Source of the DNA: Echinicola rosea
GTDB lineage: Bacteria; Bacteroidota; Bacteroidia; Cytophagales; Cyclobacteriaceae
Direction of reading: 5' to 3'
DNA length: 64,000 nucleotides
NCBI RefSeq assembly: GCF_005281475.1
Contig: NZ_CP040106.1
Coordinates: 3,376,501 to 3,440,500 of the forward strand
The notes under the pieces were generated by a model. That model did no database searches, had not been told where the DNA came from, and saw only the letters and a program-made list of their open reading frames with translations. Shown piece by piece: positions 1-64,000 of this stretch. The number at the start of each line of letters is the position of its first letter. Position 1 is the stretch's first letter. Made by a program: the position numbers and the translations under genes.

Positions 1-441
1 GCAGCGGATCATGGAGGATTTGATCAAAAACAGGAGCTGTTTGAATACCTCCATAGCAATGGACATGATGTAACTGATTTTGGGGCTTTTGAATTTGACG
101 AATCGGATGATTATCCGGACAAAGTAAAGCCACTGGCCATCGCCGTATCCAAAGGAGAAATTCAGAAGGGCATCGCAATATGTGGCAGTGGAGTAGGGGT
201 GACGGTAGCCGCTAACAAGGTGCCCGGTGTGAGGGCAGCTTTGATTACAGAGCCATATAGTGCCCATCAAGGAGTGGAGCATGACAATATGAACCTTATG
301 TGCCTTGGAGGACGAGTGATGGGTGGAGTCGTGCTTAAGGAGTTGGTAGAGATTTTTATCACGGCAGAATATGTCGAGGAGGAGCGTTTTCAGCGACGGT
401 TGAGAAAAGTCGAAGACCTAGAGAAGGAATTCCGAAAATAA
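1..441 (+). CDS. rpiB: Ribose 5-phosphate isomerase B, 3' part
   Basis: Interconverts ribose 5-phosphate and ribulose 5-phosphate in the non-oxidative pentose phosphate pathway (RpiB/LacAB family). The frame is open from base 1, so the gene starts upstream; the visible 146 codons begin with AADHGGFDQK, which matches the family's N-terminal DHAG-type sugar-phosphate-binding loop, so only a few residues are missing. The core motif CGSGVGVTVAANK (the family's CGTGxGxxxxANK, containing the active-site Cys) and the HDNMNLMCLGGR segment are intact. The gene lies 40 bases before gnd and begins a co-directional run with gnd, zwf and pgl, so it probably supplies the isomerase step after 6-phosphogluconate decarboxylation. 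Identification is firm; the start is not visible. Confidence 0.93.
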   Translation, partial: AADHGGFDQKQELFEYLHSNGHDVTDFGAFEFDESDDYPDKVKPLAIAVSKGEIQKGIAICGSGVGVTVAANKVPGVRAALITEPYSAHQGVEHDNMNLMCLGGRVMGGVVLKELVEIFITAEYVEEERFQRRLRKVEDLEKEFRK

Positions 442-481
442 CGCATACTAAACAACGAAGTAGAATCACAAAAAGAATAGA

Positions 482-1879
482 ATGAAACAATTCGACTTTG
501 GAATTGTCGGACTGGGAGTAATGGGGAAAAACCTCTTGCTCAATATGGCCGATCATGGCTTTTCCGTCGCTGGTTTGGACCTGGATCAGGAAAAGGCCAA
601 ATCCCTTGAAAAAGAAGCCGAAGGCGCCCAAGATATAAAAGGATTCACCGCAGCTGAAAAATTCGTATCTTCTCTGAAAAGTCCGCGGGCGATCATGCTT
701 TTGGTGCCGGCAGGAAAGCCGGTAGATGCCGCGATAGGTTCCCTCATGCCATTATTGGATAAAGATGATATTGTGGTGGATGGCGGTAATTCTTATTTCC
801 CGGATACAGAACGTCGATTTACGGAACTGGCCCAGAGGAATATTCATTTCTTCGGGATGGGGATATCGGGAGGAGAGAAAGGAGCCCGGTTTGGACCTAG
901 TATGATGCCAGGAGGCGATGCACAAGCTTATGAACGGCTCAGGCCGATTTTTGAAGCCATTGCGGCCAAGGTAGATGGGGAGCCTTGTGTGACTTACCTT
1001 GGGAAAGGTGCAGCGGGAAACTACGTGAAAATGGTGCACAATGGTATTGAATATGGCATCATGCAGCTGATTGCAGAAGCCTATGATGTCATGAAGCAGG
1101 CGCTTGGATATTCGGACAATAAGATCCAGGAGATTTTCCAGTCATGGAACCGTACGGAGCTACAGTCTTTTTTAGTGGAGATTACCGCGCTGATCCTGAA
1201 CAAGAAAGATGAAGAAACGGGCAAGCAGCTGCTGACGCTAATCTCTGACCAGGCAAGATCCAAAGGTACTGGGAAATGGACCAGCCAAGATGCGATGGAC
1301 CTTCAGGCTCCCGTGCCGGTAATAGATATGGCGGTTTTGATGCGCGACATTTCGAAATATAAGGAAGAGCGGCTAGAAGCGGCCAAGACCCTTACTTGGG
1401 CAGGCGAAGTGGAAACGGATACCAATGCGGAAATGCTTAAAAATGCGCTATACTTTGCCATGATCAATACCTATGCTCAGGGAATGGCGCAACTTCGACT
1501 GGCTTCAGAAGCATATGGCTACGGACTCAATCTGGAGGAAGTGGCCAAAATATGGCGGGGAGGATGTATTATCCGTGCGGCCTGCCTGGATGATTTTCGA
1601 AAGGCTTTTACAAAAACACCTGATCTGCCCAATTTATTGTTGGACAAAGCCATCGGTGCAGACTTGGTGGCGCGTCAAAAAGACATCAGGACAGTGGTGA
1701 AAGTAGCGGTAGAAAAAGGCATTCCAGTTCCGGGATTTATGGCCGCACTTAGCTATTTTGACGCTTACCGCAGTGAGCGATTGTCCACCAATGTGATCCA
1801 AGCCCAGCGTGATTTCTTTGGTGCCCATCAATTTGAACGAATAGATAGAGAAGGGTTGTTTCATGCCCAGTGGGAATAA
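482..1879 (+). CDS. gnd: 6-phosphogluconate dehydrogenase, decarboxylating
   Basis: Oxidises 6-phosphogluconate to ribulose 5-phosphate and CO2 with reduction of NAD(P). The 465-residue length is normal for the family. The Rossmann motif G10-L-G-V-M-G15 is at the N terminus, the substrate region has GGNSYFPDT near residue 101 and GISGGEKGARFGPSMMPGG near 128, and catalytic Lys183 and Glu190 of the family are in place in GNYVKMVHNGIEYG. The C-terminal all-helical dimer domain ends with the usual FERIDREG-type segment. It follows rpiB by 40 bases and precedes zwf by 27 bases, so it is very likely co-transcribed with them. Confidence 0.97.
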   Translation: MKQFDFGIVGLGVMGKNLLLNMADHGFSVAGLDLDQEKAKSLEKEAEGAQDIKGFTAAEKFVSSLKSPRAIMLLVPAGKPVDAAIGSLMPLLDKDDIVVDGGNSYFPDTERRFTELAQRNIHFFGMGISGGEKGARFGPSMMPGGDAQAYERLRPIFEAIAAKVDGEPCVTYLGKGAAGNYVKMVHNGIEYGIMQLIAEAYDVMKQALGYSDNKIQEIFQSWNRTELQSFLVEITALILNKKDEETGKQLLTLISDQARSKGTGKWTSQDAMDLQAPVPVIDMAVLMRDISKYKEERLEAAKTLTWAGEVETDTNAEMLKNALYFAMINTYAQGMAQLRLASEAYGYGLNLEEVAKIWRGGCIIRAACLDDFRKAFTKTPDLPNLLLDKAIGADLVARQKDIRTVVKVAVEKGIPVPGFMAALSYFDAYRSERLSTNVIQAQRDFFGAHQFERIDREGLFHAQWE

Positions 1880-1906
1880 ATGACCTGAAAAAGTTTTGAT
1901 ACAATT

Positions 1907-3424
1907 ATGAGTGAAAAAATAAAAACAACCAAAAAAGCAGCCCCTACCATTATCGTTATTTTTGGAGGCACAGGAGACTTGGCGAAGCGAAAGCTGGTAC
2001 CGGCTTTTTATAACCTGTACTTGGATGGCTGGATGCCCAATAAATTTGCCATTATCGGTTTGGGACGCACGGAACTGGATGATGCATCCTACAGGGACAG
2101 GCTGTTTGATGGTCTTACGGAATTTTCTAGGAACGGTAAACCAAAGAAGGACAAGTGGGATGCTTTTTATCCGTCCATTTCGTATTTCCAATCCAATATC
2201 AATGATGGAAAATCTTATCAAGACCTATCATCCCAACTTGATAAAATAGATGAGGAATGGGGCGAAAGGGCAAATAGGCTGTTTTACCTTTCCGTGGCAC
2301 CGCGATTTATTGAGACCGTAACACTAAATCTTAAGGATTCTGGCTTGGCAAGCAGTGAGGTCAAAGACCGGATCATTATCGAGAAGCCTTTTGGTACCAA
2401 TAAAGCGACGGCCATAGAGCTGAACAATATGCTGAGAAGGACATTTCAGGAGGAACAGATCTATCGCATAGACCACTACTTGGGTAAAGAGACCGTCCAA
2501 AATATCTTGGCGTTCCGGTTTGCCAATGCGCTTTTTGAGCCGTTGTGGAATCGAAACTATATCGACTATGTCCAGATCACTGTGGCCGAACAAGTGGGAG
2601 TGGAAGACCGTGGAGGCTACTACGAAGAGTCAGGAGCACTCAAAGACATGATCCAAAACCACCTCTTGCAGATCTTGACCATGGTGGCTATGGAGGCACC
2701 GGTGTCCTTTGATGCGGAAGAGATCAGGAATAGAAAGGCTGATGTTCTCCGTGCAGTAAGAAGGATAAAGCCAGAGGACGTCCATAAATTTGCCGTCAGG
2801 GGTCAATATGGTCCTGGATGGGTAGAAGGCAAGAAAGTACCGGGGTACCGTGAGGAGAGTGGGGTGGACAAAAACTCCGCTACTGAAACCTACGCAGCCA
2901 TTAAATTTTACCTGGACAACTGGAGATGGCAAGGAGTTCCCTTTTACCTAAGAACAGGTAAAAGGATGCCCGTGAAAACTTCTTCGGTAACCATTCAGTT
3001 TAGGCCAGTGCCCCACAGTACCTTTTCCAGGGAGCAGGCGGACAGTGTGATGCCGAATAGGCTCACCATCAACCTCCAGCCACAAATGGATATTCGATTG
3101 CGCTTTACGGTAAAACGCCATGGTCTGGAAATGAACCTTAACCAAGCGGATATGATCTATGATTATGACGCCTGTAGCACCCAGACTCCGGAGGCCTATG
3201 AAACCCTGCTTTTGGATGCCATGAGAGGGGATCCTACCTTGTTTATGCGATCGGATCAAGTAGAAGAAGCTTGGGATGTGATTGATTCCATTTTGGAGGT
3301 TTGGGAAAACAGGCCTTCACTTGATTTTCCAAATTATGCTGCAGGAGCCTGGGGGCCTGAAAATGCAGAAGCCCTGATCGCCAAAGATGGTCACGTCTGG
3401 GCATTAAATTTACAAAAAGACTAA
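1907..3424 (+). CDS. zwf: Glucose-6-phosphate 1-dehydrogenase
   Basis: First oxidative step of the pentose phosphate pathway: glucose 6-phosphate to 6-phosphogluconolactone with NADP+ reduction. 505 residues, full length. Visible landmarks are the nucleotide-binding loop [10 protein letters not shown] near residues 20-29, the EKPFG motif at 159-163, and the active-site signature RIDHYLGKE at 187-195 with its catalytic His. [15 protein letters not shown] segment in the C-terminal half is typical of the substrate domain. The gene sits between gnd and pgl, with only 3 bases to pgl, so lactone formation, hydrolysis and decarboxylation are encoded together. Confidence 0.97.
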
Positions 3425-3427
3425 TTC

Positions 3428-4156
3428 ATGATGATTCAAATAGAACAAGACCCAGCCAAATTAGGTGAAGTAGCTGCAGAACTTTTTGTAAAGTCAGCAA
3501 AAGCTGCCATCGAATCAAAGGGAAAGTTCAATGTGGCCCTTACGGGAGGAAGCTCTCCGAAAGGACTCTATCGCCTACTGGCTGAGGAGAAGTATAAATC
3601 CCAAGTAGAATGGGACAAGGTATTTGTTTTTTGGGGCGACGAGCGTTGGGTGTCCCTTGACGATGATCAAAGCAATGCAGGGATGGCCTATGAAATGCTG
3701 CTGGATCATGTCCCGGTTTTGAAAGAGCATGTTTTTCCCATGTGGGCAGCCGGCATTACCCCTGAGGCAAGGGCACAGGAATATACCGGCTACCTCAAAA
3801 AGGAACTTGGCGAAGAAGGAGTTTTTGACCTGATCTTATTGGGAATGGGGGATGATGGACATTGTGCCTCCTTATTTCCAGGTACTGCGGTACTGCAGGA
3901 GGAAAACAAATGGGTGGAAGGGTATTTCCTCAAATCCAAGGATATCCACCGTATCACCTTGACAGCACCCCTGATCAATAAGGCCAAAAAAATTGTCTTT
4001 TTTGTATTTGGAGAAAACAAAGCCAATGCGCTATATGAGGTGCTGGAGGGAGTGCGAAATCCCACAGAATATCCTTCCCAAATGATTCAACCAATAGCCG
4101 GAGATGTGCAATGGTTGGTGGATGAGGCTGCTGCCAGTAAGCTCAAGAATGTTTAA
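3428..4156 (+). CDS. pgl: 6-phosphogluconolactonase
   Basis: Hydrolyses 6-phosphogluconolactone to 6-phosphogluconate, linking Zwf and Gnd. The 242-residue protein has the family (NagB/RpiA-like fold, DevB type) motifs LTGGSSPKGLYRLL near residue 38, FWGDERWVSLDDDQSNAGMAYE near 73, and LGMGDDGHCASLFPGT near 138, the last carrying the catalytic His. Two in-frame ATGs are adjacent (3428 and 3431); either may be used. It is the last gene of the pentose phosphate run and is followed by a clear intrinsic terminator. Confidence 0.95.
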   Translation: MMIQIEQDPAKLGEVAAELFVKSAKAAIESKGKFNVALTGGSSPKGLYRLLAEEKYKSQVEWDKVFVFWGDERWVSLDDDQSNAGMAYEMLLDHVPVLKEHVFPMWAAGITPEARAQEYTGYLKKELGEEGVFDLILLGMGDDGHCASLFPGTAVLQEENKWVEGYFLKSKDIHRITLTAPLINKAKKIVFFVFGENKANALYEVLEGVRNPTEYPSQMIQPIAGDVQWLVDEAAASKLKNV

Positions 4157-4193
4157 TGCATGATCGTGCAAATATTATTTTAATATAAAGGAT

Positions 4194-4221
4194 AAAAAAG
4201 GAGGTGTTTACCTCCTTTTTT
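4194..4221 (+). terminator. Intrinsic terminator after pgl
   Basis: A perfect hairpin, AAAAAAGGAGGT / ACCTCCTTTTTT with a GTTT loop, lies 37 bases after the pgl stop and ends in a U run. It closes the rpiB-gnd-zwf-pgl operon. The A-rich 5' side would also allow function on the other strand. Confidence 0.85.
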
Positions 4222-4269
4222 ATTGCTATTTTAAGGTGAAATTTATGATAGTATATGATAATCTAACGA

Positions 4270-4563
4270 ATGTCTAGCATGATAGTCAAAAACAATAACG
4301 ATGGTAAAAAAGGCTTTTTTGCAGCAATGGAAGATGACGAAGAGGCGGGGCAAATGACCTTTACTTTTGCAGGAGAGGACAGGTTGATTGTTGACCATAC
4401 GGAAGTCAATCCTGATTTTAAGGGGCAGGGAGTTGGGAAATTGATGCTGATGAACTTAGTGGATTTTGCCAGGAAAAATCAATATAAAGTCATTCCACTT
4501 TGCCCTTTTGCAAAATCCGTTTTTAGCAAAGAAGAAAAGATCAGGGATGTCCTTTTTACCTGA
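4270..4563 (+). CDS. Small GNAT-type N-acetyltransferase (YjdJ/NATD1-like)
   Basis: A 97-residue protein of the short GNAT clade that keeps only the acetyl-CoA-binding core. The pyrophosphate-binding loop is visible as HTEVNPDFKGQGVGKLML (roughly residues 38-55), followed by the family's FARKNQYKVIPLCPFAKSVF segment. Substrate unknown: members of this clade are too small to carry a full acceptor domain. It stands alone between the pgl terminator and a divergently unrelated oxidoreductase. The start at 4270 could also be the ATG three codons later. Fold assignment is good, function unassigned. Confidence 0.85.
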   Translation: MSSMIVKNNNDGKKGFFAAMEDDEEAGQMTFTFAGEDRLIVDHTEVNPDFKGQGVGKLMLMNLVDFARKNQYKVIPLCPFAKSVFSKEEKIRDVLFT

Positions 4564-4843
4564 GGAAAGAAGTCTGTTGAAAACCAGGTTGTAGCAGCTC
4601 ATTTTGTCCGCGTCGGCGTGTGCAAGTTAATGCCATACTCCGAGGTATAAATAGATTTAGCATTAACGGGAGAACATATTGAACCATTTTTTTGCCTATC
4701 AGTAAGAATTAAGCTCCATTGAATGATTTTTTTTGATTAGTATTCAATTATATAATTATATTTAAGGATATGAATTTTTCAAATGGACTGTTCAAAAGTC
4801 TATATGAAGGATAGATAAACCCGTTTAAATTAACCAGCTTAAG

Positions 4844-6322
4844 ATGAAGAAAAATAAGAATAATACGCTGCAAAAAGCAGGTGAAAGAAGAGATTTTTTA
4901 AAGAAGAGTGCACTGGCCCTTGGGGCGGTAAGTATTGTGCCGAGTCACGTGCTTTTTTCGAAACCTGAAATCAGGGATAAACAAGGTAAATTGATCCGAA
5001 AAGCTTCCATCGTTCCCAGTGACCGTGTGAATTTGGCCTGTGTGGGGATTGGAAACAGGGGAGGGCAAGTGATCAATGCGATTGATGAAACTGGCCATGC
5101 CAATATCGTTACGCTGTGTGATGTGGATATGGGAGCAGAGCATACCTTGGAGAGCATGAACAAGTTTCCCAAAGCAACACGTTTTCAAGATTTCAGGGAA
5201 ATGCTGGACAAGAACAGCGACCAATTTGATGCCGTCATGGTAGCAACGCCTGATTTTTCTCATTTTCCCGTGACCATGGCTGCGATGGCCGCCGGCAAAG
5301 GTGTATATGTGGAAAAGCCATTGGCCAGGACTTTCAATGAAATAGAACTCTTAATGAAAGCGGCTGATAAGTACGGTGTGGTGACGCAAATGGGAAATCA
5401 AGGACACTCCGAAGCCAACTATTTTCAGTTTAAGGCCTGGGTGGATGCTGGAATCATTAAGGACGTTACGGACATCACTTGCCACATGAATGGCCGCAGG
5501 AGATGGCATGGCTGGGATACCAATATGAACAAATTTCCGGCCGCCGAAACTGTTCCGGATTCTTTGGACTGGGATACGTGGTTGACTACTGCCCAGTACC
5601 ATGATTACAACCATGATTTTATCAATGGCCAGTGGCGTTGTTGGTATGATTTTGGAATGGGAGCACTGGGTGATTGGGGTGCCCATATTATGGATACTTT
5701 CCATCAATTTCTTGATCTTGGTTTGCCCTATGAAGTGGATCCCGTGAAAATTGAAGGGCATAATGGACTGTTTTATCCACAGGCTACTACCTTGGACTTT
5801 AAGTTTCCCAAAAGAGGGAAAATGCCAAAAGTAAATGTTAGCTGGTACGATGGTATGGACAATATCCCTGAAGTACCGGAAGGATATGGTTCTTCCGAAC
5901 TGGATGCAGATATCCCAGCGGCCAGTAATGGGAAGATCCAACCGGCAAAGCTAAATCCTGGAAAGATTATTTACAGTAAAGACCTGACCTTCAAGGGAGG
6001 CTCTCATGGCAGCACGTTGTCGATCATTCCGGAAGAAAAGGCTAAAGCCATGGCTGGTAAATTACCCGAAGTGCCCGAAAGCCCTTCCAATCATTTTGCA
6101 AATTTCTTATTGGCCTGTAAAGGAGAGGAAGATACCCGATCTCCATTCTCCATCGCTGGTCCACTCAGCCAGGTGTTTACCTTAGGAACACTTGCCCAGC
6201 GGCTAAATGCCAAATTGGAGTTTGACCGAGATACCAAAACCATTACAAATAATGAATTCGCCAATGCCCTTTTGGTGGGACCACCACCAAGGAAGGGCTG
6301 GGAAGGATACTATAAAGTTTAA
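4844..6322 (+). CDS. Gfo/Idh/MocA family oxidoreductase, exported (Tat-like leader)
   Basis: NAD(P)-dependent sugar or sugar-derivative oxidoreductase of 492 residues. The N terminus has a twin-arginine-like leader (ERRDFLKK at 14-21, followed by SALALGAVSIVPSHVLF), suggesting export in folded form with its cofactor. The Rossmann loop is G68-I-G-N-R-G-G74 and the family's EKP signature is at residues 157-159 (VYVEKPLART). The C-terminal dimer domain carries the W-rich DWDTWL and GDWGAHIMDTFHQF motifs seen in secreted Bacteroidota members. The gene stands alone, with a hairpin terminator after it; the specific substrate cannot be read from the sequence. Confidence 0.9.
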   Translation: MKKNKNNTLQKAGERRDFLKKSALALGAVSIVPSHVLFSKPEIRDKQGKLIRKASIVPSDRVNLACVGIGNRGGQVINAIDETGHANIVTLCDVDMGAEHTLESMNKFPKATRFQDFREMLDKNSDQFDAVMVATPDFSHFPVTMAAMAAGKGVYVEKPLARTFNEIELLMKAADKYGVVTQMGNQGHSEANYFQFKAWVDAGIIKDVTDITCHMNGRRRWHGWDTNMNKFPAAETVPDSLDWDTWLTTAQYHDYNHDFINGQWRCWYDFGMGALGDWGAHIMDTFHQFLDLGLPYEVDPVKIEGHNGLFYPQATTLDFKFPKRGKMPKVNVSWYDGMDNIPEVPEGYGSSELDADIPAASNGKIQPAKLNPGKIIYSKDLTFKGGSHGSTLSIIPEEKAKAMAGKLPEVPESPSNHFANFLLACKGEEDTRSPFSIAGPLSQVFTLGTLAQRLNAKLEFDRDTKTITNNEFANALLVGPPPRKGWEGYYKV

Positions 6323-6326
6323 AAAA

Positions 6327-6375
6327 ATGGCGGGTTGTTTGACTTTCTTCATCAACCCGCCATACACTTTTTTAT
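6327..6375 (+). terminator. Terminator after the Gfo/Idh/MocA gene
   Basis: A 10-bp perfect stem TGGCGGGTTG / CAACCCGCCA (6328-6337 with 6353-6362) with a 15-base loop begins a few bases after the stop codon and is followed by a T-rich stretch. The U run is broken, so efficiency is uncertain; the barrel gene on the other strand ends 82 bases further on. Confidence 0.65.
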
Positions 6376-6444
6376 TTGACGCAGCTATTTGTCGGATTGT
6401 TAACAATTGAGGATTTAACCATCCGTTTTTCTTGTGTCTGGTGA

Positions 6445-7104
6445 CTATTTTCTACCCAGGAAGTAATTGATCCCAAAAGAGAAATGTTGCCCGTTTCCGC
6501 CAAAGTTTGGCGTGATGTCGGCTTTCTGATTACTGTTCATATTCTTGGATACCGATAGTCCGCCCGGTGTATAGTAGGCTTCAATGCCAAACCGAGGGGA
6601 GAGGCGATATTGTGCACCGAGTTGGATGTCAGCGGTAAAGTTGCTTTGATTATAGGAATAAGGTTGACCTGGAAGATTTTTATCCCCCTTTTCTTTGTAA
6701 AACGAATTGCTAAGCCCTACAAACGGCATGAATTTTTCGGTGACCTTAAAGTACTTTCTTAATAGAATTCCTCCACCGTATATCGTGCTATTGGCACGGG
6801 TAGTATTACCGTCAGCCAAGGTGGTGTATTTTTGTGACCTTGCGCCGATTCTTCCCTCTATTCCGGCATAAAAACCATTTCCAAAAAACTTCCCGATGCC
6901 AGGCGTGAAATAGTAGCTGAATGATGTTAGCTCATCACTCATGTTTTCAGGTAGGGAGTATGGGGAGTCTTGTTTACTGTACTGGAAGTTTATCCCTGAC
7001 CGGATTACTAGATCGTCCTCATTGAATTGAGCATTGGAAGTCGTAGTTGAAAGGAGGCTGATCATTACTGTGAAAATTGAAATAAAACAAAAATACCTGT
7101 TCAT
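6445..7104 (-). CDS. Outer-membrane beta-barrel protein (porin-like, small)
   Basis: A 219-residue protein with a classical signal peptide (MNRYFCFISIFTVMISLLST, cut near SNAQ). The mature part has alternating polar/aromatic strands and ends in FGINYFLGRK, with the terminal aromatic-rich strand expected of outer-membrane barrels (OmpW/PF13505-like size). Glycine and tyrosine-rich strands such as GNGFYAGIEGRIGARSQ are typical. No partner gene adjoins it: upstream on the same strand is an AraC regulator 136 bases away. Function unknown. Confidence 0.75.
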   Translation of the reverse strand: MNRYFCFISIFTVMISLLSTTTSNAQFNEDDLVIRSGINFQYSKQDSPYSLPENMSDELTSFSYYFTPGIGKFFGNGFYAGIEGRIGARSQKYTTLADGNTTRANSTIYGGGILLRKYFKVTEKFMPFVGLSNSFYKEKGDKNLPGQPYSYNQSNFTADIQLGAQYRLSPRFGIEAYYTPGGLSVSKNMNSNQKADITPNFGGNGQHFSFGINYFLGRK

Positions 7105-7240
7105 AATTTAAAGAGTTTATAGTTTACATAATTATATGGTGTTGAAATTATAACAACTGAATAGGCATTTTAAATTGAATGGGTTAAAAAATGTTAGGAT
7201 TAAGTTATGTTAACAAAATCATAGGCAGATTTAAGGGCAT

Positions 7241-8071
7241 TTAAGATTTCCAATCACTTAATCGCTTGCCCGTTTTGTTTTTGATGAACTTATAGAGGTG
7301 ACTTTCGTCCACAAAGCCAAATTCAACCGTTAGTTGTTTATAACTCAATTGACCTTTGTGCAACAATTTCAATATAAGTTTTAAACGGTATTGGCTAACA
7401 TAATCCTTAAGTGAAATGCCCATGTTATGTTTAAACCAAGGCCCTATATAATTGGGACTGAAGTAAAATCGATCTGCTAAATGTTGCAAGGTCAATTTTG
7501 ATGGTTCACGAATATGGTGATCGATGTATTCCAGTATTTCTTCTGCAATAGGCCGGTCAATGGGCGCGCTTTCGGTGGTGAGTGATTTTAAGTTTCTGTC
7601 CAAAATGATCATTATGGACACCAGCAGTTGATAAATAAGGGAGGGATCATCATTTTCGGCTTCTTCTGAAACAATGAGCTCAAACAATAAAGAGATTTTA
7701 TTTTTGTCAGCAGCATTGGTCAAAAGACTTGCCCTTTTTCTCTCTGGGTGTTTTAGCACGTGATTTGTAAGCTGATTCCAAGTTTCCGGTACATTAATAG
7801 CCGGAGGGTGATTGATATACCTTTTGGTGAATTTGAAATAAACGAATTTAGTTTTTTCTTCAATGATAAATTCATGCTTGTCCGAAGGACCAAGCATGAA
7901 TACATCTCCCATTTCATAAGTGAGCGTACGACCATTTAAGTGATGCGATCCTTTGCCATGCTTTATAAAAATGATTTCATAATGGTTATGATTGTGGATG
8001 GGATGTTCCCATTTTACAGCCTCAAAAACCTGGACGATGACATCATCAAATTGTTTGTATCGCTTCATCAT
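7241..8071 (-). CDS. AraC-family transcriptional regulator
   Basis: 276 residues. The N-terminal third is a cupin-like sensor (HPIHNHNHYEIIFI with clustered His, then GDVFMLGPSDKHEF) and the C-terminal third is the double helix-turn-helix of the AraC family: LTLQHLADRFYFSPNYIGPWFK, then LSYKQLTVEFGFVDESHLYKFIKNKTGKRLSDW. Residues 170-276 thus bind DNA. The gene is divergent from the SDR-SDR-AKR operon, with 125 bases between the start codons, so it most probably controls that operon and itself; the ligand is unknown. Its own terminator was not seen. Confidence 0.92.
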   Translation of the reverse strand: MMKRYKQFDDVIVQVFEAVKWEHPIHNHNHYEIIFIKHGKGSHHLNGRTLTYEMGDVFMLGPSDKHEFIIEEKTKFVYFKFTKRYINHPPAINVPETWNQLTNHVLKHPERKRASLLTNAADKNKISLLFELIVSEEAENDDPSLIYQLLVSIMIILDRNLKSLTTESAPIDRPIAEEILEYIDHHIREPSKLTLQHLADRFYFSPNYIGPWFKHNMGISLKDYVSQYRLKLILKLLHKGQLSYKQLTVEFGFVDESHLYKFIKNKTGKRLSDWKS

Positions 8072-8196
8072 TGATTTTTACCTAAATACCATTGAAATAT
8101 ACATAAAAATATGTAGTCCAGATGCGTTGTATATACATATCATTCGTAAAAAAATTCACAACCTCGTTTCATTAATGAGGCTAAAACTAAAGTAGC

Positions 8197-8991
8197 ATGG
8201 ATCTTCAATTAAAAGGTAAAAAAGTATTGGTGACGGGCTCTACCGCAGGAATAGGCCATTCGATTGCCCAAGTGCTGGCAGAAGAAGGAGCCAGTGTTAT
8301 TATCAATGGTCGGAAAGCGGAAGATGTCCGACAAAAAGTGGCCGAGCTCAAAGCAGATACGGGTAATCAAAACATCACAGGAATAGCAGCTGATTTTGGC
8401 AAGAAGGATGAGATATCGGCACTGCTTGAAGAACTTCCGGAAGTAGATGTATTGGTGAATAATGTCGGGATCTTTAATCAAGTTGATTTTGAGGATATCT
8501 CCGATGAAGCATGGCAGGAGATGTTTGACATAAACGTCATGAGCGGTGTACGGCTGTCACGGCATTATTTCCCAAAAATGCTTGAGAAAGACTGGGGGCG
8601 GATCATTTTTATCTCTAGTGAATCAGCGCTCAACATACCGACAGAAATGGTACACTACGGCATGAGCAAAACGGCTCAATTAGCCATCTCAAGGGGACTG
8701 GCACGACTGAGCAAAGGAACTAATGTAACGGTAAACGCCGTGCTTCCTGGCCCCACCTGGAGCAGGGCCAATAAGAAGGGATTAGAAGAGCAAGCCCAAG
8801 AAGAAGGAAAACCAACAGAAAAAGTCCTTCAGGAATTTTTTGAGAATCGCCGCCCCACTTCCTTAATCCAACGGTTTGCCGAAAGTAGGGAAGTGGCAAA
8901 TTTGGTGGCCTATGTAGCGAGCCCATTATCCGCGGCGACGAATGGAGCTTCGCTAAGGGTAGATGGAGGTGTAGTCAATTCAATCATTTAA
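8197..8991 (+). CDS. SDR-family oxidoreductase (classical)
   Basis: Classical short-chain dehydrogenase/reductase of 264 residues. Cofactor motif T13-G-S-T-A-G-I-G20, NNVG at 88-91, Ser141 and the catalytic Y154-G-M-S-K158 are all intact; R39 after the second strand favours NADP(H). The C-terminal DGGVV segment is also as expected. It is the first of three co-directional reductase genes (13 bases to the next) facing an AraC regulator. This layout is common for aldehyde or xenobiotic-carbonyl detoxification, but the substrate cannot be read here. Confidence 0.93.
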   Translation: MDLQLKGKKVLVTGSTAGIGHSIAQVLAEEGASVIINGRKAEDVRQKVAELKADTGNQNITGIAADFGKKDEISALLEELPEVDVLVNNVGIFNQVDFEDISDEAWQEMFDINVMSGVRLSRHYFPKMLEKDWGRIIFISSESALNIPTEMVHYGMSKTAQLAISRGLARLSKGTNVTVNAVLPGPTWSRANKKGLEEQAQEEGKPTEKVLQEFFENRRPTSLIQRFAESREVANLVAYVASPLSAATNGASLRVDGGVVNSII

Positions 8992-9004
8992 ATCATAATA
9001 ATCT

Positions 9005-9607
9005 ATGAAAGTTCTATTGATCGGTGGTCAGGGTACTATCGGAAAACACATTGCCAACAAACTTGATAAAGATGATGAAGTCCTTACAGTGGGACGAAAT
9101 TCAGGAGATTTTCAGGCAGATATACAAGATATCAATTCCTTAAAAGATCTCTTTGAAAAAACGGGTAAAGTAGATGCCGTCGTTATTACAGCGGGATCAG
9201 CTCCTGTAAAGCCTTTGAGAGAGATGTCTCCGGAGGATTTTCATGCTGGTATTGCGGATAAGATGATGGGGCAGATCAATGTAGCACTGGTGGCATTTGA
9301 TCAGATAAATCCTGGAGGAAGTATTACCTTGACCACGGGGATTCTGGCGGAAGATCCTATTCCCAACGGTACCATACTCAGTACGGTAAACAATGCCGTA
9401 AATGGTTTTGTGATTGGCAGCTATGGGGAATTGATCCAGCGTAATATCCGGATCAATGCCGTCAGTCCTGCTCTGGTAGAGGATTCTTATGAAGCATTGG
9501 GAAAGTACTTTCCTGGACATACACCCGCCAAAATGGGACATGTCGCGGACGCTTACGTGAAAAGTATAAAAACATTAATTACCGGTCAGATTATAAAAGT
9601 CGGATAG
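9005..9607 (+). CDS. Short-chain dehydrogenase-like protein, atypical (about 200 aa)
   Basis: A 200-residue Rossmann protein starting MKVLLIGGQGTIGKHI (G7-G-Q-G-T-I-G13), belonging to the short SDR clade with the motifs DAVVITAGSAP, MGQINVALVAF, LTTGILAEDPI and RINAVSPALVE. The usual catalytic Tyr-x-x-x-Lys is not recognisable: the equivalent region reads NNAVNGFVIGSY. It may therefore act by a different proton relay or be a binding protein. It sits 13 bases after the classical SDR gene and 3 bases before the aldo-keto reductase, so all three are one operon. Confidence 0.88.
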   Translation: MKVLLIGGQGTIGKHIANKLDKDDEVLTVGRNSGDFQADIQDINSLKDLFEKTGKVDAVVITAGSAPVKPLREMSPEDFHAGIADKMMGQINVALVAFDQINPGGSITLTTGILAEDPIPNGTILSTVNNAVNGFVIGSYGELIQRNIRINAVSPALVEDSYEALGKYFPGHTPAKMGHVADAYVKSIKTLITGQIIKVG

Positions 9608-9610
9608 GTT

Positions 9611-10561
9611 ATGGAAAAAAGAAGATTAGGAAATACGGAGTTATATACGACGCCAATTGTGTTTGGCGGAAACGTATTTGGGTGGACGCTGGATGAAAAG
9701 GAGTCATTTAAGATGTTGGATGAATTGGTGGAAAAGGGCTTAAATACCTTGGATACCGCTGATGTTTATTCACGTTGGGTGAAGGGTAATGAAGGGGGAG
9801 AGTCAGAGTGCATCATTGGGAAATGGCTTAAAAAGTCTGGAAAGAGAGCACAGATGAACATCATCACCAAGGTAGGTTCGGATATGGGACAAGGAAAGAA
9901 GGATATTTCCAAATCCCATATTACCAAAGCCGTGGAAGCGTCCCTCCAACGACTACAGGTGGAGACGATTGACCTCTATCTGACACACTGGGATGACGAC
10001 CATACACCCGTAGAAGAGACCTTAGAAGCTTACCAAGAGCTTATCTGTGCAGGAAAGATAAACTATATAGGAGCTTCTAATCTGAGTCCAGAGCGACTAA
10101 GTGCTAGTTTAGAGGCCAGCAATAAGGAAGGATTACCACGGTACGAGGTGTTCCAGCCGGAATATAGTTTATATGCTCGCCAGGAATTTGAGGAAGGCGT
10201 TGCTAAGATTTGTCAAGAAGAAGGTTTGGGGGTTATCAGTTATTTTTCCTTGGCAAGTGGTTTTTTAACAGGCAAATACCGCAGTCGGGTGGATTTTGAT
10301 AAAAGTGCGCGAGGGGGAGGGATGGACAAGTACCTTAATCCACGTGGGCTAAGGATTCTGGGAGCCCTGGATGAAGTAGCAGCAGTCCATGGTACATCTG
10401 CTGCAGCGGTAGCTTTGGCATGGCTGATAGACAGTCCGCTTGTTACAGCTCCCATAGCCAGTGCAACCAAGAGCAGTCATCTAGAGGCATTCAAGGATGC
10501 ACTAACGCTCAAGCTAACTTCAGATGAAACTGAAAAGCTGCAAAAGGCTTCTGCCTATTGA
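9611..10561 (+). CDS. Aldo/keto reductase
   Basis: NADPH-dependent aldo-keto reductase of 316 residues. The barrel's catalytic region is visible: LDTADVYSRW (Asp and Tyr of the tetrad, near residues 48-55), IITKVGSDMG (Lys, near 80) and DLYLTHWDDD (His, near 120). The C-terminal cofactor part has ITAPIASATKSSHLE-like spacing (LVTAPIASATK) for the NADP 2'-phosphate. Last gene of the SDR-SDR-AKR operon. The three reductases together suggest carbonyl reduction under AraC control; the natural substrate is unknown. Confidence 0.93.
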   Translation: MEKRRLGNTELYTTPIVFGGNVFGWTLDEKESFKMLDELVEKGLNTLDTADVYSRWVKGNEGGESECIIGKWLKKSGKRAQMNIITKVGSDMGQGKKDISKSHITKAVEASLQRLQVETIDLYLTHWDDDHTPVEETLEAYQELICAGKINYIGASNLSPERLSASLEASNKEGLPRYEVFQPEYSLYARQEFEEGVAKICQEEGLGVISYFSLASGFLTGKYRSRVDFDKSARGGGMDKYLNPRGLRILGALDEVAAVHGTSAAAVALAWLIDSPLVTAPIASATKSSHLEAFKDALTLKLTSDETEKLQKASAY

Positions 10562-10790
10562 TGTACAGTCAGTTTTAGGTAGGGCTGTCTCATATATCGG
10601 AAATATGTCTTGTTGTTCCTTTGGGGCCTATGCTAACGGATGATGGGCATCATCTAGACGTACTTTCATGGATCGTACCAAAAGCATGTATCTATCATTC
10701 CCCATTGAAATGGGGTAAATGTGGATTTATAAGACAGCCTTTTTTAAAGCTCTACCCAACTGGAAGGGACACCGTGGGGATGCTAGACTA
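10562..10790. other. Intergenic segment with a split terminator-like inverted repeat
   Basis: No convincing coding sequence. GGCTGTCT at 10583-10590 is complementary to AGACAGCC at 10732-10739, and the second arm is followed by TTTTTT, as in an intrinsic terminator, but about 140 bases separate the arms. Inside lies a small perfect hairpin CCCCATT-GA-AATGGGG (about 10700-10715). This may be the aldo-keto reductase terminator enlarged by an insertion. Confidence 0.4.
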
Positions 10791-11030
10791 TAACCCGCTT
10801 TATGGCTTAGGAATCGTTATGGCCTGTCCCGAAAGCTATTCGGGAAGAGCTGAAACTACAAGAAAATCAGGCTGTTTGGAGATTGAATCATCCGTCGCGG
10901 CTGATGGTGAACCTGTCTGCGGCTAGGTAGAATCGAAAAAAGCAGCGAAGCGACTGATTTTGAGGTAGTTTCAGCTTGTAATACTTGTTCGCCACGGCGT
11001 AGATAGGCTAATGCAAAATGCGGGTTTAAA
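10791..11030 (+). repeat. Dispersed palindromic repeat A, copy 1
   Basis: A long imperfect palindrome. The outer arms are AACCCGC (10792-10798) and GCGGGTT (11020-11026); the main arms are 10849-10870 (GCTGAAACTACAAGAAAATCAG without its last bases) and 10954-10975, which pair over about 19 of 22 positions. Related copies lie at 37198-37370 (same orientation) and 39900-39985 (one arm, opposite orientation). An open frame of 101 codons across it has no family likeness and is rejected. It lies between convergent gene ends. Confidence 0.8.
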
Positions 11031-11098
11031 CTCCAGTAGGGTGACTTTCTTGTGGTTTCGATTCTCCCAGACATCCGTTGGGAAGGCATAACGCTAGA

Positions 11099-11794
11099 TT
11101 AAATCTCCATGGTTAGCATTCCTTCAGAACTGGAGTCCAACTGCCGTATGATATTTCCATGGTCATCCCAAAAGGCGCTTTTTCCGGCACAATGGCCTCC
11201 GTCAGCTACTCCTACGCAATTGACCATGGCCACTGGCAATTTGTTGTTCTTAGCGATGTCAGGTAGCTGTTGATAGGCATTGATTACTCCCCGTTGATCC
11301 TTTGCCACACTGGAAAGAAAAAAAGAAGGGTGCGTGGCCATTACATTTTGGATATGTTCAGCAACTGAGATTTCATAGCAAATGCCCAGTCCTATGGCAG
11401 TACCATTAACCAGTAGAGACTTACGTTGACCCGGAATAAAAAAGGGCACTTCATCGTCATGCAAGAACTGTTTGGAGTAAACTTGGATCTCCTTTTTGGG
11501 ATGAAAAATCAGTAAGCTGATAGTTGTACCATTGGAGCATTGAACAGGGGCTCCAACAGCAATGATGATTGCCTTTTTATCGCTTATTTCTTGGAATATT
11601 TGGAGGCGGGGATCATCCTTAGTAACGGCCAGTTGTTTTGCCAAGGTAGGTTCATAGCCTGTAAGTGATAGTTCTGGGAAAATCACCAATTCGGAATGCT
11701 CGGATGCGGCTTTTTCAATCCACTTGATGTGTTTGATGATGTTTTTATCAATGTCTCCTGCAGCAGGGCTAAGCTGAACCAAGCTAATTTTCAT
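11099..11794 (-). CDS. Carbon-nitrogen hydrolase (nitrilase superfamily)
   Basis: A 231-residue amidase/nitrilase-superfamily enzyme. The catalytic triad is visible as Glu41 (FPELSLTGYEP), Lys108 (VYSKQFLHDDE) and Cys139 (GLGICYEIS). Such enzymes hydrolyse C-N bonds of small amides or omega-amides; the length is on the short side of the superfamily (usually 250-300), so it may be a compact omega-amidase-like form. It follows a small membrane-protein gene by 14 bases on the same strand and is probably co-transcribed. Substrate unknown. Confidence 0.92.
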   Translation of the reverse strand: MKISLVQLSPAAGDIDKNIIKHIKWIEKAASEHSELVIFPELSLTGYEPTLAKQLAVTKDDPRLQIFQEISDKKAIIIAVGAPVQCSNGTTISLLIFHPKKEIQVYSKQFLHDDEVPFFIPGQRKSLLVNGTAIGLGICYEISVAEHIQNVMATHPSFFLSSVAKDQRGVINAYQQLPDIAKNNKLPVAMVNCVGVADGGHCAGKSAFWDDHGNIIRQLDSSSEGMLTMEI

Positions 11795-11808
11795 TTTCCG
11801 TGAGGTTT

Positions 11809-12006
11809 TTATTTGCTAAAGGCCTGAAAAGGTAGCATGAAAATTTTAGCGATCATTGAAAAAGTAAGATCAATTGCAAATCCCAATAAACGGAAAGGTA
11901 GTATGAGTAACCAAATAATCGGGTATAGCAGTAGGAGCAGCAAGGCTACGGGCCAGCATAGTACAAAAAGAATGGTCCAAAGTACGAGATTAAGGAATAA
12001 TTTCAT
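11809..12006 (-). CDS. Small hydrophobic membrane protein
   Basis: A 65-residue protein starting MKLFLNLVLW, almost entirely hydrophobic, with two or three membrane-embedded segments (FVLCWPVALLLLLLYPIIW and LLILPFRLLGFAIDL) and a conserved-looking Pro/Phe pattern. An earlier ATG at 12055-12057 would add 17 poorly hydrophobic residues; the later start is preferred because the product then begins with a Lys and a membrane helix. It lies directly upstream of the nitrilase-like gene. Similar short orphan proteins are common in Bacteroidota; no function is known to me. Confidence 0.7.
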   Translation of the reverse strand: MKLFLNLVLWTILFVLCWPVALLLLLLYPIIWLLILPFRLLGFAIDLTFSMIAKIFMLPFQAFSK

Positions 12007-12374
12007 GATTATCGTTTGTTGATGTATAAAAACCAAGGGAGCCACAACGGAAAACAAACCGCTCAGACATTCTATTTCCCTTCACCTGCCCAAAAGTATG
12101 CCATTTGCCTTGTCGGCCATACAGCGATATTTTTCTAGGGTGGGTGTTTTATTATCGGACACTTTTTTGGCTATAATCGGACGATTCAGATAGCGAGGCT
12201 GAATCAAGATTTATGCAGCCATTTTAACCAAACTATAGCCTGTGAAAACTGGGCTCACTTATCTTCAAGTATCGACAAATTTAGTTTTGTAATGGATAGT
12301 CCTGTAAAGGACCTTAAACTTAGTTGTGGAGTTCATTTAAACTGTAAATTCATTTTATTTATATTAAAATGTTT
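12007..12374. other. Intergenic region, nothing recognised except AT-rich promoter end
   Basis: About 370 bases between a leftward small gene and a rightward lipoprotein gene. No coding potential or strong hairpin was recognised. The leftward gene's promoter must lie here but no clear TAnnTTTG element was seen on that strand. Confidence 0.4.
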
Positions 12375-12403
12375 TTTGAATACTTAAAAATGATGTATAT
12401 TTG
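12375..12403 (+). promoter_or_regulatory. Bacteroidota-type promoter of the 12432 lipoprotein gene
   Basis: TTTG at 12375-12378 and TATATTTG at 12396-12403 match the -33/-7 consensus (TTTG, TAnnTTTG) with a 17-base spacer. The start of transcription would be near 12409, giving a leader of about 23 bases before the ATG at 12432. Confidence 0.7.
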
Positions 12404-12431
12404 ATTACTGACGTTAAAACAAAAAGGAACT

Positions 12432-12965
12432 ATGAAAACTACATTTTTAAAAACGCTACTCTTGTCGTGCGTTGCGGTACTAATGATATCATGTACAGAA
12501 GACTTAGAGGATTTGGTAAAACCTCCATCCGTTGTAGGGGTTTGGGAGTTAGAGTCCATGGAATATGATGTCCGGACCGAGGCGATAAAAAATGGGGAGG
12601 TTTTTTCCATTGACCACACAGGCACGGCGGAGATTTTTGGATTAAAAATGAATATTTCGGATGATCCGACCAATACGTTTTTGGCAGAGGGATATTATAC
12701 TGTTGAGATTCCGTCGGACTTGGCGGGAGAGACTTTTAAGGAAGTTTTCCCCTTTATGGATGTTCATAAGCGTGGTACTTGGCTTAAGGAAAGCGATAGG
12801 TTGATGTATTTTAATTTTGAAGGCTTGCCTGAAATTGAAGCCGAAATTTTAAAGTTTTCAAGTACAAAACTGGTGATTTCATACGAAGTTACCGTAGAGG
12901 ACGAAATTGAAGGTACCCTTAGTACCAATACCATAAATGGCTTATATACTTTTAGTAAAGAATAG
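12432..12965 (+). CDS. Lipocalin-like lipoprotein, hypothetical
   Basis: A 177-residue lipoprotein: hydrophobic leader MKTTFLKTLLLSCVAVLMIS followed by the lipobox Cys (ISC, about residue 21). The mature part opens with VVGVWELESMEYD, the G-x-W strand typical of lipocalin-like Bacteroidota lipoproteins, and continues as beta-rich sequence ending INGLYTFSKE. It has its own promoter and terminator and no operon partner. Ligand and role are unknown. Confidence 0.75.
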   Translation: MKTTFLKTLLLSCVAVLMISCTEDLEDLVKPPSVVGVWELESMEYDVRTEAIKNGEVFSIDHTGTAEIFGLKMNISDDPTNTFLAEGYYTVEIPSDLAGETFKEVFPFMDVHKRGTWLKESDRLMYFNFEGLPEIEAEILKFSSTKLVISYEVTVEDEIEGTLSTNTINGLYTFSKE

Positions 12966-13042
12966 GTTTAGATATTTTTTGACTTGATTTTTTTAATGAA
13001 AGTTGGATTTCGGAGCGTAAAGCGCTATAGGATTTAAGAGAG

Positions 13043-13073
13043 GCTGTCCTGATCAAGGGCAGCCATTTTTTTC
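13043..13073 (+). terminator. Terminator after the 12432 lipoprotein gene
   Basis: GGCTGTCC (13043-13050) pairs with GGGCAGCC (13058-13065), with a 7-base loop, followed by A and seven T. It lies about 80 bases after the stop codon and closes the gene. Confidence 0.75.
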
Positions 13074-13383
13074 TTGTTTTATCAATGCCATTCAGGGATC
13101 AAACCAAAAAAAGTTGGTGTTTGTATATTTTGACAGTTACATATTTTTGGCTCTATATGGATTATAGTGGGTAAAGATATTATTCCGGTTAAATTAATGT
13201 TGATTCATGTTCCTTTTCAGTGGGCAATTTTCTATTCTGCCTTGAGGTATTTGACGTTAAGAAATCAAAGAAGTGGGCTGGAAAAAGCGCAGGCTTGTTT
13301 GACGTGAATCAGTACAAAAAATTGGTATGCTGCACAAATAGAGGAGTTTGCCTGCGTGAGTGCTGGCTTTGATTTTAGTCATA
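13074..13383. other. Intergenic, no gene recognised
   Basis: About 310 bases with no coding signal. A short stretch around 13088-13102 (attcagggatcaaac) reappears at 47083-47097 before repeat C, so part of this DNA may be repeat-derived. Confidence 0.35.
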
Positions 13384-13445
13384 TAGCTCACCGCAGCGGG
13401 TTTTTTTGGTTACGTTTTTCACCTGAAGGAAAAAAGTAACAAGGC
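13384..13445 (+). repeat. Dispersed palindromic repeat B, copy 1
   Basis: Contains GGTTACGTTTTTC / GAAAAAAGTAAC arms around ACCTGAAG (13408-13440), preceded by a GC-rich lead CACCGCAGCGGG and a T7 run. The inverse of this arrangement is found at 39541-39606. The palindrome lies downstream of converging genes. Confidence 0.7.
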
Positions 13446-13548
13446 AACAAGATGAAAGGCAAGCTAGAATTTGACATGCAAAGTAATAGTTACCCATAGT
13501 AAATCATATAGACCCATATTTTTAATGCATCCCAAGTACTAGTCCATC

Positions 13549-15219
13549 CTACCATGCTATCTGAAATGATTTCTGGTCTCCGAAGTACGCCGGATCCAAT
13601 GAATAATCCATGACATATTCTCCATGGTTTTGAAAGGTGGATAGGTCTTCCTGGAGGTTGTATTGGATGATGTTGACCCATTTGTCCTGATAGATTTCTG
13701 TTTTTTCAAAATGGAAATGATCCGCGTAGGCAGTTACCTCCTTGATGAATGCACCTTCTTCAGGATAGGCATGAAGGTAATAGGAATAGATCAGGATGGT
13801 GAATTTTTGGGGCAAGCCATCAGTGGCTGATTTTTTTGTCAACTCTTGAATCGAATATAAGGGAAGGTGGCGGTCATATTCCCCTACGAGTACTTCACCG
13901 CTTCTTACTACAAAATCATGTGATATAAGCGGAGCATCAGCCTCACAGGAGCTTAGGGTTTTGTGAAAGATTGACTTAAAATGGTCATAGTTTTTTAATT
14001 CTTTCTGGTATGCAGTGGAAGCTAATACGGGGAATAATAGTAATACCGCCATGATTGGAGTTTTCCATTTGGCAGGAACTAACAATAATACAGCAGCAAA
14101 CGAGAAGTAGAATGCAGCTAATTTCCAGTCGAGCAGTCCCAAAGCAACAATTCCTCCAAAGGCAATCCAAAGTGCGCCAAACCGGTTCCAGAAGAAATTA
14201 TTGGTCCACCTCTTTGCCTCAAGGGCGATGTTGACGGATAAAAGAGGCAGTAAAATGATCAAATGGCGTGGATTGAGATGTATAGGATTATAAAAGGCAA
14301 AACTGGTAGTCATAAACCAAAACCCAAACAGTAAGCATACACTTGATAATGCAAATACCAAGTGGAGATCTTTATCATGCTTAAAGGCCCTTACCAATCC
14401 AGGTACGGCAAGGACAATCCATATCCAAAAAGTACGCTCGATGAAGGTAAGTATTGGGCTGAAAGTAAGCCGTTCTGCAAGGGCTTTCCACCCTTTGTCA
14501 TAAAAGGAATAAGGGGAAATGTAGTGGCCTGTTTGGATTCCTTTTAACCTAAAAAAGGGATCTCCATATTGTGCGTAATAATAACCTAAGTAGCCAAGCA
14601 AGAAAACTGCGGCGAATAGGATGAAATAGCGGTAAAATATGATCGAGCGTTTATACTTCAAATCTACAAAGAACAAGAGAAAAGGAAGGGGGGCCAGCAG
14701 GATGATGGTTTCTTTTGTACATAGTCCGAAAAAGAAGGCCAAGGCCATGACCAAACTGGCCATGAAGGGCTTTCTATGTCGATAGATGGCAGATGCAGGA
14801 ATGAGTGCAGTCCAAAATACCAACATTGAGTCTGGATAGACCTTGGGCAAGAAATGCAAAAGATAGACTGAAGTGCAAAAGAAAATTACAAAGACATTTT
14901 TTGCCAAATACTCCGGTATAATCCTCCAAATCACCACCACTGTCATCAAATAGGAAAGTAGCGAAGGCAATGCGGCCAGGTGGTCATTAAAGCCAAAAAG
15001 GTAGGTGATAAGCCCAGGCAGAAGATACGCTCCCCATCGGTAATTGAATAAATCATTCTCCTGAAATGGGATGTCATGCCAAAACTGATACCCCAGTCTC
15101 AGGTAAGATACATCGTCACTAAAGGTAATGCCATCATAGCCCCAATACCAAAAAGCTATAAAAAACAGCCATGCAGCGATCAGGCCAAGAGGATAATTGG
15201 GAGTAGTGAGTTTCTGCAT
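13549..15219 (-). CDS. Membrane glycosyltransferase, GT39/PMT-like
   Basis: A 556-residue polytopic membrane protein. The first luminal/periplasmic loop has the acidic pair FSDDVSYLRLGYQFW (about residues 33-47), as in dolichyl-phosphate-mannose or lipid-linked sugar transferases of the PMT_2 (GT39/ArnT-like) group. About ten further hydrophobic segments follow (for example SLLSYLMTVVVIW, ILFAAVFLLGYLGYYY), then a soluble C-terminal domain of about 130 residues. It would transfer a sugar from a polyprenyl phosphate donor at the outer face of the inner membrane; acceptor unknown. It is a single gene divergent from the WYL regulator. Confidence 0.8.
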   Translation of the reverse strand: MQKLTTPNYPLGLIAAWLFFIAFWYWGYDGITFSDDVSYLRLGYQFWHDIPFQENDLFNYRWGAYLLPGLITYLFGFNDHLAALPSLLSYLMTVVVIWRIIPEYLAKNVFVIFFCTSVYLLHFLPKVYPDSMLVFWTALIPASAIYRHRKPFMASLVMALAFFFGLCTKETIILLAPLPFLLFFVDLKYKRSIIFYRYFILFAAVFLLGYLGYYYAQYGDPFFRLKGIQTGHYISPYSFYDKGWKALAERLTFSPILTFIERTFWIWIVLAVPGLVRAFKHDKDLHLVFALSSVCLLFGFWFMTTSFAFYNPIHLNPRHLIILLPLLSVNIALEAKRWTNNFFWNRFGALWIAFGGIVALGLLDWKLAAFYFSFAAVLLLVPAKWKTPIMAVLLLFPVLASTAYQKELKNYDHFKSIFHKTLSSCEADAPLISHDFVVRSGEVLVGEYDRHLPLYSIQELTKKSATDGLPQKFTILIYSYYLHAYPEEGAFIKEVTAYADHFHFEKTEIYQDKWVNIIQYNLQEDLSTFQNHGEYVMDYSLDPAYFGDQKSFQIAW

Positions 15220-15265
15220 ATTCCCAAAAATAGCTAATTTACATTGAAAAAAGTAACGCTAAAAA

Positions 15266-15284
15266 AGTGACAATTAGTGTCACT
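15266..15284. promoter_or_regulatory. Candidate operator between the glycosyltransferase and the WYL regulator
   Basis: Perfect 7-bp inverted repeat AGTGACA-N5-TGTCACT in the 119-base divergent intergenic region, 55 bases before the regulator's start codon. Its size and place fit a dimeric helix-turn-helix regulator that controls itself and perhaps the divergent gene. Confidence 0.45.
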
Positions 15285-15338
15285 AAAATGGTCTTTTGTT
15301 TTCAATACGTTAAATTGCTAATCCAAATTCAATAGGCA

Positions 15339-16280
15339 ATGGGTAAAACAAAAAGTGTTGAGCAACAAAAGATTCTGAGAGTATTTAAATTAATCAACTT
15401 GCTCCGCTCCAATATTGGAAAATCGGCCAATAGTCTGGCAGAGATATTGGGGACGGATCGGCGCACCGTTTATCGTTATTTTCAACTGTTGCGGGAGTTG
15501 GGGTTTCAGGTGGAGCGTGAGTATGGCAAGTTTAAGATTACCGACAGGGTGGAATATGACAAAACCACATTTTACGGGACTTTTTCGGATGATGAAGCCA
15601 CCTATTTGGTGGACTTGATGAATAAAAGCGGAAAGAAGAACTTACTTAAAGAATCCATTTTGGAGAAAGTACAGGTTAGGTCAGCTTTTCAGCAAAGTGT
15701 TTCGCAGCTTTTTAATGCCAAACTGGGACGGTTTGTCGATGAAATCAGCCACGCCATAAAAAATAAATATCAGGTTGTTTTAAAGGACTATTATTCCCTC
15801 AGCAGTGATTCTGTCAGTGATCGCTTAGTCGAACCGGTGGTTTTCTCGAATAATTACGAGTCGGTCTATGCGCTGGAAGTGGCCAGCAAAGAAATGAAAA
15901 TGTTCAAGCTGGAACGCATCAGTGAGCTAAAGGTCACGACCAAGCGCCACCTTTATGAAACACTGCACGAACCCTTGGAGCAAGGTTTGTTTGGATTTAC
16001 CGGGAAAGATCAGTTTGAGGTGAAGCTGAGGCTTTCCAAAAAGGCTTACCAATTGCTTATAGAGGAACATCCGGATGCAAAACCTTATACCTATTCGGTA
16101 GCAAACAATACCTATTATTTCGAAAGGGAAGTTCCTGAATTGCCAGGTATTGGCCGGTTTGTGTTGGGGCTTCCGGGAGAAATTCTGGTGGAAAAAGGCC
16201 AAGAACTGAAGGCCTATTTGGAACAACAAATGAAAAAGGCTGAAAACATGTTTTCAGCCTTTGAACAGGATAAAGTATAA
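15339..16280 (+). CDS. WYL-domain transcriptional regulator (HTH_11)
   Basis: A 313-residue regulator. The N terminus is a winged helix-turn-helix (ILRVFKLINLLRSNIGKSANSLAEILGTDRRTVYRYFQLLRELGF...). A WYL-type domain follows (YYSLSSDSVSDRLVEPVVFSNNYESVYALEV) and a C-terminal extension ends with PGIGRFVLGLPGEILVE, typical of WYL C-terminal regions. Such proteins often sense ligands or nucleic acid through the WYL domain. It is preceded by a palindromic candidate operator. The last 30 bases of its coding sequence also form a terminator for the opposing gene. Target genes unknown. Confidence 0.88.
   Translation: MGKTKSVEQQKILRVFKLINLLRSNIGKSANSLAEILGTDRRTVYRYFQLLRELGFQVEREYGKFKITDRVEYDKTTFYGTFSDDEATYLVDLMNKSGKKNLLKESILEKVQVRSAFQQSVSQLFNAKLGRFVDEISHAIKNKYQVVLKDYYSLSSDSVSDRLVEPVVFSNNYESVYALEVASKEMKMFKLERISELKVTTKRHLYETLHEPLEQGLFGFTGKDQFEVKLRLSKKAYQLLIEEHPDAKPYTYSVANNTYYFEREVPELPGIGRFVLGLPGEILVEKGQELKAYLEQQMKKAENMFSAFEQDKV
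16230..16262 (-). terminator. Terminator of the minus-strand lipoprotein, inside the opposing gene
   Basis: A perfect 28-base palindrome at 16235-16262 (arms AAAGGCTGAAAACA / TGTTTTCAGCCTTT) lies within the last codons of the WYL regulator. Read leftwards it is followed by a T run (TTTTTC), as needed for the minus-strand gene ending at 16293; read rightwards no T run follows. Confidence 0.65.
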
Positions 16281-16292
16281 CTTGTGGTAGTT

Positions 16293-16877
16293 TTACTTTA
16301 GCTGGATTAATTTAATGATATTATTGCCATTGTGTCTGAACACTCCGGTCACTGTACCGTCTGTTTCCAATGTAATGTCCAAATCCTCACAGAGTGTAGA
16401 ACATTCAATGGGGATTTCCCCTAACATTTTGTAGCCAACTTCCACATTTCCGAATGCCAACGTAGCCGGTTGGTAGCTTGGAGATTTAAGCGGAAGCTCA
16501 AATGTAGCATTGGGACTTACCAGCTCTTTAGACTCTTCCGAGAGGTAAGTGTACGCAGTATAAAAGCCGTCTGTAGCCTCATTGTGCATTTGTTCTTTCC
16601 GGATGTTAATCACATAATCGTACCCCATTTGGTAATTAAATCCATCTATCGCGTCGATGGGGATTTCGTCCCATTCATTCGTTCCTTCCTGATGAGATAA
16701 CTGAACTTTAAGGAATAACGAAGCATTGCCGGCTTCATTGTTCTTTACTACAGGATAGTGTTTTATAGCGATGGTTTCTTCCTTTTGCGGAAGCTCATTA
16801 AAGCAGCTCGAGAGTAGGATACAAACTCCTAGAACAAAAAAGGTGGACCAGCTTGTAAAATTATTTTTCATTTTCAT
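16293..16877 (-). CDS. Hypothetical lipoprotein
   Basis: A 194-residue lipoprotein with a clear leader and lipobox (WSTFFVLGVCILLSSC, Cys near residue 25). The mature protein is beta-rich with a Tyr/Asp-containing middle (DGFNYQMGYDYVINIRKEQMH) and two Cys close together near its end (ECSTLCEDLDI), which could form a disulfide. A DUF4377-like arrangement is possible but not certain. Single gene, convergent with the WYL regulator. Function unknown. Confidence 0.7.
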   Translation of the reverse strand: MKMKNNFTSWSTFFVLGVCILLSSCFNELPQKEETIAIKHYPVVKNNEAGNASLFLKVQLSHQEGTNEWDEIPIDAIDGFNYQMGYDYVINIRKEQMHNEATDGFYTAYTYLSEESKELVSPNATFELPLKSPSYQPATLAFGNVEVGYKMLGEIPIECSTLCEDLDITLETDGTVTGVFRHNGNNIIKLIQLK

Positions 16878-17133
16878 TGAATAGTTGATGGTAGATTTTG
16901 GTTTAGTTTATATCAGCAACCATACAATTCGGATGCCATGTGCATGGGAATACGCCGTGCCCACGGTGCTTGTGACAGGAGTAAGATTAAATGAGGTCAC
17001 CGACCACCTATCGCTTTTGGCAAAGCCGTGTAAATGCATCAGACCTTAAAACCAAAAAAATGCCTTCTCTGTGATTCTTGTTTAATGCTAACCGGATAAT
17101 TTTTATATTCAGCCATCACTTAAATTATTATTT

Positions 17134-18609
17134 ATGAAAAGATTAGTACTGATTGCCTTTGTAGGATGGTGTTTTTCCTTTGGAGCAAGCGCCCAGCAAT
17201 TACTCAATTCAGATTCTTCTGCTGTTTCAAACCACCAGGTGACCATAAAAGGGGAGAAGGTGAACTATACCGCGACGGTGGGTACGCAGCCAGTTTGGGA
17301 CAAGGAGGGTAAGGAAGTGGCCTATCTCTTTTATACCTATTATGAGCGAAGTGATGTAGAGGATAAAACCAACCGCCCATTAGTAGTTTCGTTTAATGGT
17401 GGTCCGGGTTCTGCCTCAATCTGGATGCACATTGCCTACACGGGACCTGTTTTGTTAAATATCGATGAAGAGGGCAACCCCATTCAGCCATATGGTTATC
17501 AGGAAAATGAACAATCTATCTTGGACGTAGCGGACATTGTATATGTGGATCCCGTGAATACAGGATATTCCAGAATTACAGATAAGGAAGCGGATCGCTC
17601 CCAGTTTTTTGGGGTAAATGCAGATGTAAATTACCTCGCCGAATGGGTAAGGACTTTCGTTACCCGCCAAAACCGATGGGCATCTCCAAAATTTTTGATT
17701 GGGGAAAGTTATGGAACTACCCGCGTATCAGGTCTCGTAAGCCGCCTCCAAAATAGCCAGTGGATGTATTTTAACGGGGTAGTACTGGTGTCGCCAACGG
17801 ATTTGGGCATTGACAGGGAGGGCCCTGTGGCCGCTGCCAACTATTTGCCCTACTATGCGGCTACTGCCTGGTACCATGGCGTCCTTAACCCTGATTTGCA
17901 AAACAAGGATTTGGAAGAGATCTTGCCTGAAGTGGAGGCCTTTACGGTCAATGAACTGATTCCTGCAATGGTGAAAGGAGGCTTTCTTTCTGAGGCAAGG
18001 AAAAAGGAGCTGGCCAGCAAAATGTCCGAATACTCAGGCTTAAGTGAAGCAGTTATTTTGGAGCATAACTTGGCGGTGCCGACAGGTTTTTTTTGGAAGG
18101 AATTGCTGAGAGATCAAGGCTTGACAGTGGGAAGACTGGACAGTAGGTACCGTGGGGTGGATCGGCAGGACGCTGGCAGCCGCTATGATTATGATCCGGC
18201 ACTTTCCAGCTGGAACCATGCATTTGCTCCTGCCTTTAACCACTATATGATCAATGAACTTGATTTTAAAACGGATATAAACTATTTCCTTTTTGGTCCG
18301 GTTCATCCTTGGGATAGAAGTGGTGACAAGACGGGTGAAAACCTAAGGGCTGCATTGGCCCAAAACCCCTATCTCCATGTGATGATCCAGTCGGGGTATT
18401 TTGATGGCGGTACAGATTACTTTAACGCCAAATATTCCATGTGGCAGATGGATCCAAGTGGAAAGCTTAAGGACAGGCTCTCTTGGAAGGGATACCGAAG
18501 CGGTCACATGATGTACCTAAGATCGGAGGATCTGGAAAAAGCCAACGATGATATCAGGGAATTTATCAAGAACGCTATACCTAAAGCAGGAACTCCGGCA
18601 AAATATTAA
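17134..18609 (+). CDS. S10-family serine carboxypeptidase-like peptidase
   Basis: A 491-residue secreted peptidase with a signal peptide (MKRLVLIAFVGWCFSFGASA, cut before QQ). S10 hallmarks: oxyanion-hole motif N88-G-G-P-G-S-A-S95 and the catalytic GESYG with Ser192. The Asp and His of the triad are probably in the DGGTDYFNAK region (about residue 428) and GHMMYLRSEDLEK (about residue 455). The alpha/beta-hydrolase lid is intact. It would cleave C-terminal residues from peptides in the periplasm or outside the cell. A single gene with a strong bidirectional terminator after it. Confidence 0.93.
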   Translation: MKRLVLIAFVGWCFSFGASAQQLLNSDSSAVSNHQVTIKGEKVNYTATVGTQPVWDKEGKEVAYLFYTYYERSDVEDKTNRPLVVSFNGGPGSASIWMHIAYTGPVLLNIDEEGNPIQPYGYQENEQSILDVADIVYVDPVNTGYSRITDKEADRSQFFGVNADVNYLAEWVRTFVTRQNRWASPKFLIGESYGTTRVSGLVSRLQNSQWMYFNGVVLVSPTDLGIDREGPVAAANYLPYYAATAWYHGVLNPDLQNKDLEEILPEVEAFTVNELIPAMVKGGFLSEARKKELASKMSEYSGLSEAVILEHNLAVPTGFFWKELLRDQGLTVGRLDSRYRGVDRQDAGSRYDYDPALSSWNHAFAPAFNHYMINELDFKTDINYFLFGPVHPWDRSGDKTGENLRAALAQNPYLHVMIQSGYFDGGTDYFNAKYSMWQMDPSGKLKDRLSWKGYRSGHMMYLRSEDLEKANDDIREFIKNAIPKAGTPAKY

Positions 18610-18671
18610 TAAAAAATGGCACCTTGGAAGCATGTGCCACTGATTGTTGGATGCAGATGGTGTTTCAAAAC

Positions 18672-18712
18672 AAAAGGCTACCGGAAGTCAGTGACTTACG
18701 GTAGCCTTTTTT
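18672..18712. terminator. Bidirectional terminator between S10 peptidase and GluQ-RS genes
   Basis: Arms AAAAGGCTACCG (18672-18683) and CGGTAGCCTTTT (18699-18710) pair perfectly, with a small inner hairpin AAGTCA/TGACTT. A-run and T-run flank both sides. It overlaps the stop codon of the minus-strand gene (18696-18698). Confidence 0.85.
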
Positions 18713-19598
18713 GATTAAAGGCCCGTTCAAATTCCTTCAAATTGGTAACCATTTCATCAAATCCCATAAATATACCCAGTTGTTGGTAAATAGCAGCTTT
18801 GGTCTCGCCTAATTTCCTCAACCCGTAAACGGAAGTACTCCCAGCGCTTTTGGAGAGTTTGTGGTCACCGTTTTCCATCATAAGGGGGTGGTGGTAAAAA
18901 GTGCTTTGGGAAAATTGGTTTTTAGGTAGAAGGCCTGCTAAAAATAATTGTGTCCAGCTGGAATCAAACAGGTCATCACCACGCACAATGAGGTCCACGC
19001 CATAGTGAATATCATCCACGACAGAGGCCAATTGATAGGAGGGAGCACCATCTTTTTTCCTTATGACAAAATCTTTCATCAAGGCAGGAAGGGGGGATGC
19101 GCAGTAGTTGTTTTCCAATTTCATGGTCAGTGGATGCTGATCTGTCTTCAGCCGCCAGTTTACCATTTTCTGACCTAGGTCAATGTTTTTGCCAATACAG
19201 GTGCCGGGATAGCTGCCATCTGGAGAGGCTAGTGCGATTTTCTTCCTGCTGCATTGGCACGCATACACGCGATCATCTGCCACCAAGTGATCAAGCATCT
19301 TGTGGTATAGGGGCATGCGGTGGATTTGCGAAAAGGAATCTTGGTATTCTTTCAAATTTTTGGGACCATAGTGCCACGGGAAATCCAGAAAATCAAGGGT
19401 TTCGAACAAGTCTTCCACATAAGGCATTTTCACCCTTTTTTGATCCAAATCGTCTATCCTTAGCATGATTTTGGCACCGTGCCTCTTGGCCAGTGCATAC
19501 GTAATGGCAAATGACAGGACATTTCCGAGGTGTAAATATCCACTTGGTGTAGGGGCTATTCTGGTCAATCGATATGTCGGGGGAGAAACTGGGGTCAT
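18696..19598 (-). CDS. gluQ: Glutamyl-Q tRNA(Asp) synthetase-like protein
   Basis: A truncated glutamyl-tRNA synthetase paralogue of about 300 residues that lacks the anticodon-binding domain. The class I motifs are present: APTPSGYLHLGN (HIGH equivalent) and HKLSKSAGS (KMSKS equivalent). The zinc-site pattern CQC ... YPGTC is that of GluQ-RS, which attaches glutamate to queuosine at position 34 of tRNA-Asp rather than to a tRNA 3' end. The start at 19598 (MTPVSPPTYRLTRIAPTP) is chosen; a frame extends 42 codons further but looks non-coding. Single gene, divergent from the NYN protein. Confidence 0.88.
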   Translation of the reverse strand: MTPVSPPTYRLTRIAPTPSGYLHLGNVLSFAITYALAKRHGAKIMLRIDDLDQKRVKMPYVEDLFETLDFLDFPWHYGPKNLKEYQDSFSQIHRMPLYHKMLDHLVADDRVYACQCSRKKIALASPDGSYPGTCIGKNIDLGQKMVNWRLKTDQHPLTMKLENNYCASPLPALMKDFVIRKKDGAPSYQLASVVDDIHYGVDLIVRGDDLFDSSWTQLFLAGLLPKNQFSQSTFYHHPLMMENGDHKLSKSAGSTSVYGLRKLGETKAAIYQQLGIFMGFDEMVTNLKEFERAFNQKRLP

Positions 19599-19849
19599 GA
19601 CAGACAGGGAATAATGGACATACGCAATTATAACAGCAAAATTTGAAAGTAAAAACTTGTCTGAGCGGAAACGGATATGATCCCTGCAACTGATTGGCCA
19701 ATAGCAGGGGTGCTTCGGGGTCATTGGGAGTTGACTTGCATGCCTATAATGAAAAGAAATGCTGGATTTGCCGCTGAAATGTTATAATTTACGTTAACGT
19801 CAGCATTGTCGTCACAATAAGCATGATTTTTAAGTAATAAAATTTATCA

Positions 19850-20593
19850 ATGGAAACCGATTTAAAGCTTGCCGTATTGATTGATGCGGACAATATACCT
19901 TCCGGATATGTGAAGGAAATGATGGAAGAAATCGCCAAATATGGAAATCCCACCGTGAAGCGAATTTATGGTGATTGGACACAGCCTAACTTGGCCAAAT
20001 GGAAAGTGGTACTTCTGGAAAATGCCATTACGCCCATGCAGCAATACAGTTATACTACTGGCAAAAACGCTACTGATTCAGCCATGATCATTGATGCCAT
20101 GGATATTCTATATTCGGAAAGGGTCGATGGCTTTTGTATTGTGTCGAGTGACAGTGACTTTACCAAATTGGCTACCAGACTCAGAGAGGCAAGCATGAAG
20201 GTCATCGGAATAGGAGAAAAAAAGACTCCGACGCCATTTATCGCTGCCTGTGATAAGTTTATCTACCTAGAAATCTTAAAACAGGAAGAAAAGAAAGCGT
20301 CTAGGCCCACTGCTGGCGTTTCCAGGCAAAAAGATTCGGAAGTGGACCAAGTGACCAACAAGGTTATTAAGCTGATTGCCAATACCATTTCGGACTGTGA
20401 GGATGACGATGGATGGGCCTACTTGGGTGATGTGGGCAATTTGCTCCAAAAGAAGCAGCCGAACTTTGATTCCAGGAATTATGGTTTCCAAAAGCTCACC
20501 CCTATGATCAGCTCCATCAATAAATTTGAAATAGAACAACGGGAAGGCCAACGCGGCAGGCACAAGTTGATTTACGTTAAGAACAAGAAATAA
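19850..20593 (+). CDS. NYN-domain putative ribonuclease with OST-HTH/LOTUS domain
   Basis: 247 residues in two domains. Residues 5-140 form an NYN (PIN-like) nuclease domain: AVLIDADNIPSGY with Asp12 and Asp14, TDSAMIIDAMDILY and IVSSDSDFTKLATRLRE carry the conserved acidic metal-binding residues. Residues 165-245 resemble an OST-HTH/LOTUS RNA-binding domain (DDDGWAYLGDVGNLLQ, PNFDSRNYGFQKLTPMI, FEIEQR). Such proteins are thought to act on RNA; the target here is unknown. Single gene. Confidence 0.9.
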   Translation: METDLKLAVLIDADNIPSGYVKEMMEEIAKYGNPTVKRIYGDWTQPNLAKWKVVLLENAITPMQQYSYTTGKNATDSAMIIDAMDILYSERVDGFCIVSSDSDFTKLATRLREASMKVIGIGEKKTPTPFIAACDKFIYLEILKQEEKKASRPTAGVSRQKDSEVDQVTNKVIKLIANTISDCEDDDGWAYLGDVGNLLQKKQPNFDSRNYGFQKLTPMISSINKFEIEQREGQRGRHKLIYVKNKK

Positions 20594-20826
20594 AGTGGCT
20601 GGGTTAGCTAGGGAAAAAGGAGGTTAACCTATAATTTTAAGGCCATAAGCCGTTTGAAAAAGGAAACTTCCTGTAATTTTGTGACTACAAACAGAGATCG
20701 GCCAAAAGACGCACTGGATTATACGTAGGTTTAGGTTTGACTTGACACTATGCTGGTATCATAGTAAATTCCTATGCTCTGGCATCTTTTTTGGTTTAAT
20801 GTTTCAAAACAATCATACTTATTAAT

Positions 20827-21621
20827 ATGCTCAAAAGGATATCAATTTTATTACTTGCAGGCCTAATCTTTTATAGCTGCGCGACAGTTCCGCTTAGTGG
20901 CAGGAAGCAGCTAAGTCTGGTGGACAATTCGGAGGTTTTGCCAATGTCCTTCCAACAGTACAATGACGTAAAAAGCGAAAGCAAGGTCGTAACCAATACT
21001 GCAGATGGTGAAAGTGTGGTGAGGGTCGGTAAGCGGATAGCAGCTGCTGTAGAAACTTATCTTCATGACAATGGCCATGGAGAGATCCTGAATGGTTTTG
21101 AATGGGAATTTAACCTGATTCAGGATGATCAGGTGAATGCTTGGTGTATGCCGGGAGGCAAGGTGGCTTTTTACACCGGTATTTTGCCCGTTTGCCAAAA
21201 TGATGAGGGCATAGCCGTAGTGATGGGGCACGAAGTAGCACATGCGATCGCCAGTCATGCCCGGGAGCGAATGTCTCAAGGGATGGTCGCCAATGGGTTA
21301 TTGGGAGGTGTACAGGCGGCCATGGGCCAAAACCCTACCTTGACCGAATCGATTTTTATGCAGGCCGTCGGGATGGGCAGCCAAGTAGGCATGTTGAAAT
21401 TCTCCAGGGATCAGGAGTTGGAAGCTGATCAGCTTGGACTGATCTTTATGGCCATGGCAGGATACGACCCCAGAGTGGCTCCTGAATTTTGGCAACGAAT
21501 GGAAGCGAAGTCCAACGGTGAAGCACCGCCCGAATTCCTTTCTACCCACCCTGGGCCAGATCGGAGGATAGACGAACTGAACAGCCAAATGCCTGAGGCA
21601 CTAAAATATTATAAGAACTGA
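20827..21621 (+). CDS. M48-family metalloprotease, lipoprotein (BepA/LoiP-like)
   Basis: A 264-residue zinc protease anchored as a lipoprotein (LIFYSC, Cys18, followed by the ATVPLSGRKQLSLV segment typical of this subgroup). The zinc motif HEVAH is at 135-139 and the third ligand is in QELEADQLGLIFM. It probably degrades or refolds misfolded outer-membrane proteins in the periplasm. Single gene with its own terminator. Confidence 0.92.
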   Translation: MLKRISILLLAGLIFYSCATVPLSGRKQLSLVDNSEVLPMSFQQYNDVKSESKVVTNTADGESVVRVGKRIAAAVETYLHDNGHGEILNGFEWEFNLIQDDQVNAWCMPGGKVAFYTGILPVCQNDEGIAVVMGHEVAHAIASHARERMSQGMVANGLLGGVQAAMGQNPTLTESIFMQAVGMGSQVGMLKFSRDQELEADQLGLIFMAMAGYDPRVAPEFWQRMEAKSNGEAPPEFLSTHPGPDRRIDELNSQMPEALKYYKN

Positions 21622-21648
21622 TCTGCTCAGTCTGACGTCAATGAACAT

Positions 21649-21684
21649 AAAAAGCCAAAGCATTTTTTGATGCTTTGGCTTTTT
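21649..21684 (+). terminator. Terminator after the M48 protease gene
   Basis: A 15-bp perfect stem AAAAAGCCAAAGCAT / ATGCTTTGGCTTTTT with a TTTTTG loop, ending in a T run, about 30 bases after the stop codon. It could act in both directions. Confidence 0.88.
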
Positions 21685-21731
21685 ATGTATCTGTCAAAAT
21701 ATCCCTGAATACAGGGACTAAGATTTTTGAT

Positions 21732-21739
21732 TAATTTTG
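21732..21739 (+). promoter_or_regulatory. Candidate -7 element before the beta-lactamase-fold gene
   Basis: TAATTTTG matches the TAnnTTTG consensus exactly. Transcription would start near 21745, 37 bases before the ATG at 21782. No TTTG was seen at the expected -33 distance. Confidence 0.45.
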
Positions 21740-21781
21740 TTAATTGGACACGGAGAAATTAGGTGACAAAATTATAACAAA

Positions 21782-22717
21782 ATGAAGATAAACCGTCTGG
21801 TCCTGCTCGTTTTTATGATGGGTGGCTCATTAGCCTCTTTTGGCCAAAAATTAAAAGAAGATAAGAAACTGACAGCGGGTCTGAATGCCTTGATGGAAGA
21901 GTTCCAAGGGACAGCTGGAGTCTATGTGGAGCATTTACCTTCTGGAAAGTATGCCGCCATCAATGCGGATACCATTTTTCCTACTGCCAGTATCGTTAAA
22001 GTGCCCATTTTGATAGGCATTTTTGACAAGATCGAAAAGGGCGAACTGACCTATCATGAAGAGTTGGTCTATAGGGATTCTATCAAATATGGAGGTTCAG
22101 GCCTGATGCAATTTTTTGAAGACAGCACCAAGACAGACCTCAGCACCCTTTTGGCCCTTATGATCACCTATAGTGATAATACCACCTCCCTTTGGAGCCA
22201 GGCTCTTGCTGGAGGAGGGGAAACAATAAATCCGATTTTGGAAAAGAATGGGATGGAATTTACCAGGGTGAATTCTCGTACAGCTGGAAGGACGCGGGAT
22301 TGGGAAAAATACGGCTGGGGACAGACGACACCCCGTGAGATGGCTACCTTGCTAAAAAAAATCAGAAAAGGACAAGTGGTCAGTAAAGCCGCTTCTGAAC
22401 GTATGTACCGCTTGATGACCAATGTATATTACGATGATTACGCCCTTTCGCAGATTCCCCCTTACATCCAGACGGCATCCAAGCAGGGAATGGTCAATGC
22501 ATCCCGCTCCGAGCTGGTGATGGTCAATGCTCCCCATGGAGATTATGTTTTTTACATTGCCACCAAAAAAAATCAGGATACCCGGTGGGAACCAGATAAT
22601 GCCGCCTGGGTGTTGGCCAGAAAGGTCTCGGCATTGCTATGGGATTATTTTGAGCCCCAAATTCCTTGGACTCCTGCCCGTGGCAGTGAAAAGTATGTGG
22701 AAGGATTAGATTATTAG
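21782..22717 (+). CDS. Class A beta-lactamase-fold serine hydrolase
   Basis: A 311-residue exported protein (leader MKINRLVLLVFMMGGSLASFGQ). The active-site S70-I-V-K73 (TASIVKVP) and S131-D-N133 (ITYSDNTT) elements of class A beta-lactamases are present. The KTG triad is replaced by KQG (ASKQGMVNASR), and the deacylating Glu of the ExxLN omega loop is not recognisable (the region reads RTAGRTRDWEKYGWGQTTPREMA). It is therefore probably a penicillin-binding or peptidase-like hydrolase rather than an efficient beta-lactamase. It precedes a GNAT gene by 2 bases. Confidence 0.88.
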   Translation: MKINRLVLLVFMMGGSLASFGQKLKEDKKLTAGLNALMEEFQGTAGVYVEHLPSGKYAAINADTIFPTASIVKVPILIGIFDKIEKGELTYHEELVYRDSIKYGGSGLMQFFEDSTKTDLSTLLALMITYSDNTTSLWSQALAGGGETINPILEKNGMEFTRVNSRTAGRTRDWEKYGWGQTTPREMATLLKKIRKGQVVSKAASERMYRLMTNVYYDDYALSQIPPYIQTASKQGMVNASRSELVMVNAPHGDYVFYIATKKNQDTRWEPDNAAWVLARKVSALLWDYFEPQIPWTPARGSEKYVEGLDY

Positions 22718-22719
22718 AC

Positions 22720-23160
22720 ATGAAAGAATTGACCATCGAAAATGTAACGGTTCGTTTTGGAGCAGAAAATATGGACGTAAAGGCCATTCACCGATATCTA
22801 TCGGAGGAGTCTTACTGGGCCAAGGGGATTGGCTTGGAAAAGGTGAAATCCTCCTTGGAAAACTCTTTTTGTGCAGGTGCATTTATCGCTGACAAGCAAA
22901 TCGGTTTTGTCCGTGCCGTAACAGACTATTCTACTTTTGCCTGGGTTTCGGACGTTTATGTGCTTGAAGCGTATTCGGGAAAAGGAATTGGGCAGCAAAT
23001 GCTCAAAGAATTTTTTGCACAAGAGTGGTTTGGCGAGCTCAGAAGGATCATGCTGGCTACCAAAGATGCCCATTCATTATATGGGAAATTTGATTTTACA
23101 TCCTTGGACAAACCGGACATGTTTATGCAGGTCCTGAGCGACAAGTTCACACTTATGTGA
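22720..23160 (+). CDS. GNAT-family N-acetyltransferase
   Basis: A 146-residue GNAT enzyme. The acetyl-CoA loop is VYVLEAYSGKGIGQQMLKEF (about residues 84-103: the Q/R-x-x-G-x-G/A pattern appears as SGKGIG), preceded by AFIADKQIGFVRAVTD and followed by IMLATKDAHSLYGKFDF, the last a common feature of this clade. The start codon is 2 bases after the hydrolase stop, so the two are translationally coupled. Substrate unknown. Confidence 0.9.
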   Translation: MKELTIENVTVRFGAENMDVKAIHRYLSEESYWAKGIGLEKVKSSLENSFCAGAFIADKQIGFVRAVTDYSTFAWVSDVYVLEAYSGKGIGQQMLKEFFAQEWFGELRRIMLATKDAHSLYGKFDFTSLDKPDMFMQVLSDKFTLM

Positions 23161-23198
23161 AAAAGCCTCATGGCTTCCAATAGGGCAATGAGGCTTTT
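23161..23198. terminator. Bidirectional terminator after the GNAT gene
   Basis: Arms AAAAGCCTCAT (23161-23171) and ATGAGGCTTTT (23188-23198) immediately follow the GNAT stop and precede the end of the minus-strand gene at 23217, so the hairpin can serve both converging genes. Confidence 0.82.
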
Positions 23199-23216
23199 CT
23201 ATCAAGCTTGGACGGC

Positions 23217-23684
23217 TCAATTCTTGCTTGACTCGTGTATTTCATACTTGCCTGCAATCAATCCAAAGGACCTTACCAGCCTGTTCCATGAGTTGATCTG
23301 GATGACCTCCAGGGTGAGCATGGCGATTTCAGCTTGACTGAAGTGAGTTTTCAGTTTGTCATGTATGCCATCGCTGTGCTGTTCAGCAGGCAGATGGGTG
23401 AGCATTTCCGCAAATTCCAGAACGGCCTCTTCTTTGGCAGAATAATACGGTGCTTCTCGCCAAGCCGTCAGTGAAATCAACCTAAGCGGTGTCTCCCCGG
23501 CATGGACCGCTTCTTTATAGTGCATGTCGATGCAATAAGCACAACTGTTGATCTGGGAAACCCTCATTTTTATCAGTCCTTTAAGGGTAGGCGAGAGGTC
23601 ATTTTGGTCAAGAAAGTGTTGGACATGCTTGAGTGATTCATAAAGCCCATTGGGCAGCTCTTGATATGAAATACGCTCTTTCAT
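23217..23684 (-). CDS. Carboxymuconolactone decarboxylase/AhpD-like protein
   Basis: A 155-residue AhpD-like protein with the redox/catalytic motif CAYCIDMH (about residues 51-58) in the characteristic helical core, and FAEMLTHLP later. In ECF41 systems this type of protein is the standard target or partner of the sigma factor. The gene lies 37 bases downstream of the ECF41-like sigma gene on the same strand. It probably handles peroxide or reactive metabolites; the precise substrate is unknown. Confidence 0.9.
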   Translation of the reverse strand: MKERISYQELPNGLYESLKHVQHFLDQNDLSPTLKGLIKMRVSQINSCAYCIDMHYKEAVHAGETPLRLISLTAWREAPYYSAKEEAVLEFAEMLTHLPAEQHSDGIHDKLKTHFSQAEIAMLTLEVIQINSWNRLVRSFGLIAGKYEIHESSKN

Positions 23685-23721
23685 AATGTAGTGATGTTTG
23701 GTTTATTCTAATGACAATCCA

Positions 23722-24582
23722 TCACTGATTATGTGACATAAACGGAGGTTTTTTTTGTAAAAAAATCAATTTGTCAGGATTCCGAATAAAGAATATCCGG
23801 GCAATTTGGTGATTGTCGAAGACAAATACTTGGCAATTGATCACTTTTCCGATAGGTGAAATGTAAAGTAACGCTGGCGTATGGTTAATGGTAGTCTGCT
23901 GAATGGTGATGTCCTGATAGAATTTTTTGTACAAGCCTTGCAGCATGGCCATGACCCTTTCTTTTCCATAGAGTGTTTTGGTGCCGGCAGGTACTTTCCC
24001 GCCACCATCAGAGGCAAGGGAGATGTCTTTCACAAGAAGCTGCTCCAATCTTTCAGCATCTGCATTTTGAATGGCCGATAGGTACTCCTTCAAACGAGAT
24101 TCGTCCGAATGGCTCGGCTGTATAGGGGGAGCATCCTGGAGCCTTTTTCTTGCTCTGGATAGGGATTGTCTAGAGACCTCTGGGGTGATTCCCAGTGTTT
24201 TGGAGATGTTCCGGTGACTGTATCCAAAGACTTCTTTCAGCAAAAAAACCGCCCTTTGTCTTACCTCCAGCCTTTCAAGCAGGAGCATCATGGAATAGTG
24301 AAGAATATGCTCCTGGGATGGTTCTGGAACAGCAGTGTCCGTTATGATAGGTTCGGGTAGCCATTCATGAGGATATGACGCGATGGTTTGGTTAAGCTTC
24401 TTTTTCTGGTCAATGGCTCGGTTAACGACCATGCGGACGAGGTAACTTTTTTCGTTTTGAACCAGTCCTTTTTCGAGCGTCAAGAACTTTTCGAATACAT
24501 CCTGAACTACATCCTCGGCATCCATGGCCGTGCCCAAAATATTATAGGCATAGGTGAAAAGCAGCGGACGGTACTGTTCCAT
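23722..24582 (-). CDS. ECF41-type RNA polymerase sigma factor (SigJ-like) with C-terminal SnoaL-like domain
   Basis: A 286-residue sigma factor. Region 2 (YRPLLFTYAYNILGTAMDAEDVVQDVFEKFL) and region 4 (RAVFLLKEVFGYSHRNISKTLGITPEVSRQSLSRARKRL) occupy the first 155 residues. The rest is a SnoaL/NTF2-like domain carrying the group's DGGGK signature and a C-terminal NPDKL motif. In the ECF41 group this extension acts as a built-in anti-sigma or switch domain, so no separate anti-sigma is needed. The carboxymuconolactone decarboxylase-like partner is adjacent, as in the known group. Confidence 0.92.
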   Translation of the reverse strand: MEQYRPLLFTYAYNILGTAMDAEDVVQDVFEKFLTLEKGLVQNEKSYLVRMVVNRAIDQKKKLNQTIASYPHEWLPEPIITDTAVPEPSQEHILHYSMMLLLERLEVRQRAVFLLKEVFGYSHRNISKTLGITPEVSRQSLSRARKRLQDAPPIQPSHSDESRLKEYLSAIQNADAERLEQLLVKDISLASDGGGKVPAGTKTLYGKERVMAMLQGLYKKFYQDITIQQTTINHTPALLYISPIGKVINCQVFVFDNHQIARIFFIRNPDKLIFLQKKPPFMSHNQ

Positions 24583-24854
24583 GCGGCAATGTGATTGGTT
24601 TTACTGCAATTTACAGGAGAATCTGGTTTTGTTCAAAGAAATAGAATTGTGCTACTGATAAAGAAGGTTTCTGTAGTTGGTGAATCATGCCTTGGATTTC
24701 AGAAACTAACGGAGGGGCGTCGATATTCATTGTTTAACGACGCTGTGGAAAAGCTGTTTTTAATTTTAACAGACCACTTTAAGTGACAAAATTGGAATGT
24801 TGAAATTGGAGAAACTCATTTAAATAAGTGATTTTTCACTTAAAATTGTTTAAT
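24583..24854. other. Divergent intergenic region, left part
   Basis: Between the ECF41 sigma gene (leftward) and the Crp/Fnr gene (rightward). No coding sequence recognised; a 63-codon frame here has no family likeness. The sigma factor's own promoter must be in this stretch but no TAnnTTTG was found on that strand, which fits control by an alternative sigma factor such as itself. Confidence 0.4.
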
Positions 24855-24898
24855 ATGACAAAAGTCATGTTTTTAACTTCGTTTTTGGATTACTTTTG
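24855..24898 (+). promoter_or_regulatory. Crp/Fnr-type site and promoter of the Crp/Fnr gene
   Basis: The dyad ATGAC-AAAA-GTCAT (24855-24868) has the TGAC-N4-GTCA form used by Fnr/Nnr-type regulators. TACTTTTG (24891-24898) matches TAnnTTTG, placing the start near 24904, so the dyad is centred at about -42, the class II activator position. No TTTG is present at -33, as expected for an activator-dependent promoter. Autoregulation by the downstream gene is the simplest reading. Confidence 0.6.
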
Positions 24899-24924
24899 GG
24901 GGAATGTTTACCATCTATTAATGA

Positions 24925-25644
24925 GTGACTATCATGAATACTAAAAATACACCGTGCGAACTTTGTGTCAGCAGGAAATTTTCCTTGTTTTCGGATCTGG
25001 ACGAGCAGCATTTGTGTAGTTTGTCAGATAGCAAAAATCTGATTACACATCAAAAAGGGCAGGTGCTTTTTTACGAGGGAACGAAGCCGTTGGGAATATT
25101 CTGTATCAGTTCGGGAATTGTAAAGGTGTATAAAACCGCTTCAAACGGCAAGGATCAAATCATTCGCCTTGCCCAAAAAGGAGATTTTTTGGGATATACC
25201 TCATTGCTTGGAGAGGATGTTTATAGCAATTCCGCTTCGATTGTGGAGGATGCCAATATTTGCTTTATCCCAAAAGAAACTTTTTTGAACCTTCTGGCAA
25301 AGGACAATAAATTTCATAAGCGGTTGACCAGATCTATCTGTCAGTCCCTGGGGCTCATGGAGGAAAAGCTCACGGATGCCACCCAAAAAACCATCCGAGA
25401 GCGTTTGGCTTTTACACTGTTGAAGTTGAGCGACTCCTATGGCGTGGACGGTGGAGAGAATCAGAAAATCAATATCAATCTGACCAGAGAGGAAATAGCT
25501 GGCCTTGTAGGGACTGCCACGGAAACGGTCATCAGGTTGCTGTCGGAATTCAAAAAGGACAAAATGATTTGTTTTGAAGGCAAGAAGATCATTGTGATGG
25601 ACAGGAATGCATTGGCCCGTCTTTCTGATTTCTATCAGACATAA
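24925..25644 (+). CDS. Crp/Fnr-family transcriptional regulator
   Basis: 239 residues: an N-terminal C11-E-L-C14 pair, a cyclic-nucleotide-like sensor barrel (GQVLFYEGTKPLGIFCISSGIVK; QIIRLAQKGDFLGYTSLLG), a dimer helix, and a C-terminal helix-turn-helix (LTREEIAGLVGTATETVIRLLSEFKKDKMI) with the E-xx-T-R/V-type recognition helix of Fnr proteins. More cysteines (C31 and C60) occur, but the four-Cys pattern of E. coli FNR is not reproduced exactly. Its position before the cbb3 oxidase genes and the dyads found here suggest an oxygen- or redox-responsive regulator of that block. Start could be the ATG at 24934. Confidence 0.88.
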   Translation: MTIMNTKNTPCELCVSRKFSLFSDLDEQHLCSLSDSKNLITHQKGQVLFYEGTKPLGIFCISSGIVKVYKTASNGKDQIIRLAQKGDFLGYTSLLGEDVYSNSASIVEDANICFIPKETFLNLLAKDNKFHKRLTRSICQSLGLMEEKLTDATQKTIRERLAFTLLKLSDSYGVDGGENQKININLTREEIAGLVGTATETVIRLLSEFKKDKMICFEGKKIIVMDRNALARLSDFYQT

Positions 25645-25963
25645 ATGGTATTCAAATTTCCTCTCAGAAGCTCCTGATGGTATCCTTCGATAGGCCCAAT
25701 GATAATGGTCATGCATCGACGATATGATTACCTGCTGCTTATATTTACCCACTATGATCCATATAGATCCAAAAATCATAGCTTTTTGACTTGAGTTCTA
25801 TTTAAAAACCGTCCTTGGTAGGTTGGCCACCACCACGGCTTTTCCTATCCGCCCCCCCCAGAATAAGTCGATCTTTCACAGGAGGATATTGCTTGATCGC
25901 ATACATTAGGTCGATTTTAAAAAGCTTTTAATTTTGTTTAAAATATATTTTTATACCTATAAG
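25645..25963. other. Intergenic region with a C8 tract, no gene recognised
   Basis: About 320 bases with no coding signal. A run of eight C at 25852-25859 followed by AGAATAAGTCGATC resembles the end of repeat C at 58958-58985 (C11 then AGAAAAATGATTTGATC), so a repeat fragment may be present. Confidence 0.35.
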
Positions 25964-26029
25964 TGACATATGTCATGTTTTGGGGTGTGTGATAGTCATT
26001 ACTTATCCTTCTTACAAAGGATATCTTTG
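25964..26029 (+). promoter_or_regulatory. Second Crp/Fnr-type site and -7 element before the 26053 gene
   Basis: TGACATATGTCA (25964-25975) is a perfect dyad of the TGAC-N4-GTCA form. TATCTTTG at 26022-26029 matches TAnnTTTG; the start would be near 26035, placing the dyad at about -65. No TTTG at -33 is seen. The start point excludes the ATG at 26032 as the initiation codon of the next gene. Confidence 0.55.
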
Positions 26030-26052
26030 TTATGATAGTAAATCGGAGGTAT

Positions 26053-26676
26053 ATGAAAGAAGGTTACATAGACGGCAGTAAGCACATGGGAGGTATATGG
26101 TCGGCATTGAGCAAGGATGAACTACCTTTCCAACCCAAAAGGGAAAATCATCAAAGCGACAACACCGACCTACGATCACCACCAATGTTCATCGTGGGGG
26201 AAATCTGTACCATAATGGATTGGTATAGAAAAAGAAAACGCAGGATTTACCAATTAAAAAATGGCCCGGAACAACCTTTGGTCATTTTTGATAAACAAAT
26301 GTCCCTTCAGAGAATTTTGCTCCATTACGACGGAAAGAAGGAATCTGTCAAAGGCATCAAGGGATTTGTATCGATTTTTGAGGAGGAATTAAAGCAAAGT
26401 CATATCACCGTAGTTTCTCCGGATTTTATTCCCAAGTCTAAAATTGCGGAAGAGGCGTCTTTGGTTCGCCTGCTTTCACAAAAGTCCACCGAGACAAGCT
26501 TCATTAAGTTCAATTTTAATGAGATCAATGAATTTTGGAATTACAGCCTTAAGGAAGAATATACCCTGTTAGTGACCTCTAAGAAAAATCTTGTAAAATT
26601 CATAAAACTCTCGCTAATGCTTTGCAAAGAAAATACAAAAGGTGTAAAGAATCATCCAAGCATTTTTTTGGTATAG
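26053..26676 (+). CDS. Unknown protein, possibly a divergent universal-stress-type fold
   Basis: A 207-residue cytoplasmic protein that I do not recognise. From about residue 75 it has a segment ILLHYDGKKESVKGIKGFV that resembles the first strand-helix of universal stress proteins (ILVPYDGS...A..A), and later strands (ITVVSPDFIPKS, YTLLVTSKKNLVKFIKLSL) would suit an alpha/beta fold; this is only suggestive. The start at 26053 is preferred because CGGAGG lies just upstream and the predicted transcription start is near 26035; an ATG at 26032 is in frame. It sits between the Crp/Fnr gene and ccoI and has its own Fnr-type dyad. Confidence 0.7.
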   Translation: MKEGYIDGSKHMGGIWSALSKDELPFQPKRENHQSDNTDLRSPPMFIVGEICTIMDWYRKRKRRIYQLKNGPEQPLVIFDKQMSLQRILLHYDGKKESVKGIKGFVSIFEEELKQSHITVVSPDFIPKSKIAEEASLVRLLSQKSTETSFIKFNFNEINEFWNYSLKEEYTLLVTSKKNLVKFIKLSLMLCKENTKGVKNHPSIFLV

Positions 26677-26746
26677 TATGTTTTGCCAATTTTTATGTGG
26701 TAAAGTGTATAAATATTAGTATTAATAGTTAAATTAAAGCATAACC

Positions 26747-29185
26747 ATGATGAGGATGAAACAATTAAATAATACAAGTTTTATATTATGTTTTCATTGT
26801 GGGGAAAAATGCCAAGAGGAATCGTTGGTTCATGACGAGAGAAGCTTTTGCTGTCCCGGATGCAAGCTGGTATATGAGGTGCTGAAGGAAAATGACCTTT
26901 CCAGTTACTATGAATATGGCAGCCGCCCTGGTACCCGTCAGGCGGGAGCAGGTCAATCTGAAAATAAATTTGACTATTTGGATGAACCTGATGTGATCCA
27001 AAAACTGGTGGACTTTTCGAATGAAAAGGAAACCCATATCACTTTTACCATCCCGGCCATCCATTGTGCCTCCTGTATTTGGCTGTTGGAAAACCTACAC
27101 CAATTGAACGGGGATATTTTTTATTCTAGGGCTGATTTTGTCAAAAAGGAATGCCAAGTAAAGTTTTATACCGAGCGGAGCAGTTTGAAAACAGTCGTAA
27201 AGCTTCTTTCTAAGATCGGTTATATGCCGACCATTAACCTGTCGAGCTATAGTGGGAGCAAAGGGGCATCCCAAATGGATAAGCGGTTGATATATAAGTT
27301 GGCGGTTGCTGGATTTTGTTTTGGCAATATGATGTTTTTCAGCTTGCCCGAGTATTTTAGTGAAGTGACCTTGCTGGAAGAGGAGTTTAGGGGGCTATTT
27401 GGGTACCTAAATTTGGCACTTTCACTTCCTGTTGTGCTGTATGCGGCTACCGACTATTATCGATCCGCTTGGTATGCCCTCAAAAATGGCAGGGTAAATA
27501 TGGACGTGCCAATCGTCATGGGAATTGCAGCCTTGTTTCTCTATAGTTTGTTTGAGGTGATAGGAGGAGGGGCAGGTTATCTGGATTCATTGGGCGGATT
27601 GATTTTCTTTTTATTGATAGGAAAATATTATCAACAAAAGACCTATGATACCCTTTCATTTGACAGGGATTATACGGCTTATTTCCCCTTGGCGGTGACC
27701 AGGATGAAACAGGAGGGGGAAGAGGTGGTTTCCTTGCCCAAGCTAAAGGTGGGCGATACGATCAAGATCAGAAAGGGTGAATTGATCCCTGCAGACAGCC
27801 TTTTGATCGGAGGTGATGCGCAGGTTGATTACAGTTTTGTAACAGGGGAAGAGGTGCCTGTGCCCGTGACGGTAGGGCATTTGATCTATGCTGGTGGCAG
27901 GCAGCAGGCTGGCACTTTGCTGTTGAATGTTCAGAAAGAACCATCCCAGGGATATTTAACCGGTCTTTGGAACCATGACAGTTTTAAGGAAGAGCCACGT
28001 GAAGACCTCAGTACCCTGGCCAATAAAATCAGCGGAAAATTCACACTGGCGGTCTTGGCAATTGCGGTGTCCACTTTTGTTTTTTATAGCCTGACCGATT
28101 TGTCCTTAGCGGTCAGGGCTTTTTCCAGTGTGCTTATTGTGGCATGTCCATGTGCATTGGCACTTTCTACACCCTTTACTTTGGGAAATACCCTGAGGAT
28201 CATGGGGAATAAGAAGTTTTTTCTGAAAAATGGCCAGGTGATAGAGCGGCTAGCAGGAATAACGGATTATGTTTTCGATAAAACAGGGACATTAACGGAT
28301 CCGGGCTTGGCGCAAGTGGAGTTTATTGGCGAGGTGCTATCGGATGATCTTAAAATGGCCATTAAGATGATGGTGGGAGAATCCACACACCCTTTGAGCC
28401 ATCGGATAAATAGCTGGCTTCCAAATTACGAACCGGTATATGTCGAAGGCATCCAAGAACATGTGGGATATGGATTAGAGGCCATTTACCAAGGAGACAT
28501 TATTCGTTTGGGGGCGCCTGATTGGCTGGGATTGGAAAAGGTAAAGTGCCAAGCGGGTGGTAATCGGGTGTACTTGGCCATCAATGAAATGGTAGTGGGC
28601 TATTTTCATGTCATGAGTACCTTGAGAGAAGGAGTAAGACAAACTATCCAAGACCTCATGTCTAAGGGCGAAGTGCATGTGCTCTCAGGCGACAGGGCCA
28701 CAGATGGAGCCAAACTACAGAAGCTATTGGGAAGTGGAGTGTTGATGAATTTTAACCAGAGTCCCACCGATAAGCTTGAATACCTCCGTCACCTCAATGC
28801 TAAAGGGAAATCGACAGTAATGATAGGAGATGGACTGAACGATGCCGGTGCATTGCAGGAAAGTGACGTGGGGATCGCTGTGACAGATCAGGCGACCTAT
28901 TTTTCGCCTGCCAGTGATGCCATAATGGATGCTGAAGTGCTACCGAAGCTTCCCGCTTTCATTCATTTGGCGCGTGATAGCAAAAAGGTCATCCTCTCCA
29001 GTTTTGTCATCAGTTTGATTTACAATGTAGTTGGGATTGGATTGGCTGTGCAGGGGCTTCTAAGTCCAGTGGTTTGTGCTGTTTTGATGCCGCTAAGCAG
29101 TATTTCGGTAGTGGTCTTTACTACAGTAATGATGAATTTTCTTTCATATAAAAGAGGACTTAAATCCAATAGGCAATGGAAGTGA
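26747..29185 (+). CDS. ccoI: Copper-transporting P-type ATPase CcoI/FixI
   Basis: Supplies copper for cbb3 oxidase assembly. 812 residues: an N-terminal Cys-rich zinc-ribbon-like domain (FHCGEKC, then FCCPGC at 34-39), a heavy-metal domain with C107-A-S-C110, eight predicted membrane helices, the intramembrane metal motif C467-P-C469, the phosphorylation site D511-K-T-G-T-L-T, the HP locus (STHPLSH) and the hinge G694-D-G-L-N-D. The N-terminal cysteine domain distinguishes CcoI-type pumps from CopA. The 3' end overlaps ccoS by 10 bases. Confidence 0.95.
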   Translation: MMRMKQLNNTSFILCFHCGEKCQEESLVHDERSFCCPGCKLVYEVLKENDLSSYYEYGSRPGTRQAGAGQSENKFDYLDEPDVIQKLVDFSNEKETHITFTIPAIHCASCIWLLENLHQLNGDIFYSRADFVKKECQVKFYTERSSLKTVVKLLSKIGYMPTINLSSYSGSKGASQMDKRLIYKLAVAGFCFGNMMFFSLPEYFSEVTLLEEEFRGLFGYLNLALSLPVVLYAATDYYRSAWYALKNGRVNMDVPIVMGIAALFLYSLFEVIGGGAGYLDSLGGLIFFLLIGKYYQQKTYDTLSFDRDYTAYFPLAVTRMKQEGEEVVSLPKLKVGDTIKIRKGELIPADSLLIGGDAQVDYSFVTGEEVPVPVTVGHLIYAGGRQQAGTLLLNVQKEPSQGYLTGLWNHDSFKEEPREDLSTLANKISGKFTLAVLAIAVSTFVFYSLTDLSLAVRAFSSVLIVACPCALALSTPFTLGNTLRIMGNKKFFLKNGQVIERLAGITDYVFDKTGTLTDPGLAQVEFIGEVLSDDLKMAIKMMVGESTHPLSHRINSWLPNYEPVYVEGIQEHVGYGLEAIYQGDIIRLGAPDWLGLEKVKCQAGGNRVYLAINEMVVGYFHVMSTLREGVRQTIQDLMSKGEVHVLSGDRATDGAKLQKLLGSGVLMNFNQSPTDKLEYLRHLNAKGKSTVMIGDGLNDAGALQESDVGIAVTDQATYFSPASDAIMDAEVLPKLPAFIHLARDSKKVILSSFVISLIYNVVGIGLAVQGLLSPVVCAVLMPLSSISVVVFTTVMMNFLSYKRGLKSNRQWK

Positions 29186-29355
29186 TATTTGTATTGATCG
29201 GCATCAGTTTGATTTTGGCGCTGGCATTTCTTGTCCTTTTCATCAGGGCAATGAAGGCTGGCCAATTTGATGACACCTATACTCCTTCCATAAGGATACT
29301 CTTCGATAAAAACAAAAAGTCAGATTCAAGTAAAACAACAACTAAATCTAAGTAG
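29176..29355 (+). CDS. ccoS: cbb3-type cytochrome oxidase assembly protein CcoS
   Basis: A 59-codon gene overlapping the end of ccoI by 10 bases in another frame and ending 2 bases before ccoN. The product begins MEVIFVLIGISLILALAFLV, one membrane helix, then FIRAMKAGQFDD, the conserved CcoS pattern (W/R-A-x-x-x-GQFDD), and a short Lys-rich tail. CcoS is needed for cofactor insertion in the oxidase. Gene order ccoI-ccoS is the usual one. Confidence 0.92.
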   Translation: MEVIFVLIGISLILALAFLVLFIRAMKAGQFDDTYTPSIRILFDKNKKSDSSKTTTKSK

Positions 29356-29357
29356 AT

Positions 29358-31511
29358 ATGTCAGAATCACTACTGGAAAAGTTCAGTTACGATAATAAGA
29401 TCGTAAAGTACTTTGGAGCCGCCACCATCATATGGGGCGTAGTCGGGATGCTGGTGGGTATATTGGCCGCCACCCAGCTTTTTCTTCCTGAGGCCAATCT
29501 CGGAAACCCTTATACCACTTTTGGCAGGATCCGTCCGCTGCATACCAATGCGGTGATCTTCGCCTTTGTGGGTAATGCGATTTTTGCAGGGGTATATTAT
29601 TCCATGCCGCGGTTGCTGAAGGCAAGGATGTGGAGCGATACCCTTAGCTGGATCAATTTCTGGGGATGGCAGTTGATCATTTTGGCGGCTGCCATTACGC
29701 TTCCACTTGGGCTGACTACTTCCAAGGAATATGCCGAATTGGAATGGCCCATAGATATTGCCATTGCGGTGGTATGGGTTGCTTTTGGAGCCAATATGAT
29801 CGGTACGCTGATCAAGCGACGTGAACGGCACATGTACGTGGCCATTTGGTTTTACCTGGCCTCTTTTGTAACGGTAGCGGTGCTGCACATTTTCAATTCC
29901 CTTGAGTTGCCCGTATCCTTGTTTAAGAGCTATTCGGCCTATGCTGGGGTTCAGGACGCCTTGGTACAGTGGTGGTATGGACATAATGCAGTGGCATTTT
30001 TCCTGACGACTCCCTATCTGGGGTTGATGTACTATTATTTGCCCAAGGCGGCAAACAGGCCTATATATTCGTATAAATTATCCATTATACACTTTTGGGC
30101 GCTGATCTTTATTTATATCTGGGCGGGACCGCACCATTTGCTTTATACAGCTTTACCGAATTGGGCACAGGTACTTGGCGTAGCGTTCTCGATCATGCTG
30201 ATTGCCCCTTCTTGGGGAGGGATGGTAAATGGACTGTTGACCTTAAGGGGGGCTTGGGACAAGGTACGTGTGGATCCTGTGCTGAAATTTATGGTAGTGG
30301 CGGTGACAGCTTACGGTATGGCCACCTTCGAAGGTCCCTTGCTTTCACTCAAGAGCGTCAATGCCATCGCCCACTATACAGACTGGATCGTAGCGCACGT
30401 GCATATTGGAGGATTGGGCTGGAATGGCTTCCTTACTTTTGGTATGCTCTACTGGTTATGGCCCAGAATGTGGAACACCAAGTTGTATTCCGTCAAGCTG
30501 GCCAATACCCACTTCTGGCTAGGGACACTTGGAATCCTTTTTTATGCACTGCCGATGTACGTGGCCGCCTTGACCCAAAGCCTCATGTGGAAAGAATTCA
30601 ATGAGATGGGGAGATTGGCTTATCCAAACTTCCTGGAAACCACATTGGAGATCGTTCCGATGTATATGTTCAGGGCGTTTGGTGGTGTGCTTTATTTAAG
30701 TGGTACGCTGATCATGATCTATAACCTGGTGAAGACCACAAAAGTAGGGACATTCGTAGCTGAAGAACCCGATGAAGCGCCTGCGTTGACCAAACCAAAA
30801 GCCCAAAAGGGTGAATACTGGCATCATGTGTGGGAGAGAAAGCCCATTTTCTTTACGGTCTTGGCTACCGTGGCCATTCTGATCGGTGGAGCCATTGAGA
30901 TCATCCCGACCATTCTGGTCAAGTCCAATGTGCCAACGATTTCCAGTGTGGAGCCCTATACGCCACTAGAGCTCCAAGGTCGGGACATTTACATCAAAAA
31001 TGGTTGTGTGGGATGCCATTCCCAAATGATCAGGCCATTTCGGTCTGAGACCGAGCGATATGGTGAGTATTCCAAAGCTGGGGAGTTTGTCTATGACCGG
31101 CCATTCCTTTGGGGCTCCAAACGAACGGGACCCGACCTGCACCGTGTAGGAGGAAAGTATCCTGATAGCTGGCATTATCACCACATGCTCGATCCGCGAA
31201 CGATGTCGCCAGGATCCACCATGCCAGCCTATGACTGGATGATCACCGAGACGATGGACCATGAAGACCTGCCTGCCAAAATCCGCACCCTACAGAAACT
31301 CGGCGTGCCTTACCCTGAGGGCTATGCGGATGGGGCTGCCATGGAAGACTTGAATGTCCAGGCAAATGAAATTGCAACTGGGCTGAAAGAGGCTAATATT
31401 GAGGTGCTGCCCAATACGGAAATTGTGGCGCTGATCGCCTACTTGCAGCGGTTGGGGACGGATATCAAAAAGCTGGATGCACCTACTGAATCAACAAGTG
31501 AGGCAAAATAA
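29358..31511 (+). CDS. ccoNO: cbb3-type cytochrome c oxidase, fused subunits I and II (CcoN-CcoO)
   Basis: 717 residues. The first about 480 are CcoN: twelve membrane helices with the haem and copper ligands visible in HTNAVIFAFVGNAIFAG, WWYGHNAVAFFLTT, GPHHLLYTALPNW and HYTDWIVAHVHIGGLGW. After a linker (about 480-500) comes CcoO: one membrane helix (IFFTVLATVAILIGGAIEI) and a periplasmic monohaem cytochrome c domain with C550-V-G-C-H554 and MSPGSTMPAYDW providing the Met ligand. In proteobacteria these are two proteins; in Bacteroidota they are commonly fused. It is the catalytic subunit for oxygen reduction at low oxygen. Confidence 0.96.
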   Translation: MSESLLEKFSYDNKIVKYFGAATIIWGVVGMLVGILAATQLFLPEANLGNPYTTFGRIRPLHTNAVIFAFVGNAIFAGVYYSMPRLLKARMWSDTLSWINFWGWQLIILAAAITLPLGLTTSKEYAELEWPIDIAIAVVWVAFGANMIGTLIKRRERHMYVAIWFYLASFVTVAVLHIFNSLELPVSLFKSYSAYAGVQDALVQWWYGHNAVAFFLTTPYLGLMYYYLPKAANRPIYSYKLSIIHFWALIFIYIWAGPHHLLYTALPNWAQVLGVAFSIMLIAPSWGGMVNGLLTLRGAWDKVRVDPVLKFMVVAVTAYGMATFEGPLLSLKSVNAIAHYTDWIVAHVHIGGLGWNGFLTFGMLYWLWPRMWNTKLYSVKLANTHFWLGTLGILFYALPMYVAALTQSLMWKEFNEMGRLAYPNFLETTLEIVPMYMFRAFGGVLYLSGTLIMIYNLVKTTKVGTFVAEEPDEAPALTKPKAQKGEYWHHVWERKPIFFTVLATVAILIGGAIEIIPTILVKSNVPTISSVEPYTPLELQGRDIYIKNGCVGCHSQMIRPFRSETERYGEYSKAGEFVYDRPFLWGSKRTGPDLHRVGGKYPDSWHYHHMLDPRTMSPGSTMPAYDWMITETMDHEDLPAKIRTLQKLGVPYPEGYADGAAMEDLNVQANEIATGLKEANIEVLPNTEIVALIAYLQRLGTDIKKLDAPTESTSEAK

Positions 31512-31523
31512 ATCAAGACAACT

Positions 31524-31715
31524 ATGCAAAAGGAAATATTAAGTTCGATCGAAAACGTAGAAATATACCCTATCATTTCGTTACTGGTTTTTGTGCTTTT
31601 TTTTGTGGGAATGGGATGGTGGGTCCTACGCGCGGACAAGCAATATATCGACCACATGAAATCACTTCCTGTAGATGATGATCACCAAAATGAAGAAAGC
31701 CATGAAAAGAAATAA
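31524..31715 (+). CDS. ccoQ: cbb3 oxidase small subunit CcoQ-like
   Basis: A 63-residue protein with one membrane helix (IISLLVFVLFFVGMGWWVL) followed by RADKQYIDHMKSLPVDD, the arrangement of CcoQ/FixQ, the small stabilising subunit. It lies 12 bases after ccoNO and overlaps the start of ccoP by up to 41 bases. Assignment rests on length, topology and position. Confidence 0.85.
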   Translation: MQKEILSSIENVEIYPIISLLVFVLFFVGMGWWVLRADKQYIDHMKSLPVDDDHQNEESHEKK

Positions 31716-32646
31716 AATTGCACTGATGACCATTGTTTTGGGATTAGGTTGTACTTCAGCTTATGCCCAAGATGCTGCAGAGGACAAAGGCTTCTGGTCT
31801 GCCTTAGGGACCATGGACAGTAGTGAGCTGATGCTTTTGCTGATGATCATGGTGATGTTAGGTGTTTTGGTAATGCTATTATTGCTCATGATTTACCTGA
31901 TGTCCTTTATCGTGACGCTACTAAAGCAAGAAAACCCAGCATTGGCCAACCAGCCCAGCTGGTGGGAAAGCTTTAAAGAACGTTTTGTTTTCGGAAAACT
32001 CAAGCCAGTGGAGGAGGAAGATGAAATCATGCTCAGTCATAATTATGACGGTATTCGTGAACTGGACAATTTTATGCCGCCATGGCTGACTTACCTGTTT
32101 TACGGATCCACGATTTTTGCCATTTTCTATTTGATCAATTATTCCGCCATTGGCTGGGGCAAAACACCGGAAGAAGAATACCAAGCGCAGCTTAAGGCGG
32201 AGGAAATAGCAGCCGAAAAACGGAAGGCTTTGGCTTTGGCTTCCATAGACGAAAGCAATGTGGAACTGGACCAATCGGAGTTTGTCCTCACGGCAGGTGC
32301 GGACATTTATCAAAATAACTGCGTGGCTTGTCATGCTGCCGATGGCGGTGGTGGTGTGGGGCCTAATTTCACTGATGAATATTGGCTTCATGGTGGCAGC
32401 ATCAAGGATGTGTTTAAAACGGTGAAATATGGAATTCCGGATAAGGGGATGATTCCCTGGCAGGATCAGCTCAGTCCTGAGGAAATCATGCAGGTATCCA
32501 ACTTTATTTTGTCAATGAGAGGAACCACTCCGGCAAACCCAAAAGAACCGCAAGGAGAGCTTTATGTGCCGGAAAGTGATGATGGTAGTGATGCAGCGGA
32601 TGATTCAGCCATGGTGAAAGCAGACACCACAATGGTAGGAACCTAA
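31690..32646 (+). CDS. ccoP: cbb3 oxidase cytochrome c subunit CcoP (monohaem)
   Basis: 318 residues (323 if the ATG at 31675 is used; both overlap ccoQ). There is an N-terminal hydrophobic leader, a long membrane segment (ELMLLLMIMVMLGVLVML...), the CcoP N-terminal domain with HNYDGIRELDNFMPPWLTYLFYGS and a second helix, then one cytochrome c domain with C-V-A-C-H (about residues 211-215) and GMIPWQDQL with the Met ligand. Classical CcoP is dihaem; only one CxxCH is present here. The acidic C-terminal tail is low complexity. It passes electrons to the CcoNO core. Confidence 0.94.
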   Translation: MKKAMKRNKIALMTIVLGLGCTSAYAQDAAEDKGFWSALGTMDSSELMLLLMIMVMLGVLVMLLLLMIYLMSFIVTLLKQENPALANQPSWWESFKERFVFGKLKPVEEEDEIMLSHNYDGIRELDNFMPPWLTYLFYGSTIFAIFYLINYSAIGWGKTPEEEYQAQLKAEEIAAEKRKALALASIDESNVELDQSEFVLTAGADIYQNNCVACHAADGGGGVGPNFTDEYWLHGGSIKDVFKTVKYGIPDKGMIPWQDQLSPEEIMQVSNFILSMRGTTPANPKEPQGELYVPESDDGSDAADDSAMVKADTTMVGT

Positions 32647-32660
32647 AAAACTTCGTCGAT

Positions 32661-34073
32661 ATGAGTGAAAAGCAGCAAAATAGTCAAGAAGCTTTCAGGG
32701 ATTCCTTGGCCACGGTAAAGTCAGATGGTGGTCGAAACTGGATCTTTCCCAAAAAAGTCACCGGGTTTTTCTATCGTTGGAGAACCTGGGTTTCGTGGCT
32801 GTTATTGGTCATCCTGTTTGCTGGACCTTTTCTGAAAATTGATGGTGAGCCATTCCTTCTGCTCAATGTCTTTGAAAGGAAGTTTGTCATCTTTGGTCAG
32901 GTCTTTTGGCCTCAGGATACGTATATCCTGCTTTTCCTACTGCTTATATTGTTTGTCTTCATCATCTTGTTTACTGTGGTCTTTGGCAGGGTGTTTTGCG
33001 GATGGATATGTCCGCAGACGCTTTTTATGGAGATGGTATTCCGTAAGATTGAATATTGGATCGAGGGAGATGCGAGTCAACAGCGGAAGCTCAATGCTAT
33101 GCCGTGGAATCGGAAAAAGATAAGTAAGAAAGGTGTGAAATTCGTGATCTTTTCGATGGTATCGCTGCTTATTGCCCATACGGTAATGGCGTATTTGATT
33201 GGGATCGAGAAGACGCTTGAGACGATCAGTCATCCGCCAAGTGAAAACTTGGCGGGTTTTATGGGACTGCTTTTTTTTGCGGGAGTATTCATGCTGGTCT
33301 TTAGCTTGTTTAGGGAACAGGTCTGCACAGTGGTGTGTCCATACGGAAGGCTCCAAGGGGTATTGCTGGACACCAATTCCATTAATGTCACCTACGACTA
33401 TGTGCGGGGTGAACCACGTGGTAAGATCAACAAGAGAAAAACAGATGCGCCACCAAAAGGGGATTGTATCGACTGTACATTATGTGTGCAGGTGTGTCCC
33501 ACGGGAATCGATATTCGAAATGGTGTCCAAATGGAATGTGTGAACTGCACCGCCTGTATGGATGCCTGTGACGAGGTCATGGAAAAAGTCCATCGCCCCA
33601 AAGGCCTGATCAGGTATGCCTCTGAAAATAGTATCAAAGAAGGCCGTCAAAAATTGATCACTCCCAGGGTCATGGGGTATTCTGCAGTACTGATCCTGTT
33701 GATTGCGGCATTTGTGGGACTATTGATGATGAGGACTGAGCTTTCGGCTACCATCACCCGCTTTAGGGGGATGACGTACCAAGAGCGTACCGATGGCCAG
33801 GTCAGTAACTTGTACGAGGTGACGTTTATCAACAAGACCTTTGAAGAACAACACGTACAAATAATTGCAGAAGACGATCGCTTTCGTATTGAGGCCAACG
33901 ATGAGGGCAACTGGATACTGGAAGGACAGTCCAAGCTTGAAGGAAGGTTTTTCTTGGTCATCGAAGGAGCGGATGTCCGAGCGATCAATGAAAAGGTAAC
34001 CCTTTTAATATTGCAGAATGGAAAGGAAATCGATCAGATTTCGACCAATTTTATGGCGCCATTGCCGGATTGA
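32661..34073 (+). CDS. ccoG: cbb3 oxidase accessory protein CcoG (4Fe-4S, polyferredoxin)
   Basis: 470 residues with about five membrane helices. The first Cys motif is GRVFCGWICPQTLFMEM (about residues 111-127) and the two ferredoxin clusters are CIDCTLCVQVCPTGIDIR and CVNCTACMDACDEVM (about residues 269-307). A soluble immunoglobulin-like C-terminal domain (FixG C-term) follows. CcoG reduces copper for delivery to the oxidase. 14 bases after ccoP, 18 before fixH. Confidence 0.95.
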   Translation: MSEKQQNSQEAFRDSLATVKSDGGRNWIFPKKVTGFFYRWRTWVSWLLLVILFAGPFLKIDGEPFLLLNVFERKFVIFGQVFWPQDTYILLFLLLILFVFIILFTVVFGRVFCGWICPQTLFMEMVFRKIEYWIEGDASQQRKLNAMPWNRKKISKKGVKFVIFSMVSLLIAHTVMAYLIGIEKTLETISHPPSENLAGFMGLLFFAGVFMLVFSLFREQVCTVVCPYGRLQGVLLDTNSINVTYDYVRGEPRGKINKRKTDAPPKGDCIDCTLCVQVCPTGIDIRNGVQMECVNCTACMDACDEVMEKVHRPKGLIRYASENSIKEGRQKLITPRVMGYSAVLILLIAAFVGLLMMRTELSATITRFRGMTYQERTDGQVSNLYEVTFINKTFEEQHVQIIAEDDRFRIEANDEGNWILEGQSKLEGRFFLVIEGADVRAINEKVTLLILQNGKEIDQISTNFMAPLPD

Positions 34074-34091
34074 TAACTAAAAGAAGAAAAA

Positions 34092-34517
34092 ATGAACTGG
34101 GGAAAAGGTATTGTATTGTTTTTTGTGGTATTTGTGACGTTTGTCTTTACGATGGTGGGCATCTGCATGAAGCAAGATGATATCCACTTGGTGACCCAAA
34201 ATTACTACGAAGAAGAAATCAAGTATCAGGAGCAAATTGAAAAGGCTTCCAATGCCGCCATGCTCGACCAAGAAGTCATGGTGTTTGATGTTGGGCAGAA
34301 GGAACTGCTGGTCGATTTGGAGAAAGGGGCAAAGGGAACCCTTTGGCTTTTTAGGCCTTCTGATGCCCGATTGGACCAAAAGATATCACTGGAATTTGAT
34401 AGCCCAAAGCAACAAACGGTGAGCCTTCGTGAGCTCAAAAGTGGCTATTGGAAAGTGAAACTGGCTTGGGAGGTAGGTGGAAAGGCTTATTATGAAGAGA
34501 AAAAAATCACCCTCTAA
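34092..34517 (+). CDS. fixH: FixH family protein
   Basis: 141 residues with an N-terminal membrane helix (IVLFFVVFVTFVFTMVGICM) and a periplasmic domain holding DIHLVTQNYYEEEIKYQEQI, the FixH (CcoH) family hallmark, and a C-terminal SGYWKVKLAWEVGGKAYYEE strand pair. It is an assembly factor for the cbb3 oxidase. Its stop codon shares one base with the next start (TAATG), indicating coupled translation. Confidence 0.92.
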   Translation: MNWGKGIVLFFVVFVTFVFTMVGICMKQDDIHLVTQNYYEEEIKYQEQIEKASNAAMLDQEVMVFDVGQKELLVDLEKGAKGTLWLFRPSDARLDQKISLEFDSPKQQTVSLRELKSGYWKVKLAWEVGGKAYYEEKKITL

Positions 34518-35221
34518 TGATTTGGACAGCGCTGATATTGGGTTTTTTAGGTTCATTTCACTGTCTGGGGATGTGTGGACCAATCGCACTGGCGGTATCG
34601 GCCACGGATGCCAAGCGGTATTGGTGGAGAAAACTTTGGTATAATGTCGGCAGGACCGTTACTTATGGCGTTCTGGGGATCTTGGTGGGATTTTTGGGTA
34701 AAGGACTGGAATTGGCCGGAATACAGCAATGGCTTTCAATGTCGATTGGAGCCCTGATCATTGTTTTTGCGCTGCTGTACAAGCAAAGTGAGCGGGTTTT
34801 GGCTCGTGGTGGATTTTATGGGATGATGGCAAAAGTTAAGACAGCTTTGGGCTATTGGCTAAAAAAAGGTGGTACTACGGCCTTTTTTATGACTGGTCTG
34901 GTGAACGGTTTTTTGCCTTGTGGTATGGTCTATATTGCGTTATTGGCCTCGTTGGCCTTGTCAAATCCTTTGCAAGGAGCCGTGTATATGATGGCTTTCG
35001 GTCTCGGGACACTTCCGTTACTGTTTTTGTTGATGGTCGGAAGTGATGTTTTTTCGCCGATGTGGAGACAGCGACTCTTTAAGATGATGCCCTATTTTGC
35101 CGTTTTGATAGGGGTGCTTTTTATTTTTAGAGGATTGGGATTGGGAATACATTTTTTAAGTCCAGAATTGGGAGGTTTTGACCTGACAGCTGGAGCCTCG
35201 GACATGACCATTTGTAAGTAA
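34517..35221 (+). CDS. Sulfite exporter TauE/SafE-like membrane protein of the cco cluster
   Basis: 234 residues with six membrane helices. The starting IWTALILGFLGSFHCLGMCGPIA and a second FFMTGLVNGFLPCGMVYIALLASLAL segment carry the paired Cys/Pro motif (GMCGP, LPCG) of the DsbD/CcdA/SafE superfamily. In Bacteroidota this gene regularly ends cbb3 clusters and is thought to help with copper handling or thiol redox during assembly. It overlaps fixH by one base. The C-terminal end is short and unclear. Confidence 0.88.
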   Translation: MIWTALILGFLGSFHCLGMCGPIALAVSATDAKRYWWRKLWYNVGRTVTYGVLGILVGFLGKGLELAGIQQWLSMSIGALIIVFALLYKQSERVLARGGFYGMMAKVKTALGYWLKKGGTTAFFMTGLVNGFLPCGMVYIALLASLALSNPLQGAVYMMAFGLGTLPLLFLLMVGSDVFSPMWRQRLFKMMPYFAVLIGVLFIFRGLGLGIHFLSPELGGFDLTAGASDMTICK

Positions 35222-35389
35222 TGGTCGGAAGGTCTTTATGGCGCCATTGGAAGGAAATGTTTTTGGTGATAAATAGCCCTTTTCAGTAAATTAATAACAT
35301 TTCTCAATAAATTATTGGGAGTTTTCAATTAAGCACGCAACCAGAAACAAGGTAGCCTTGTATAGACTGGAGCAACCCTTTTCGAAAAA

Positions 35390-35956
35390 GTGGATCAAGA
35401 TCTATCCAAATCGCTCATCACTGGACTTTGTGAAAATGATATAAAGTCTCAGGAACTGCTTTATCGGCAGTTTTACAGTTATGGTATGAGTGTATGCCTG
35501 CGGTACACTTCCAATAGGGAAGAGGCTGTTGAAGTGTTGCATGATAGTTTTATGAAAGTATTCACCAAAATCCATCAATATGACGAAAACCAAGCGTTTA
35601 AGCATTGGTTCAGGCGGATCCTGATCAATACCGCAATCAACCATTACAAACGTGAAAATAAGCATAATAATAAAACGGAGACGCTCAGTAGCGCCATGCA
35701 GGTGAAAGGGCATGAAGAGGATGCCGTGGCTCAGCTGAATTACCAAGAAATGATCCAAGTGATCCAGCAATTGTCACCTGTGTATAGGACAGTTTTTAAC
35801 CTGTTTGTAATCGAAGGCTATGGGCACGAGGAAATCGCGGAAAAGCTGGAGATTTCCGAAGGAGCATCCAAGTCCAATCTTTCCAGGGCAAGGGCAAAGT
35901 TAAGGGAACTACTAACAAGAAATCATGAAAAAGGACTGGCGAAATATGAGCGATAA
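35390..35956 (+). CDS. ECF-type RNA polymerase sigma factor
   Basis: 188 residues beginning with GTG at 35390. Region 2: LLYRQFYSYGMSVCLRYTSNREEAVEVLHDSFMKVF; region 4: LSPVYRTVFNLFVIEGYGHEEIAEKLEISEGASKSNLSRARAKLREL. No C-terminal extension. It overlaps the next gene by 32 bases in a different frame, which is typical of a sigma/anti-sigma pair in Bacteroidota. Its promoter was not clear; TAGCCTTG (35352-35359) is one base from the -7 consensus. Confidence 0.93.
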   Translation: MDQDLSKSLITGLCENDIKSQELLYRQFYSYGMSVCLRYTSNREEAVEVLHDSFMKVFTKIHQYDENQAFKHWFRRILINTAINHYKRENKHNNKTETLSSAMQVKGHEEDAVAQLNYQEMIQVIQQLSPVYRTVFNLFVIEGYGHEEIAEKLEISEGASKSNLSRARAKLRELLTRNHEKGLAKYER

Positions 35957-37166
35957 GGAGCTGGATGATTTCTTTAGGAAGCAATCTGAACAGCCCGACA
36001 TCCCCTTTGTTCCCGAGGATTGGGACAAAATGAAGCGTCAACTTGCCTCTTCATCAGCTAACGTTGCCGCTAGACCTTGGTATAAGCGCGGAGGAAGGTG
36101 GCTGGGCCCTTTGCTACTGCTGTTGTTGGTCGGAGGATGGATGGCTTGGAGTCTTGGTGGTTTTGAAAATGAGTCAATTGGCACAGTGGAAATTAGTGCT
36201 GAAGTACCCTTCGCCAACAATAGTGAAAGTGGAAGGAAGCAGCGAGATACCGATAAAGTATTGCAGGGAGACCAATCTAGAAAGGGCGGTAAATCCGTAA
36301 ATAACAGTAGTCGAGATGTAAGTGACGGAGATGGTTATGGGGCATTTTCAGCGGATCGCACATCTAAAGCGAAAGGGGAAAATCCCAAAAACACCATTCA
36401 GGATGAAAATGGACGATTGATGAAGGAGGCTATTTCGTCACCGGTTAGAGGTTTGGCGGATATTCCGGTTCCGGAGTTTGGGGTACAGTGGATGCTTGAT
36501 AGTGGGAAGTATGCTCTTCCATTAGAAAGTAACCATGTTAGGGAGCTCCAGAAGGAGAAGAAAATGGCCCCAGCTGAATTTTGGCATGATCGCCGATGGA
36601 GTGTGGCGGGATTGCTATCTCCCGACATCAGTGCGCTAAAATGGAAAGACGTCCACGGAGTAGGAACAAGTGCTGGTTTAACTATCGAGTACTTTATCCA
36701 TCCAAAATGGAGTGTCAATTTGGGTTTTCTATATGCGTTTAAAACCTACCGGGGAGAAGAGGAATACAGTGCGTTTGGCTCATATGGTGCGGGCAAGGTA
36801 GCCTTAAAAGGAGACTGTTATGTGTTTGATGTGTCCACTGATGTTCGGTATTATGCATTCAGCCGAGATTTGGACAGGTGGTACCTTGGTGCAGGTTTAT
36901 CATCCTATTTTATGCTAAGGGAAAAGTATGATATAGAATATGAATCTGCTAATGGTTATCCTGCACATAAAGAGCTGGATATTAAAAGTGAAAACAATCA
37001 CCTTTTTAGCGTTGTCAACCTCAGCATAGGTTATGAGAGAGACTTGTCAGAGAGGTTGTCGCTTCAGGTAGCTCCTTATTACAAAATACCTTGGCGCGGG
37101 ATTGGGGAAGGTGATGTCAACCTTAAAAGTGCAGGAGTGATGATCGGCTTGAAATACAGCTGGTGA
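35925..37166 (+). CDS. Putative anti-sigma factor fused to an outer-membrane-barrel-like domain
   Basis: 413 residues. Residues 1-55 are polar and helical (MSDKELDDFFRKQSE, VPEDWDKMKRQL), as in cytoplasmic anti-sigma domains; 59-77 is one membrane helix (LGPLLLLLLVGGWMAWSL). A low-complexity Ser/Gly/Lys-rich linker (about 90-160) follows, then beta-strand-rich sequence from about 215 (HPKWSVNLGFLYAFKTYRG ... YYKIPW ... SAGVMIGLKYSW) resembling an outer-membrane beta-barrel (PF13568 type). The gene overlaps the ECF sigma gene by 32 bases. An alternative start is the ATG at 35946. A bridging or signal-transducing architecture is inferred, not demonstrated. Confidence 0.75.
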   Translation: MKKDWRNMSDKELDDFFRKQSEQPDIPFVPEDWDKMKRQLASSSANVAARPWYKRGGRWLGPLLLLLLVGGWMAWSLGGFENESIGTVEISAEVPFANNSESGRKQRDTDKVLQGDQSRKGGKSVNNSSRDVSDGDGYGAFSADRTSKAKGENPKNTIQDENGRLMKEAISSPVRGLADIPVPEFGVQWMLDSGKYALPLESNHVRELQKEKKMAPAEFWHDRRWSVAGLLSPDISALKWKDVHGVGTSAGLTIEYFIHPKWSVNLGFLYAFKTYRGEEEYSAFGSYGAGKVALKGDCYVFDVSTDVRYYAFSRDLDRWYLGAGLSSYFMLREKYDIEYESANGYPAHKELDIKSENNHLFSVVNLSIGYERDLSERLSLQVAPYYKIPWRGIGEGDVNLKSAGVMIGLKYSW

Positions 37167-37197
37167 GGATTCCTGATAAATAAACCACAAACATTTC

Positions 37198-37370
37198 ATC
37201 CCGGATTATGCGTTAGGAATCGTAGTGAGAGCTGAAAGTGCAAGAAAATCAGTTAGTTTGGAGGCATTAGCGTAGCACCGCTACGGTTATGCCGAAAACT
37301 AACGTGAAACGACTGATTTTGAAGCAGTTTCAGGTCGTAACAGATAGGCTAATGCATATTCCGGGTTTAA
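37198..37370 (+). repeat. Dispersed palindromic repeat A, copy 2
   Basis: Shares with the 10791-11030 copy the outer arms (tcccgga / ccgggttt), the segment GTTAGGAATCGT, the arms around GCTGAAAGTGCAAGAAAATCAG and CTGATTTTGAAGCAGTTTCAG, and the trailer AGATAGGCTAATGCA. The centre here is itself a hairpin (GGCATTAGCGTAG / CTACGGTTATGCC). If transcribed it would form one long hairpin of about 170 bases. It fills the gap between the barrel gene and the CxxxxCH lipoprotein. Confidence 0.8.
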
Positions 37371-37475
37371 ATAGCATCAGAATGAACTTGCATGGCTGCA
37401 AATAAAAAGCAGCACGAAGTTCGGTGGAATGCTATGGTCAAAATTGAACGAACTTTTACCAAAACCAAAGAGACA

Positions 37476-37838
37476 ATGAACAAGCTAAGATTAATGATTA
37501 TCGGGGTTTTATTGGCTGCAGGGATGTCCTGTAGCAGCGAAAACGAAGATGATATCCAACCAGATCCATCGGGAGACAGGTGTGAAGATGTTTCATCCAC
37601 ATTATCGGGCGATGTGCAGTCGATCATGACCAGTAACTGTGCGACATCCGGCTGTCATGTGTCAGGGACAGGAAGGGTAGATTTTACCGACAAGCAAAAC
37701 ATCATCCAATATGCATCCACCATCAACTCCTATGTGCAAAGTGGCTTTATGCCACCATCAGGTTCTGGACAGAGTCTGACAGCAGGAGAAAAAGATGATA
37801 TATTTTGTTGGGTATCAGCTGGAGCCCAAGACAATTAA
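37476..37838 (+). CDS. Lipoprotein with a CxxxxCH cytochrome-c-like motif
   Basis: A 120-residue lipoprotein starting MNKLRLMIIGVLLAAGMSC, with the lipobox Cys at residue 19; upstream in-frame codons lack a leader and are rejected. The mature protein has the motif MTSNCATSGCHVSGTGRVDF (CxxxxCH), used by a group of Bacteroidota haem-c-like lipoproteins, and a Met-containing loop (GFMPPSGSGQSLT) that could supply the sixth ligand. The C terminus has CWVSAGAQDN. It lies 16 bases before a YceI gene; together with the next barrel gene this forms a small putative redox cluster. Confidence 0.8.
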   Translation: MNKLRLMIIGVLLAAGMSCSSENEDDIQPDPSGDRCEDVSSTLSGDVQSIMTSNCATSGCHVSGTGRVDFTDKQNIIQYASTINSYVQSGFMPPSGSGQSLTAGEKDDIFCWVSAGAQDN

Positions 37839-37854
37839 AAAACAGGAGGTAGCA

Positions 37855-38391
37855 ATGAGAGTGTTTTTGATCGTAATGCTGATATGGACAGTTGGTCTGC
37901 CTGCAGAGGGCCAATCCTATCGCACAGAAAAATGTGCTGTGAAGTTCTTTTCAAGTGCTCCACTGGAAGATATCAAGGCGGATAACAAAGAGGCTATTGG
38001 TGTGTTCAATGCTGATTCTGGGGATTTTGCCTTTGTGGTGCAAATCAAGGGATTTCAATTTGCGAAGTCATTGATGCAAGAGCACTTCAATGAGAACTTT
38101 ATGGAGTCTGATAAATACCCAAGGGGGACATTTGAAGGCAAAATCGAAGGGTATGATCTATCTGCAAGCGGTGAGCAACAGGTGACGGCCAGTGGTAAAA
38201 TGAAAATTCACGGAGTGGAGCAACCGATGAATGTCGTTGGGGAACTGACCGCAAGTGGAGGTAAGTTGATCATGGATGCTGTATTTCCCATAAAGTTGGA
38301 AGATTATGAGATAGACATACCAAAAATCCTCTTTCAAAAAATTGCCGAAGAGGTAGAGGTGACGGTACATTTTGAATTTAAAGAAGATTAA
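37855..38391 (+). CDS. YceI-like lipid/isoprenoid-binding protein
   Basis: 178 residues, with start codon at 37855 preceded by the unusually strong ribosome-binding sequence AGGAGGT. It has a signal peptide (MRVFLIVMLIWTVGLPAEGQ) and the YceI fold signature: AVKFFSSAPLEDIKADN, FAFVVQIKGFQFAKSLMQEHFNE and ASGKMKIHGVEQPMNVVGELT. YceI proteins bind long isoprenoids such as quinones in a beta-barrel. The gene is between the CxxxxCH lipoprotein and the DUF5777-type barrel (3 bases apart), suggesting a shared role in electron transfer or quinone-related redox. Confidence 0.92.
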   Translation: MRVFLIVMLIWTVGLPAEGQSYRTEKCAVKFFSSAPLEDIKADNKEAIGVFNADSGDFAFVVQIKGFQFAKSLMQEHFNENFMESDKYPRGTFEGKIEGYDLSASGEQQVTASGKMKIHGVEQPMNVVGELTASGGKLIMDAVFPIKLEDYEIDIPKILFQKIAEEVEVTVHFEFKED

Positions 38392-38394
38392 GAC

Positions 38395-39288
38395 ATGGGA
38401 TTTTTATTTCGTTTTGGGGCAGTTTTGGGGTACTTGGTCTTGATGGCAGGATGTGCCTACGGACAGGATAGTCTTTTGGATCAACTGGAAGAGGAAGCTT
38501 CCCCAATAGAGGACCTCACGTATGGGACATTTAAGGGAACCCGCCTTATCAACGGCCAGACCGTGGAGACTCGGGGAGCGGGCAACTTGGATTTTATCAT
38601 CAGCCACCGATTTGGAAGGGTCAATTCTGGCGCATATAATTTCTTCGGCCTAGATGATGCCAATACTAGATTAGGGCTGGAATATGCTTTTACGGATGAC
38701 TTAACAGTGGGGATTGGAAGGAATTCTTTCCAGAAAGTGTATGATGGGTTTGTGAAATATAGGCTGCTAAAGCAACAGCAAGGAAAAAAGCAAATACCCG
38801 TAACGATGACTTGGTATTCCAATATGTCCGTCAACACATTCAAAAGACCTGAGCTTCCCATGAGCTTTGAAAGAAGATTGGCGTATGCGAATCAGTTGTT
38901 GATCGCCCGTAAATTTTCCGAAGGACTGTCCCTACAGCTGATGCCAAGTTATGTCCATCAAAACCTAGTGCCTACGGCTATGGACAGGAATGACCTCTTT
39001 GCCCTTGGGGTAGGAGGAAGGCTGAAACTGACACCGCGTACCTCATTAAACATGGAATATTATTACCGTGTCAATCCCAATGATGATGGCTATTACAATG
39101 CACTGGCCATTGGGTTTGATATCGAGACAGGAGGGCACGTCTTCCAACTCCAATTGACCAATGCCCAGTCCATGACTGAAACGGGCTTTATCCCCACGAC
39201 AACAGGTAATTTCTGGGATGGGGATATCCATTTTGGCTTTAATATTTCCAGGTCATTTCAGCTAAAGGACAAAAGTAAGAAATGGTAA
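38395..39288 (+). CDS. DUF5777-family outer-membrane beta-barrel protein
   Basis: 297 residues with a signal peptide (LVLMAGCAYGQ). The mature part has the pattern of the DUF5777 family: TFKGTRLINGQTVETRG, GNLDFIISHRFGRVNSGAYNFFGLDDANTRLGLEYA and the C-terminal IETGGHVFQLQLTNAQSMTETGF and FWDGDIHFGFNISR. It is predicted to form an outer-membrane barrel. It is the last gene of the CxxxxCH lipoprotein-YceI cluster. Role unknown; co-occurrence with cytochrome and YceI genes suggests a conduit for electrons or a small redox compound. Confidence 0.85.
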   Translation: MGFLFRFGAVLGYLVLMAGCAYGQDSLLDQLEEEASPIEDLTYGTFKGTRLINGQTVETRGAGNLDFIISHRFGRVNSGAYNFFGLDDANTRLGLEYAFTDDLTVGIGRNSFQKVYDGFVKYRLLKQQQGKKQIPVTMTWYSNMSVNTFKRPELPMSFERRLAYANQLLIARKFSEGLSLQLMPSYVHQNLVPTAMDRNDLFALGVGGRLKLTPRTSLNMEYYYRVNPNDDGYYNALAIGFDIETGGHVFQLQLTNAQSMTETGFIPTTTGNFWDGDIHFGFNISRSFQLKDKSKKW

Positions 39289-39540
39289 TGGGGGATTTAG
39301 TAGGAAGTTTCGAGTAGTGAGATATGAGAATTGAGATATGACATGGTAGTATTGAGACTCCTGTGGTTGTGCTGGGTCTCTGCTCCTGATCGGTGAAGAA
39401 TTGAGTCTTTGACTCAAATAATCGATCAGGCACCTCTAGCTATTTTTAACCCGCTTTATCAATGTCGTTTAGTTAGTGTGAATTTGGAAATATTGGTTCT
39501 ATTATTTTTCTGCTAAATTCCAAGATGGTCTTCACCTCTT
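39289..39540. other. Intergenic region, nothing recognised
   Basis: About 250 bases after the DUF5777 gene, with no coding signal and no clear terminator; short inverted pieces (ATTATTTGAGTCAAAGACTCAATT-like around 39405) are weak. Confidence 0.35.
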
Positions 39541-39606
39541 TACCTTTGTTACTTTTTTGCTTCAGGTCAAAAAAGTAACCAAAAAAAACCGGCGCTGTGC
39601 AGCTAG
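39541..39606 (-). repeat. Dispersed palindromic repeat B, copy 2
   Basis: GTTACTTTTTTG / CAAAAAAGTAAC (39548-39579) is a perfect 12-bp palindrome around CTTCAGGT, followed by AAAAAAAACCGGCGCTGTGCAGC. The reverse complement of this block matches 13384-13445. Orientation is opposite to copy 1. The stretch to 39846 continues as T-rich, A-rich non-coding DNA with a second hairpin (CTTTTTTC-ATCAATG-GAAAAAAG). Confidence 0.72.
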
Positions 39607-39899
39607 AGGCCGTTAAGAAAGGGAGTTGGCTCGCGTCGTGGAACAGCGAGACCCACTCACTTTTAGGTCGTAGCCATCGGGTGGAAATTAAAATGGGTGA
39701 CGGATCTCGGTCGAAGGGTAAATCCATGTTCCATTTTAAAGGGCATACCACCGGCCTGGATTTTTTTCTTTCTTTTTTCATCAATGGAAAAAAGGAAAAG
39801 GTTAAAATCCACCAAAATGGCCAAAGCCATACAGTTAAAGTCAAATAGAAAAGAAACTCCTAGCATGTGAAAACTGGGAAATAGCCTTAACTAAACGGC

Positions 39900-39985
39900 A
39901 TTGAACCCTGAATATGCATTGGCCAATCCATTGCGTTCGGAAACTACTTCATGAAAGTAAGTCGCTTCGCAGCTGTTTTCGATAC
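39900..39985 (-). repeat. Dispersed palindromic repeat A, copy 3 (one arm, inverted)
   Basis: Read on the minus strand this matches the 3' arm of copies 1 and 2: the leading ttgaaccctgaatatgcattggc corresponds to the reverse of the aggctaatgcaaaatgcgggttt trailer, and cggaaactact...agtcgcttcgca to the reverse of the GCGACTGATTTT...GTTTCAG arm. The other arm is not recognisable, so this copy is truncated. It lies just before the end of the LacI gene. Confidence 0.6.
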
Positions 39986-40076
39986 CACCATCCATGGCGG
40001 ATGTCTCCATCTCTGACCATTCCTCCAGAGAACGGGATGGTTTTAGAAAACCGAAAAAACCTTTTTCCTGTTTACC

Positions 40077-41144
40077 TCAATGCAAAACGGCTTCCAGATA
40101 GGAATCAATGTTTTCAGCAGTAATTACCTCCAAGGGAAAAAGCTCTTTTTCGGGCGCAGTTTTTTTAAATAGGAGGTGGTTGGCCAGGTGATGAATGCCC
40201 CGGAAGACCTGTCTGCTGGGGTTTTGGTGGATCAAGAAGTCGATGTAGCCCGATTTTAGCAAGTTGATATTTTCATTGAGGAGGTCATATCCCACAATGC
40301 TGATGTGGTCAAGGCCATTTTTTTCAAGCACATCAGCGGTTAATTTTGCCCCGGAAGAGGTAGGGATAAACAGACCTTTCATGTCATTTTTTTTAATGGC
40401 ACTGATCAGTTTTTCTTCAAAAGTATCCATTTGATTTCCCTCGATGATGACTGCTTCGACTGATTGGGCAGGGTGCATAGCCCCGTAAAAATCCCTGAAG
40501 CCACGTTCTTTTTCTCGAAAATGGACAGAATGTTGTACGCTTTCCCTAATATGGAGAATAGCCACTTTGCCTTTTTGATGTTTGGAAGCGAGGTGGAGTA
40601 AAGAGGCTCCAAGCCTTCCGCTTTGGTAGGAATCCTGGCCAATGAAAGAGAGCGGGGATACTGTTGAGATCATGGTATTGAAATGTACATAGGGAGTGCC
40701 AAGTTGGTCAAGCTTTTTGAAAAAATCAATGGCCTCATTTAGGAAAATCGGTGCGCTTACTACTGCATCAGGGACATTTTTCAATAACCGCTGAGCTGCC
40801 GAAGTGAATGATTTAGCATTTTCCAACTCAAAAAAACAAGGCTGGAGCTCCATATGGTAAGGCCTCCATTCTTCCTGTGCGGTGTCCAGACCAGTCATGG
40901 AAAGCTTCCAGTACGGGTCTTGGCTTGGATCTGGCACCAAAAGTGCTATGGTGTACACCTTGTTGGATCCAAGGGTCTTGGCGAGTAAGTTGGGTGTGTA
41001 GTCGATTTCCTGAAGGACTTTTTCCACTTTTTCCCTGGCCTTTTCAGAAACCTTTCCTCTATTGTGAATTACACGGTCCACTGTTCCCACGGATACGCCT
41101 GCAAGCTTGGCGATATCCTTTATTCGGATCATTTTTTTATTCAT
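40077..41144 (-). CDS. LacI-family transcriptional regulator
   Basis: 355 residues. The N-terminal helix-turn-helix (IRIKDIAKLAGVSVGTVDRVIHNRGKVSEKAREKV, about 6-41) is followed by the hinge (EIDYTPNLLAKTLGS) and a periplasmic-binding-protein sensor domain (YTIALLVPDPSQDPYWKLSM ... GQDSYQSGRLGASLLHLA ... GYDLLNENINLLKSGYIDFLI). It is divergent from susC, 530 bases away, and this gap holds three candidate LacI-type operators. It probably controls the SusCD-sulfatase locus in response to a sugar derivative. Confidence 0.93.
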   Translation of the reverse strand: MNKKMIRIKDIAKLAGVSVGTVDRVIHNRGKVSEKAREKVEKVLQEIDYTPNLLAKTLGSNKVYTIALLVPDPSQDPYWKLSMTGLDTAQEEWRPYHMELQPCFFELENAKSFTSAAQRLLKNVPDAVVSAPIFLNEAIDFFKKLDQLGTPYVHFNTMISTVSPLSFIGQDSYQSGRLGASLLHLASKHQKGKVAILHIRESVQHSVHFREKERGFRDFYGAMHPAQSVEAVIIEGNQMDTFEEKLISAIKKNDMKGLFIPTSSGAKLTADVLEKNGLDHISIVGYDLLNENINLLKSGYIDFLIHQNPSRQVFRGIHHLANHLLFKKTAPEKELFPLEVITAENIDSYLEAVLH

Positions 41145-41260
41145 AGGGTCATTAGTTTTAGGGTATTGCTAGCTGCTTTTCATTGGTTCTGTAAGTAGTA
41201 GTTTACTGATCGAAGGATGAATATAGAAATCAGATTCGAATTAGCTATTATTTTTTAAAT

Positions 41261-41274
41261 CGGTAACGTTTCCG
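41261..41274. promoter_or_regulatory. Candidate LacI operator 1
   Basis: CGGTAACGTTTCCG is a near-perfect dyad with the central CpG (AACGTT) that LacI-family proteins favour, 117 bases from the lacI start. Confidence 0.5.
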
Positions 41275-41384
41275 TGATCCTAATTTTGATTATGCGTTGT
41301 TGGGATAATTTCATTTAGGATTTTTCAAACAAAACTAATATTTAGGTCGAATTCACTAATTAAAAACCTTGTCTTGTTAGGTTG

Positions 41385-41419
41385 TGTTTCCGCAAACAAA
41401 TAAAGTGTGTGCGGAAACA
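41385..41419. promoter_or_regulatory. Candidate LacI operators 2 and 3 (inverted pair)
   Basis: TGTTTCCGCAAACA (41385-41398) and TGTGTGCGGAAACA (41406-41419) are dyads with a central CpG; TGTTTCCGCA and TGCGGAAACA also form a 10-bp inverted repeat with each other. They lie directly upstream of the predicted susC -33 element at 41434, a position suited to repression or activation. Confidence 0.5.
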
Positions 41420-41433
41420 TTATCAAAATTATT

Positions 41434-41463
41434 TTTGAAAAGAACATTATAATTTCTACTTTG
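41434..41463 (+). promoter_or_regulatory. Candidate susC promoter
   Basis: TTTG (41434-41437), 19 bases, then TACTTTG (41457-41463), one base short of the TAnnTTTG -7 consensus. Transcription would start near 41470, leaving a leader of about 205 bases before the susC ATG. Confidence 0.45.
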
Positions 41464-41674
41464 GTCAGGTAAAAAAATCAACAAAGTCAAGTGTGTTATT
41501 TTAAATTATTGTTTTAATAATCAAGCTAACGCATAGATTTTATTGATTTTCAAGACATGTAATGATAACATTGAACGCAAACGGGTAATCAGTCCTAATG
41601 GTACTGATTTGGATCTCCAAAGAAAATCTCAAGGGAGTAAGAAACTAAAAACTAAAAGCAAATCACTTTAATTT

Positions 41675-44600
41675 ATGAAGCACAAACTTTTACTTACAAC
41701 AATGCTGTGTTTATTGCTGGGATTTTCAGCATGGGCGCAGGGAACCGTAACAGGGACGATCACCGATGATAATGGGGAACCGATTCCTGGAGCCAGTATC
41801 AGGGTGGTGGATACCAACCTTGGCACCGTTACCGATTTGGATGGGATTTATACCATTGAGGTCCCAGCTGGTAAGACGAAACTGACCTTTTCTTTTGTGG
41901 GGTTTGAAACCCAAGAGGAAGAGATCAGCGGAAGAACCAAAATAGACGTGACGCTTTCTCCAAGTGTCAGTGATCTTCAGGAAGTAGTGGTCACTGGAGC
42001 CATGGGCATCGAAAAGGATCCTAGAAAACTAGGATATGCCGTATCGACCGTGGATTCCAAGGATATTCTTCAGTCGTCCCCGACCAATGTGGCTTCAGCA
42101 TTATATGCGAAGGCGCCCGGTGTGACCATTTCTACTAATCCTGGTGGTGCTACCAGTGCCGTGGCCGTACAGATCCGTGGTCTGAGTTCCATTAGTTATC
42201 AGCAGCAACCGTTATTGGTCGTAGATGGTGTGATTTCACGAAATGGCGACACCAATAACGATGGTTACTGGAGTAGTCCGAGGATCAAGGGTAACGGTAT
42301 TTTGGACATAAACCCTGAAAACATCGAAAGCATCAATATACTAAAAGGCGCTGCCGCATCTGCACTGTACGGATCCGATGCTGCCGCTGGCGTGATCGTC
42401 ATTACCACTAAGGATGGTGGCAAGTCCAATGGTTTTGGAGTGGACTTTAATGTTTCCTATGGTGTAGAGAAAGTAGGTGTATTACCGGATGTCCAGAATG
42501 TATTCGGACCTGGATATGACCGTGCGTCCAATATGTCACAGGGTGCAGATGAAAATGGATGGGTAGAGAGACAAGTGAATGGCCAAACCGTACAGTCTCC
42601 TTTATTCAATGCTTGGGGACAGTTTGGCCCTGAAATGGACGGTAGAGATGTGTATTTCTGGGATGGTGAGATCCGGCCTTATGTGGCTTATGAAGATAAC
42701 ATGAGAAACTTTTACAGAACGGGTCATAGTGGAATCTATAATGTGGCCATTTCCAATGGTACCGAAAAGTCCAACTACAGACTTTCTTACACTCGTAATG
42801 ACTACAAAGGTGTGATGGAAGGTGGTGAACAGAATAAGAATACCTTTAATCTTAACTCTAAGTACCAAGTGGCTCCAAAGGTAAATGTGGACCTGGTAGC
42901 GACGTATATTAGTGAGAAAGTGACCAACCGTCCATGGATGGTGGATCGAATGAGCAATAACTATAGTGGATTCCTTAATCCAGCTACAGACATTCGATGG
43001 TTTGAAGAAAAATACCAGACCAGCAGAGGGTATAAGTATATTCCGGCTAACGGAAATTTGTATGATCCAAGTGAGGCTTTTGCTTTGGTTACTGCCGGTA
43101 CGCCTTATATGGATTACTATTGGACGCAGAGAGCGCGACAATTTACCGAAAATACCAATCGCCTGATGGGAGCGATGACGGTAACTTATGATATCTTGGA
43201 TAACCTTACCGTGAGAGGTCGTGTTGGGACAGACTATACCGGTTATGCCACAGAAAACAAGGAGCCTAATACCGTTCCATTGTCAGTGGATAACTCTGGG
43301 CTATATGGTACTAGCCAAGATCAGTACCGCATTTTCTACGGAGATGTGTTGGTAAGTTATAATGCATCTTTGGGCAATGGATATGACCTTAACCTTAGGG
43401 CAGGTTACCAAGCAAGGGAAGAAAACTACCGCTATACTTCCCAAAACACACAAGGCGGACTGACTGAGGAAAACTGGTTTAGCATGAATGCGTCCAGACA
43501 AAATCCACGAGGATATTCTACCAGGTCATATTTGGTAAAAGATGGACTCTTTGCCATGGCTTCATTGGATATAAAGGACTATTTGTTTATCGAAACTTCA
43601 TTAAGGCAAGAAAGGACTTCGACGTTATACTTTGATAATAACAAATTCCTGTATCCATCAGTAAGTGCAGCGTTTGAATTGAGCCAAGTGGCTTCACTTC
43701 CTGAGTTTATTACGTACAGTAAGATCAGGAGTTCTTATGGTGTAGTGGGTAATCCAGCTCCAGCGTATCAGGCCAATGTGGTTTATAATGCTTCCAGTAT
43801 TGATGGAAGGCCTGCACTTTATCCGCTTGCCCAATATGGAAACAATGGCCTACAGAATGAATTGAAACATGAGGCAGAAATTGGCTGGGAAAATAGATTT
43901 GTCAATAATAGACTAGGCCTAAACCTGACCTATTACCAGAATACCATTAAGGACATGATCCTGCCGCTGCAAGTGCCATCATCCACAGGTGCGAATACGA
44001 TCTTGTCAAATGTAGGAAACATGAAAAACTATGGATTGGAAGTTGGTCTTTCTGCCACGCCGGTGCAGACGCAAGATTGGGTATGGGATATCCAGTTCAA
44101 TACAGGATTCAATAGAAACAAAGTGACCACTTTGATGCCAGGATTGGAGACATTGATCCACAGCCGCCCCGATAATGGGTCTCTGCAGATTGTCTCTCAA
44201 ATTGGTCAACCAGCAGGTGATATCTTAGGGTACACCTTGTCCAGAGATGAAAATGGTAAGCTATTAGTAGGTGAAAATGGGTTTTATATACCGGATTATG
44301 ACAATTTGGTGAAACTTGGTAATGTGCAGCCAAAAGCAGCCGGTGGTTTTATCAATAATGTTGGATACAAAAACTTTAACCTCAACGCAGTTATCGATTA
44401 CAAATGGGGAGGTCAGGTGTATTCACCATCTATACAATACATGAGAAGTGCCGGTATGCTTGAAGAAACCCTTTTTGGCAGAAGTGAAGCATATGGTGGA
44501 TTGCCTTATTATGAAAATGCAGATGGGGAATTCATAAGTGCAGAAGGAATGTCTCAGGGGCCAAATGGTGAGTCCATCTATCACGATGGGATGATCATGG

Positions 44601-44977
44601 ACGGAGTTACTGCGGAAGGAGAGCCGAATACCACTATCGTTGATGCACCAAATTATTATCTGAACACTTACTATTGGGGTTCCTATCCAGGTTCTGGCCT
44701 GAATGGTACTTATGAGTCAGCGGTGTTTGATAACAATTACATCAAACTACGAGAATTGGTTCTTTCTTATACCTTCCCTAAGGTGGCGGTGAGCAAATTC
44801 AAAATCCAAAACCTGACAGTTTCGGGCTACGGTAGAAACTTGTTCTACATCTACAAGTCACTTCCTCACTTGGATCCCGAAGCAGCAGTAGGTACCAACT
44901 ACCTCACTAGAGGTGGTATCGGAAATGGCGGAGCGGCGTCTCGTTCGTACGGATTTTCCATCAGAGCTTCTTTCTAA
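41675..44977 (+). CDS. SusC/RagA-family TonB-linked outer-membrane transporter
   Basis: 1100 residues. Signal peptide (LLLTTMLCLLLGFSAWAQ), carboxypeptidase-D-like domain (GTVTGTITDDNGEPIPGASI ... TDLDGIYTIEVPAGKTKLTFSFVGF, about 23-90), TonB-box/plug region (SDLQEVVVTGAMGIEKDPRKLGY), plug domain with VQIRGLSSISYQQQPLLVVDGV and the SINILKGAAASALYGSDAAAGVIVITTK motif, then a 22-strand barrel ending ASRSYGFSIRASF. It imports glycan fragments across the outer membrane with SusD. The gene is followed by susD after 21 bases. Confidence 0.96.
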   Translation: MKHKLLLTTMLCLLLGFSAWAQGTVTGTITDDNGEPIPGASIRVVDTNLGTVTDLDGIYTIEVPAGKTKLTFSFVGFETQEEEISGRTKIDVTLSPSVSDLQEVVVTGAMGIEKDPRKLGYAVSTVDSKDILQSSPTNVASALYAKAPGVTISTNPGGATSAVAVQIRGLSSISYQQQPLLVVDGVISRNGDTNNDGYWSSPRIKGNGILDINPENIESINILKGAAASALYGSDAAAGVIVITTKDGGKSNGFGVDFNVSYGVEKVGVLPDVQNVFGPGYDRASNMSQGADENGWVERQVNGQTVQSPLFNAWGQFGPEMDGRDVYFWDGEIRPYVAYEDNMRNFYRTGHSGIYNVAISNGTEKSNYRLSYTRNDYKGVMEGGEQNKNTFNLNSKYQVAPKVNVDLVATYISEKVTNRPWMVDRMSNNYSGFLNPATDIRWFEEKYQTSRGYKYIPANGNLYDPSEAFALVTAGTPYMDYYWTQRARQFTENTNRLMGAMTVTYDILDNLTVRGRVGTDYTGYATENKEPNTVPLSVDNSGLYGTSQDQYRIFYGDVLVSYNASLGNGYDLNLRAGYQAREENYRYTSQNTQGGLTEENWFSMNASRQNPRGYSTRSYLVKDGLFAMASLDIKDYLFIETSLRQERTSTLYFDNNKFLYPSVSAAFELSQVASLPEFITYSKIRSSYGVVGNPAPAYQANVVYNASSIDGRPALYPLAQYGNNGLQNELKHEAEIGWENRFVNNRLGLNLTYYQNTIKDMILPLQVPSSTGANTILSNVGNMKNYGLEVGLSATPVQTQDWVWDIQFNTGFNRNKVTTLMPGLETLIHSRPDNGSLQIVSQIGQPAGDILGYTLSRDENGKLLVGENGFYIPDYDNLVKLGNVQPKAAGGFINNVGYKNFNLNAVIDYKWGGQVYSPSIQYMRSAGMLEETLFGRSEAYGGLPYYENADGEFISAEGMSQGPNGESIYHDGMIMDGVTAEGEPNTTIVDAPNYYLNTYYWGSYPGSGLNGTYESAVFDNNYIKLRELVLSYTFPKVAVSKFKIQNLTVSGYGRNLFYIYKSLPHLDPEAAVGTNYLTRGGIGNGGAASRSYGFSIRASF

Positions 44978-44998
44978 TCCCTAATTCACGAAAACGCG

Positions 44999-46609
44999 AT
45001 GAAAAATATGAAAATTAATTTAAGATATATAGGCTTCTCACTCCTGGCATCTTTAGGAGTGATGAGCTGCTCAGAGGCGGATTTTGAGGACAATTACTAT
45101 GATCCTGAGAAATCTGTCACAGCAAGTGTTGAAAAGCTGTTTACAGGCTTGTTGTACAATGACAACTTAGAGAATAGAAATACCACTTTTCCGAGATATT
45201 GGAATCTTTTTACATTCCAAATTCCGATGCTGGGCACCTATTCACAGACCAATGGCTATACCAATGGTCAAAAGCTCTATGAGCAGGCCACAGCGTATAA
45301 CCAGGACAGGTGGGATTATTATTACTCTGCATTTATTTCTAACTACAGAGAAATGGAAAACCACTATAATTCGATAGAGGATGCAGAGAAAAAAGAACAA
45401 TTCCGTCTTTTTATGGAAACCGGTAAGGTCCATTTGTACGATCAGACATCACAAATGGTAGATATCTGGGGCGATATTCCTTTCAGTGAAGCAGGTGGAC
45501 TGATCACTACAGGGGGGGATATCGTAAGACCAAAATATGACAAGGCTGAGGATATCTATACCACAATGATAGATGATTTGAAAAGTATTGCAGATTTCCT
45601 CAATTCCTATGAACCGATTGGTTTTTACAAGGCAGCTTTTGACAATGCCGATGTCCTGAACCAGGGGGATATCGAAAAATGGAAGATTTATGCCAATTCC
45701 CTACGGTTGAGATTGGCCATGAGGATTTCTTACTACGATGAAGCCAAAGCGCAAGCAGTAGTCGGTGAAATATTGAATAATCCCTCAACTTACCCTGTGG
45801 TCTCCAATATAGACGAGACAGTGCAGTTTGTCGCTAGGGGAGAGCAATTGAATTCAGTGCTTACCCACCACGGTGGAGGAATCAAGGATGCCACCATTGG
45901 GCTTACTGCGCCAGGTTATATGGTGAATGATTTGATGGTGCCAAGTGAAGATCCTCGCTTAAGGGCAATGTTTGCTGAAAATAAGAATGGAGACTATGTG
46001 GGCGTGCCAAATGATTGGGCTGGAAGTAGGGTGACTGATTCCACGCAAGCGGAGTACTTCTCCCGGTTGGATACTGCTACATACAGTAGAAATGATAAAT
46101 TTCCTGGCATCATTATTACAGCGGCCGAAGTCAGCTTGTTCAAAGCGGAAGCCGCTGAAAGATGGGCTATAGGAGGAGATGCTGCAGAAGCCTATGAAAC
46201 AGGAATACGTCAATCCATTGAGTTCCTATTTCACATCAACGAACTGAATGATAATGCCGACGGTACCAACTTTATGCCCGAAGAGAAACCAACCGATGCT
46301 GAAATAGCGAATTTCCTCAGCAGTGAAATGATCGCCTATACAGGGAGCACGGATGAGAAACTGGCAAAAATCGGTACACAGCAATGGCTAAACCATGGGT
46401 TGATGTATGCCTATCACGCTTGGGCAGAACTCAGGAGAACAGGTTATCCTGTACTGGAGTTTGTGGATGATCCGAGCTCAAATCAATCCTCCTTACCACC
46501 AATGAGGCTGTTCTATCCAGAAACCGAAAGGACGCTCAATACTGAAAATTATAACGAAGTAGCCGCTGAAGATAGGGTAGATGTGCCTGTTTTCTGGGAC
46601 GTTAACTAG
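44999..46609 (+). CDS. SusD/RagB-family surface glycan-binding lipoprotein
   Basis: 536 residues with lipobox Cys24 (SLLASLGVMSC). The sequence has the SusD-like (SusD_2-type) features: WDYYYSAFISNYREMENH, MVDIWGDIPFSEA, YTTMIDDLKSIADFLNSY, IYANSLRLRLAMRISY and a C-terminal WAELRRTGYPVLEF segment typical of the family. It forms the lid of the SusC channel. A strong terminator follows, so susC and susD form a closed unit and the sulfatase genes downstream are separate. The ligand cannot be read. Confidence 0.94.
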   Translation: MKNMKINLRYIGFSLLASLGVMSCSEADFEDNYYDPEKSVTASVEKLFTGLLYNDNLENRNTTFPRYWNLFTFQIPMLGTYSQTNGYTNGQKLYEQATAYNQDRWDYYYSAFISNYREMENHYNSIEDAEKKEQFRLFMETGKVHLYDQTSQMVDIWGDIPFSEAGGLITTGGDIVRPKYDKAEDIYTTMIDDLKSIADFLNSYEPIGFYKAAFDNADVLNQGDIEKWKIYANSLRLRLAMRISYYDEAKAQAVVGEILNNPSTYPVVSNIDETVQFVARGEQLNSVLTHHGGGIKDATIGLTAPGYMVNDLMVPSEDPRLRAMFAENKNGDYVGVPNDWAGSRVTDSTQAEYFSRLDTATYSRNDKFPGIIITAAEVSLFKAEAAERWAIGGDAAEAYETGIRQSIEFLFHINELNDNADGTNFMPEEKPTDAEIANFLSSEMIAYTGSTDEKLAKIGTQQWLNHGLMYAYHAWAELRRTGYPVLEFVDDPSSNQSSLPPMRLFYPETERTLNTENYNEVAAEDRVDVPVFWDVN

Positions 46610-46642
46610 CGTAAAATTCTATAATTGGTTGAAATTATGATT

Positions 46643-46678
46643 AGAGTTCCTGAGGCTATTGGCTTTAGGAACTCTTTT
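46643..46678 (+). terminator. Terminator after susD
   Basis: Stem AGAGTTCCT(GA) / (TT)AGGAACTCT (46643-46653 with 46665-46675), with a 11-base loop, followed by TTT. It separates the susCD unit from the tRNA-like gene. Confidence 0.78.
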
Positions 46679-46809
46679 GTTTGTTTTGGTTTTGTAGTTG
46701 CTTATTTGCTAATAGTGCACCCGTTTTTGAAATCCTAATTATGAATCGTGTTGATGAATGATGTTTTTAATAAAAATAATGTAAATATTGATAATATTTT
46801 TTAGTATAA

Positions 46810-46840
46810 TTTGAATTTATAGCCGCTGTTGTTAACTTTG
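46810..46840 (+). promoter_or_regulatory. Promoter of the tRNA-like gene
   Basis: TTTG (46810-46813), 19 bases, then TAACTTTG (46833-46840) match both consensus elements exactly. The start would be near 46846, about 30 bases before the acceptor stem at 46876. Confidence 0.8.
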
Positions 46841-46875
46841 TATCATAAGGAAAGGATAAAAGGTCTTTCAAATAC

Positions 46876-46998
46876 TGTAGGGTGATGAAATTGGCAGACA
46901 TGCCCCCCTGTCTCGGGGGTGGGGATCTGGGATAAAGCAAATATCGAGCTCGTGTTTTGCCTAACTGCCCCGTGGAGGTTCGAGTCCTTCCCCTACAG
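46876..46998 (+). tRNA. tRNA-like gene: Leu-type class II fold, GUC anticodon, oversized variable region
   Basis: A cloverleaf of 123 nt can be drawn without mismatch except one G·U pair in the T stem: acceptor TGTAGGG (46876-46882) with CCCTACA (46991-46997), discriminator G; D arm ATG / CAT with loop AAATTGGCAGA, as in tRNA-Leu; anticodon stem CCCCC / GGGGG with loop CTGTCTC (anticodon GTC, 46910-46912); T arm GGAGG-TTCGAGT-CCTTC. The variable region (46920-46973, about 54 nt) can form GGGG/CCCC and GCAAA/TTTGC stems around a loop holding the palindrome CGAGCTCG. The anticodon would read Asp codons but the D arm is Leu-type and the long arm and G73 are Ser-like, so charging is uncertain. 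It has its own promoter and terminator. It could be a decayed tRNA or a tRNA mimic. Confidence 0.7.
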
Positions 46999-47029
46999 CA
47001 GGTTATTTTGGGTTTATTGTTAATTGACT

Positions 47030-47062
47030 AAAGCTATGGGATTGTTTTCATAGCTTTTTTTT
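47030..47062 (+). terminator. Terminator of the tRNA-like gene
   Basis: AAAGCTATG (47030-47038) pairs perfectly with CATAGCTTT (47049-47057), with a 10-base loop, followed by a run of eight T. It ends 64 bases after the tRNA-like 3' end, so the predicted primary transcript is about 215 nt. Confidence 0.85.
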
Positions 47063-47100
47063 ATGGAAAAAAATGGGCGCTATTCAGGGATCAAACGGAA

Positions 47101-47433
47101 AAGTCTGGGACAGCCAGTTTTCTTAATGAAAAGACAAGACAATTAACAATGCCACGAAGGCCCAAAGGCACAAAGTGCATGTTGAATCTACATTGAAAGA
47201 TTACACTCAAAAGCTAGCCCCAGAGGAGCGATATATTTGTAGCCATGGATGAAGCCCATGATAAATTGCCCATCCAACGTTTTCGGTTTTAGCCGCATTT
47301 CCCTCCCTATTCCCCATGAATTCCCGCTAAAACCCATTCGTACGGATGGAGGAAGCCCATCGTTTTAACGGCATGAAATTTCTTTCATATGAGGATGTCA
47401 ACATTCGTTTCCCTAGAAATATAGCTTGATCTA
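47101..47433 (+). repeat. Dispersed repeat C, copy 1
   Basis: Matches 58648-58985 over most of its length. Shared segments include GCCAGTTTTCTTAATG, CATTGAAAGATTACACTC, AAATTGCCCATCCA, TTCCCGCTAAAACCCATTCG, GGATGGAGGAAGCCCATCG and CATGTCAACATTC. Inside is a direct repeat GAAGCCCAT (47251-47259 and 47352-47360). No open reading frame is shared in register between the copies, so it is regarded as non-coding. Confidence 0.85.
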
Positions 47434-47540
47434 AAGTCTGGGACTGCCAGTTTTTTTAATGAAAAAAACCAAGACAATTAACAATGCCACGAAGTCCTAA
47501 AGGCACAAAGTGCATGATGTGACCTGCACTGAAAGGGATT
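47434..47540 (+). repeat. Dispersed repeat C, copy 2 (5' part)
   Basis: Repeats the beginning of copy 1 in tandem: GTCTGGGACTGCCAGTTTT, ACAATTAACAATGCCACGAAG, AAAGGCACAAAGTGCATG and the CTGCACTGAAAG segment, then diverges. Only about 107 bases match. Confidence 0.78.
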
Positions 47541-48129
47541 TACAATTTCTCAAAACCCTATCTGTGTTTATCGCTTCTATCTGTGGCCGAAATAAAGAAA
47601 GACATCTCATCGGATGAGAGCAGATGCCACTGGAATTTGCTTTTCTTTTTTCTTGAAAAAAAAGATCGAAAAAATCAAGACCTGGCAATGCTTCCGCCCG
47701 CTGGCCAACCGCCGTCCCGCTTTCAAATATGAACAGTAAATGAATTATTCCTGTTCGGATCCAGTTGATTATGGAATGGGACTCAAATCTCCTGATCGAT
47801 AACCAGTTGGGCCTGACGTATTCACTGCGTGGTGCACGTCTCTTGGTCTATCTTAATCTCTGGAAAACCCCGCTTAGTAACACGTCAAAACCCACTTTTT
47901 TACTTTATAAGCAGATCCTCCTTAGCTCCTAGAAAGGTCGATTATTCGCCTAAATAATCAGCTAAATTACCTTTCAGGCATAGAATCGTCTCATCAAATA
48001 ACCCACAACCCAATCAACATGATAACGTGATTTTCCCAATTGTTTTGCCGGTTTGGTTCTTTCTTTGAGTTATATCCTGTTTATGTTTTTATAATAAAAC
48101 GAAGAAAATTGGTTTTGATTCGTTACTTT
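47541..48129. other. Intergenic, no gene recognised
   Basis: About 590 bases before the sulfatase. A short hairpin CTTTTTTC-TT-GAAAAAAAAG lies near 47648. Frames here are short and show no family likeness. TAATATTG (48130-48137) before the sulfatase differs by one base from the -7 consensus and has a TTGG 17 bases upstream; its role as promoter is uncertain. Confidence 0.4.
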
Positions 48130-48156
48130 TAATATTGTAACTAAAAGTGAACTACT

Positions 48157-49731
48157 ATGCGAATTCAGATTTTTGTCGGTTGTTTTGTGGGATCTTTATT
48201 TATGATGGGATGCCAGTCCACTGCTAATAAGACGACAAAAGAGCAAAACAAGCCCAATATTATTTATATCTATGCAGATGATATGGGATTTGGAGAAGTC
48301 GGTACCAATGGGCAGGAAAAAATCAAAACCCCAAATTTAGATAAAATGGCGGCAGAGGGGATGGTTTTTTCACAGCATTACACGTCATCTCCCGTATGTG
48401 CACCCGCACGATGTGGGTTGATGACAGGGTTGCACACCGGACATGCTTATATCAGGGGGAATAAACCTGTTTTGCCCGCAAGCTTTACCGATGACATCGA
48501 AAATGGCCAGCAACCACTACCTGAGGGCACGGTTACTATTGGCAAAATGCTTCAAGATGCTGGATATGTGACCGGGGCAATAGGTAAGTGGGGCCTGGGA
48601 ATGACAGGTAATTCTGGGGCCCCAAACAAGCAAGGATTTGACTATTTCTATGGATACCTTGATCAGCGACAAGCCCATAATTATTACCCCACCCATTTGT
48701 GGGAAAATGCCCAATGGGATACCTTGGCCAATCCCTATATTTTCGTTCACGCGCCCACTTCACGGGGAAGCAAGGGGAATGCAATGGCCATGGAGCATTT
48801 TGCTAAGAGTAATTTAGCGTATGGTGATGAAGGATTTTTTGAAGCTTACAAAGGAGAAGAATATGCTGTGGATAAAATGACAGAGAAGGCCACTCAGTTT
48901 ATTAGGGGACATAAGGATCAACCTTTCTTTCTTTACTTGCCATATACCATTCCACATGTTTCCCTTCAGGTACCAGATGCAGCATTGGAGCCGTATTTGG
49001 GGAGTTTTGACGAGGAACCCTATTTGGGCCAGCAGGGCTATGCCCCGCACGAGTTTCCAAAATCTGCATACGCTGCCATGATCAGCTATTTGGATCAGGA
49101 GGTTGGGAAAATCCTCCAATTGCTAAAGGCGGAAGGGCTTGATGAAAATACATTGGTGATTTTTACCAGTGATAACGGCCCCACCTTTAATGGAGGAGTG
49201 GATGCGGCCTATTTTAACAGTACCGCAGGCCTGAGGGGACTAAAAATGGATGTGTATGAGGGAGGTATCCGCATGCCGATGATTGCACGGTGGCCAGGCA
49301 AGGTGCCGGCTAACAGTAAAACTGATCATGTCTCGGCTCAGTACGATGTGATGGCCACCTTGGCTGACCTCACCGGTACAGATGCTCCAAACACCGATGG
49401 GATTTCGTTTCTTCCAGCGCTAATGGGGAATATAAATAAACAGAAGCATCATGAATTTCTTTATTTTGAATACCCGGAAAAGGGTGGGCAATTAGGCATT
49501 CGTATGGGCAAGTGGAAAGGTGTCAAAACAGGACTGAAGAAAGCCCCTAGGGCTGAATGGGAGTTGTATGACTTGGAAAAAGATGTCAACGAGACCAATG
49601 ATATTGCTGGATACCATGAAGATATCATCAAACAACTCGATGCCATTGCGAAACGTGAGCACAAGACGCCAAATTTTAAGCAGTGGGGTTTTATGGAGCA
49701 GGTACTAGAAAGCAGGACTTCCGAAGAATAG
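48157..49731 (+). CDS. Sulfatase (arylsulfatase-type), lipoprotein
   Basis: 524 residues. A lipoprotein leader (FVGSLFMMGC, Cys19) places it on the outer membrane or periplasmic face. The sulfatase motif C81-A-P-A-R85 in SPVCAPARCGLMTGLHTGHAYIRGN holds the cysteine converted to formylglycine (Cx(P/A)xR type). Metal ligands are visible in YADDMGFGEVG (Asp41, Asp42) and FTSDNGPTFNGG; the GxxGKW segment IGKWGLGMTG and the KMDVYEGGIRMPMIARWPGK region are typical. It would remove sulfate from a sulfated glycan or aryl sulfate. It lies 124 bases before a second sulfatase. Confidence 0.95.
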   Translation: MRIQIFVGCFVGSLFMMGCQSTANKTTKEQNKPNIIYIYADDMGFGEVGTNGQEKIKTPNLDKMAAEGMVFSQHYTSSPVCAPARCGLMTGLHTGHAYIRGNKPVLPASFTDDIENGQQPLPEGTVTIGKMLQDAGYVTGAIGKWGLGMTGNSGAPNKQGFDYFYGYLDQRQAHNYYPTHLWENAQWDTLANPYIFVHAPTSRGSKGNAMAMEHFAKSNLAYGDEGFFEAYKGEEYAVDKMTEKATQFIRGHKDQPFFLYLPYTIPHVSLQVPDAALEPYLGSFDEEPYLGQQGYAPHEFPKSAYAAMISYLDQEVGKILQLLKAEGLDENTLVIFTSDNGPTFNGGVDAAYFNSTAGLRGLKMDVYEGGIRMPMIARWPGKVPANSKTDHVSAQYDVMATLADLTGTDAPNTDGISFLPALMGNINKQKHHEFLYFEYPEKGGQLGIRMGKWKGVKTGLKKAPRAEWELYDLEKDVNETNDIAGYHEDIIKQLDAIAKREHKTPNFKQWGFMEQVLESRTSEE

Positions 49732-49855
49732 ATGCCCATTATGCGTTTTCCTTTATGATGGAAGGTTATGAAGGGATGATATTCACCCATTGACTTAATT
49801 GGTACAAGAAATGACATCCCTGCGTATTAAAAGAATATTCTATAGATTATCAGCT

Positions 49856-51307
49856 ATGAAAAAAAACTCCGTTTATGTATGCTTTCTGTGTGGTTTTCTT
49901 TTTATGACCATATCTTTTTCGATAAAGGGAAGACAGGAGTCGAGAAGGCCCAATGTCATTTTGATCAATGTGGATGATTTGGGCTGGAAGGATTTGGGGT
50001 TTATGGGGAGTGATTATTACGAAACGCCTTACCTGGACCAATTCAGCAAAGAGGGAATGGTCTTTACCAATGCCTATGCTGGAGCTTCTAACTGTGCACC
50101 CTCTCGGGCGACTATGATCAGTGGGATGTATGGACCAAGGCACGGCGTATATACGGTGAGTCCTTCAGATAGGGGCGATGATCGTACTAGACGCATTGTC
50201 CCGACCAAGAATGAGGATACACTGGCCGATTCGCTTTATACCTTAGGGGAGATGTTTCATGATAGCGGTTACGCTACTGCTACCATTGGGAAGTGGCATT
50301 TGAGTGATGATCCTACAAAAATGGGGTTTGATCTTAATGTGGCAGGTAATCATCGCGGCAATCCAGGAAGAAATGGGTATTTCAGTCCTTATGGTGTCTC
50401 CAACTTAACCAGTGGTCCTGAGGGGGAATACTTGACCGATAGGCTGACCGATGAAGCTATTGATTTTGTAAAGGAACATAAAGGAGGTCCTTTTTTCTTG
50501 TATTTGCCGTTTTATACGGTTCATAGCCCACTTATGGGGAAGCAAGAATTGATAAATAAGTACAAGGCCAAGCCTGCTTCTAATGGACAAGCGCATCCGG
50601 TATATGCGGCCATGGTAGAGGCGATGGATCAAAATGTAGGGAGACTATTGAAGGTGTTGGAGCAATTGGAATTGGAAGAGCATACCATGGTGATTTTTAC
50701 CTCTGATAACGGCGGTATCCGCAAGACTTCCCGCCAAGACCCACTTCGTGCAGGAAAGGGGAGCTATTACGAAGGAGGGATAAGGGTACCGATGGTTATC
50801 CGCTATCCAGGAAAAATCCCGGCAATGGAGAAAGTGGATGATCCCGTGTTGCAAATGGATTTGTTTCCCACCCTGCAGGGAGTGATTCAGGCTTCGGTTC
50901 AGGGCAACACATTGGATGGAATGGATATTGGTCCCTTATTATTTGAAGGGAAAAGCCTTCCGAAGCGCGAACTTTACTGGCATTTTCCGATTTATTTGGA
51001 GGCCTATTCTCCAAAGGATGACCAAGCACGCGATCCTTTGTTCAGGACTCGACCGGGATCAGTAGTCAGATATGGGAAGTGGAAGTTGCATGAGTATTTT
51101 GAAGATGGTAGTTTAGAGCTGTATAACCTTGAAGAAGATCTTGGCGAGCATTACAATGTGGCCGATAAATACCCGGAAGTTGCCGCTGATCTATTGGAAC
51201 GCCTTAAGACATGGAGAAAATCGACCAATGCCCCAGTTCCGACTGAACGAAACCCAGCTTTTGACCAAGACTTCGAGGCAATGAAAATCAAACAAGTGAT
51301 GCAATAA
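49856..51307 (+). CDS. Sulfatase, second of a pair
   Basis: 483 residues with start at 49856; the leader MKKNSVYVCFLCGFLFMTISF is a signal sequence, and codons upstream do not extend it sensibly. The formylglycine motif is C80-A-P-S-R84 (ASNCAPSRATMISGMYGPRHGVY), metal-site segments VDDLGWKDLGFMGSDYYETP and FTSDNGGIRKTSR are present, and GRWHL-type TIGKWHLSDDPTKMGFD follows. The two sulfatases are of different subfamilies. The 3' end overlaps the next start by one base (TAATGA), so translation is coupled to the SGNH hydrolase. Confidence 0.95.
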   Translation: MKKNSVYVCFLCGFLFMTISFSIKGRQESRRPNVILINVDDLGWKDLGFMGSDYYETPYLDQFSKEGMVFTNAYAGASNCAPSRATMISGMYGPRHGVYTVSPSDRGDDRTRRIVPTKNEDTLADSLYTLGEMFHDSGYATATIGKWHLSDDPTKMGFDLNVAGNHRGNPGRNGYFSPYGVSNLTSGPEGEYLTDRLTDEAIDFVKEHKGGPFFLYLPFYTVHSPLMGKQELINKYKAKPASNGQAHPVYAAMVEAMDQNVGRLLKVLEQLELEEHTMVIFTSDNGGIRKTSRQDPLRAGKGSYYEGGIRVPMVIRYPGKIPAMEKVDDPVLQMDLFPTLQGVIQASVQGNTLDGMDIGPLLFEGKSLPKRELYWHFPIYLEAYSPKDDQARDPLFRTRPGSVVRYGKWKLHEYFEDGSLELYNLEEDLGEHYNVADKYPEVAADLLERLKTWRKSTNAPVPTERNPAFDQDFEAMKIKQVMQ

Positions 51308-52404
51308 TGAAGAAGTTCTTAGTGGCCATTTTTGGCTTGATGCTGCTGCATGCTGGAGCGATAGCCCAAGAGTTAGTTTGGCATGACCCCTTAACGGCGG
51401 ATTTTACAGTGGTAGAAGGTCAGGGATGGGAAAATATGGCTTACAACCGGTTACCAGATAGCGCAAAAGAAGTAGTCAGAGCGCCTGTATGGGGGCTTTC
51501 CCGAAATGCAGCCGGGTTACAGCTAAGGTTTACCACTGGAGCTAGTGAAATCAAGGTTGAATTTACACCCGGGCCAAGATTATCCATGCCTCATATGCCT
51601 TCGACAGGCGTGTCTGGTCTGGATCTTTATGCCAAAAACGAAGCTGGAAAATGGATGTGGGTCAGGGGCAAGTATCATTTTGCCACGGATAGTGTCAGCT
51701 ATGCATTCATCACACCAGATAATCCTGCTGGAGACAAAGAATACCTGCTTTATCTTCCGCTCTATAACAGTTTGAGCGATCTTAAAATTGGTGTAGAAGG
51801 GACCAACGATTTTGCATTTATCCCAAAAAGTGAGGAGCCACCAATTGTTATCTATGGAACATCCATTGCCCAGGGAGCTTGTGCCAGTAGGCCTGGCATG
51901 GCTTGGACCAATATCGTAGGAAGGAAGCTTGGGATACCCTTGGTCAATTTGGCATTTTCTGGGAATGGTCGGCTGGAACCAGAGGTGTTGGAGTATGTAA
52001 AGGCCATCGATGCCCGTGTGTTTGTGTTGGATTGTCTGCCGAATCTTGGCCCTTGGGGAGGATTTACGGAAGAGATGGTAAAGGAAAAAATCCTCCAGTC
52101 TGTCAAAGCATTAAAAGCAGCACATCCAGTTACTCCGGTCCTTTTGGTAGCGCATGCGGGATATTCTGATGGATGGATTGATGGTGATAGGAAAAGGGCT
52201 TTTACAGATTTGAACACATGGACAGAAAGTTGCTTTTTGGAATTGAAGAAGGCTGGAGTGGAAGGGCTGTTTTTTTTGTCCTATGAAGACATCGGTATGG
52301 GAAATGATGATTTCGTGGATGGGACCCATCCGACGGATATGGGCATGCAGCGATATGCAGATGCGTATATCAAGAAGCTGAAGGAAATAGCTATTGATCA
52401 ATAA
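51307..52404 (+). CDS. SGNH/GDSL-type hydrolase with N-terminal beta domain
   Basis: 365 residues with a signal peptide (LVAIFGLMLLHAGAIAQ). Residues 25-175 form an accessory beta-rich domain (WHDPLTADFTVVEGQGWENMAYNRLP). Residues 178-365 are an SGNH hydrolase: block I IYGTSIAQGACASRPG (Ser186), block II/III NLAFSGNGRLEPEVLE and block V DGTHPTDMGMQ (Asp/His). Such enzymes deacetylate sugars or cleave esters. Coupled to the sulfatase by a one-base overlap, so deacetylation and desulfation may act on the same glycan. Confidence 0.92.
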   Translation: MKKFLVAIFGLMLLHAGAIAQELVWHDPLTADFTVVEGQGWENMAYNRLPDSAKEVVRAPVWGLSRNAAGLQLRFTTGASEIKVEFTPGPRLSMPHMPSTGVSGLDLYAKNEAGKWMWVRGKYHFATDSVSYAFITPDNPAGDKEYLLYLPLYNSLSDLKIGVEGTNDFAFIPKSEEPPIVIYGTSIAQGACASRPGMAWTNIVGRKLGIPLVNLAFSGNGRLEPEVLEYVKAIDARVFVLDCLPNLGPWGGFTEEMVKEKILQSVKALKAAHPVTPVLLVAHAGYSDGWIDGDRKRAFTDLNTWTESCFLELKKAGVEGLFFLSYEDIGMGNDDFVDGTHPTDMGMQRYADAYIKKLKEIAIDQ

Positions 52405-52451
52405 TAGATTACTTCACCGGCGATGCAGATTTTTTTATGCTTGATCCATCA

Positions 52452-53852
52452 TTACATGGCTCCGCCCAAGGCCAGGTATAAGTTTACCCGCTGGATGATT
52501 TTTTCAGTTTGTACCCGAAGGAGACTGATTTTGGCGGAGAAAAGGTTCATTTGCTGAATGGTGACATCCCTCAAATCGGATTTGCCCACTTTATAGGCAA
52601 TTTGCTCCAGCTCAAAGGCCCTTTGGTTATATTTGACTTCTTGGGAAAGGATTTTTTCACGTCCATCGACATTTTGGACCGTTTCCAGGGTGGTTTCCAC
52701 ATCATTGATCGCATCGAGGACCGCTTGGGCATAGACGGTGGTAGCCTGTTCTTGCTCGAGCGTTTTGATTTCTACATTTTCCTTGAGCATTCCTCCCTGG
52801 TAAAGGGGCGCTATTAAAGATCCACCGATGCTTCTGATGGGGTTGGCAAATTCCGGCACCAGTGAAATGACTTCACTATTAATAGCACCAAAATTACCTG
52901 TCAGGCTCAGTTGTGGAAGTCTTGCGGCTTTGGCAGATCTGACTCTGTGAAAACTGGCATTGAAGCGATGCTGTGCTGCCAATACATCCGGCCTGCGCTC
53001 TAACAACTGCAGAGGAATGCCGGCAGGAATGGTGCTGTTAATGGTGAGCAGGGAATCGGATACGGCTACTTCAGCATATGGATACCTGCCCAAAATCAGC
53101 TCCAATGCCCTTAACTGATTATGATGCGCCAATTCCAGCATTTGGCGCCCATCTTCTGCGGTACTAAGATTTGCCTGGGCTACCGCTATGTCTTTTTCGT
53201 TTCCGATACCAACTTCAAATCGCTTTTCAGCTAGCTCAACAAGGGTCTTTGATAACATGACCATTTCCTCTGCGAGTTTCCTTTCAAGAAATAATTCAGT
53301 GGCCAAGTAGTAATTTCTAACCACAGCGGCAGCCAAGGAGAGCCTTGCATAACTGACCTCCATTCCCATGGCTCGGTATTCTTCTATTTGTGCCTGTTTG
53401 GTGTTTCTGAGTTTTCCCCAAATGTCTAATTCCCAGGACGCGGAAAAAACGGCTCCATTCAGCCCACCTGCAAAACTTCCTCCCAGCTTACTGTTTTCCC
53501 TGGCCAATATATTGATAGCAGGTCGTAAGGCTCCTTGTGCCATTTTTACATACCCTTGGGCTTGGGCAAGTCTTGATTCACTGATATTTAGATTGGAATT
53601 GTAAACCAACGCTTCCTTGACCAAGGTGTCCAAGATAGGGTCAGAAAATTCTGCAAGCCAATTTTCCGTGAATTCCGTGGAGTCTGATTGCCCTTCTTTG
53701 GCTTCTTGCCAAGTGGAAGGAAGTATGAAATGGGCAAAGGCCTGCTCTTGAAGTTCTTCCGAAGTAGGAGGGGACTTCACTTTGCAGCCACTTGGTAGGT
53801 TGGTGACAATGAGAGCGAAGATGTAAATACAAAAATGAAAAGATCGCCTCAT
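52452..53852 (-). CDS. TolC-like outer-membrane efflux protein (lipoprotein, OprM/NodT type)
   Basis: 466 residues with lipobox Cys23 (ALIVTNLPSGCKV). Two repeats of the TolC family are visible: NLNISESRLAQAQGYVKMAQGALRP ... FSASWELDIWGKLRNTKQAQIEEYRAMG and RLPQLSLTGNFG ... SIGGSLIAPLYQGGMLKENVEIKTLEQEQA. It forms a trimeric outer-membrane exit duct. The start codon is 4 bases after the HlyD gene's stop, so it is the last gene of the DUF3302-HlyD-TolC operon. Confidence 0.95.
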   Translation of the reverse strand: MRRSFHFCIYIFALIVTNLPSGCKVKSPPTSEELQEQAFAHFILPSTWQEAKEGQSDSTEFTENWLAEFSDPILDTLVKEALVYNSNLNISESRLAQAQGYVKMAQGALRPAINILARENSKLGGSFAGGLNGAVFSASWELDIWGKLRNTKQAQIEEYRAMGMEVSYARLSLAAAVVRNYYLATELFLERKLAEEMVMLSKTLVELAEKRFEVGIGNEKDIAVAQANLSTAEDGRQMLELAHHNQLRALELILGRYPYAEVAVSDSLLTINSTIPAGIPLQLLERRPDVLAAQHRFNASFHRVRSAKAARLPQLSLTGNFGAINSEVISLVPEFANPIRSIGGSLIAPLYQGGMLKENVEIKTLEQEQATTVYAQAVLDAINDVETTLETVQNVDGREKILSQEVKYNQRAFELEQIAYKVGKSDLRDVTIQQMNLFSAKISLLRVQTEKIIQRVNLYLALGGAM

Positions 53853-53856
53853 AGCA

Positions 53857-55035
53857 TCAGTGTAGTTTAAGAATCAGCCAATCCAATTTGGTTCCCACGC
53901 GAATTATGACTTTCCTTATCAAATGGATTAGTTTTCCGTGTTCGGTATAAATTGCGCCTTGTCCTACTGCTCCCGGTGCCAGGAACAAGTCCTCGTTATG
54001 GTCGATTTTTAGTCGGACGGCAAATCTTCCTTCATGATGGCCCTCTTCACGGGTATCGGGAATTCTGCCGCTAGCGGTGAGCTGTCCTTGTGCATTTGCC
54101 CAGACGATGTGATCTACCGTGCATTTGATGATCCTGTTAGGATGAGTCTTGATGGCGATTTCTGCTTCATTTCCGTCTTCCACCAGCCGTAGTTCATTTT
54201 GGGCAAAAAGGGCCACCACCCACTGCTCATCTTCCACAAAGGTCATCACAGGCTTGATGGGGAATTGGACAGCCATAGCACCTGTCCTCAATTGCAGATT
54301 GACCACCCTTCCGTCGGCTGGGGCACGATAGACGGTCTGATCCAGTTCCCACCTGGCCAGTGCAAGGTCAGATTTGGTTTGCTCTAGGACCGCACGGGCT
54401 TCGGATATTTCTGCTAGTTCACCTTCACTGGATTGGGCAGAGAGTTTTTGGATAATTTGAGATTTTTCAGATTCGGCTACGGCAAGCTGGGCTTCCAGAT
54501 TTTTGAGGTTGGTTTCTGCTTCTTCAAAATCAAAACGGGATCCTGCTCCGCTTTGGGCCAATTCACGGGTTTGGTCCAGTCGTTTTAAGGCCAGGTCTAT
54601 CTGGGTGTTGATGACTCTAAGGTGGTTGTTGGCTGTGGTGAGTTGTGATTCCAGTTCCCGATCAAAAGCCTCTGCACTGACCAATTTGGCCTCTAATCCC
54701 GGAAGTTTGGCTTCTAATGTGTTTACCTTTAGCTGGAAAGGCGTAGGGTCTATCCGGAAAAGCGTATCCCCTTTTTTTACATGTTCATTAGGTTCTACAG
54801 GTACGTCCACGACCAGCCCGGTGACACGCGGAACCACTTCGACATTATAGTTCATTACCCTGACATCATGCGATGAAGGCGCTACGATATTTAGGAAAAG
54901 AATGAGTAAAGTGATGGCCACTACAGGAATGGTAATCACAATAACCTGGGAAATGGTGTTCCAAGGCAGTAGCTTAAATTTAAAGAATATCAGCCAGACG
55001 ATGCCGGCATATATCAGTAGTAATAATATCTCCAT
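53857..55035 (-). CDS. HlyD-family membrane fusion protein (YibH/EmrA-like)
   Basis: 392 residues: an N-terminal cytoplasmic/membrane part with two hydrophobic stretches (LLLLIYAGIVWLIFFKF and VIVITIPVVAITLLILFLNIV), then the membrane-fusion lipoyl half-motif (TGLVVDVPVEPNEHVKKGDTLFRIDPTPFQ), a long coiled coil (about 120-230) and a second lipoyl half (DGRVVNLQLRTGAMAVQF). It bridges an inner-membrane partner to the TolC channel. The gene is between DUF3302 and TolC; no RND, ABC or MFS pump gene is adjacent. Confidence 0.93.
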   Translation of the reverse strand: MEILLLLIYAGIVWLIFFKFKLLPWNTISQVIVITIPVVAITLLILFLNIVAPSSHDVRVMNYNVEVVPRVTGLVVDVPVEPNEHVKKGDTLFRIDPTPFQLKVNTLEAKLPGLEAKLVSAEAFDRELESQLTTANNHLRVINTQIDLALKRLDQTRELAQSGAGSRFDFEEAETNLKNLEAQLAVAESEKSQIIQKLSAQSSEGELAEISEARAVLEQTKSDLALARWELDQTVYRAPADGRVVNLQLRTGAMAVQFPIKPVMTFVEDEQWVVALFAQNELRLVEDGNEAEIAIKTHPNRIIKCTVDHIVWANAQGQLTASGRIPDTREEGHHEGRFAVRLKIDHNEDLFLAPGAVGQGAIYTEHGKLIHLIRKVIIRVGTKLDWLILKLH

Positions 55036-55085
55036 AATAGGAAGGTGGAATGTAAGGTGCTAAGAGACCATTTAGGTGTTAATTT

Positions 55086-55490
55086 TCAGGAATCGCGCTG
55101 ATCTTTGTTTTTACTTTCGTTAAATTCTTTCAGTGTCTCCTCATGATAATCCCCTTTGTCGGTACCATAGGCCATTTTGTAGAAAACAGGTTTGGAATAG
55201 GCCCACAGCCAGGCCAATGGCCAAAGTAAACCTCCAAAAACAAGCGATAAGATGCAAAGGGTTTTGATCGCCTGCGCTTGTGGATGTTGACGCTTTTCAG
55301 CAATTTTTTCGGGAAGGACATGGACCATTAGAAAGGCTCCGATGGCTACTATTGGTGCTACGATAAGGGCAATCCAGCTCACTATGTCAGCTAATTTGTC
55401 CTCGAAAGTAGCCGCATGAACCAATGATGGCAAGAAGGCTATGCCAATGGTCAATATCGATAACTTGTTAAATAACGAACCGCTTTTCAT
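55086..55490 (-). CDS. DUF3302-family inner-membrane protein (YibI/YiaW-like)
   Basis: 134 residues with a signal-like leader and two membrane segments (ADIVSWIALIVAPIVAIGAFLMV, LCILSLVFGGLLWPLAWLWAYSKP). The HPQAQAIKTLC and YGTDKGDY segments match the DUF3302 family, whose members (YibI, YiaW) regularly precede HlyD-type genes (YibH, YiaV). First gene of the operon, 50 bases before hlyD. Its role is not known, but the pairing suggests it serves the fusion protein. Confidence 0.85.
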   Translation of the reverse strand: MKSGSLFNKLSILTIGIAFLPSLVHAATFEDKLADIVSWIALIVAPIVAIGAFLMVHVLPEKIAEKRQHPQAQAIKTLCILSLVFGGLLWPLAWLWAYSKPVFYKMAYGTDKGDYHEETLKEFNESKNKDQRDS

Positions 55491-55563
55491 ATTTGAATGC
55501 TGTTTAAGAGCTCTTTTGGTTGGAGTAGCCTAATTGATTAGCCTGACAGTTAATGAAGTGTTC

Positions 55564-55606
55564 TCCTCGAGGGTCAGGTTATCAGAAAAATTGATTCCCT
55601 CGAGGA
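55564..55606. promoter_or_regulatory. Paired CCTCGAGG palindromes between PhoD and the efflux operon
   Basis: TCCTCGAGGG (55564-55573) and CCCTCGAGGA (55597-55606) form a 10-bp inverted repeat, and each contains the self-complementary octamer CCTCGAGG; centres are 33 bases apart, about three helical turns. No T run follows, so a regulator site is likelier than a terminator. It lies 74 bases upstream of the DUF3302 start and may control the efflux operon. Confidence 0.4.
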
Positions 55607-55733
55607 TTAAAACTACAATAGTTAAAGTTAGTGGATTTGGAAGAGGAGAGGGAATAGTGGTCGCTCTGTCTTGTGAAAAATTATAAATCCATGCAATATA
55701 ATTCCTGAAAATTGTGACCACATCCCATTTAGC

Positions 55734-58334
55734 TTAACTGAGCATTATGGTTCCTTTGGAGGATGGAGAAGATTTTATGCCTTTCTTTTCCCTTGTTTTT
55801 CCGGTTTTATCATCCTTTATCCTAACGGTAAATGTCCCTTTGTCAAATACCTTTGGAGTAAAGGTGTTTCCCTTTAGGGCAATGCAATAGACCCTATCTC
55901 CAGATTCTTCTTCAATCACTTCTAAAATAGGGTTATGCATACCGTTGAATTTGATCTCTGGAAGCCAAGCGGTGGCTTTACGGCCATAATTGTCCTCTTG
56001 GTGGATGGTGATTGGCCATCCAGCATATTGTCCTTTAGGGTGTTTTGATGGATCTACGTGTTTTGGCCAGCATTCAGTGGTGATGGTACGGGCTTTTTTG
56101 TTGAATGTGACCATGCCATAGCCCGTGGCTCGATCATAGACGATGGCCGGTTTTTTTCCTGTTTTTCGTGGATTGGCGACGGCTTTTACGGTCATTTTAT
56201 TCCCAAAACCGTCTTCATAGTTTCCCGTATAAAGAGGATTTTCTGTTGAATAATCCTGGGGATTAGAGACAGGTGGCCACCATCTCCTTGGCCAGATGTT
56301 GTTGAGTGCCGGCCCGGCAAAAGCGAAACCGCTATCACCGTATTTGTCCACACCATACTGCGTAAAACTGGCGAGGTGCTGATCTCCTGCTATGTGGAAG
56401 GCAAAACACTTTCTGATCTTTTCGATGGCTTTGTCCCTGCCTACCTGTGGCCAGCCATTGCTGTCCATATCGCCGTTGATTTTATCCCCGGTTATATATT
56501 TGCCCAGTTGGGGAATTTCCATTTTGGGAACAACAGAATCGTCCATGGCTTCGGCCGGCAGGGTAGAAACGGTATTGAAGATTGTCTGGCTCACCAGTGC
56601 TTTCATCTTTACTTCTCCGGACCAGTTTCCAGCCCAGTGATCCAAAAAGGTCAATTGTCTTTCACCAAGTAGTTTGGCATTTTCTACACGGTGTTTTTTG
56701 ATGTCAAAGTCCGGGTTTCTAATCCAACCGTTCCAGATGTCCGCTGATTCGGGAAGGACGTGTTTAGGGGCTGACTTCCATTTTCTATCTTCCAAAATAG
56801 CGAAACTAATCCCGCCAAAAATCCAATCCGTATAATATACTTCAATTCCATGCTGAACAGGGGTGGGGTCAAAAGGGTCTGGCAGGTGTGAGGTCTGGCA
56901 TTTTTGTACCATATTGACCCAGCTAGGTTCCATTTTATAGCCGCCGGAATCTTGTGCAGGAGCACCCCAGCCATTGGAGATATCGGCGGCTTTTCCGGCT
57001 TCTCCCCAGATATTGCCATGATAGACATCATGGTCATCAGGAATGATCGCACAGGGAATATGCCGATAAATTTCACGATAGGACCAGCCGAACATCATCC
57101 ACTTGCGAAGGTAGTCCAGCGCTGCTTTATTAAGCGGTGATTTTTGGATACCAAAACCGCCTGTGCCTTCATAAAATTGGTCACCCACGAAAAAAGCCAG
57201 GTCGGGATGATGGTACTGAACATATTCAGGGACTTCTGCATCAGGGAAGCCATAATCACAATTACAGCTAAAAACTGCGGCCTTTACTTGTTGCTGGTCC
57301 TCGGGCAGTGGGCGGATGCTACCTTCGTAGTGGTATTCTTTCAGATCTACCTTTAGTGGAAGTGTAAGTTTTATCCGGTAAGGAATGGCTGTTTTGTGGC
57401 TCCAATGCTCGTGTCGAAAGTGAACTGTCCTTGACAGCGGATCGATAGCAGCATTGCCGACGTTTTTCCATTGTCCATCTATCTTTAATTGTAAAGTTAC
57501 CTGATGGCTCGGGACTTTTTCCACCGGAGCCAACTGGCCAGTGAGTTTTAGGATGCCTTTGTGCAGTGTATATTGTGCAAAGCATATGGGGCCGTATTCA
57601 TGTTCACTACTGGAAGTGATTTTGGATCCTGTTATCTTCCAGTTGGAAAAGGCAGCAGAAGTGATTTGCTCAGTACTGGCTTCTTGGATGGATGATACCA
57701 ATGCTACGTTTCCGGCAATGCTAGAAGGAGAAGTATTTTGATCAGTGAATTCGATCTCTTGGAGATTTCCATCGAGAGAAGTCAAAATCACCTTGTTTTG
57801 GGAACCGTCCTGAATGGCTATTTCCAATGTGACACCATCGGTGATTAGTTCTTTATCGATAGGGAAAAACTGATCTGAAATTTTTAGCTTTCCAGAAGTG
57901 GTAATGGCGATGTCCATACCTTTTCCGTGTACAGCAGCCGATCGGTAATCCTCAAATTTCCCTTTTATTCCCAGCCTGATACCAATATAATTGTCATCAG
58001 ATGACGGAAGATCTTGGTTTAACTTTATATCAACAGCCGTTTTTAAGCTGCCTTGAACCGGTCTGACTTGGGTGGTTAGGCAGTGTAGGGTTCGGTTGGG
58101 TGCAGCGATTTGACAAACGGCACTACCAGCAACTATTTTCCAGTCCTGAAGGCGATTGCCCCAATATTCAGGACCTGCCCAATCTATGTCTGGCCATTTC
58201 TGCCAATCACTTTCAAAGTGCAGGTTAGTGGTTTTATCCAATACACGAACTGTCTCTGATAGAGGTGATAGCATTCCTGCCCCTGGCGTCAAAGCCCCCA
58301 GTGCCATGATTTTTAGTGATTTCCGTCTTTTCAT
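55734..58334 (-). CDS. PhoD-like metallophosphatase with a large N-terminal region
   Basis: 866 residues, much longer than the usual 450-550 of alkaline phosphatase D. It starts MKRRKSLKIMALGALT, a possible export leader. Residues 30-340 are beta-rich accessory sequence of unknown type. The catalytic domain starts near 350: AVFSCNCDYG (Asp360), FVGDQFYEG (384-390) and IIPDDHDVYHGN (433-444) are the metal-binding motifs, and HIAGDQHLASFTQYGVD near the middle completes the site. It probably hydrolyses phosphate mono- or diesters outside the cell. Single gene on its strand; no promoter identified. Confidence 0.9.
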   Translation of the reverse strand: MKRRKSLKIMALGALTPGAGMLSPLSETVRVLDKTTNLHFESDWQKWPDIDWAGPEYWGNRLQDWKIVAGSAVCQIAAPNRTLHCLTTQVRPVQGSLKTAVDIKLNQDLPSSDDNYIGIRLGIKGKFEDYRSAAVHGKGMDIAITTSGKLKISDQFFPIDKELITDGVTLEIAIQDGSQNKVILTSLDGNLQEIEFTDQNTSPSSIAGNVALVSSIQEASTEQITSAAFSNWKITGSKITSSSEHEYGPICFAQYTLHKGILKLTGQLAPVEKVPSHQVTLQLKIDGQWKNVGNAAIDPLSRTVHFRHEHWSHKTAIPYRIKLTLPLKVDLKEYHYEGSIRPLPEDQQQVKAAVFSCNCDYGFPDAEVPEYVQYHHPDLAFFVGDQFYEGTGGFGIQKSPLNKAALDYLRKWMMFGWSYREIYRHIPCAIIPDDHDVYHGNIWGEAGKAADISNGWGAPAQDSGGYKMEPSWVNMVQKCQTSHLPDPFDPTPVQHGIEVYYTDWIFGGISFAILEDRKWKSAPKHVLPESADIWNGWIRNPDFDIKKHRVENAKLLGERQLTFLDHWAGNWSGEVKMKALVSQTIFNTVSTLPAEAMDDSVVPKMEIPQLGKYITGDKINGDMDSNGWPQVGRDKAIEKIRKCFAFHIAGDQHLASFTQYGVDKYGDSGFAFAGPALNNIWPRRWWPPVSNPQDYSTENPLYTGNYEDGFGNKMTVKAVANPRKTGKKPAIVYDRATGYGMVTFNKKARTITTECWPKHVDPSKHPKGQYAGWPITIHQEDNYGRKATAWLPEIKFNGMHNPILEVIEEESGDRVYCIALKGNTFTPKVFDKGTFTVRIKDDKTGKTREKKGIKSSPSSKGTIMLS

Positions 58335-58647
58335 TTATACTGTTTGCTTTTAGAGGTGTCGATGGATTAGTCCAAAACACCTATGAATTAAGGTATAAAT
58401 TGACTGAAAAGAAAGGGAAATGAAGATTAATTTTATTATTGGTAACGAAATGAAAATTTTATATCCTTAAATAAGATCAAACGGCAATGTTCGGGACTTA
58501 TGGAACGGGGATAACGCAGATGTTTATGATTTGTGCTGATATTTTTCTTAAAGGTGAAAAGCCAATTTGTAAGTTCGGGATTTGTATGTTTAGGGTTTTT
58601 AATCTCCCTAGGCCATTTGTGATGAGGACAAACATGGATCAAGCGTA
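58335..58647. other. Intergenic region before repeat C
   Basis: About 310 bases upstream of the phoD-like gene, AT-rich, with no coding signal. The phoD promoter must be here but was not identified with a clear TAnnTTTG on that strand. Confidence 0.35.
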
Positions 58648-58985
58648 AAAGTTGAGGGCTGCCAGTTTTCTTAATGGAAAAACCACCGATACATAAAAGT
58701 GCCACAAAGGTATTATGTTTGAAAAGTGCATGTTGGACCTGCATTGAAAGATTACACTCGAAAGCTATCCCCAAAGGGGGGGCACGTTCATAGCGATGGG
58801 TGATGTCCTTGGTAAATTGCCCATCCACGGTTTTTCGTTTTAGCAGCATTTCCCTTCCTATTCCCCGCAAATTCCCGCTAAAACCCATTCGTTCGGATGG
58901 AGGAAGCCCATCGTTTTATCGGTATGAAATTTTCTTTTATAAGATCATGTCAACATTCCCCCCCCCCCAGAAAAATGATTTGATC
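58648..58985 (+). repeat. Dispersed repeat C, copy 3
   Basis: Corresponds to 47101-47433. Same core segments (GCCAGTTTTCTTAATG, CATTGAAAGATTACACTC, AAATTGCCCATCCA, TTCCCGCTAAAACCCATTCG, GGATGGAGGAAGCCCATCG, CATGTCAACATTC). Where copy 1 has CGTTTCCCTAGAAATA, this copy has a run of eleven C (58958-58968) then AGAAAAATGATTTGATC. A 150-codon frame on the minus strand is rejected because it is not preserved in copy 1. Confidence 0.85.
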
Positions 58986-59012
58986 CGATAAGCTGGAAAA
59001 ATGGCGAAATAC

Positions 59013-59045
59013 AAAAAAAAGCCTGATGAAAAAATCACCAGGCTT
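59013..59045 (-). terminator. Terminator after tRNA-Arg
   Basis: On the minus strand AAGCCTGGTGA / TCATCAGGCTT pair (one G·T) around a T5 loop, followed by a run of eight T. It lies directly after the tRNA 3' end and closes the sucC-tRNA-Arg stretch. Confidence 0.82.
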
Positions 59046-59051
59046 GATCGG

Positions 59052-59125
59052 TACGCGCGGAAGGATTCGAACCCTCAACCCTCGGAGCCGAAATCCGATA
59101 TTCTATCCAGTTGAACTACGCGCGC
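59052..59125 (-). tRNA. tRNA-Arg(UCG)
   Basis: 74 nt without an encoded CCA. Acceptor GCGCGCG pairs with CGCGCGT (one G·U at the end), D arm GTTC / GAAT, anticodon stem TCGGA / TCCGA with loop TTTCGGC, giving anticodon TCG, and T arm GAGGG-TTCGAAT-CCTTC. It decodes CGN arginine codons. It lies 55 bases downstream of sucC on the same strand. Confidence 0.93.
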
Positions 59126-59180
59126 ATGAAACCGATTTAGAGATGGTCATCTCCAAATCGGTCACAAATATAAACTATTT

Positions 59181-60398
59181 TTATGCGTTTTTAAGCACTT
59201 CCTGTACTTTTTCTGCAGCTTCTTTTAAGGTAATGGCAGAGGCCACTTTCAATCCTGATTCGTCGATGATTTTAGCACCTTCCTCAGCATTGGTTCCTTG
59301 AAGTCTTACGATGATCGGTACGCGGATGTCACCGATTGATTTATAGGCTTCTACCACACCACTGGCGATTCTGTCGCATCGTACGATCCCTCCAAATACA
59401 TTGATAAGGATGGCTTTTACATTCGGATCTTTTAGGATAATTCTGAAACCAGCTTCAACTGTAGTCGCATTGGCTCCACCTCCTACGTCAAGGAAATTGG
59501 CAGGTTCACCGCCGGATAATTTGATCATGTCCATAGTGGCCATGGCCAGACCTGCACCATTTACCATACAACCTACGTTACCGTCCAGTTTTACGTAGTT
59601 TAGGTCTGATTTGCCTGCTTCCACTTCTAGGGGATCCTCTTCAGAAATATCACGAAGCTCGGCAAGATCACGATGTCTGAAAAGAGCATTGTCATCAAGG
59701 TTCACTTTGGCATCTACCGCCAGAATCTGGTCGTCAGAAGTTTTCAAGACCGGGTTGATCTCAAATTGGGAAGAATCCGTGGCATCGTATGCCTTGTATA
59801 GGGCCGTTATAAACTTAACCATCTCCTTCAATGCATTTCCTGATAAGCCAAGGGCGAAGGCCACTTTTCTGGCTTGGAAACCTTGAAGTCCTACATTAGG
59901 GTCAATCCACTCTTTGATGATTTTTTCAGGTGTCTTTTCTGCTACTTCTTCGATGTCCATACCGCCTTCTGTAGAGGCCATGATGACATTGCTTCCAGTA
60001 GCCCTGTCCAGTAGAATGGATAGGTAATATTCTTTAGGCTCGGAGTCTCCAGGGTAATAAACATCCTGTGCTACCAAAACTTTGCTTACGGCTTTTCCTT
60101 CAGGACCGGTCTGGTGTGTCACCAAGGTCCCTCCTAGGATGTTTTTGGCTTTTTCAGTCACTTCGTCCAATTTCTTGGCCAGTACCACACCATTGGAGCC
60201 TGTTTGCTGAATTTTACCTTTACCACGTCCACCCGCATGGATCTGTGCTTTGATCACATACCATGAGGTACCTGTTTCTGCGTTGAGTTGCTTGGCTGCT
60301 TCGAGTGCTGCTTCAGGAGTTTCGGCTACTATGCCTTCCTGAATTTTCACTCCGTATCCTTTAAGAACTTCTTTTGCTTGATATTCGTGTATATTCAT
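59181..60398 (-). CDS. sucC: Succinate-CoA ligase, ADP-forming, beta subunit
   Basis: 405 residues, full length. Citric acid cycle enzyme: succinyl-CoA + ADP + Pi to succinate + ATP + CoA, acting with SucD (not in the window). ATP-grasp motifs are visible: [38 protein letters not shown] and [20 protein letters not shown]. The end ([20 protein letters not shown]) is normal. A tRNA-Arg follows on the same strand; the two may share a transcript. Confidence 0.96.
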
Positions 60399-60707
60399 CC
60401 TAGCGAAAATTTTTGCCCGAAGTTAATGAGCAAAGGCCGATAATTCAAGGATTAAACAGGTCTTTTTCCCAAAAATATGGAAGTTGCAATGGCAATGGAT
60501 TTGAAGGTTTAGGGTTAATGGTGCCATCAAAAATATGGCCTTTGGCTTTAACCCTTTGATGCTGGGGGAATTGGTAGGGATAAAGGAGGCTTCGGTTCTG
60601 TCCTGAAGAGATGGCAGAAACTGGAAGATGGTAGGTGTACAAATAACACTTCTATGCTCTTGATATTTAAAATTTGTCGATGATGGGACGATTCTGTCAA
60701 GAAGTTT
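60399..60707. other. Divergent intergenic region between sucC and lolD
   Basis: About 310 bases with no coding signal. An inverted repeat AGGGTTAA / TTAACCCT (60511-60518 with 60548-60555) lies in the middle. The sucC promoter is expected here but no clear -7 element was found on that strand. Confidence 0.4.
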
Positions 60708-60715
60708 TATCTTTG
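60708..60715 (+). promoter_or_regulatory. Candidate -7 element of the lolD-like gene
   Basis: TATCTTTG matches TAnnTTTG exactly, 22 bases before the chosen ATG at 60737, so transcription would start near 60722. No TTTG is at the standard -33 distance. Confidence 0.45.
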
Positions 60716-60736
60716 AAATCGTTTAAATTTATAACT

Positions 60737-61399
60737 ATGCTAAGAGCTAAAGGCATTCATAAATATTACGGAGATCTCCATGTGTTGAAAGGAGTGGATG
60801 TGGCCATTGCTGCAGGTGAAATTGTCTCCATCGTTGGTGCTTCTGGTGCTGGGAAAAGTACCTTATTGCATATCTTGGGCACCTTGGATGATGCAGACAA
60901 AGGACAGGTATCGATCGGGGATAAATCACTGACCAATTTGAAAGGGGATAAGCTGGCTTCCTACCGAAATCAGGAAGTTGGGTTTGTTTTCCAGTTTCAC
61001 AATTTGCTTCCTGAGTTTACGGCAGAAGAAAACATCATTATCCCCGGATTGATAGGTAAAAATGATGTGGCAAAATTAAAAGTGAAGGCCAAGGAATTGG
61101 CGAAGCTCTTAGGGATAGTGGACAGGTTGGAACATAAACCATCTGAATTGAGCGGGGGAGAACAGCAGCGTGTGGCCGTCGCCCGGGCATTGATCAATGA
61201 CCCAAAGATAATTTTTGCCGATGAGCCCAGCGGAAATCTGGACACCCAAAGTGCGGAATCACTTCACGAGCTTTTTTTTGCCTTAAGGGACCAATTTGGA
61301 CAGTCTTTTGTCATCGTTACCCATAACAAGCAATTGGCACAAATGGCTGATCGTATGCTCACAATGCAGGATGGGGTGATTGTTTCGGGACAGCAATAA
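60737..61399 (+). CDS. lolD: LolD-like ABC transporter ATP-binding protein
   Basis: 220 residues from the ATG at 60737 ([19 protein letters not shown]); a longer frame of 21 codons upstream overlaps the promoter and is rejected. Walker [17 protein letters not shown]-loop [15 protein letters not shown], signature [16 protein letters not shown], Walker [13 protein letters not shown] and the H-loop VTHN are intact. The FHNLLPEF Q-loop and overall length fit LolD/MacB-type ATPases. It would power lipoprotein release or a MacB-like export; no permease gene is adjacent. Confidence 0.9.
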
Positions 61400-61569
61400 A
61401 TCCATAATCGAAAACAGCAGGAATCTGCCAATCAAGGGAATGGGCTATAGCGTAATGTTGTTGCTTCATCCAGGTCTATTGGAGGATAGACAGCCTGTCA
61501 CTGCTGACATCCCTAAATTGATAGCTTAAAAGCGATTTCCCTGATATGCCAATAGGTTACTGGGTTTTT

Positions 61570-62028
61570 TCAGCTTCCCATCCCCTTTACTTCCTCCAGC
61601 ATGGCCTTCACATGCCCTGGGCCGTCAAAGAGCCCCTCATGGACAGCAATGATCTCATGGGACGGATTAAGTAAATAGGTGATTCTCTTTGGCATTTTGA
61701 TCAGCGGCATGAGCGCTTTGTACTGTTTGCAGACACTCCCATCTTCGTCAGAGAGCAATTCAAATGGCAGGCGATGCATTTGTTTGAACTCTTGATGGCT
61801 GGTAAGACTGTCTCTGCTAATACCTACAATGGGGATTTCGAGGGATTTAAATGCTTGGAAATTATCACGGAAACTACATACTTCTTGGGTACATCCTTTA
61901 GTCTGGTCCTTAGGGTAAAAGAAAATCAAGGCCGCTTTTTCCTTAAAATTTTCTGATAACCGGAAATTTTGCCCAGAAGTAGATGGCAGGGAGAAGTCAG
62001 GTGCTTTGGTGTTTTTTTGAAGAGGCAT
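61570..62028 (-). CDS. bcp: Peroxiredoxin, Bcp/PrxQ type
   Basis: 152 residues: KAPDFSLPSTSGQNFRLSENF, then the peroxidatic site FYPKDQTKGCTQEVCSFRD (P-xxx-T-xx-C form) with Cys46 and a nearby second Cys51, as in atypical 2-Cys PrxQ. The resolving Cys of the 5-residue-spaced type is Cys51. It reduces hydrogen peroxide and organic peroxides with thioredoxin. Single gene, convergent with lolD. Confidence 0.93.
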   Translation of the reverse strand: MPLQKNTKAPDFSLPSTSGQNFRLSENFKEKAALIFFYPKDQTKGCTQEVCSFRDNFQAFKSLEIPIVGISRDSLTSHQEFKQMHRLPFELLSDEDGSVCKQYKALMPLIKMPKRITYLLNPSHEIIAVHEGLFDGPGHVKAMLEEVKGMGS

Positions 62029-62419
62029 AATATAAAATGATTGTTATATTGTTAAAGTTACCTATTATAAAATACTAATCTGGTGATTGAACAAAAATCC
62101 AGAAAAGTTGTTTGAAAGACATCAGGTTTTTGATGGGGAAGCATTCAGAAATATAAAGTTTTGGCTTATTATTACGGGAAGATTTGAAGATTTTGTGCTT
62201 ATTGGACCTTATATTTAGGAAGAACCTCCGGGATAGAAGGTCGAAAAATCGCTTTGCACTTATCAATGATAATTCGATAAAGTAAAAGAATGACACGACT
62301 TTATGAAAATTTTCGGATGTGATTTTATGGGGGCAAAGCGTGAGGTTTGAGCATGAAAGAATGATTATTTGGCATAGCTGCAATTGTGTCAATAAAATTA
62401 TTTAATTAAAAGACAACGA
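62029..62419. other. Intergenic region, no gene recognised
   Basis: About 390 bases between the bcp and antiporter genes. A minus-strand frame of 105 codons shows no family likeness, has a skewed Phe/Ser composition and is not supported. Some plus-strand stretches read like fragments of coding sequence interrupted by stops, so a decayed gene is possible but not shown. Confidence 0.35.
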
Positions 62420-63715
62420 ATGACAACAACTATTATCATAACGCTATGTTCGCTTTTGTTGATAGCATACCTTTTTGACTACAGTTTTAAGAAGACCAAG
62501 GTTCCTTCAGTGATCCTATTGCTGTTGTTGGGCTGGTTGGTACGGCAAGCTACCGTGCTGTTCGAGCTTCAATTACCGGATCTTTCGGCTATTTTGCCGA
62601 TTTTGGGTACCACGGGTTTGATTTTAATTGTGTTGGAAGGAGCCTTGGAGTTGGAATTGAACAAGTCCAAGATCAAACTTATCAGAAAGTCCTTTTTCGG
62701 AGCACTTGCCCCGTTATTGGCTTTGTCGTTTTTGTTAACCTACATATTTGAGCAGTACGGCGGTTATACCTTTAGGGACAGCCTGATCAATGCGATCCCG
62801 CTCTGCGTAATTAGCAGTGCCATAGCCATCCCCAGTGTCCGTAACCTTACCAAATCCAACAGGGAATTTGTGATCTATGAAAGTAGTCTTTCTGATATTT
62901 TGGGTGTTGTGTTCTTTAATTTTATGCTTCGGAATGAAACAGTGGGCTTGGATTCTTTTGGGATTTTTGGTCTCCAGTTAGTGGTGATTTGTGTCATTTC
63001 CTTTGTGGCTACCATTGGACTGTCCTTTTTGCTCAGTAAGTTGGAACACCATATTAAGTTCGTCCCGATTATCCTGCTTACTATTTTGATTTATGCGATA
63101 TCATATGTTTATCATCTACCGGCATTGATTTTCATTTTGATATTCGGGCTTTCTATCGGTAACCTAAACGAATTGCATAACCTGAAATTTTTTGACATCA
63201 TCAGGACGGATATTTTGAACAAGGAGGTGAATAAATTCAAGGAGCTGACAGTGGAGGCTACATTCTTGATCAGATCACTGTTTTTCCTCTTGTTTGGTTA
63301 CCTTCTGGAGACTTCCGAAATACTCAATACATCTACGTTGATATGGGCTGTGGGAATTGTCGTGCTTACTTTTGGCATTCGTGCGATACAGCTAAGGCTA
63401 AGTAAGATTCCTTTAAAACCCCTGATTTTTGTAGCACCAAGGGGGCTGATTACCATACTGCTGTTTTTGTATATCAGTCCTGAGAATATGATCGGTTTGG
63501 TCAATAAATCCCTGATCATTCAAGTCATTGTGCTCACCGTATTGATCATGATGGTGGGTATGATCACCAATACCAATGATGCTGATGAAGAGGAGGGAAG
63601 TGATGGAGGGGACACCGATCTGGAAGGGGCTTCTGGTCAGGCTTCAGTTGAAGAAGCGAAGCCAGTAGAAAATAAGGCCGATGACCATACACCAGGGGAT
63701 GGAAAATCCACATAA
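62420..63715 (+). CDS. Cation/proton antiporter, CPA-type
   Basis: 431 residues with 11-12 membrane helices (for example TTTIIITLCSLLLIAYLFDYSF, VPSVILLLLLGWLVRQ, LLALSFLLTYIF). The sequence PSVRNLTKSNREFVIYESSLSDILGVVFFNFML corresponds to the conserved acidic ion-binding helix region of Na+/H+ antiporters. The C-terminal about 50 residues form an acidic, low-complexity tail (DADEEEGSDGGDTDLEG). It would exchange sodium or potassium for protons in pH or salt homeostasis. The next gene begins 137 bases later. Confidence 0.88.
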   Translation: MTTTIIITLCSLLLIAYLFDYSFKKTKVPSVILLLLLGWLVRQATVLFELQLPDLSAILPILGTTGLILIVLEGALELELNKSKIKLIRKSFFGALAPLLALSFLLTYIFEQYGGYTFRDSLINAIPLCVISSAIAIPSVRNLTKSNREFVIYESSLSDILGVVFFNFMLRNETVGLDSFGIFGLQLVVICVISFVATIGLSFLLSKLEHHIKFVPIILLTILIYAISYVYHLPALIFILIFGLSIGNLNELHNLKFFDIIRTDILNKEVNKFKELTVEATFLIRSLFFLLFGYLLETSEILNTSTLIWAVGIVVLTFGIRAIQLRLSKIPLKPLIFVAPRGLITILLFLYISPENMIGLVNKSLIIQVIVLTVLIMMVGMITNTNDADEEEGSDGGDTDLEGASGQASVEEAKPVENKADDHTPGDGKST

Positions 63716-63851
63716 TCTTATGAGTCAGGGAACCATTTGGGCATGCAATTGATTTGATTTAAAATTCATTGATTACGCTGGGAGTGCAGCCTTGTGGCAA
63801 GTGCTTTGGGATGAGTCGCTTCCAGTGGATTTCCTAAAAAGACAAAGAGAT

Positions 63852-64000
63852 TTGAGTCAAAAAAGTGTCCAACATATGTTATTGGCGGGAATTTTTTTTG
63901 CCATTATGCAAGTAATGGTAAAGTATGTTCCCCATTTGCCTGCTGTAGAGGTGGTGTTTTTTAGGTCGCTATTTAGTTTGGTGGCAAGTTATGTTATTCT
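63852..64000 (+). CDS. EamA/DMT-family transporter, 5' fragment
   Basis: The frame from TTG 63852 (or ATG 63876) is open to the window end. The visible product begins (M)SQKSVQHMLLAGIFFAIMQ and continues VMVKYVPHLPAVEVVFFRSLFSLVASYVI, which fits the first two helices and the P-x-x-E/x-x-FFRS motif of DMT-superfamily (EamA) permeases. Rest of gene is outside. Substrate cannot be inferred. Confidence 0.8.
   Translation, partial: MSQKSVQHMLLAGIFFAIMQVMVKYVPHLPAVEVVFFRSLFSLVASYVI

Follow-up and report, generated by a model that had tools for sequence, protein, structure and literature searches.

A conserved tRNA-like RNA of Bacteroidota with an aspartate-type anticodon loop and an asparagine-type first pair, a candidate carrier for tRNA-dependent asparagine synthesis

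The RNA at positions 46876–46998 (+) of the window, the whole 64-kb stretch of DNA that was analysed, is real, conserved and well beyond chance, and no decayed tRNA. It is one member of a multi-copy family that occurs in Cytophagales and elsewhere in Bacteroidota. On balance, and with somewhat better than even confidence, it is read as a dedicated non-decoding tRNA for tRNA-dependent asparagine synthesis. This accounts most simply for the following: the aspartate identity set and the GatCAB-recognised pair are invariant, the decoding loop is poor, GatB is present in all element-bearing genomes tested, E. coli-type AsnB is present in none of them, and an AsnC-like gene is a neighbour.

Every arm drawn in the earlier note is present in the window copy. 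The acceptor stem has 7 bp, formed by TGTAGGG (46876–46882, +; U1 and G2 invariant in 110/110 copies of the family) and CCCTACA (46991–46997, +). The D arm (46885–46901, +) has the 3-bp stem ATG/CAT and the Leu-like class II loop AAATTGGCAGA; its first pair is AU in 58, UA in 25, GC in 12 and other in 15 of the 110 copies. The anticodon arm (46903–46919, +) has the stem CCCCC/GGGGG and the loop CTGTCTC (C32 U33 G34 U35 C36 U37 C38), with anticodon GUC. The T arm (46974–46990, +) reads GGAGG-TTCGAGT-CCTTC and is paired in 100% of cells. Positions 46991–46999 (+) hold the 3′ strand of the acceptor, followed by the discriminator G73 (46998) and by C74 (46999), and G73-C74 is found in 110/110. T33 and a long variable region, also remarked on in that note, both occur in the window copy; T33 is not conserved in the family (U33 in 85/110). 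The variable region is about 53 nt long. Its arm (46921–46971, +), marked by covariation, consists of an outer helix of 4 bp (46921–46924/46968–46971, +), a second helix of 3 bp (46928–46930/46965–46967, +), an internal loop, GATAAA/CTAA in the window copy, and a terminal hairpin (46937–46960, +). Folded alone, the window copy has a minimum-energy structure in which the standard D arm is not drawn (z-score −2.05; 4 of 200 shuffles fold as well). Its neighbours in the window are SusC/SusD-like and sulfatase-like ORFs, as read from their translations.

The element would be transcribed as a gene of its own, then processed and CCA-tailed as a tRNA. Upstream, a match to the Bacteroidota promoter consensus, TTTG-N19-TAACTTTG, lies at 46810–46840 (+); the pattern is found twice in the 64 kb against 1.5 expected, so the match alone is not above chance. 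TAnnTTTG-like boxes recur upstream of many homologues. Downstream lie the trailer GTTATTTTGGGTTTATTGTTAATTGA (47002–47027, +), repeated 3′ of many paralogues and relatives, and an intrinsic terminator-like hairpin (47030–47062, +) with a stem of 12 pairs followed by a T run. The 39 canonical tRNA entries listed for the own genome (distinct with their flanks) all have C74 after the discriminator, and three of them encode CCA or CC; the element obeys the same C74 rule. Tandem copies of the element about 45–51 nt apart exist, as in tRNA operons. Many loci of genome family f1 have a conserved trailer, TTTTGGGTTTATTGTTAATTGA or TTTTTGGGTTAATGTTGTTTATT, after the 3′ end of the tRNA-like part and ahead of the terminator. 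The trailer GGTTATTTTGGGTTTATTGTTAATTGA is common to the element and to a different, smaller tRNA-like sequence in which no anticodon arm can be recognised (L100 100–186, −; own genome C1:640982–641088). A second minimal tRNA-like stretch, with a T arm and no standard body, lies close to a full copy (L029 5416–5475, −).

Standard tools do not report the element. ARAGORN calls only a tRNA-Arg in the 64-kb window, and Rfam gives no gathering-level match at the element site, RF00005 included; at E up to 5 it gives four matches far under the family cut-offs, none of them tRNA. A literature search, with most subscription papers beyond its reach, found no description of the RNA. A DNA search of 59 relative genomes gave matches in 47, and the own genome has five strong copies. 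A covariance model was built from 28 copies and run on 78 chosen loci at E up to 1e-20, giving 111 matches; the 110 distinct ones form the alignment set. Complete members score 79–136 bits, a short-armed variant in genome G048 69.4 bits and a copy cut by a contig end (G050) 73.8 bits; the G148 member scores 61.6 bits in the strict genome search and 101.9 on its own locus. Canonical tRNA-Leu matches among those inspected reach 64.4 bits (L317), and the best canonical match in the own genome is tRNA-Leu(GAG) with 57.4 bits; weaker matches of 85–90 nt were called tRNA-Leu on an inspected subset. Carriers among the matches listed in an exact-pattern scan are Cyclobacterium, Echinicola, Algoriphagus, Mariniradius, Lunatimonas, Dyadobacter, Fulvivirga, Flammeovirga, Emticicia, Chryseolinea, Chitinophaga and Saprospiraceae. 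In a phylum draw of 296 genomes, members outside the class occur only in family f65 (G330, G338).

Covariation with changes on both sides occurs in every helix, the variable-arm stems included. Standard pairs fill 96.4% of pair cells in the 110 copies, versus 85.7% after shuffling and 50–55% with partners slid. Both sides change in 21 of 32 pairs (422 cells versus 121 expected), and none of 500 shuffles attained any of five covariation measures; these values lean towards the structure because the alignment was fitted to it and the inner variable-arm pairs were picked by eye, and kinship inflates them. Given the slid controls and the effect size, chance is unlikely. Across the family the variable region folds into a single compound arm: a 4-bp helix, a bulge on the 5′ side and a 3-bp helix lead to the conserved internal loop RAUAAA/CUAA, beyond which stands a hairpin that varies greatly in length. 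The arm is long in all members seen except that of G048 (L315 2336–2415, −), an RNA of about 76 nt with anticodon AUC that lacks the long arm and retains U1-A72, G2-C71, U35, C36, C38 and G73. The apical part of the arm repeats the motif GGTTGACCAC at L037, L041, L046, L047, L107, L109, L112, L114, L124 and L126; copies of the window's genus have the palindrome GAGCTC at this position instead.

Homologues with covarying stems, which the earlier note had named as a check, thus exist, and its suggestion of a decayed tRNA with an insertion in the variable arm is refuted by the covariation and by conservation across families. Origin as a pseudogene or mobile element from tRNA-Leu would agree with the Leu-like body and with the near-identical copies scattered through the window's genus; the both-side changes covarying in every helix, the AsnC synteny recurring across families and the invariant identity bases stand against it and leave it a probability close to nil.

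The bases that bear on charging are nearly all fixed. G73, C74, U35, C36 and C38 are each found in 110/110 distinct copies, as are the pairs U1-A72, G2-C71 and U3-A70; G34 is found in 107 (A in 2, C in 1). The copies were gathered by similarity to the window RNA, so that more divergent members, such as that of G048 with A34, may be uncounted. According to the accessible part of PMC9976931, the strong aspartate determinants are G73, G34, U35, C36 and C38, and G1-C72 and G2-C71 are strictly kept in bacterial tRNA-Asp. The element family has all of the strong determinants, with G1-C72 replaced by U1-A72. The U1-A72 pair of tRNA-Asn is the one recognised by bacterial GatCAB (PMC4206432, in the portion available), and it is present in 110/110 copies. 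In the own genome tRNA-Asp has G1-C72, and tRNA-Asn and tRNA-Gln have U1-A72. G10 is an aspartate identity element in E. coli; it occurs in only 12/110 copies, with A or U in 98. The RNA thus resembles bacterial tRNA-Asp(GUC) in G73, G34 U35 C36, C38 and G2-C71, and differs from it in having U1-A72 instead of G1-C72, a Leu-like body and a long variable arm, and in not keeping U33 and purine 37. It resembles the tRNA-Leu of its own genome in the D loop AAATTGGNAGA and the T arm, but has G73 instead of A73, another anticodon loop and first pair, and a much longer arm. That the combination fits no standard isoacceptor, as first noted, is borne out.

Decoding by the element appears unlikely because U33 is missing in 25/110 copies (G in 15, A in 6, C in 4) and position 37 is a pyrimidine in 108/110 (T in 100, C in 8; G in 2, the only purines). 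The features of a decoding tRNA-Asp that the family lacks are G1-C72, U33 with purine 37, and the short variable loop, the last of which is found in the G048 variant only. The GUC anticodon and the aspartate determinants are what would be expected of an unusual Asp tRNA, or once amidated an Asn-for-Asp tRNA, reading GAC/GAU. Such a tRNA is very improbable given the loop; the genome already has two canonical tRNA-Asp genes, and the amidated form would mistranslate Asp codons. The same loop makes the mis-decoding tRNA once suggested for this locus unlikely.

Still less probable, to the point of being barely credible, is a tRNA charged with serine in the manner of allo-tRNAs, SerRS reading G73 and the long variable arm. 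G73 in 110/110 copies and the long arm in all members seen but one agree with it, yet the invariant U35, C36, C38 and U1-A72 are left unexplained, and the G048 member has no long arm. This member, with the aspartate determinants and U1-A72 retained, points to AspRS, not SerRS. Allo-tRNAs, as described in the accessible part of PMC7609411, are likewise of class II, with Ser-type identity elements and varied anticodons including GUC; unlike the element, with its 7/5 acceptor branch (7-bp acceptor, 5-bp T stem) and invariant U35-C36-C38, they have branches of 8/4 or 9/3 and anticodons that vary, and come from Clostridia, Proteobacteria and Acidobacteria.

The comparison of gene content covers 80 genomes. 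Fifty come from the relatives draw of 59, from which nine of the window's genus were excluded; 22 were picked for the element (G148 among them, on a weak match) and 8 for its absence. Sixty-one are element-positive, namely those with strict-search members and, after inspection, G048, G050 and G148; absence was judged with Infernal's stricter filters, which can miss short members. GatB (TIGR00133; the only GatCAB subunit searched) is present in 61/61 positives versus 6/19 negatives (Fisher p = 8.6e-11; this and the other Fisher values overstate independence, the genomes being related). The 50 genomes from the relatives draw had not been selected by element, and among them GatB is present in 39/39 versus 5/11 (p = 2.9e-5). 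E. coli-type AsnB (NF006949, E up to 1e-80) is present in 0/61 positives versus 8/19 negatives (p = 2.6e-6), and in 0/39 versus 4/11 of the relatives draw (p = 0.0014). Among the 73 class-level genomes of the phylum draw, AsnB exceeds the cut-off in 0/30 positives versus 34/43 negatives, with G111 just under it; AsnA is present in 4/30 versus 4/43, and seven negatives have neither synthetase over cut-off. An anticorrelation of AsnA with the element was looked for in the 80 genomes and not found (7/61 versus 3/19, p = 0.69, counting G045 as AsnA-bearing though just under cut-off); the relatives draw gives 5/39 versus 1/11. Either AsnA or E. coli-type AsnB is present in 7/61 versus 10/19 (p = 0.0004; relatives draw 5/39 versus 5/11, p = 0.03). 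Both are absent in 54/61 positives, and seven have AsnA. With AsnRS present in 79/80 genomes, there is no obvious need for GatCAB in making Asn-tRNA there.

Single families illustrate the pattern and its exceptions. In f1, G020 (with AsnA) and G024 (with AsnB) lack both element and GatB, and in f22 G060 matches the pattern in lacking both; in f23, G075 lacks both yet has neither synthetase. Six negatives bear GatB: G052 and five others (G037, G038, G042, G057, G099) that have neither AsnA nor E. coli-type AsnB; these five may have a short-armed variant that was missed, or may use tRNA-Asn instead. None of the element, GatB and the two synthetases is found in G018 (83% complete), G049, G075 and G103. 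Broad AsnB-like paralogues occur in 79/80 genomes, this one included, and exceed the TIGR01536 cut-off in 70/80. The best of the own genome scores 340 bits on TIGR01536 (cut-off 267) and 210 with the E. coli-type model, for which the cut-off is 499; its gene adjoins a glycosyltransferase gene, and its nearest solved structure is named hydroxyamidotransferase, with asparagine synthetases ranking behind. Against the carrier reading count these paralogues, nearly universal as they are, the GatB-bearing negatives, AsnA in 7/61 positives and the mostly absent G10; the class II D loop could, moreover, hinder GatCAB.

GatCAB may serve Gln-tRNA in some of these bacteria. A search for GlnRS by sequence motif, covering 1.6 Mb (56%) of the positive genome G065 and other loci, found none, and GluRS was likewise not found; a looser GlnRS motif gave three matches, read by eye as LeuRS, MetRS and ValRS. 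Among 14 Bacteroidetes, 12 have GlnRS without gatCAB, one has both and one has gatCAB without GlnRS (PMC3927822, in the part of the paper available). Because of these counts, confidence in the asparagine-carrier reading is set a shade lower than it otherwise would be.

AsnC is the commonest neighbour of the element. A divergent, AsnC-like gene of the AsnC/Lrp family stands no more than 350 bp away in 16/39 f1 genomes and in 25/35 genomes of 17 other families, 13 of which have at least one case; adjacency in at least one genome is thus found in most families (14/18). The tblastn match is the point from which distances were measured, and in many genomes the count covers a part of the copies. Among 119 named loci the AsnC-like gene is within 1 kb in 67; in 11 the upstream sequence is too short. 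AsnC (NF008384) is the best NCBIfam match for the five neighbour proteins tested (161–177 bits, under the cut-off of 227). AsnC is present in 20/20 genomes in which it was sought. The E. coli asnC and asnA genes are divergently arranged. Here AsnC was not found beside asnA or asnB at two AsnA and six AsnB loci (about 1.5 kb on each side). The copies examined in f26, in the window's genus and at some other loci have no AsnC gene beside them; the window's genus has its RNA genes scattered, and where AsnC and suf share a locus in the own genome and in G002 there is no element. Eight AsnC genes examined separately have no adjoining element, one of them ending at a contig end. The neighbour clusters met most often, as identified by Pfam or NCBIfam, comprise AsnC, an acyl-CoA ligase and the suf operon; a link to suf was dropped, suf being beside the element in part of the families only. 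In G054 the place of AsnC, divergent from the element, is taken by a gene for a type III glutamine synthetase (L036 5500–7644, +).

An independent gene with its own terminator, divergent from an AsnC-like regulator and bearing an arm with a conserved internal loop and a variable hairpin, could also be a regulatory tRNA mimic: an AsnC-controlled RNA bound or charged by AspRS (or bound by GatCAB) that senses or titrates Asp or Asn with no carrier role. By itself this would leave unexplained the invariant U1-A72, GatB in all positives tested and the lack of E. coli-type AsnB, and the arm is absent in G048; such a mimic is considered unlikely. The mimic or regulatory tRNA of the earlier note thus came close, but the determinants for AspRS and for GatCAB, combined with the gene association, point to a metabolic role that it had not considered. 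Non-ribosomal tRNAs, exemplified by the staphylococcal cell-wall tRNA-Gly, are likewise not mainly decoding, and differ from the element in amino acid, structure and proposed use. A comparable carrier from which a lipid, peptide or cell-wall acceptor receives Asp or Asn would be compatible with the charging and amidation determinants and with the poor decoding loop. It is distinctly unlikely, more so than the mimic: the recurring neighbour clusters examined contain no aminoacyl-tRNA-dependent transferase, the representatives of c9 and c12 having no Pfam match.

Under the preferred reading, a carrier for asparagine synthesis, ordinary AspRS would charge the element with Asp through the GUC and C38 of the anticodon loop, G2-C71 and G73, and the GUC anticodon would permit charging by a discriminating AspRS. 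GatCAB would then amidate the bound Asp to Asn through U1-A72, a pair not found in canonical tRNA-Asp. The Leu-like body with its long arm and the improper decoding loop would bar this Asn from Asp codons; the Asn would be freed by hydrolysis or handed on. The divergent AsnC-like regulator may match the supply of the element to asparagine. The same enzymes and the same U1-A72 signal act in known tRNA-dependent asparagine synthesis, in which non-discriminating AspRS and GatCAB work on tRNA-Asn (Deinococcus, Thermus, Bdellovibrio), and which occurs in bacteria that have AsnRS but no asparagine synthetase (PMC4206432, in the portion available). There an ordinary decoding tRNA-Asn is the carrier and AspRS must be non-discriminating, whereas the element is a separate RNA with an Asp anticodon, for which a discriminating AspRS would do. 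In the same portion of that paper, 18 genera of several phyla, Bacteroidetes included, have AsnRS, GlnRS and GatCAB and no asparagine synthetase, with tRNA-Asn the supposed carrier (PMC4206432).

For the group as a whole, the chance is judged barely above even that several families of Bacteroidota keep a non-decoding tRNA, often multi-copy and under AsnC-like control, that serves solely as an Asp-to-Asn carrier, a composite of a Leu body, an Asp anticodon loop and the first pair of Asn and Gln tRNAs. If so, this would explain the way in which Bacteroidota that have AsnRS and GatCAB and lack both AsnA and AsnB make asparagine with neither mistranslation nor a non-discriminating AspRS. The RNA would also offer a clear instance of a tRNA that has left decoding to serve as a metabolic carrier, its identity rules recombined by evolution.
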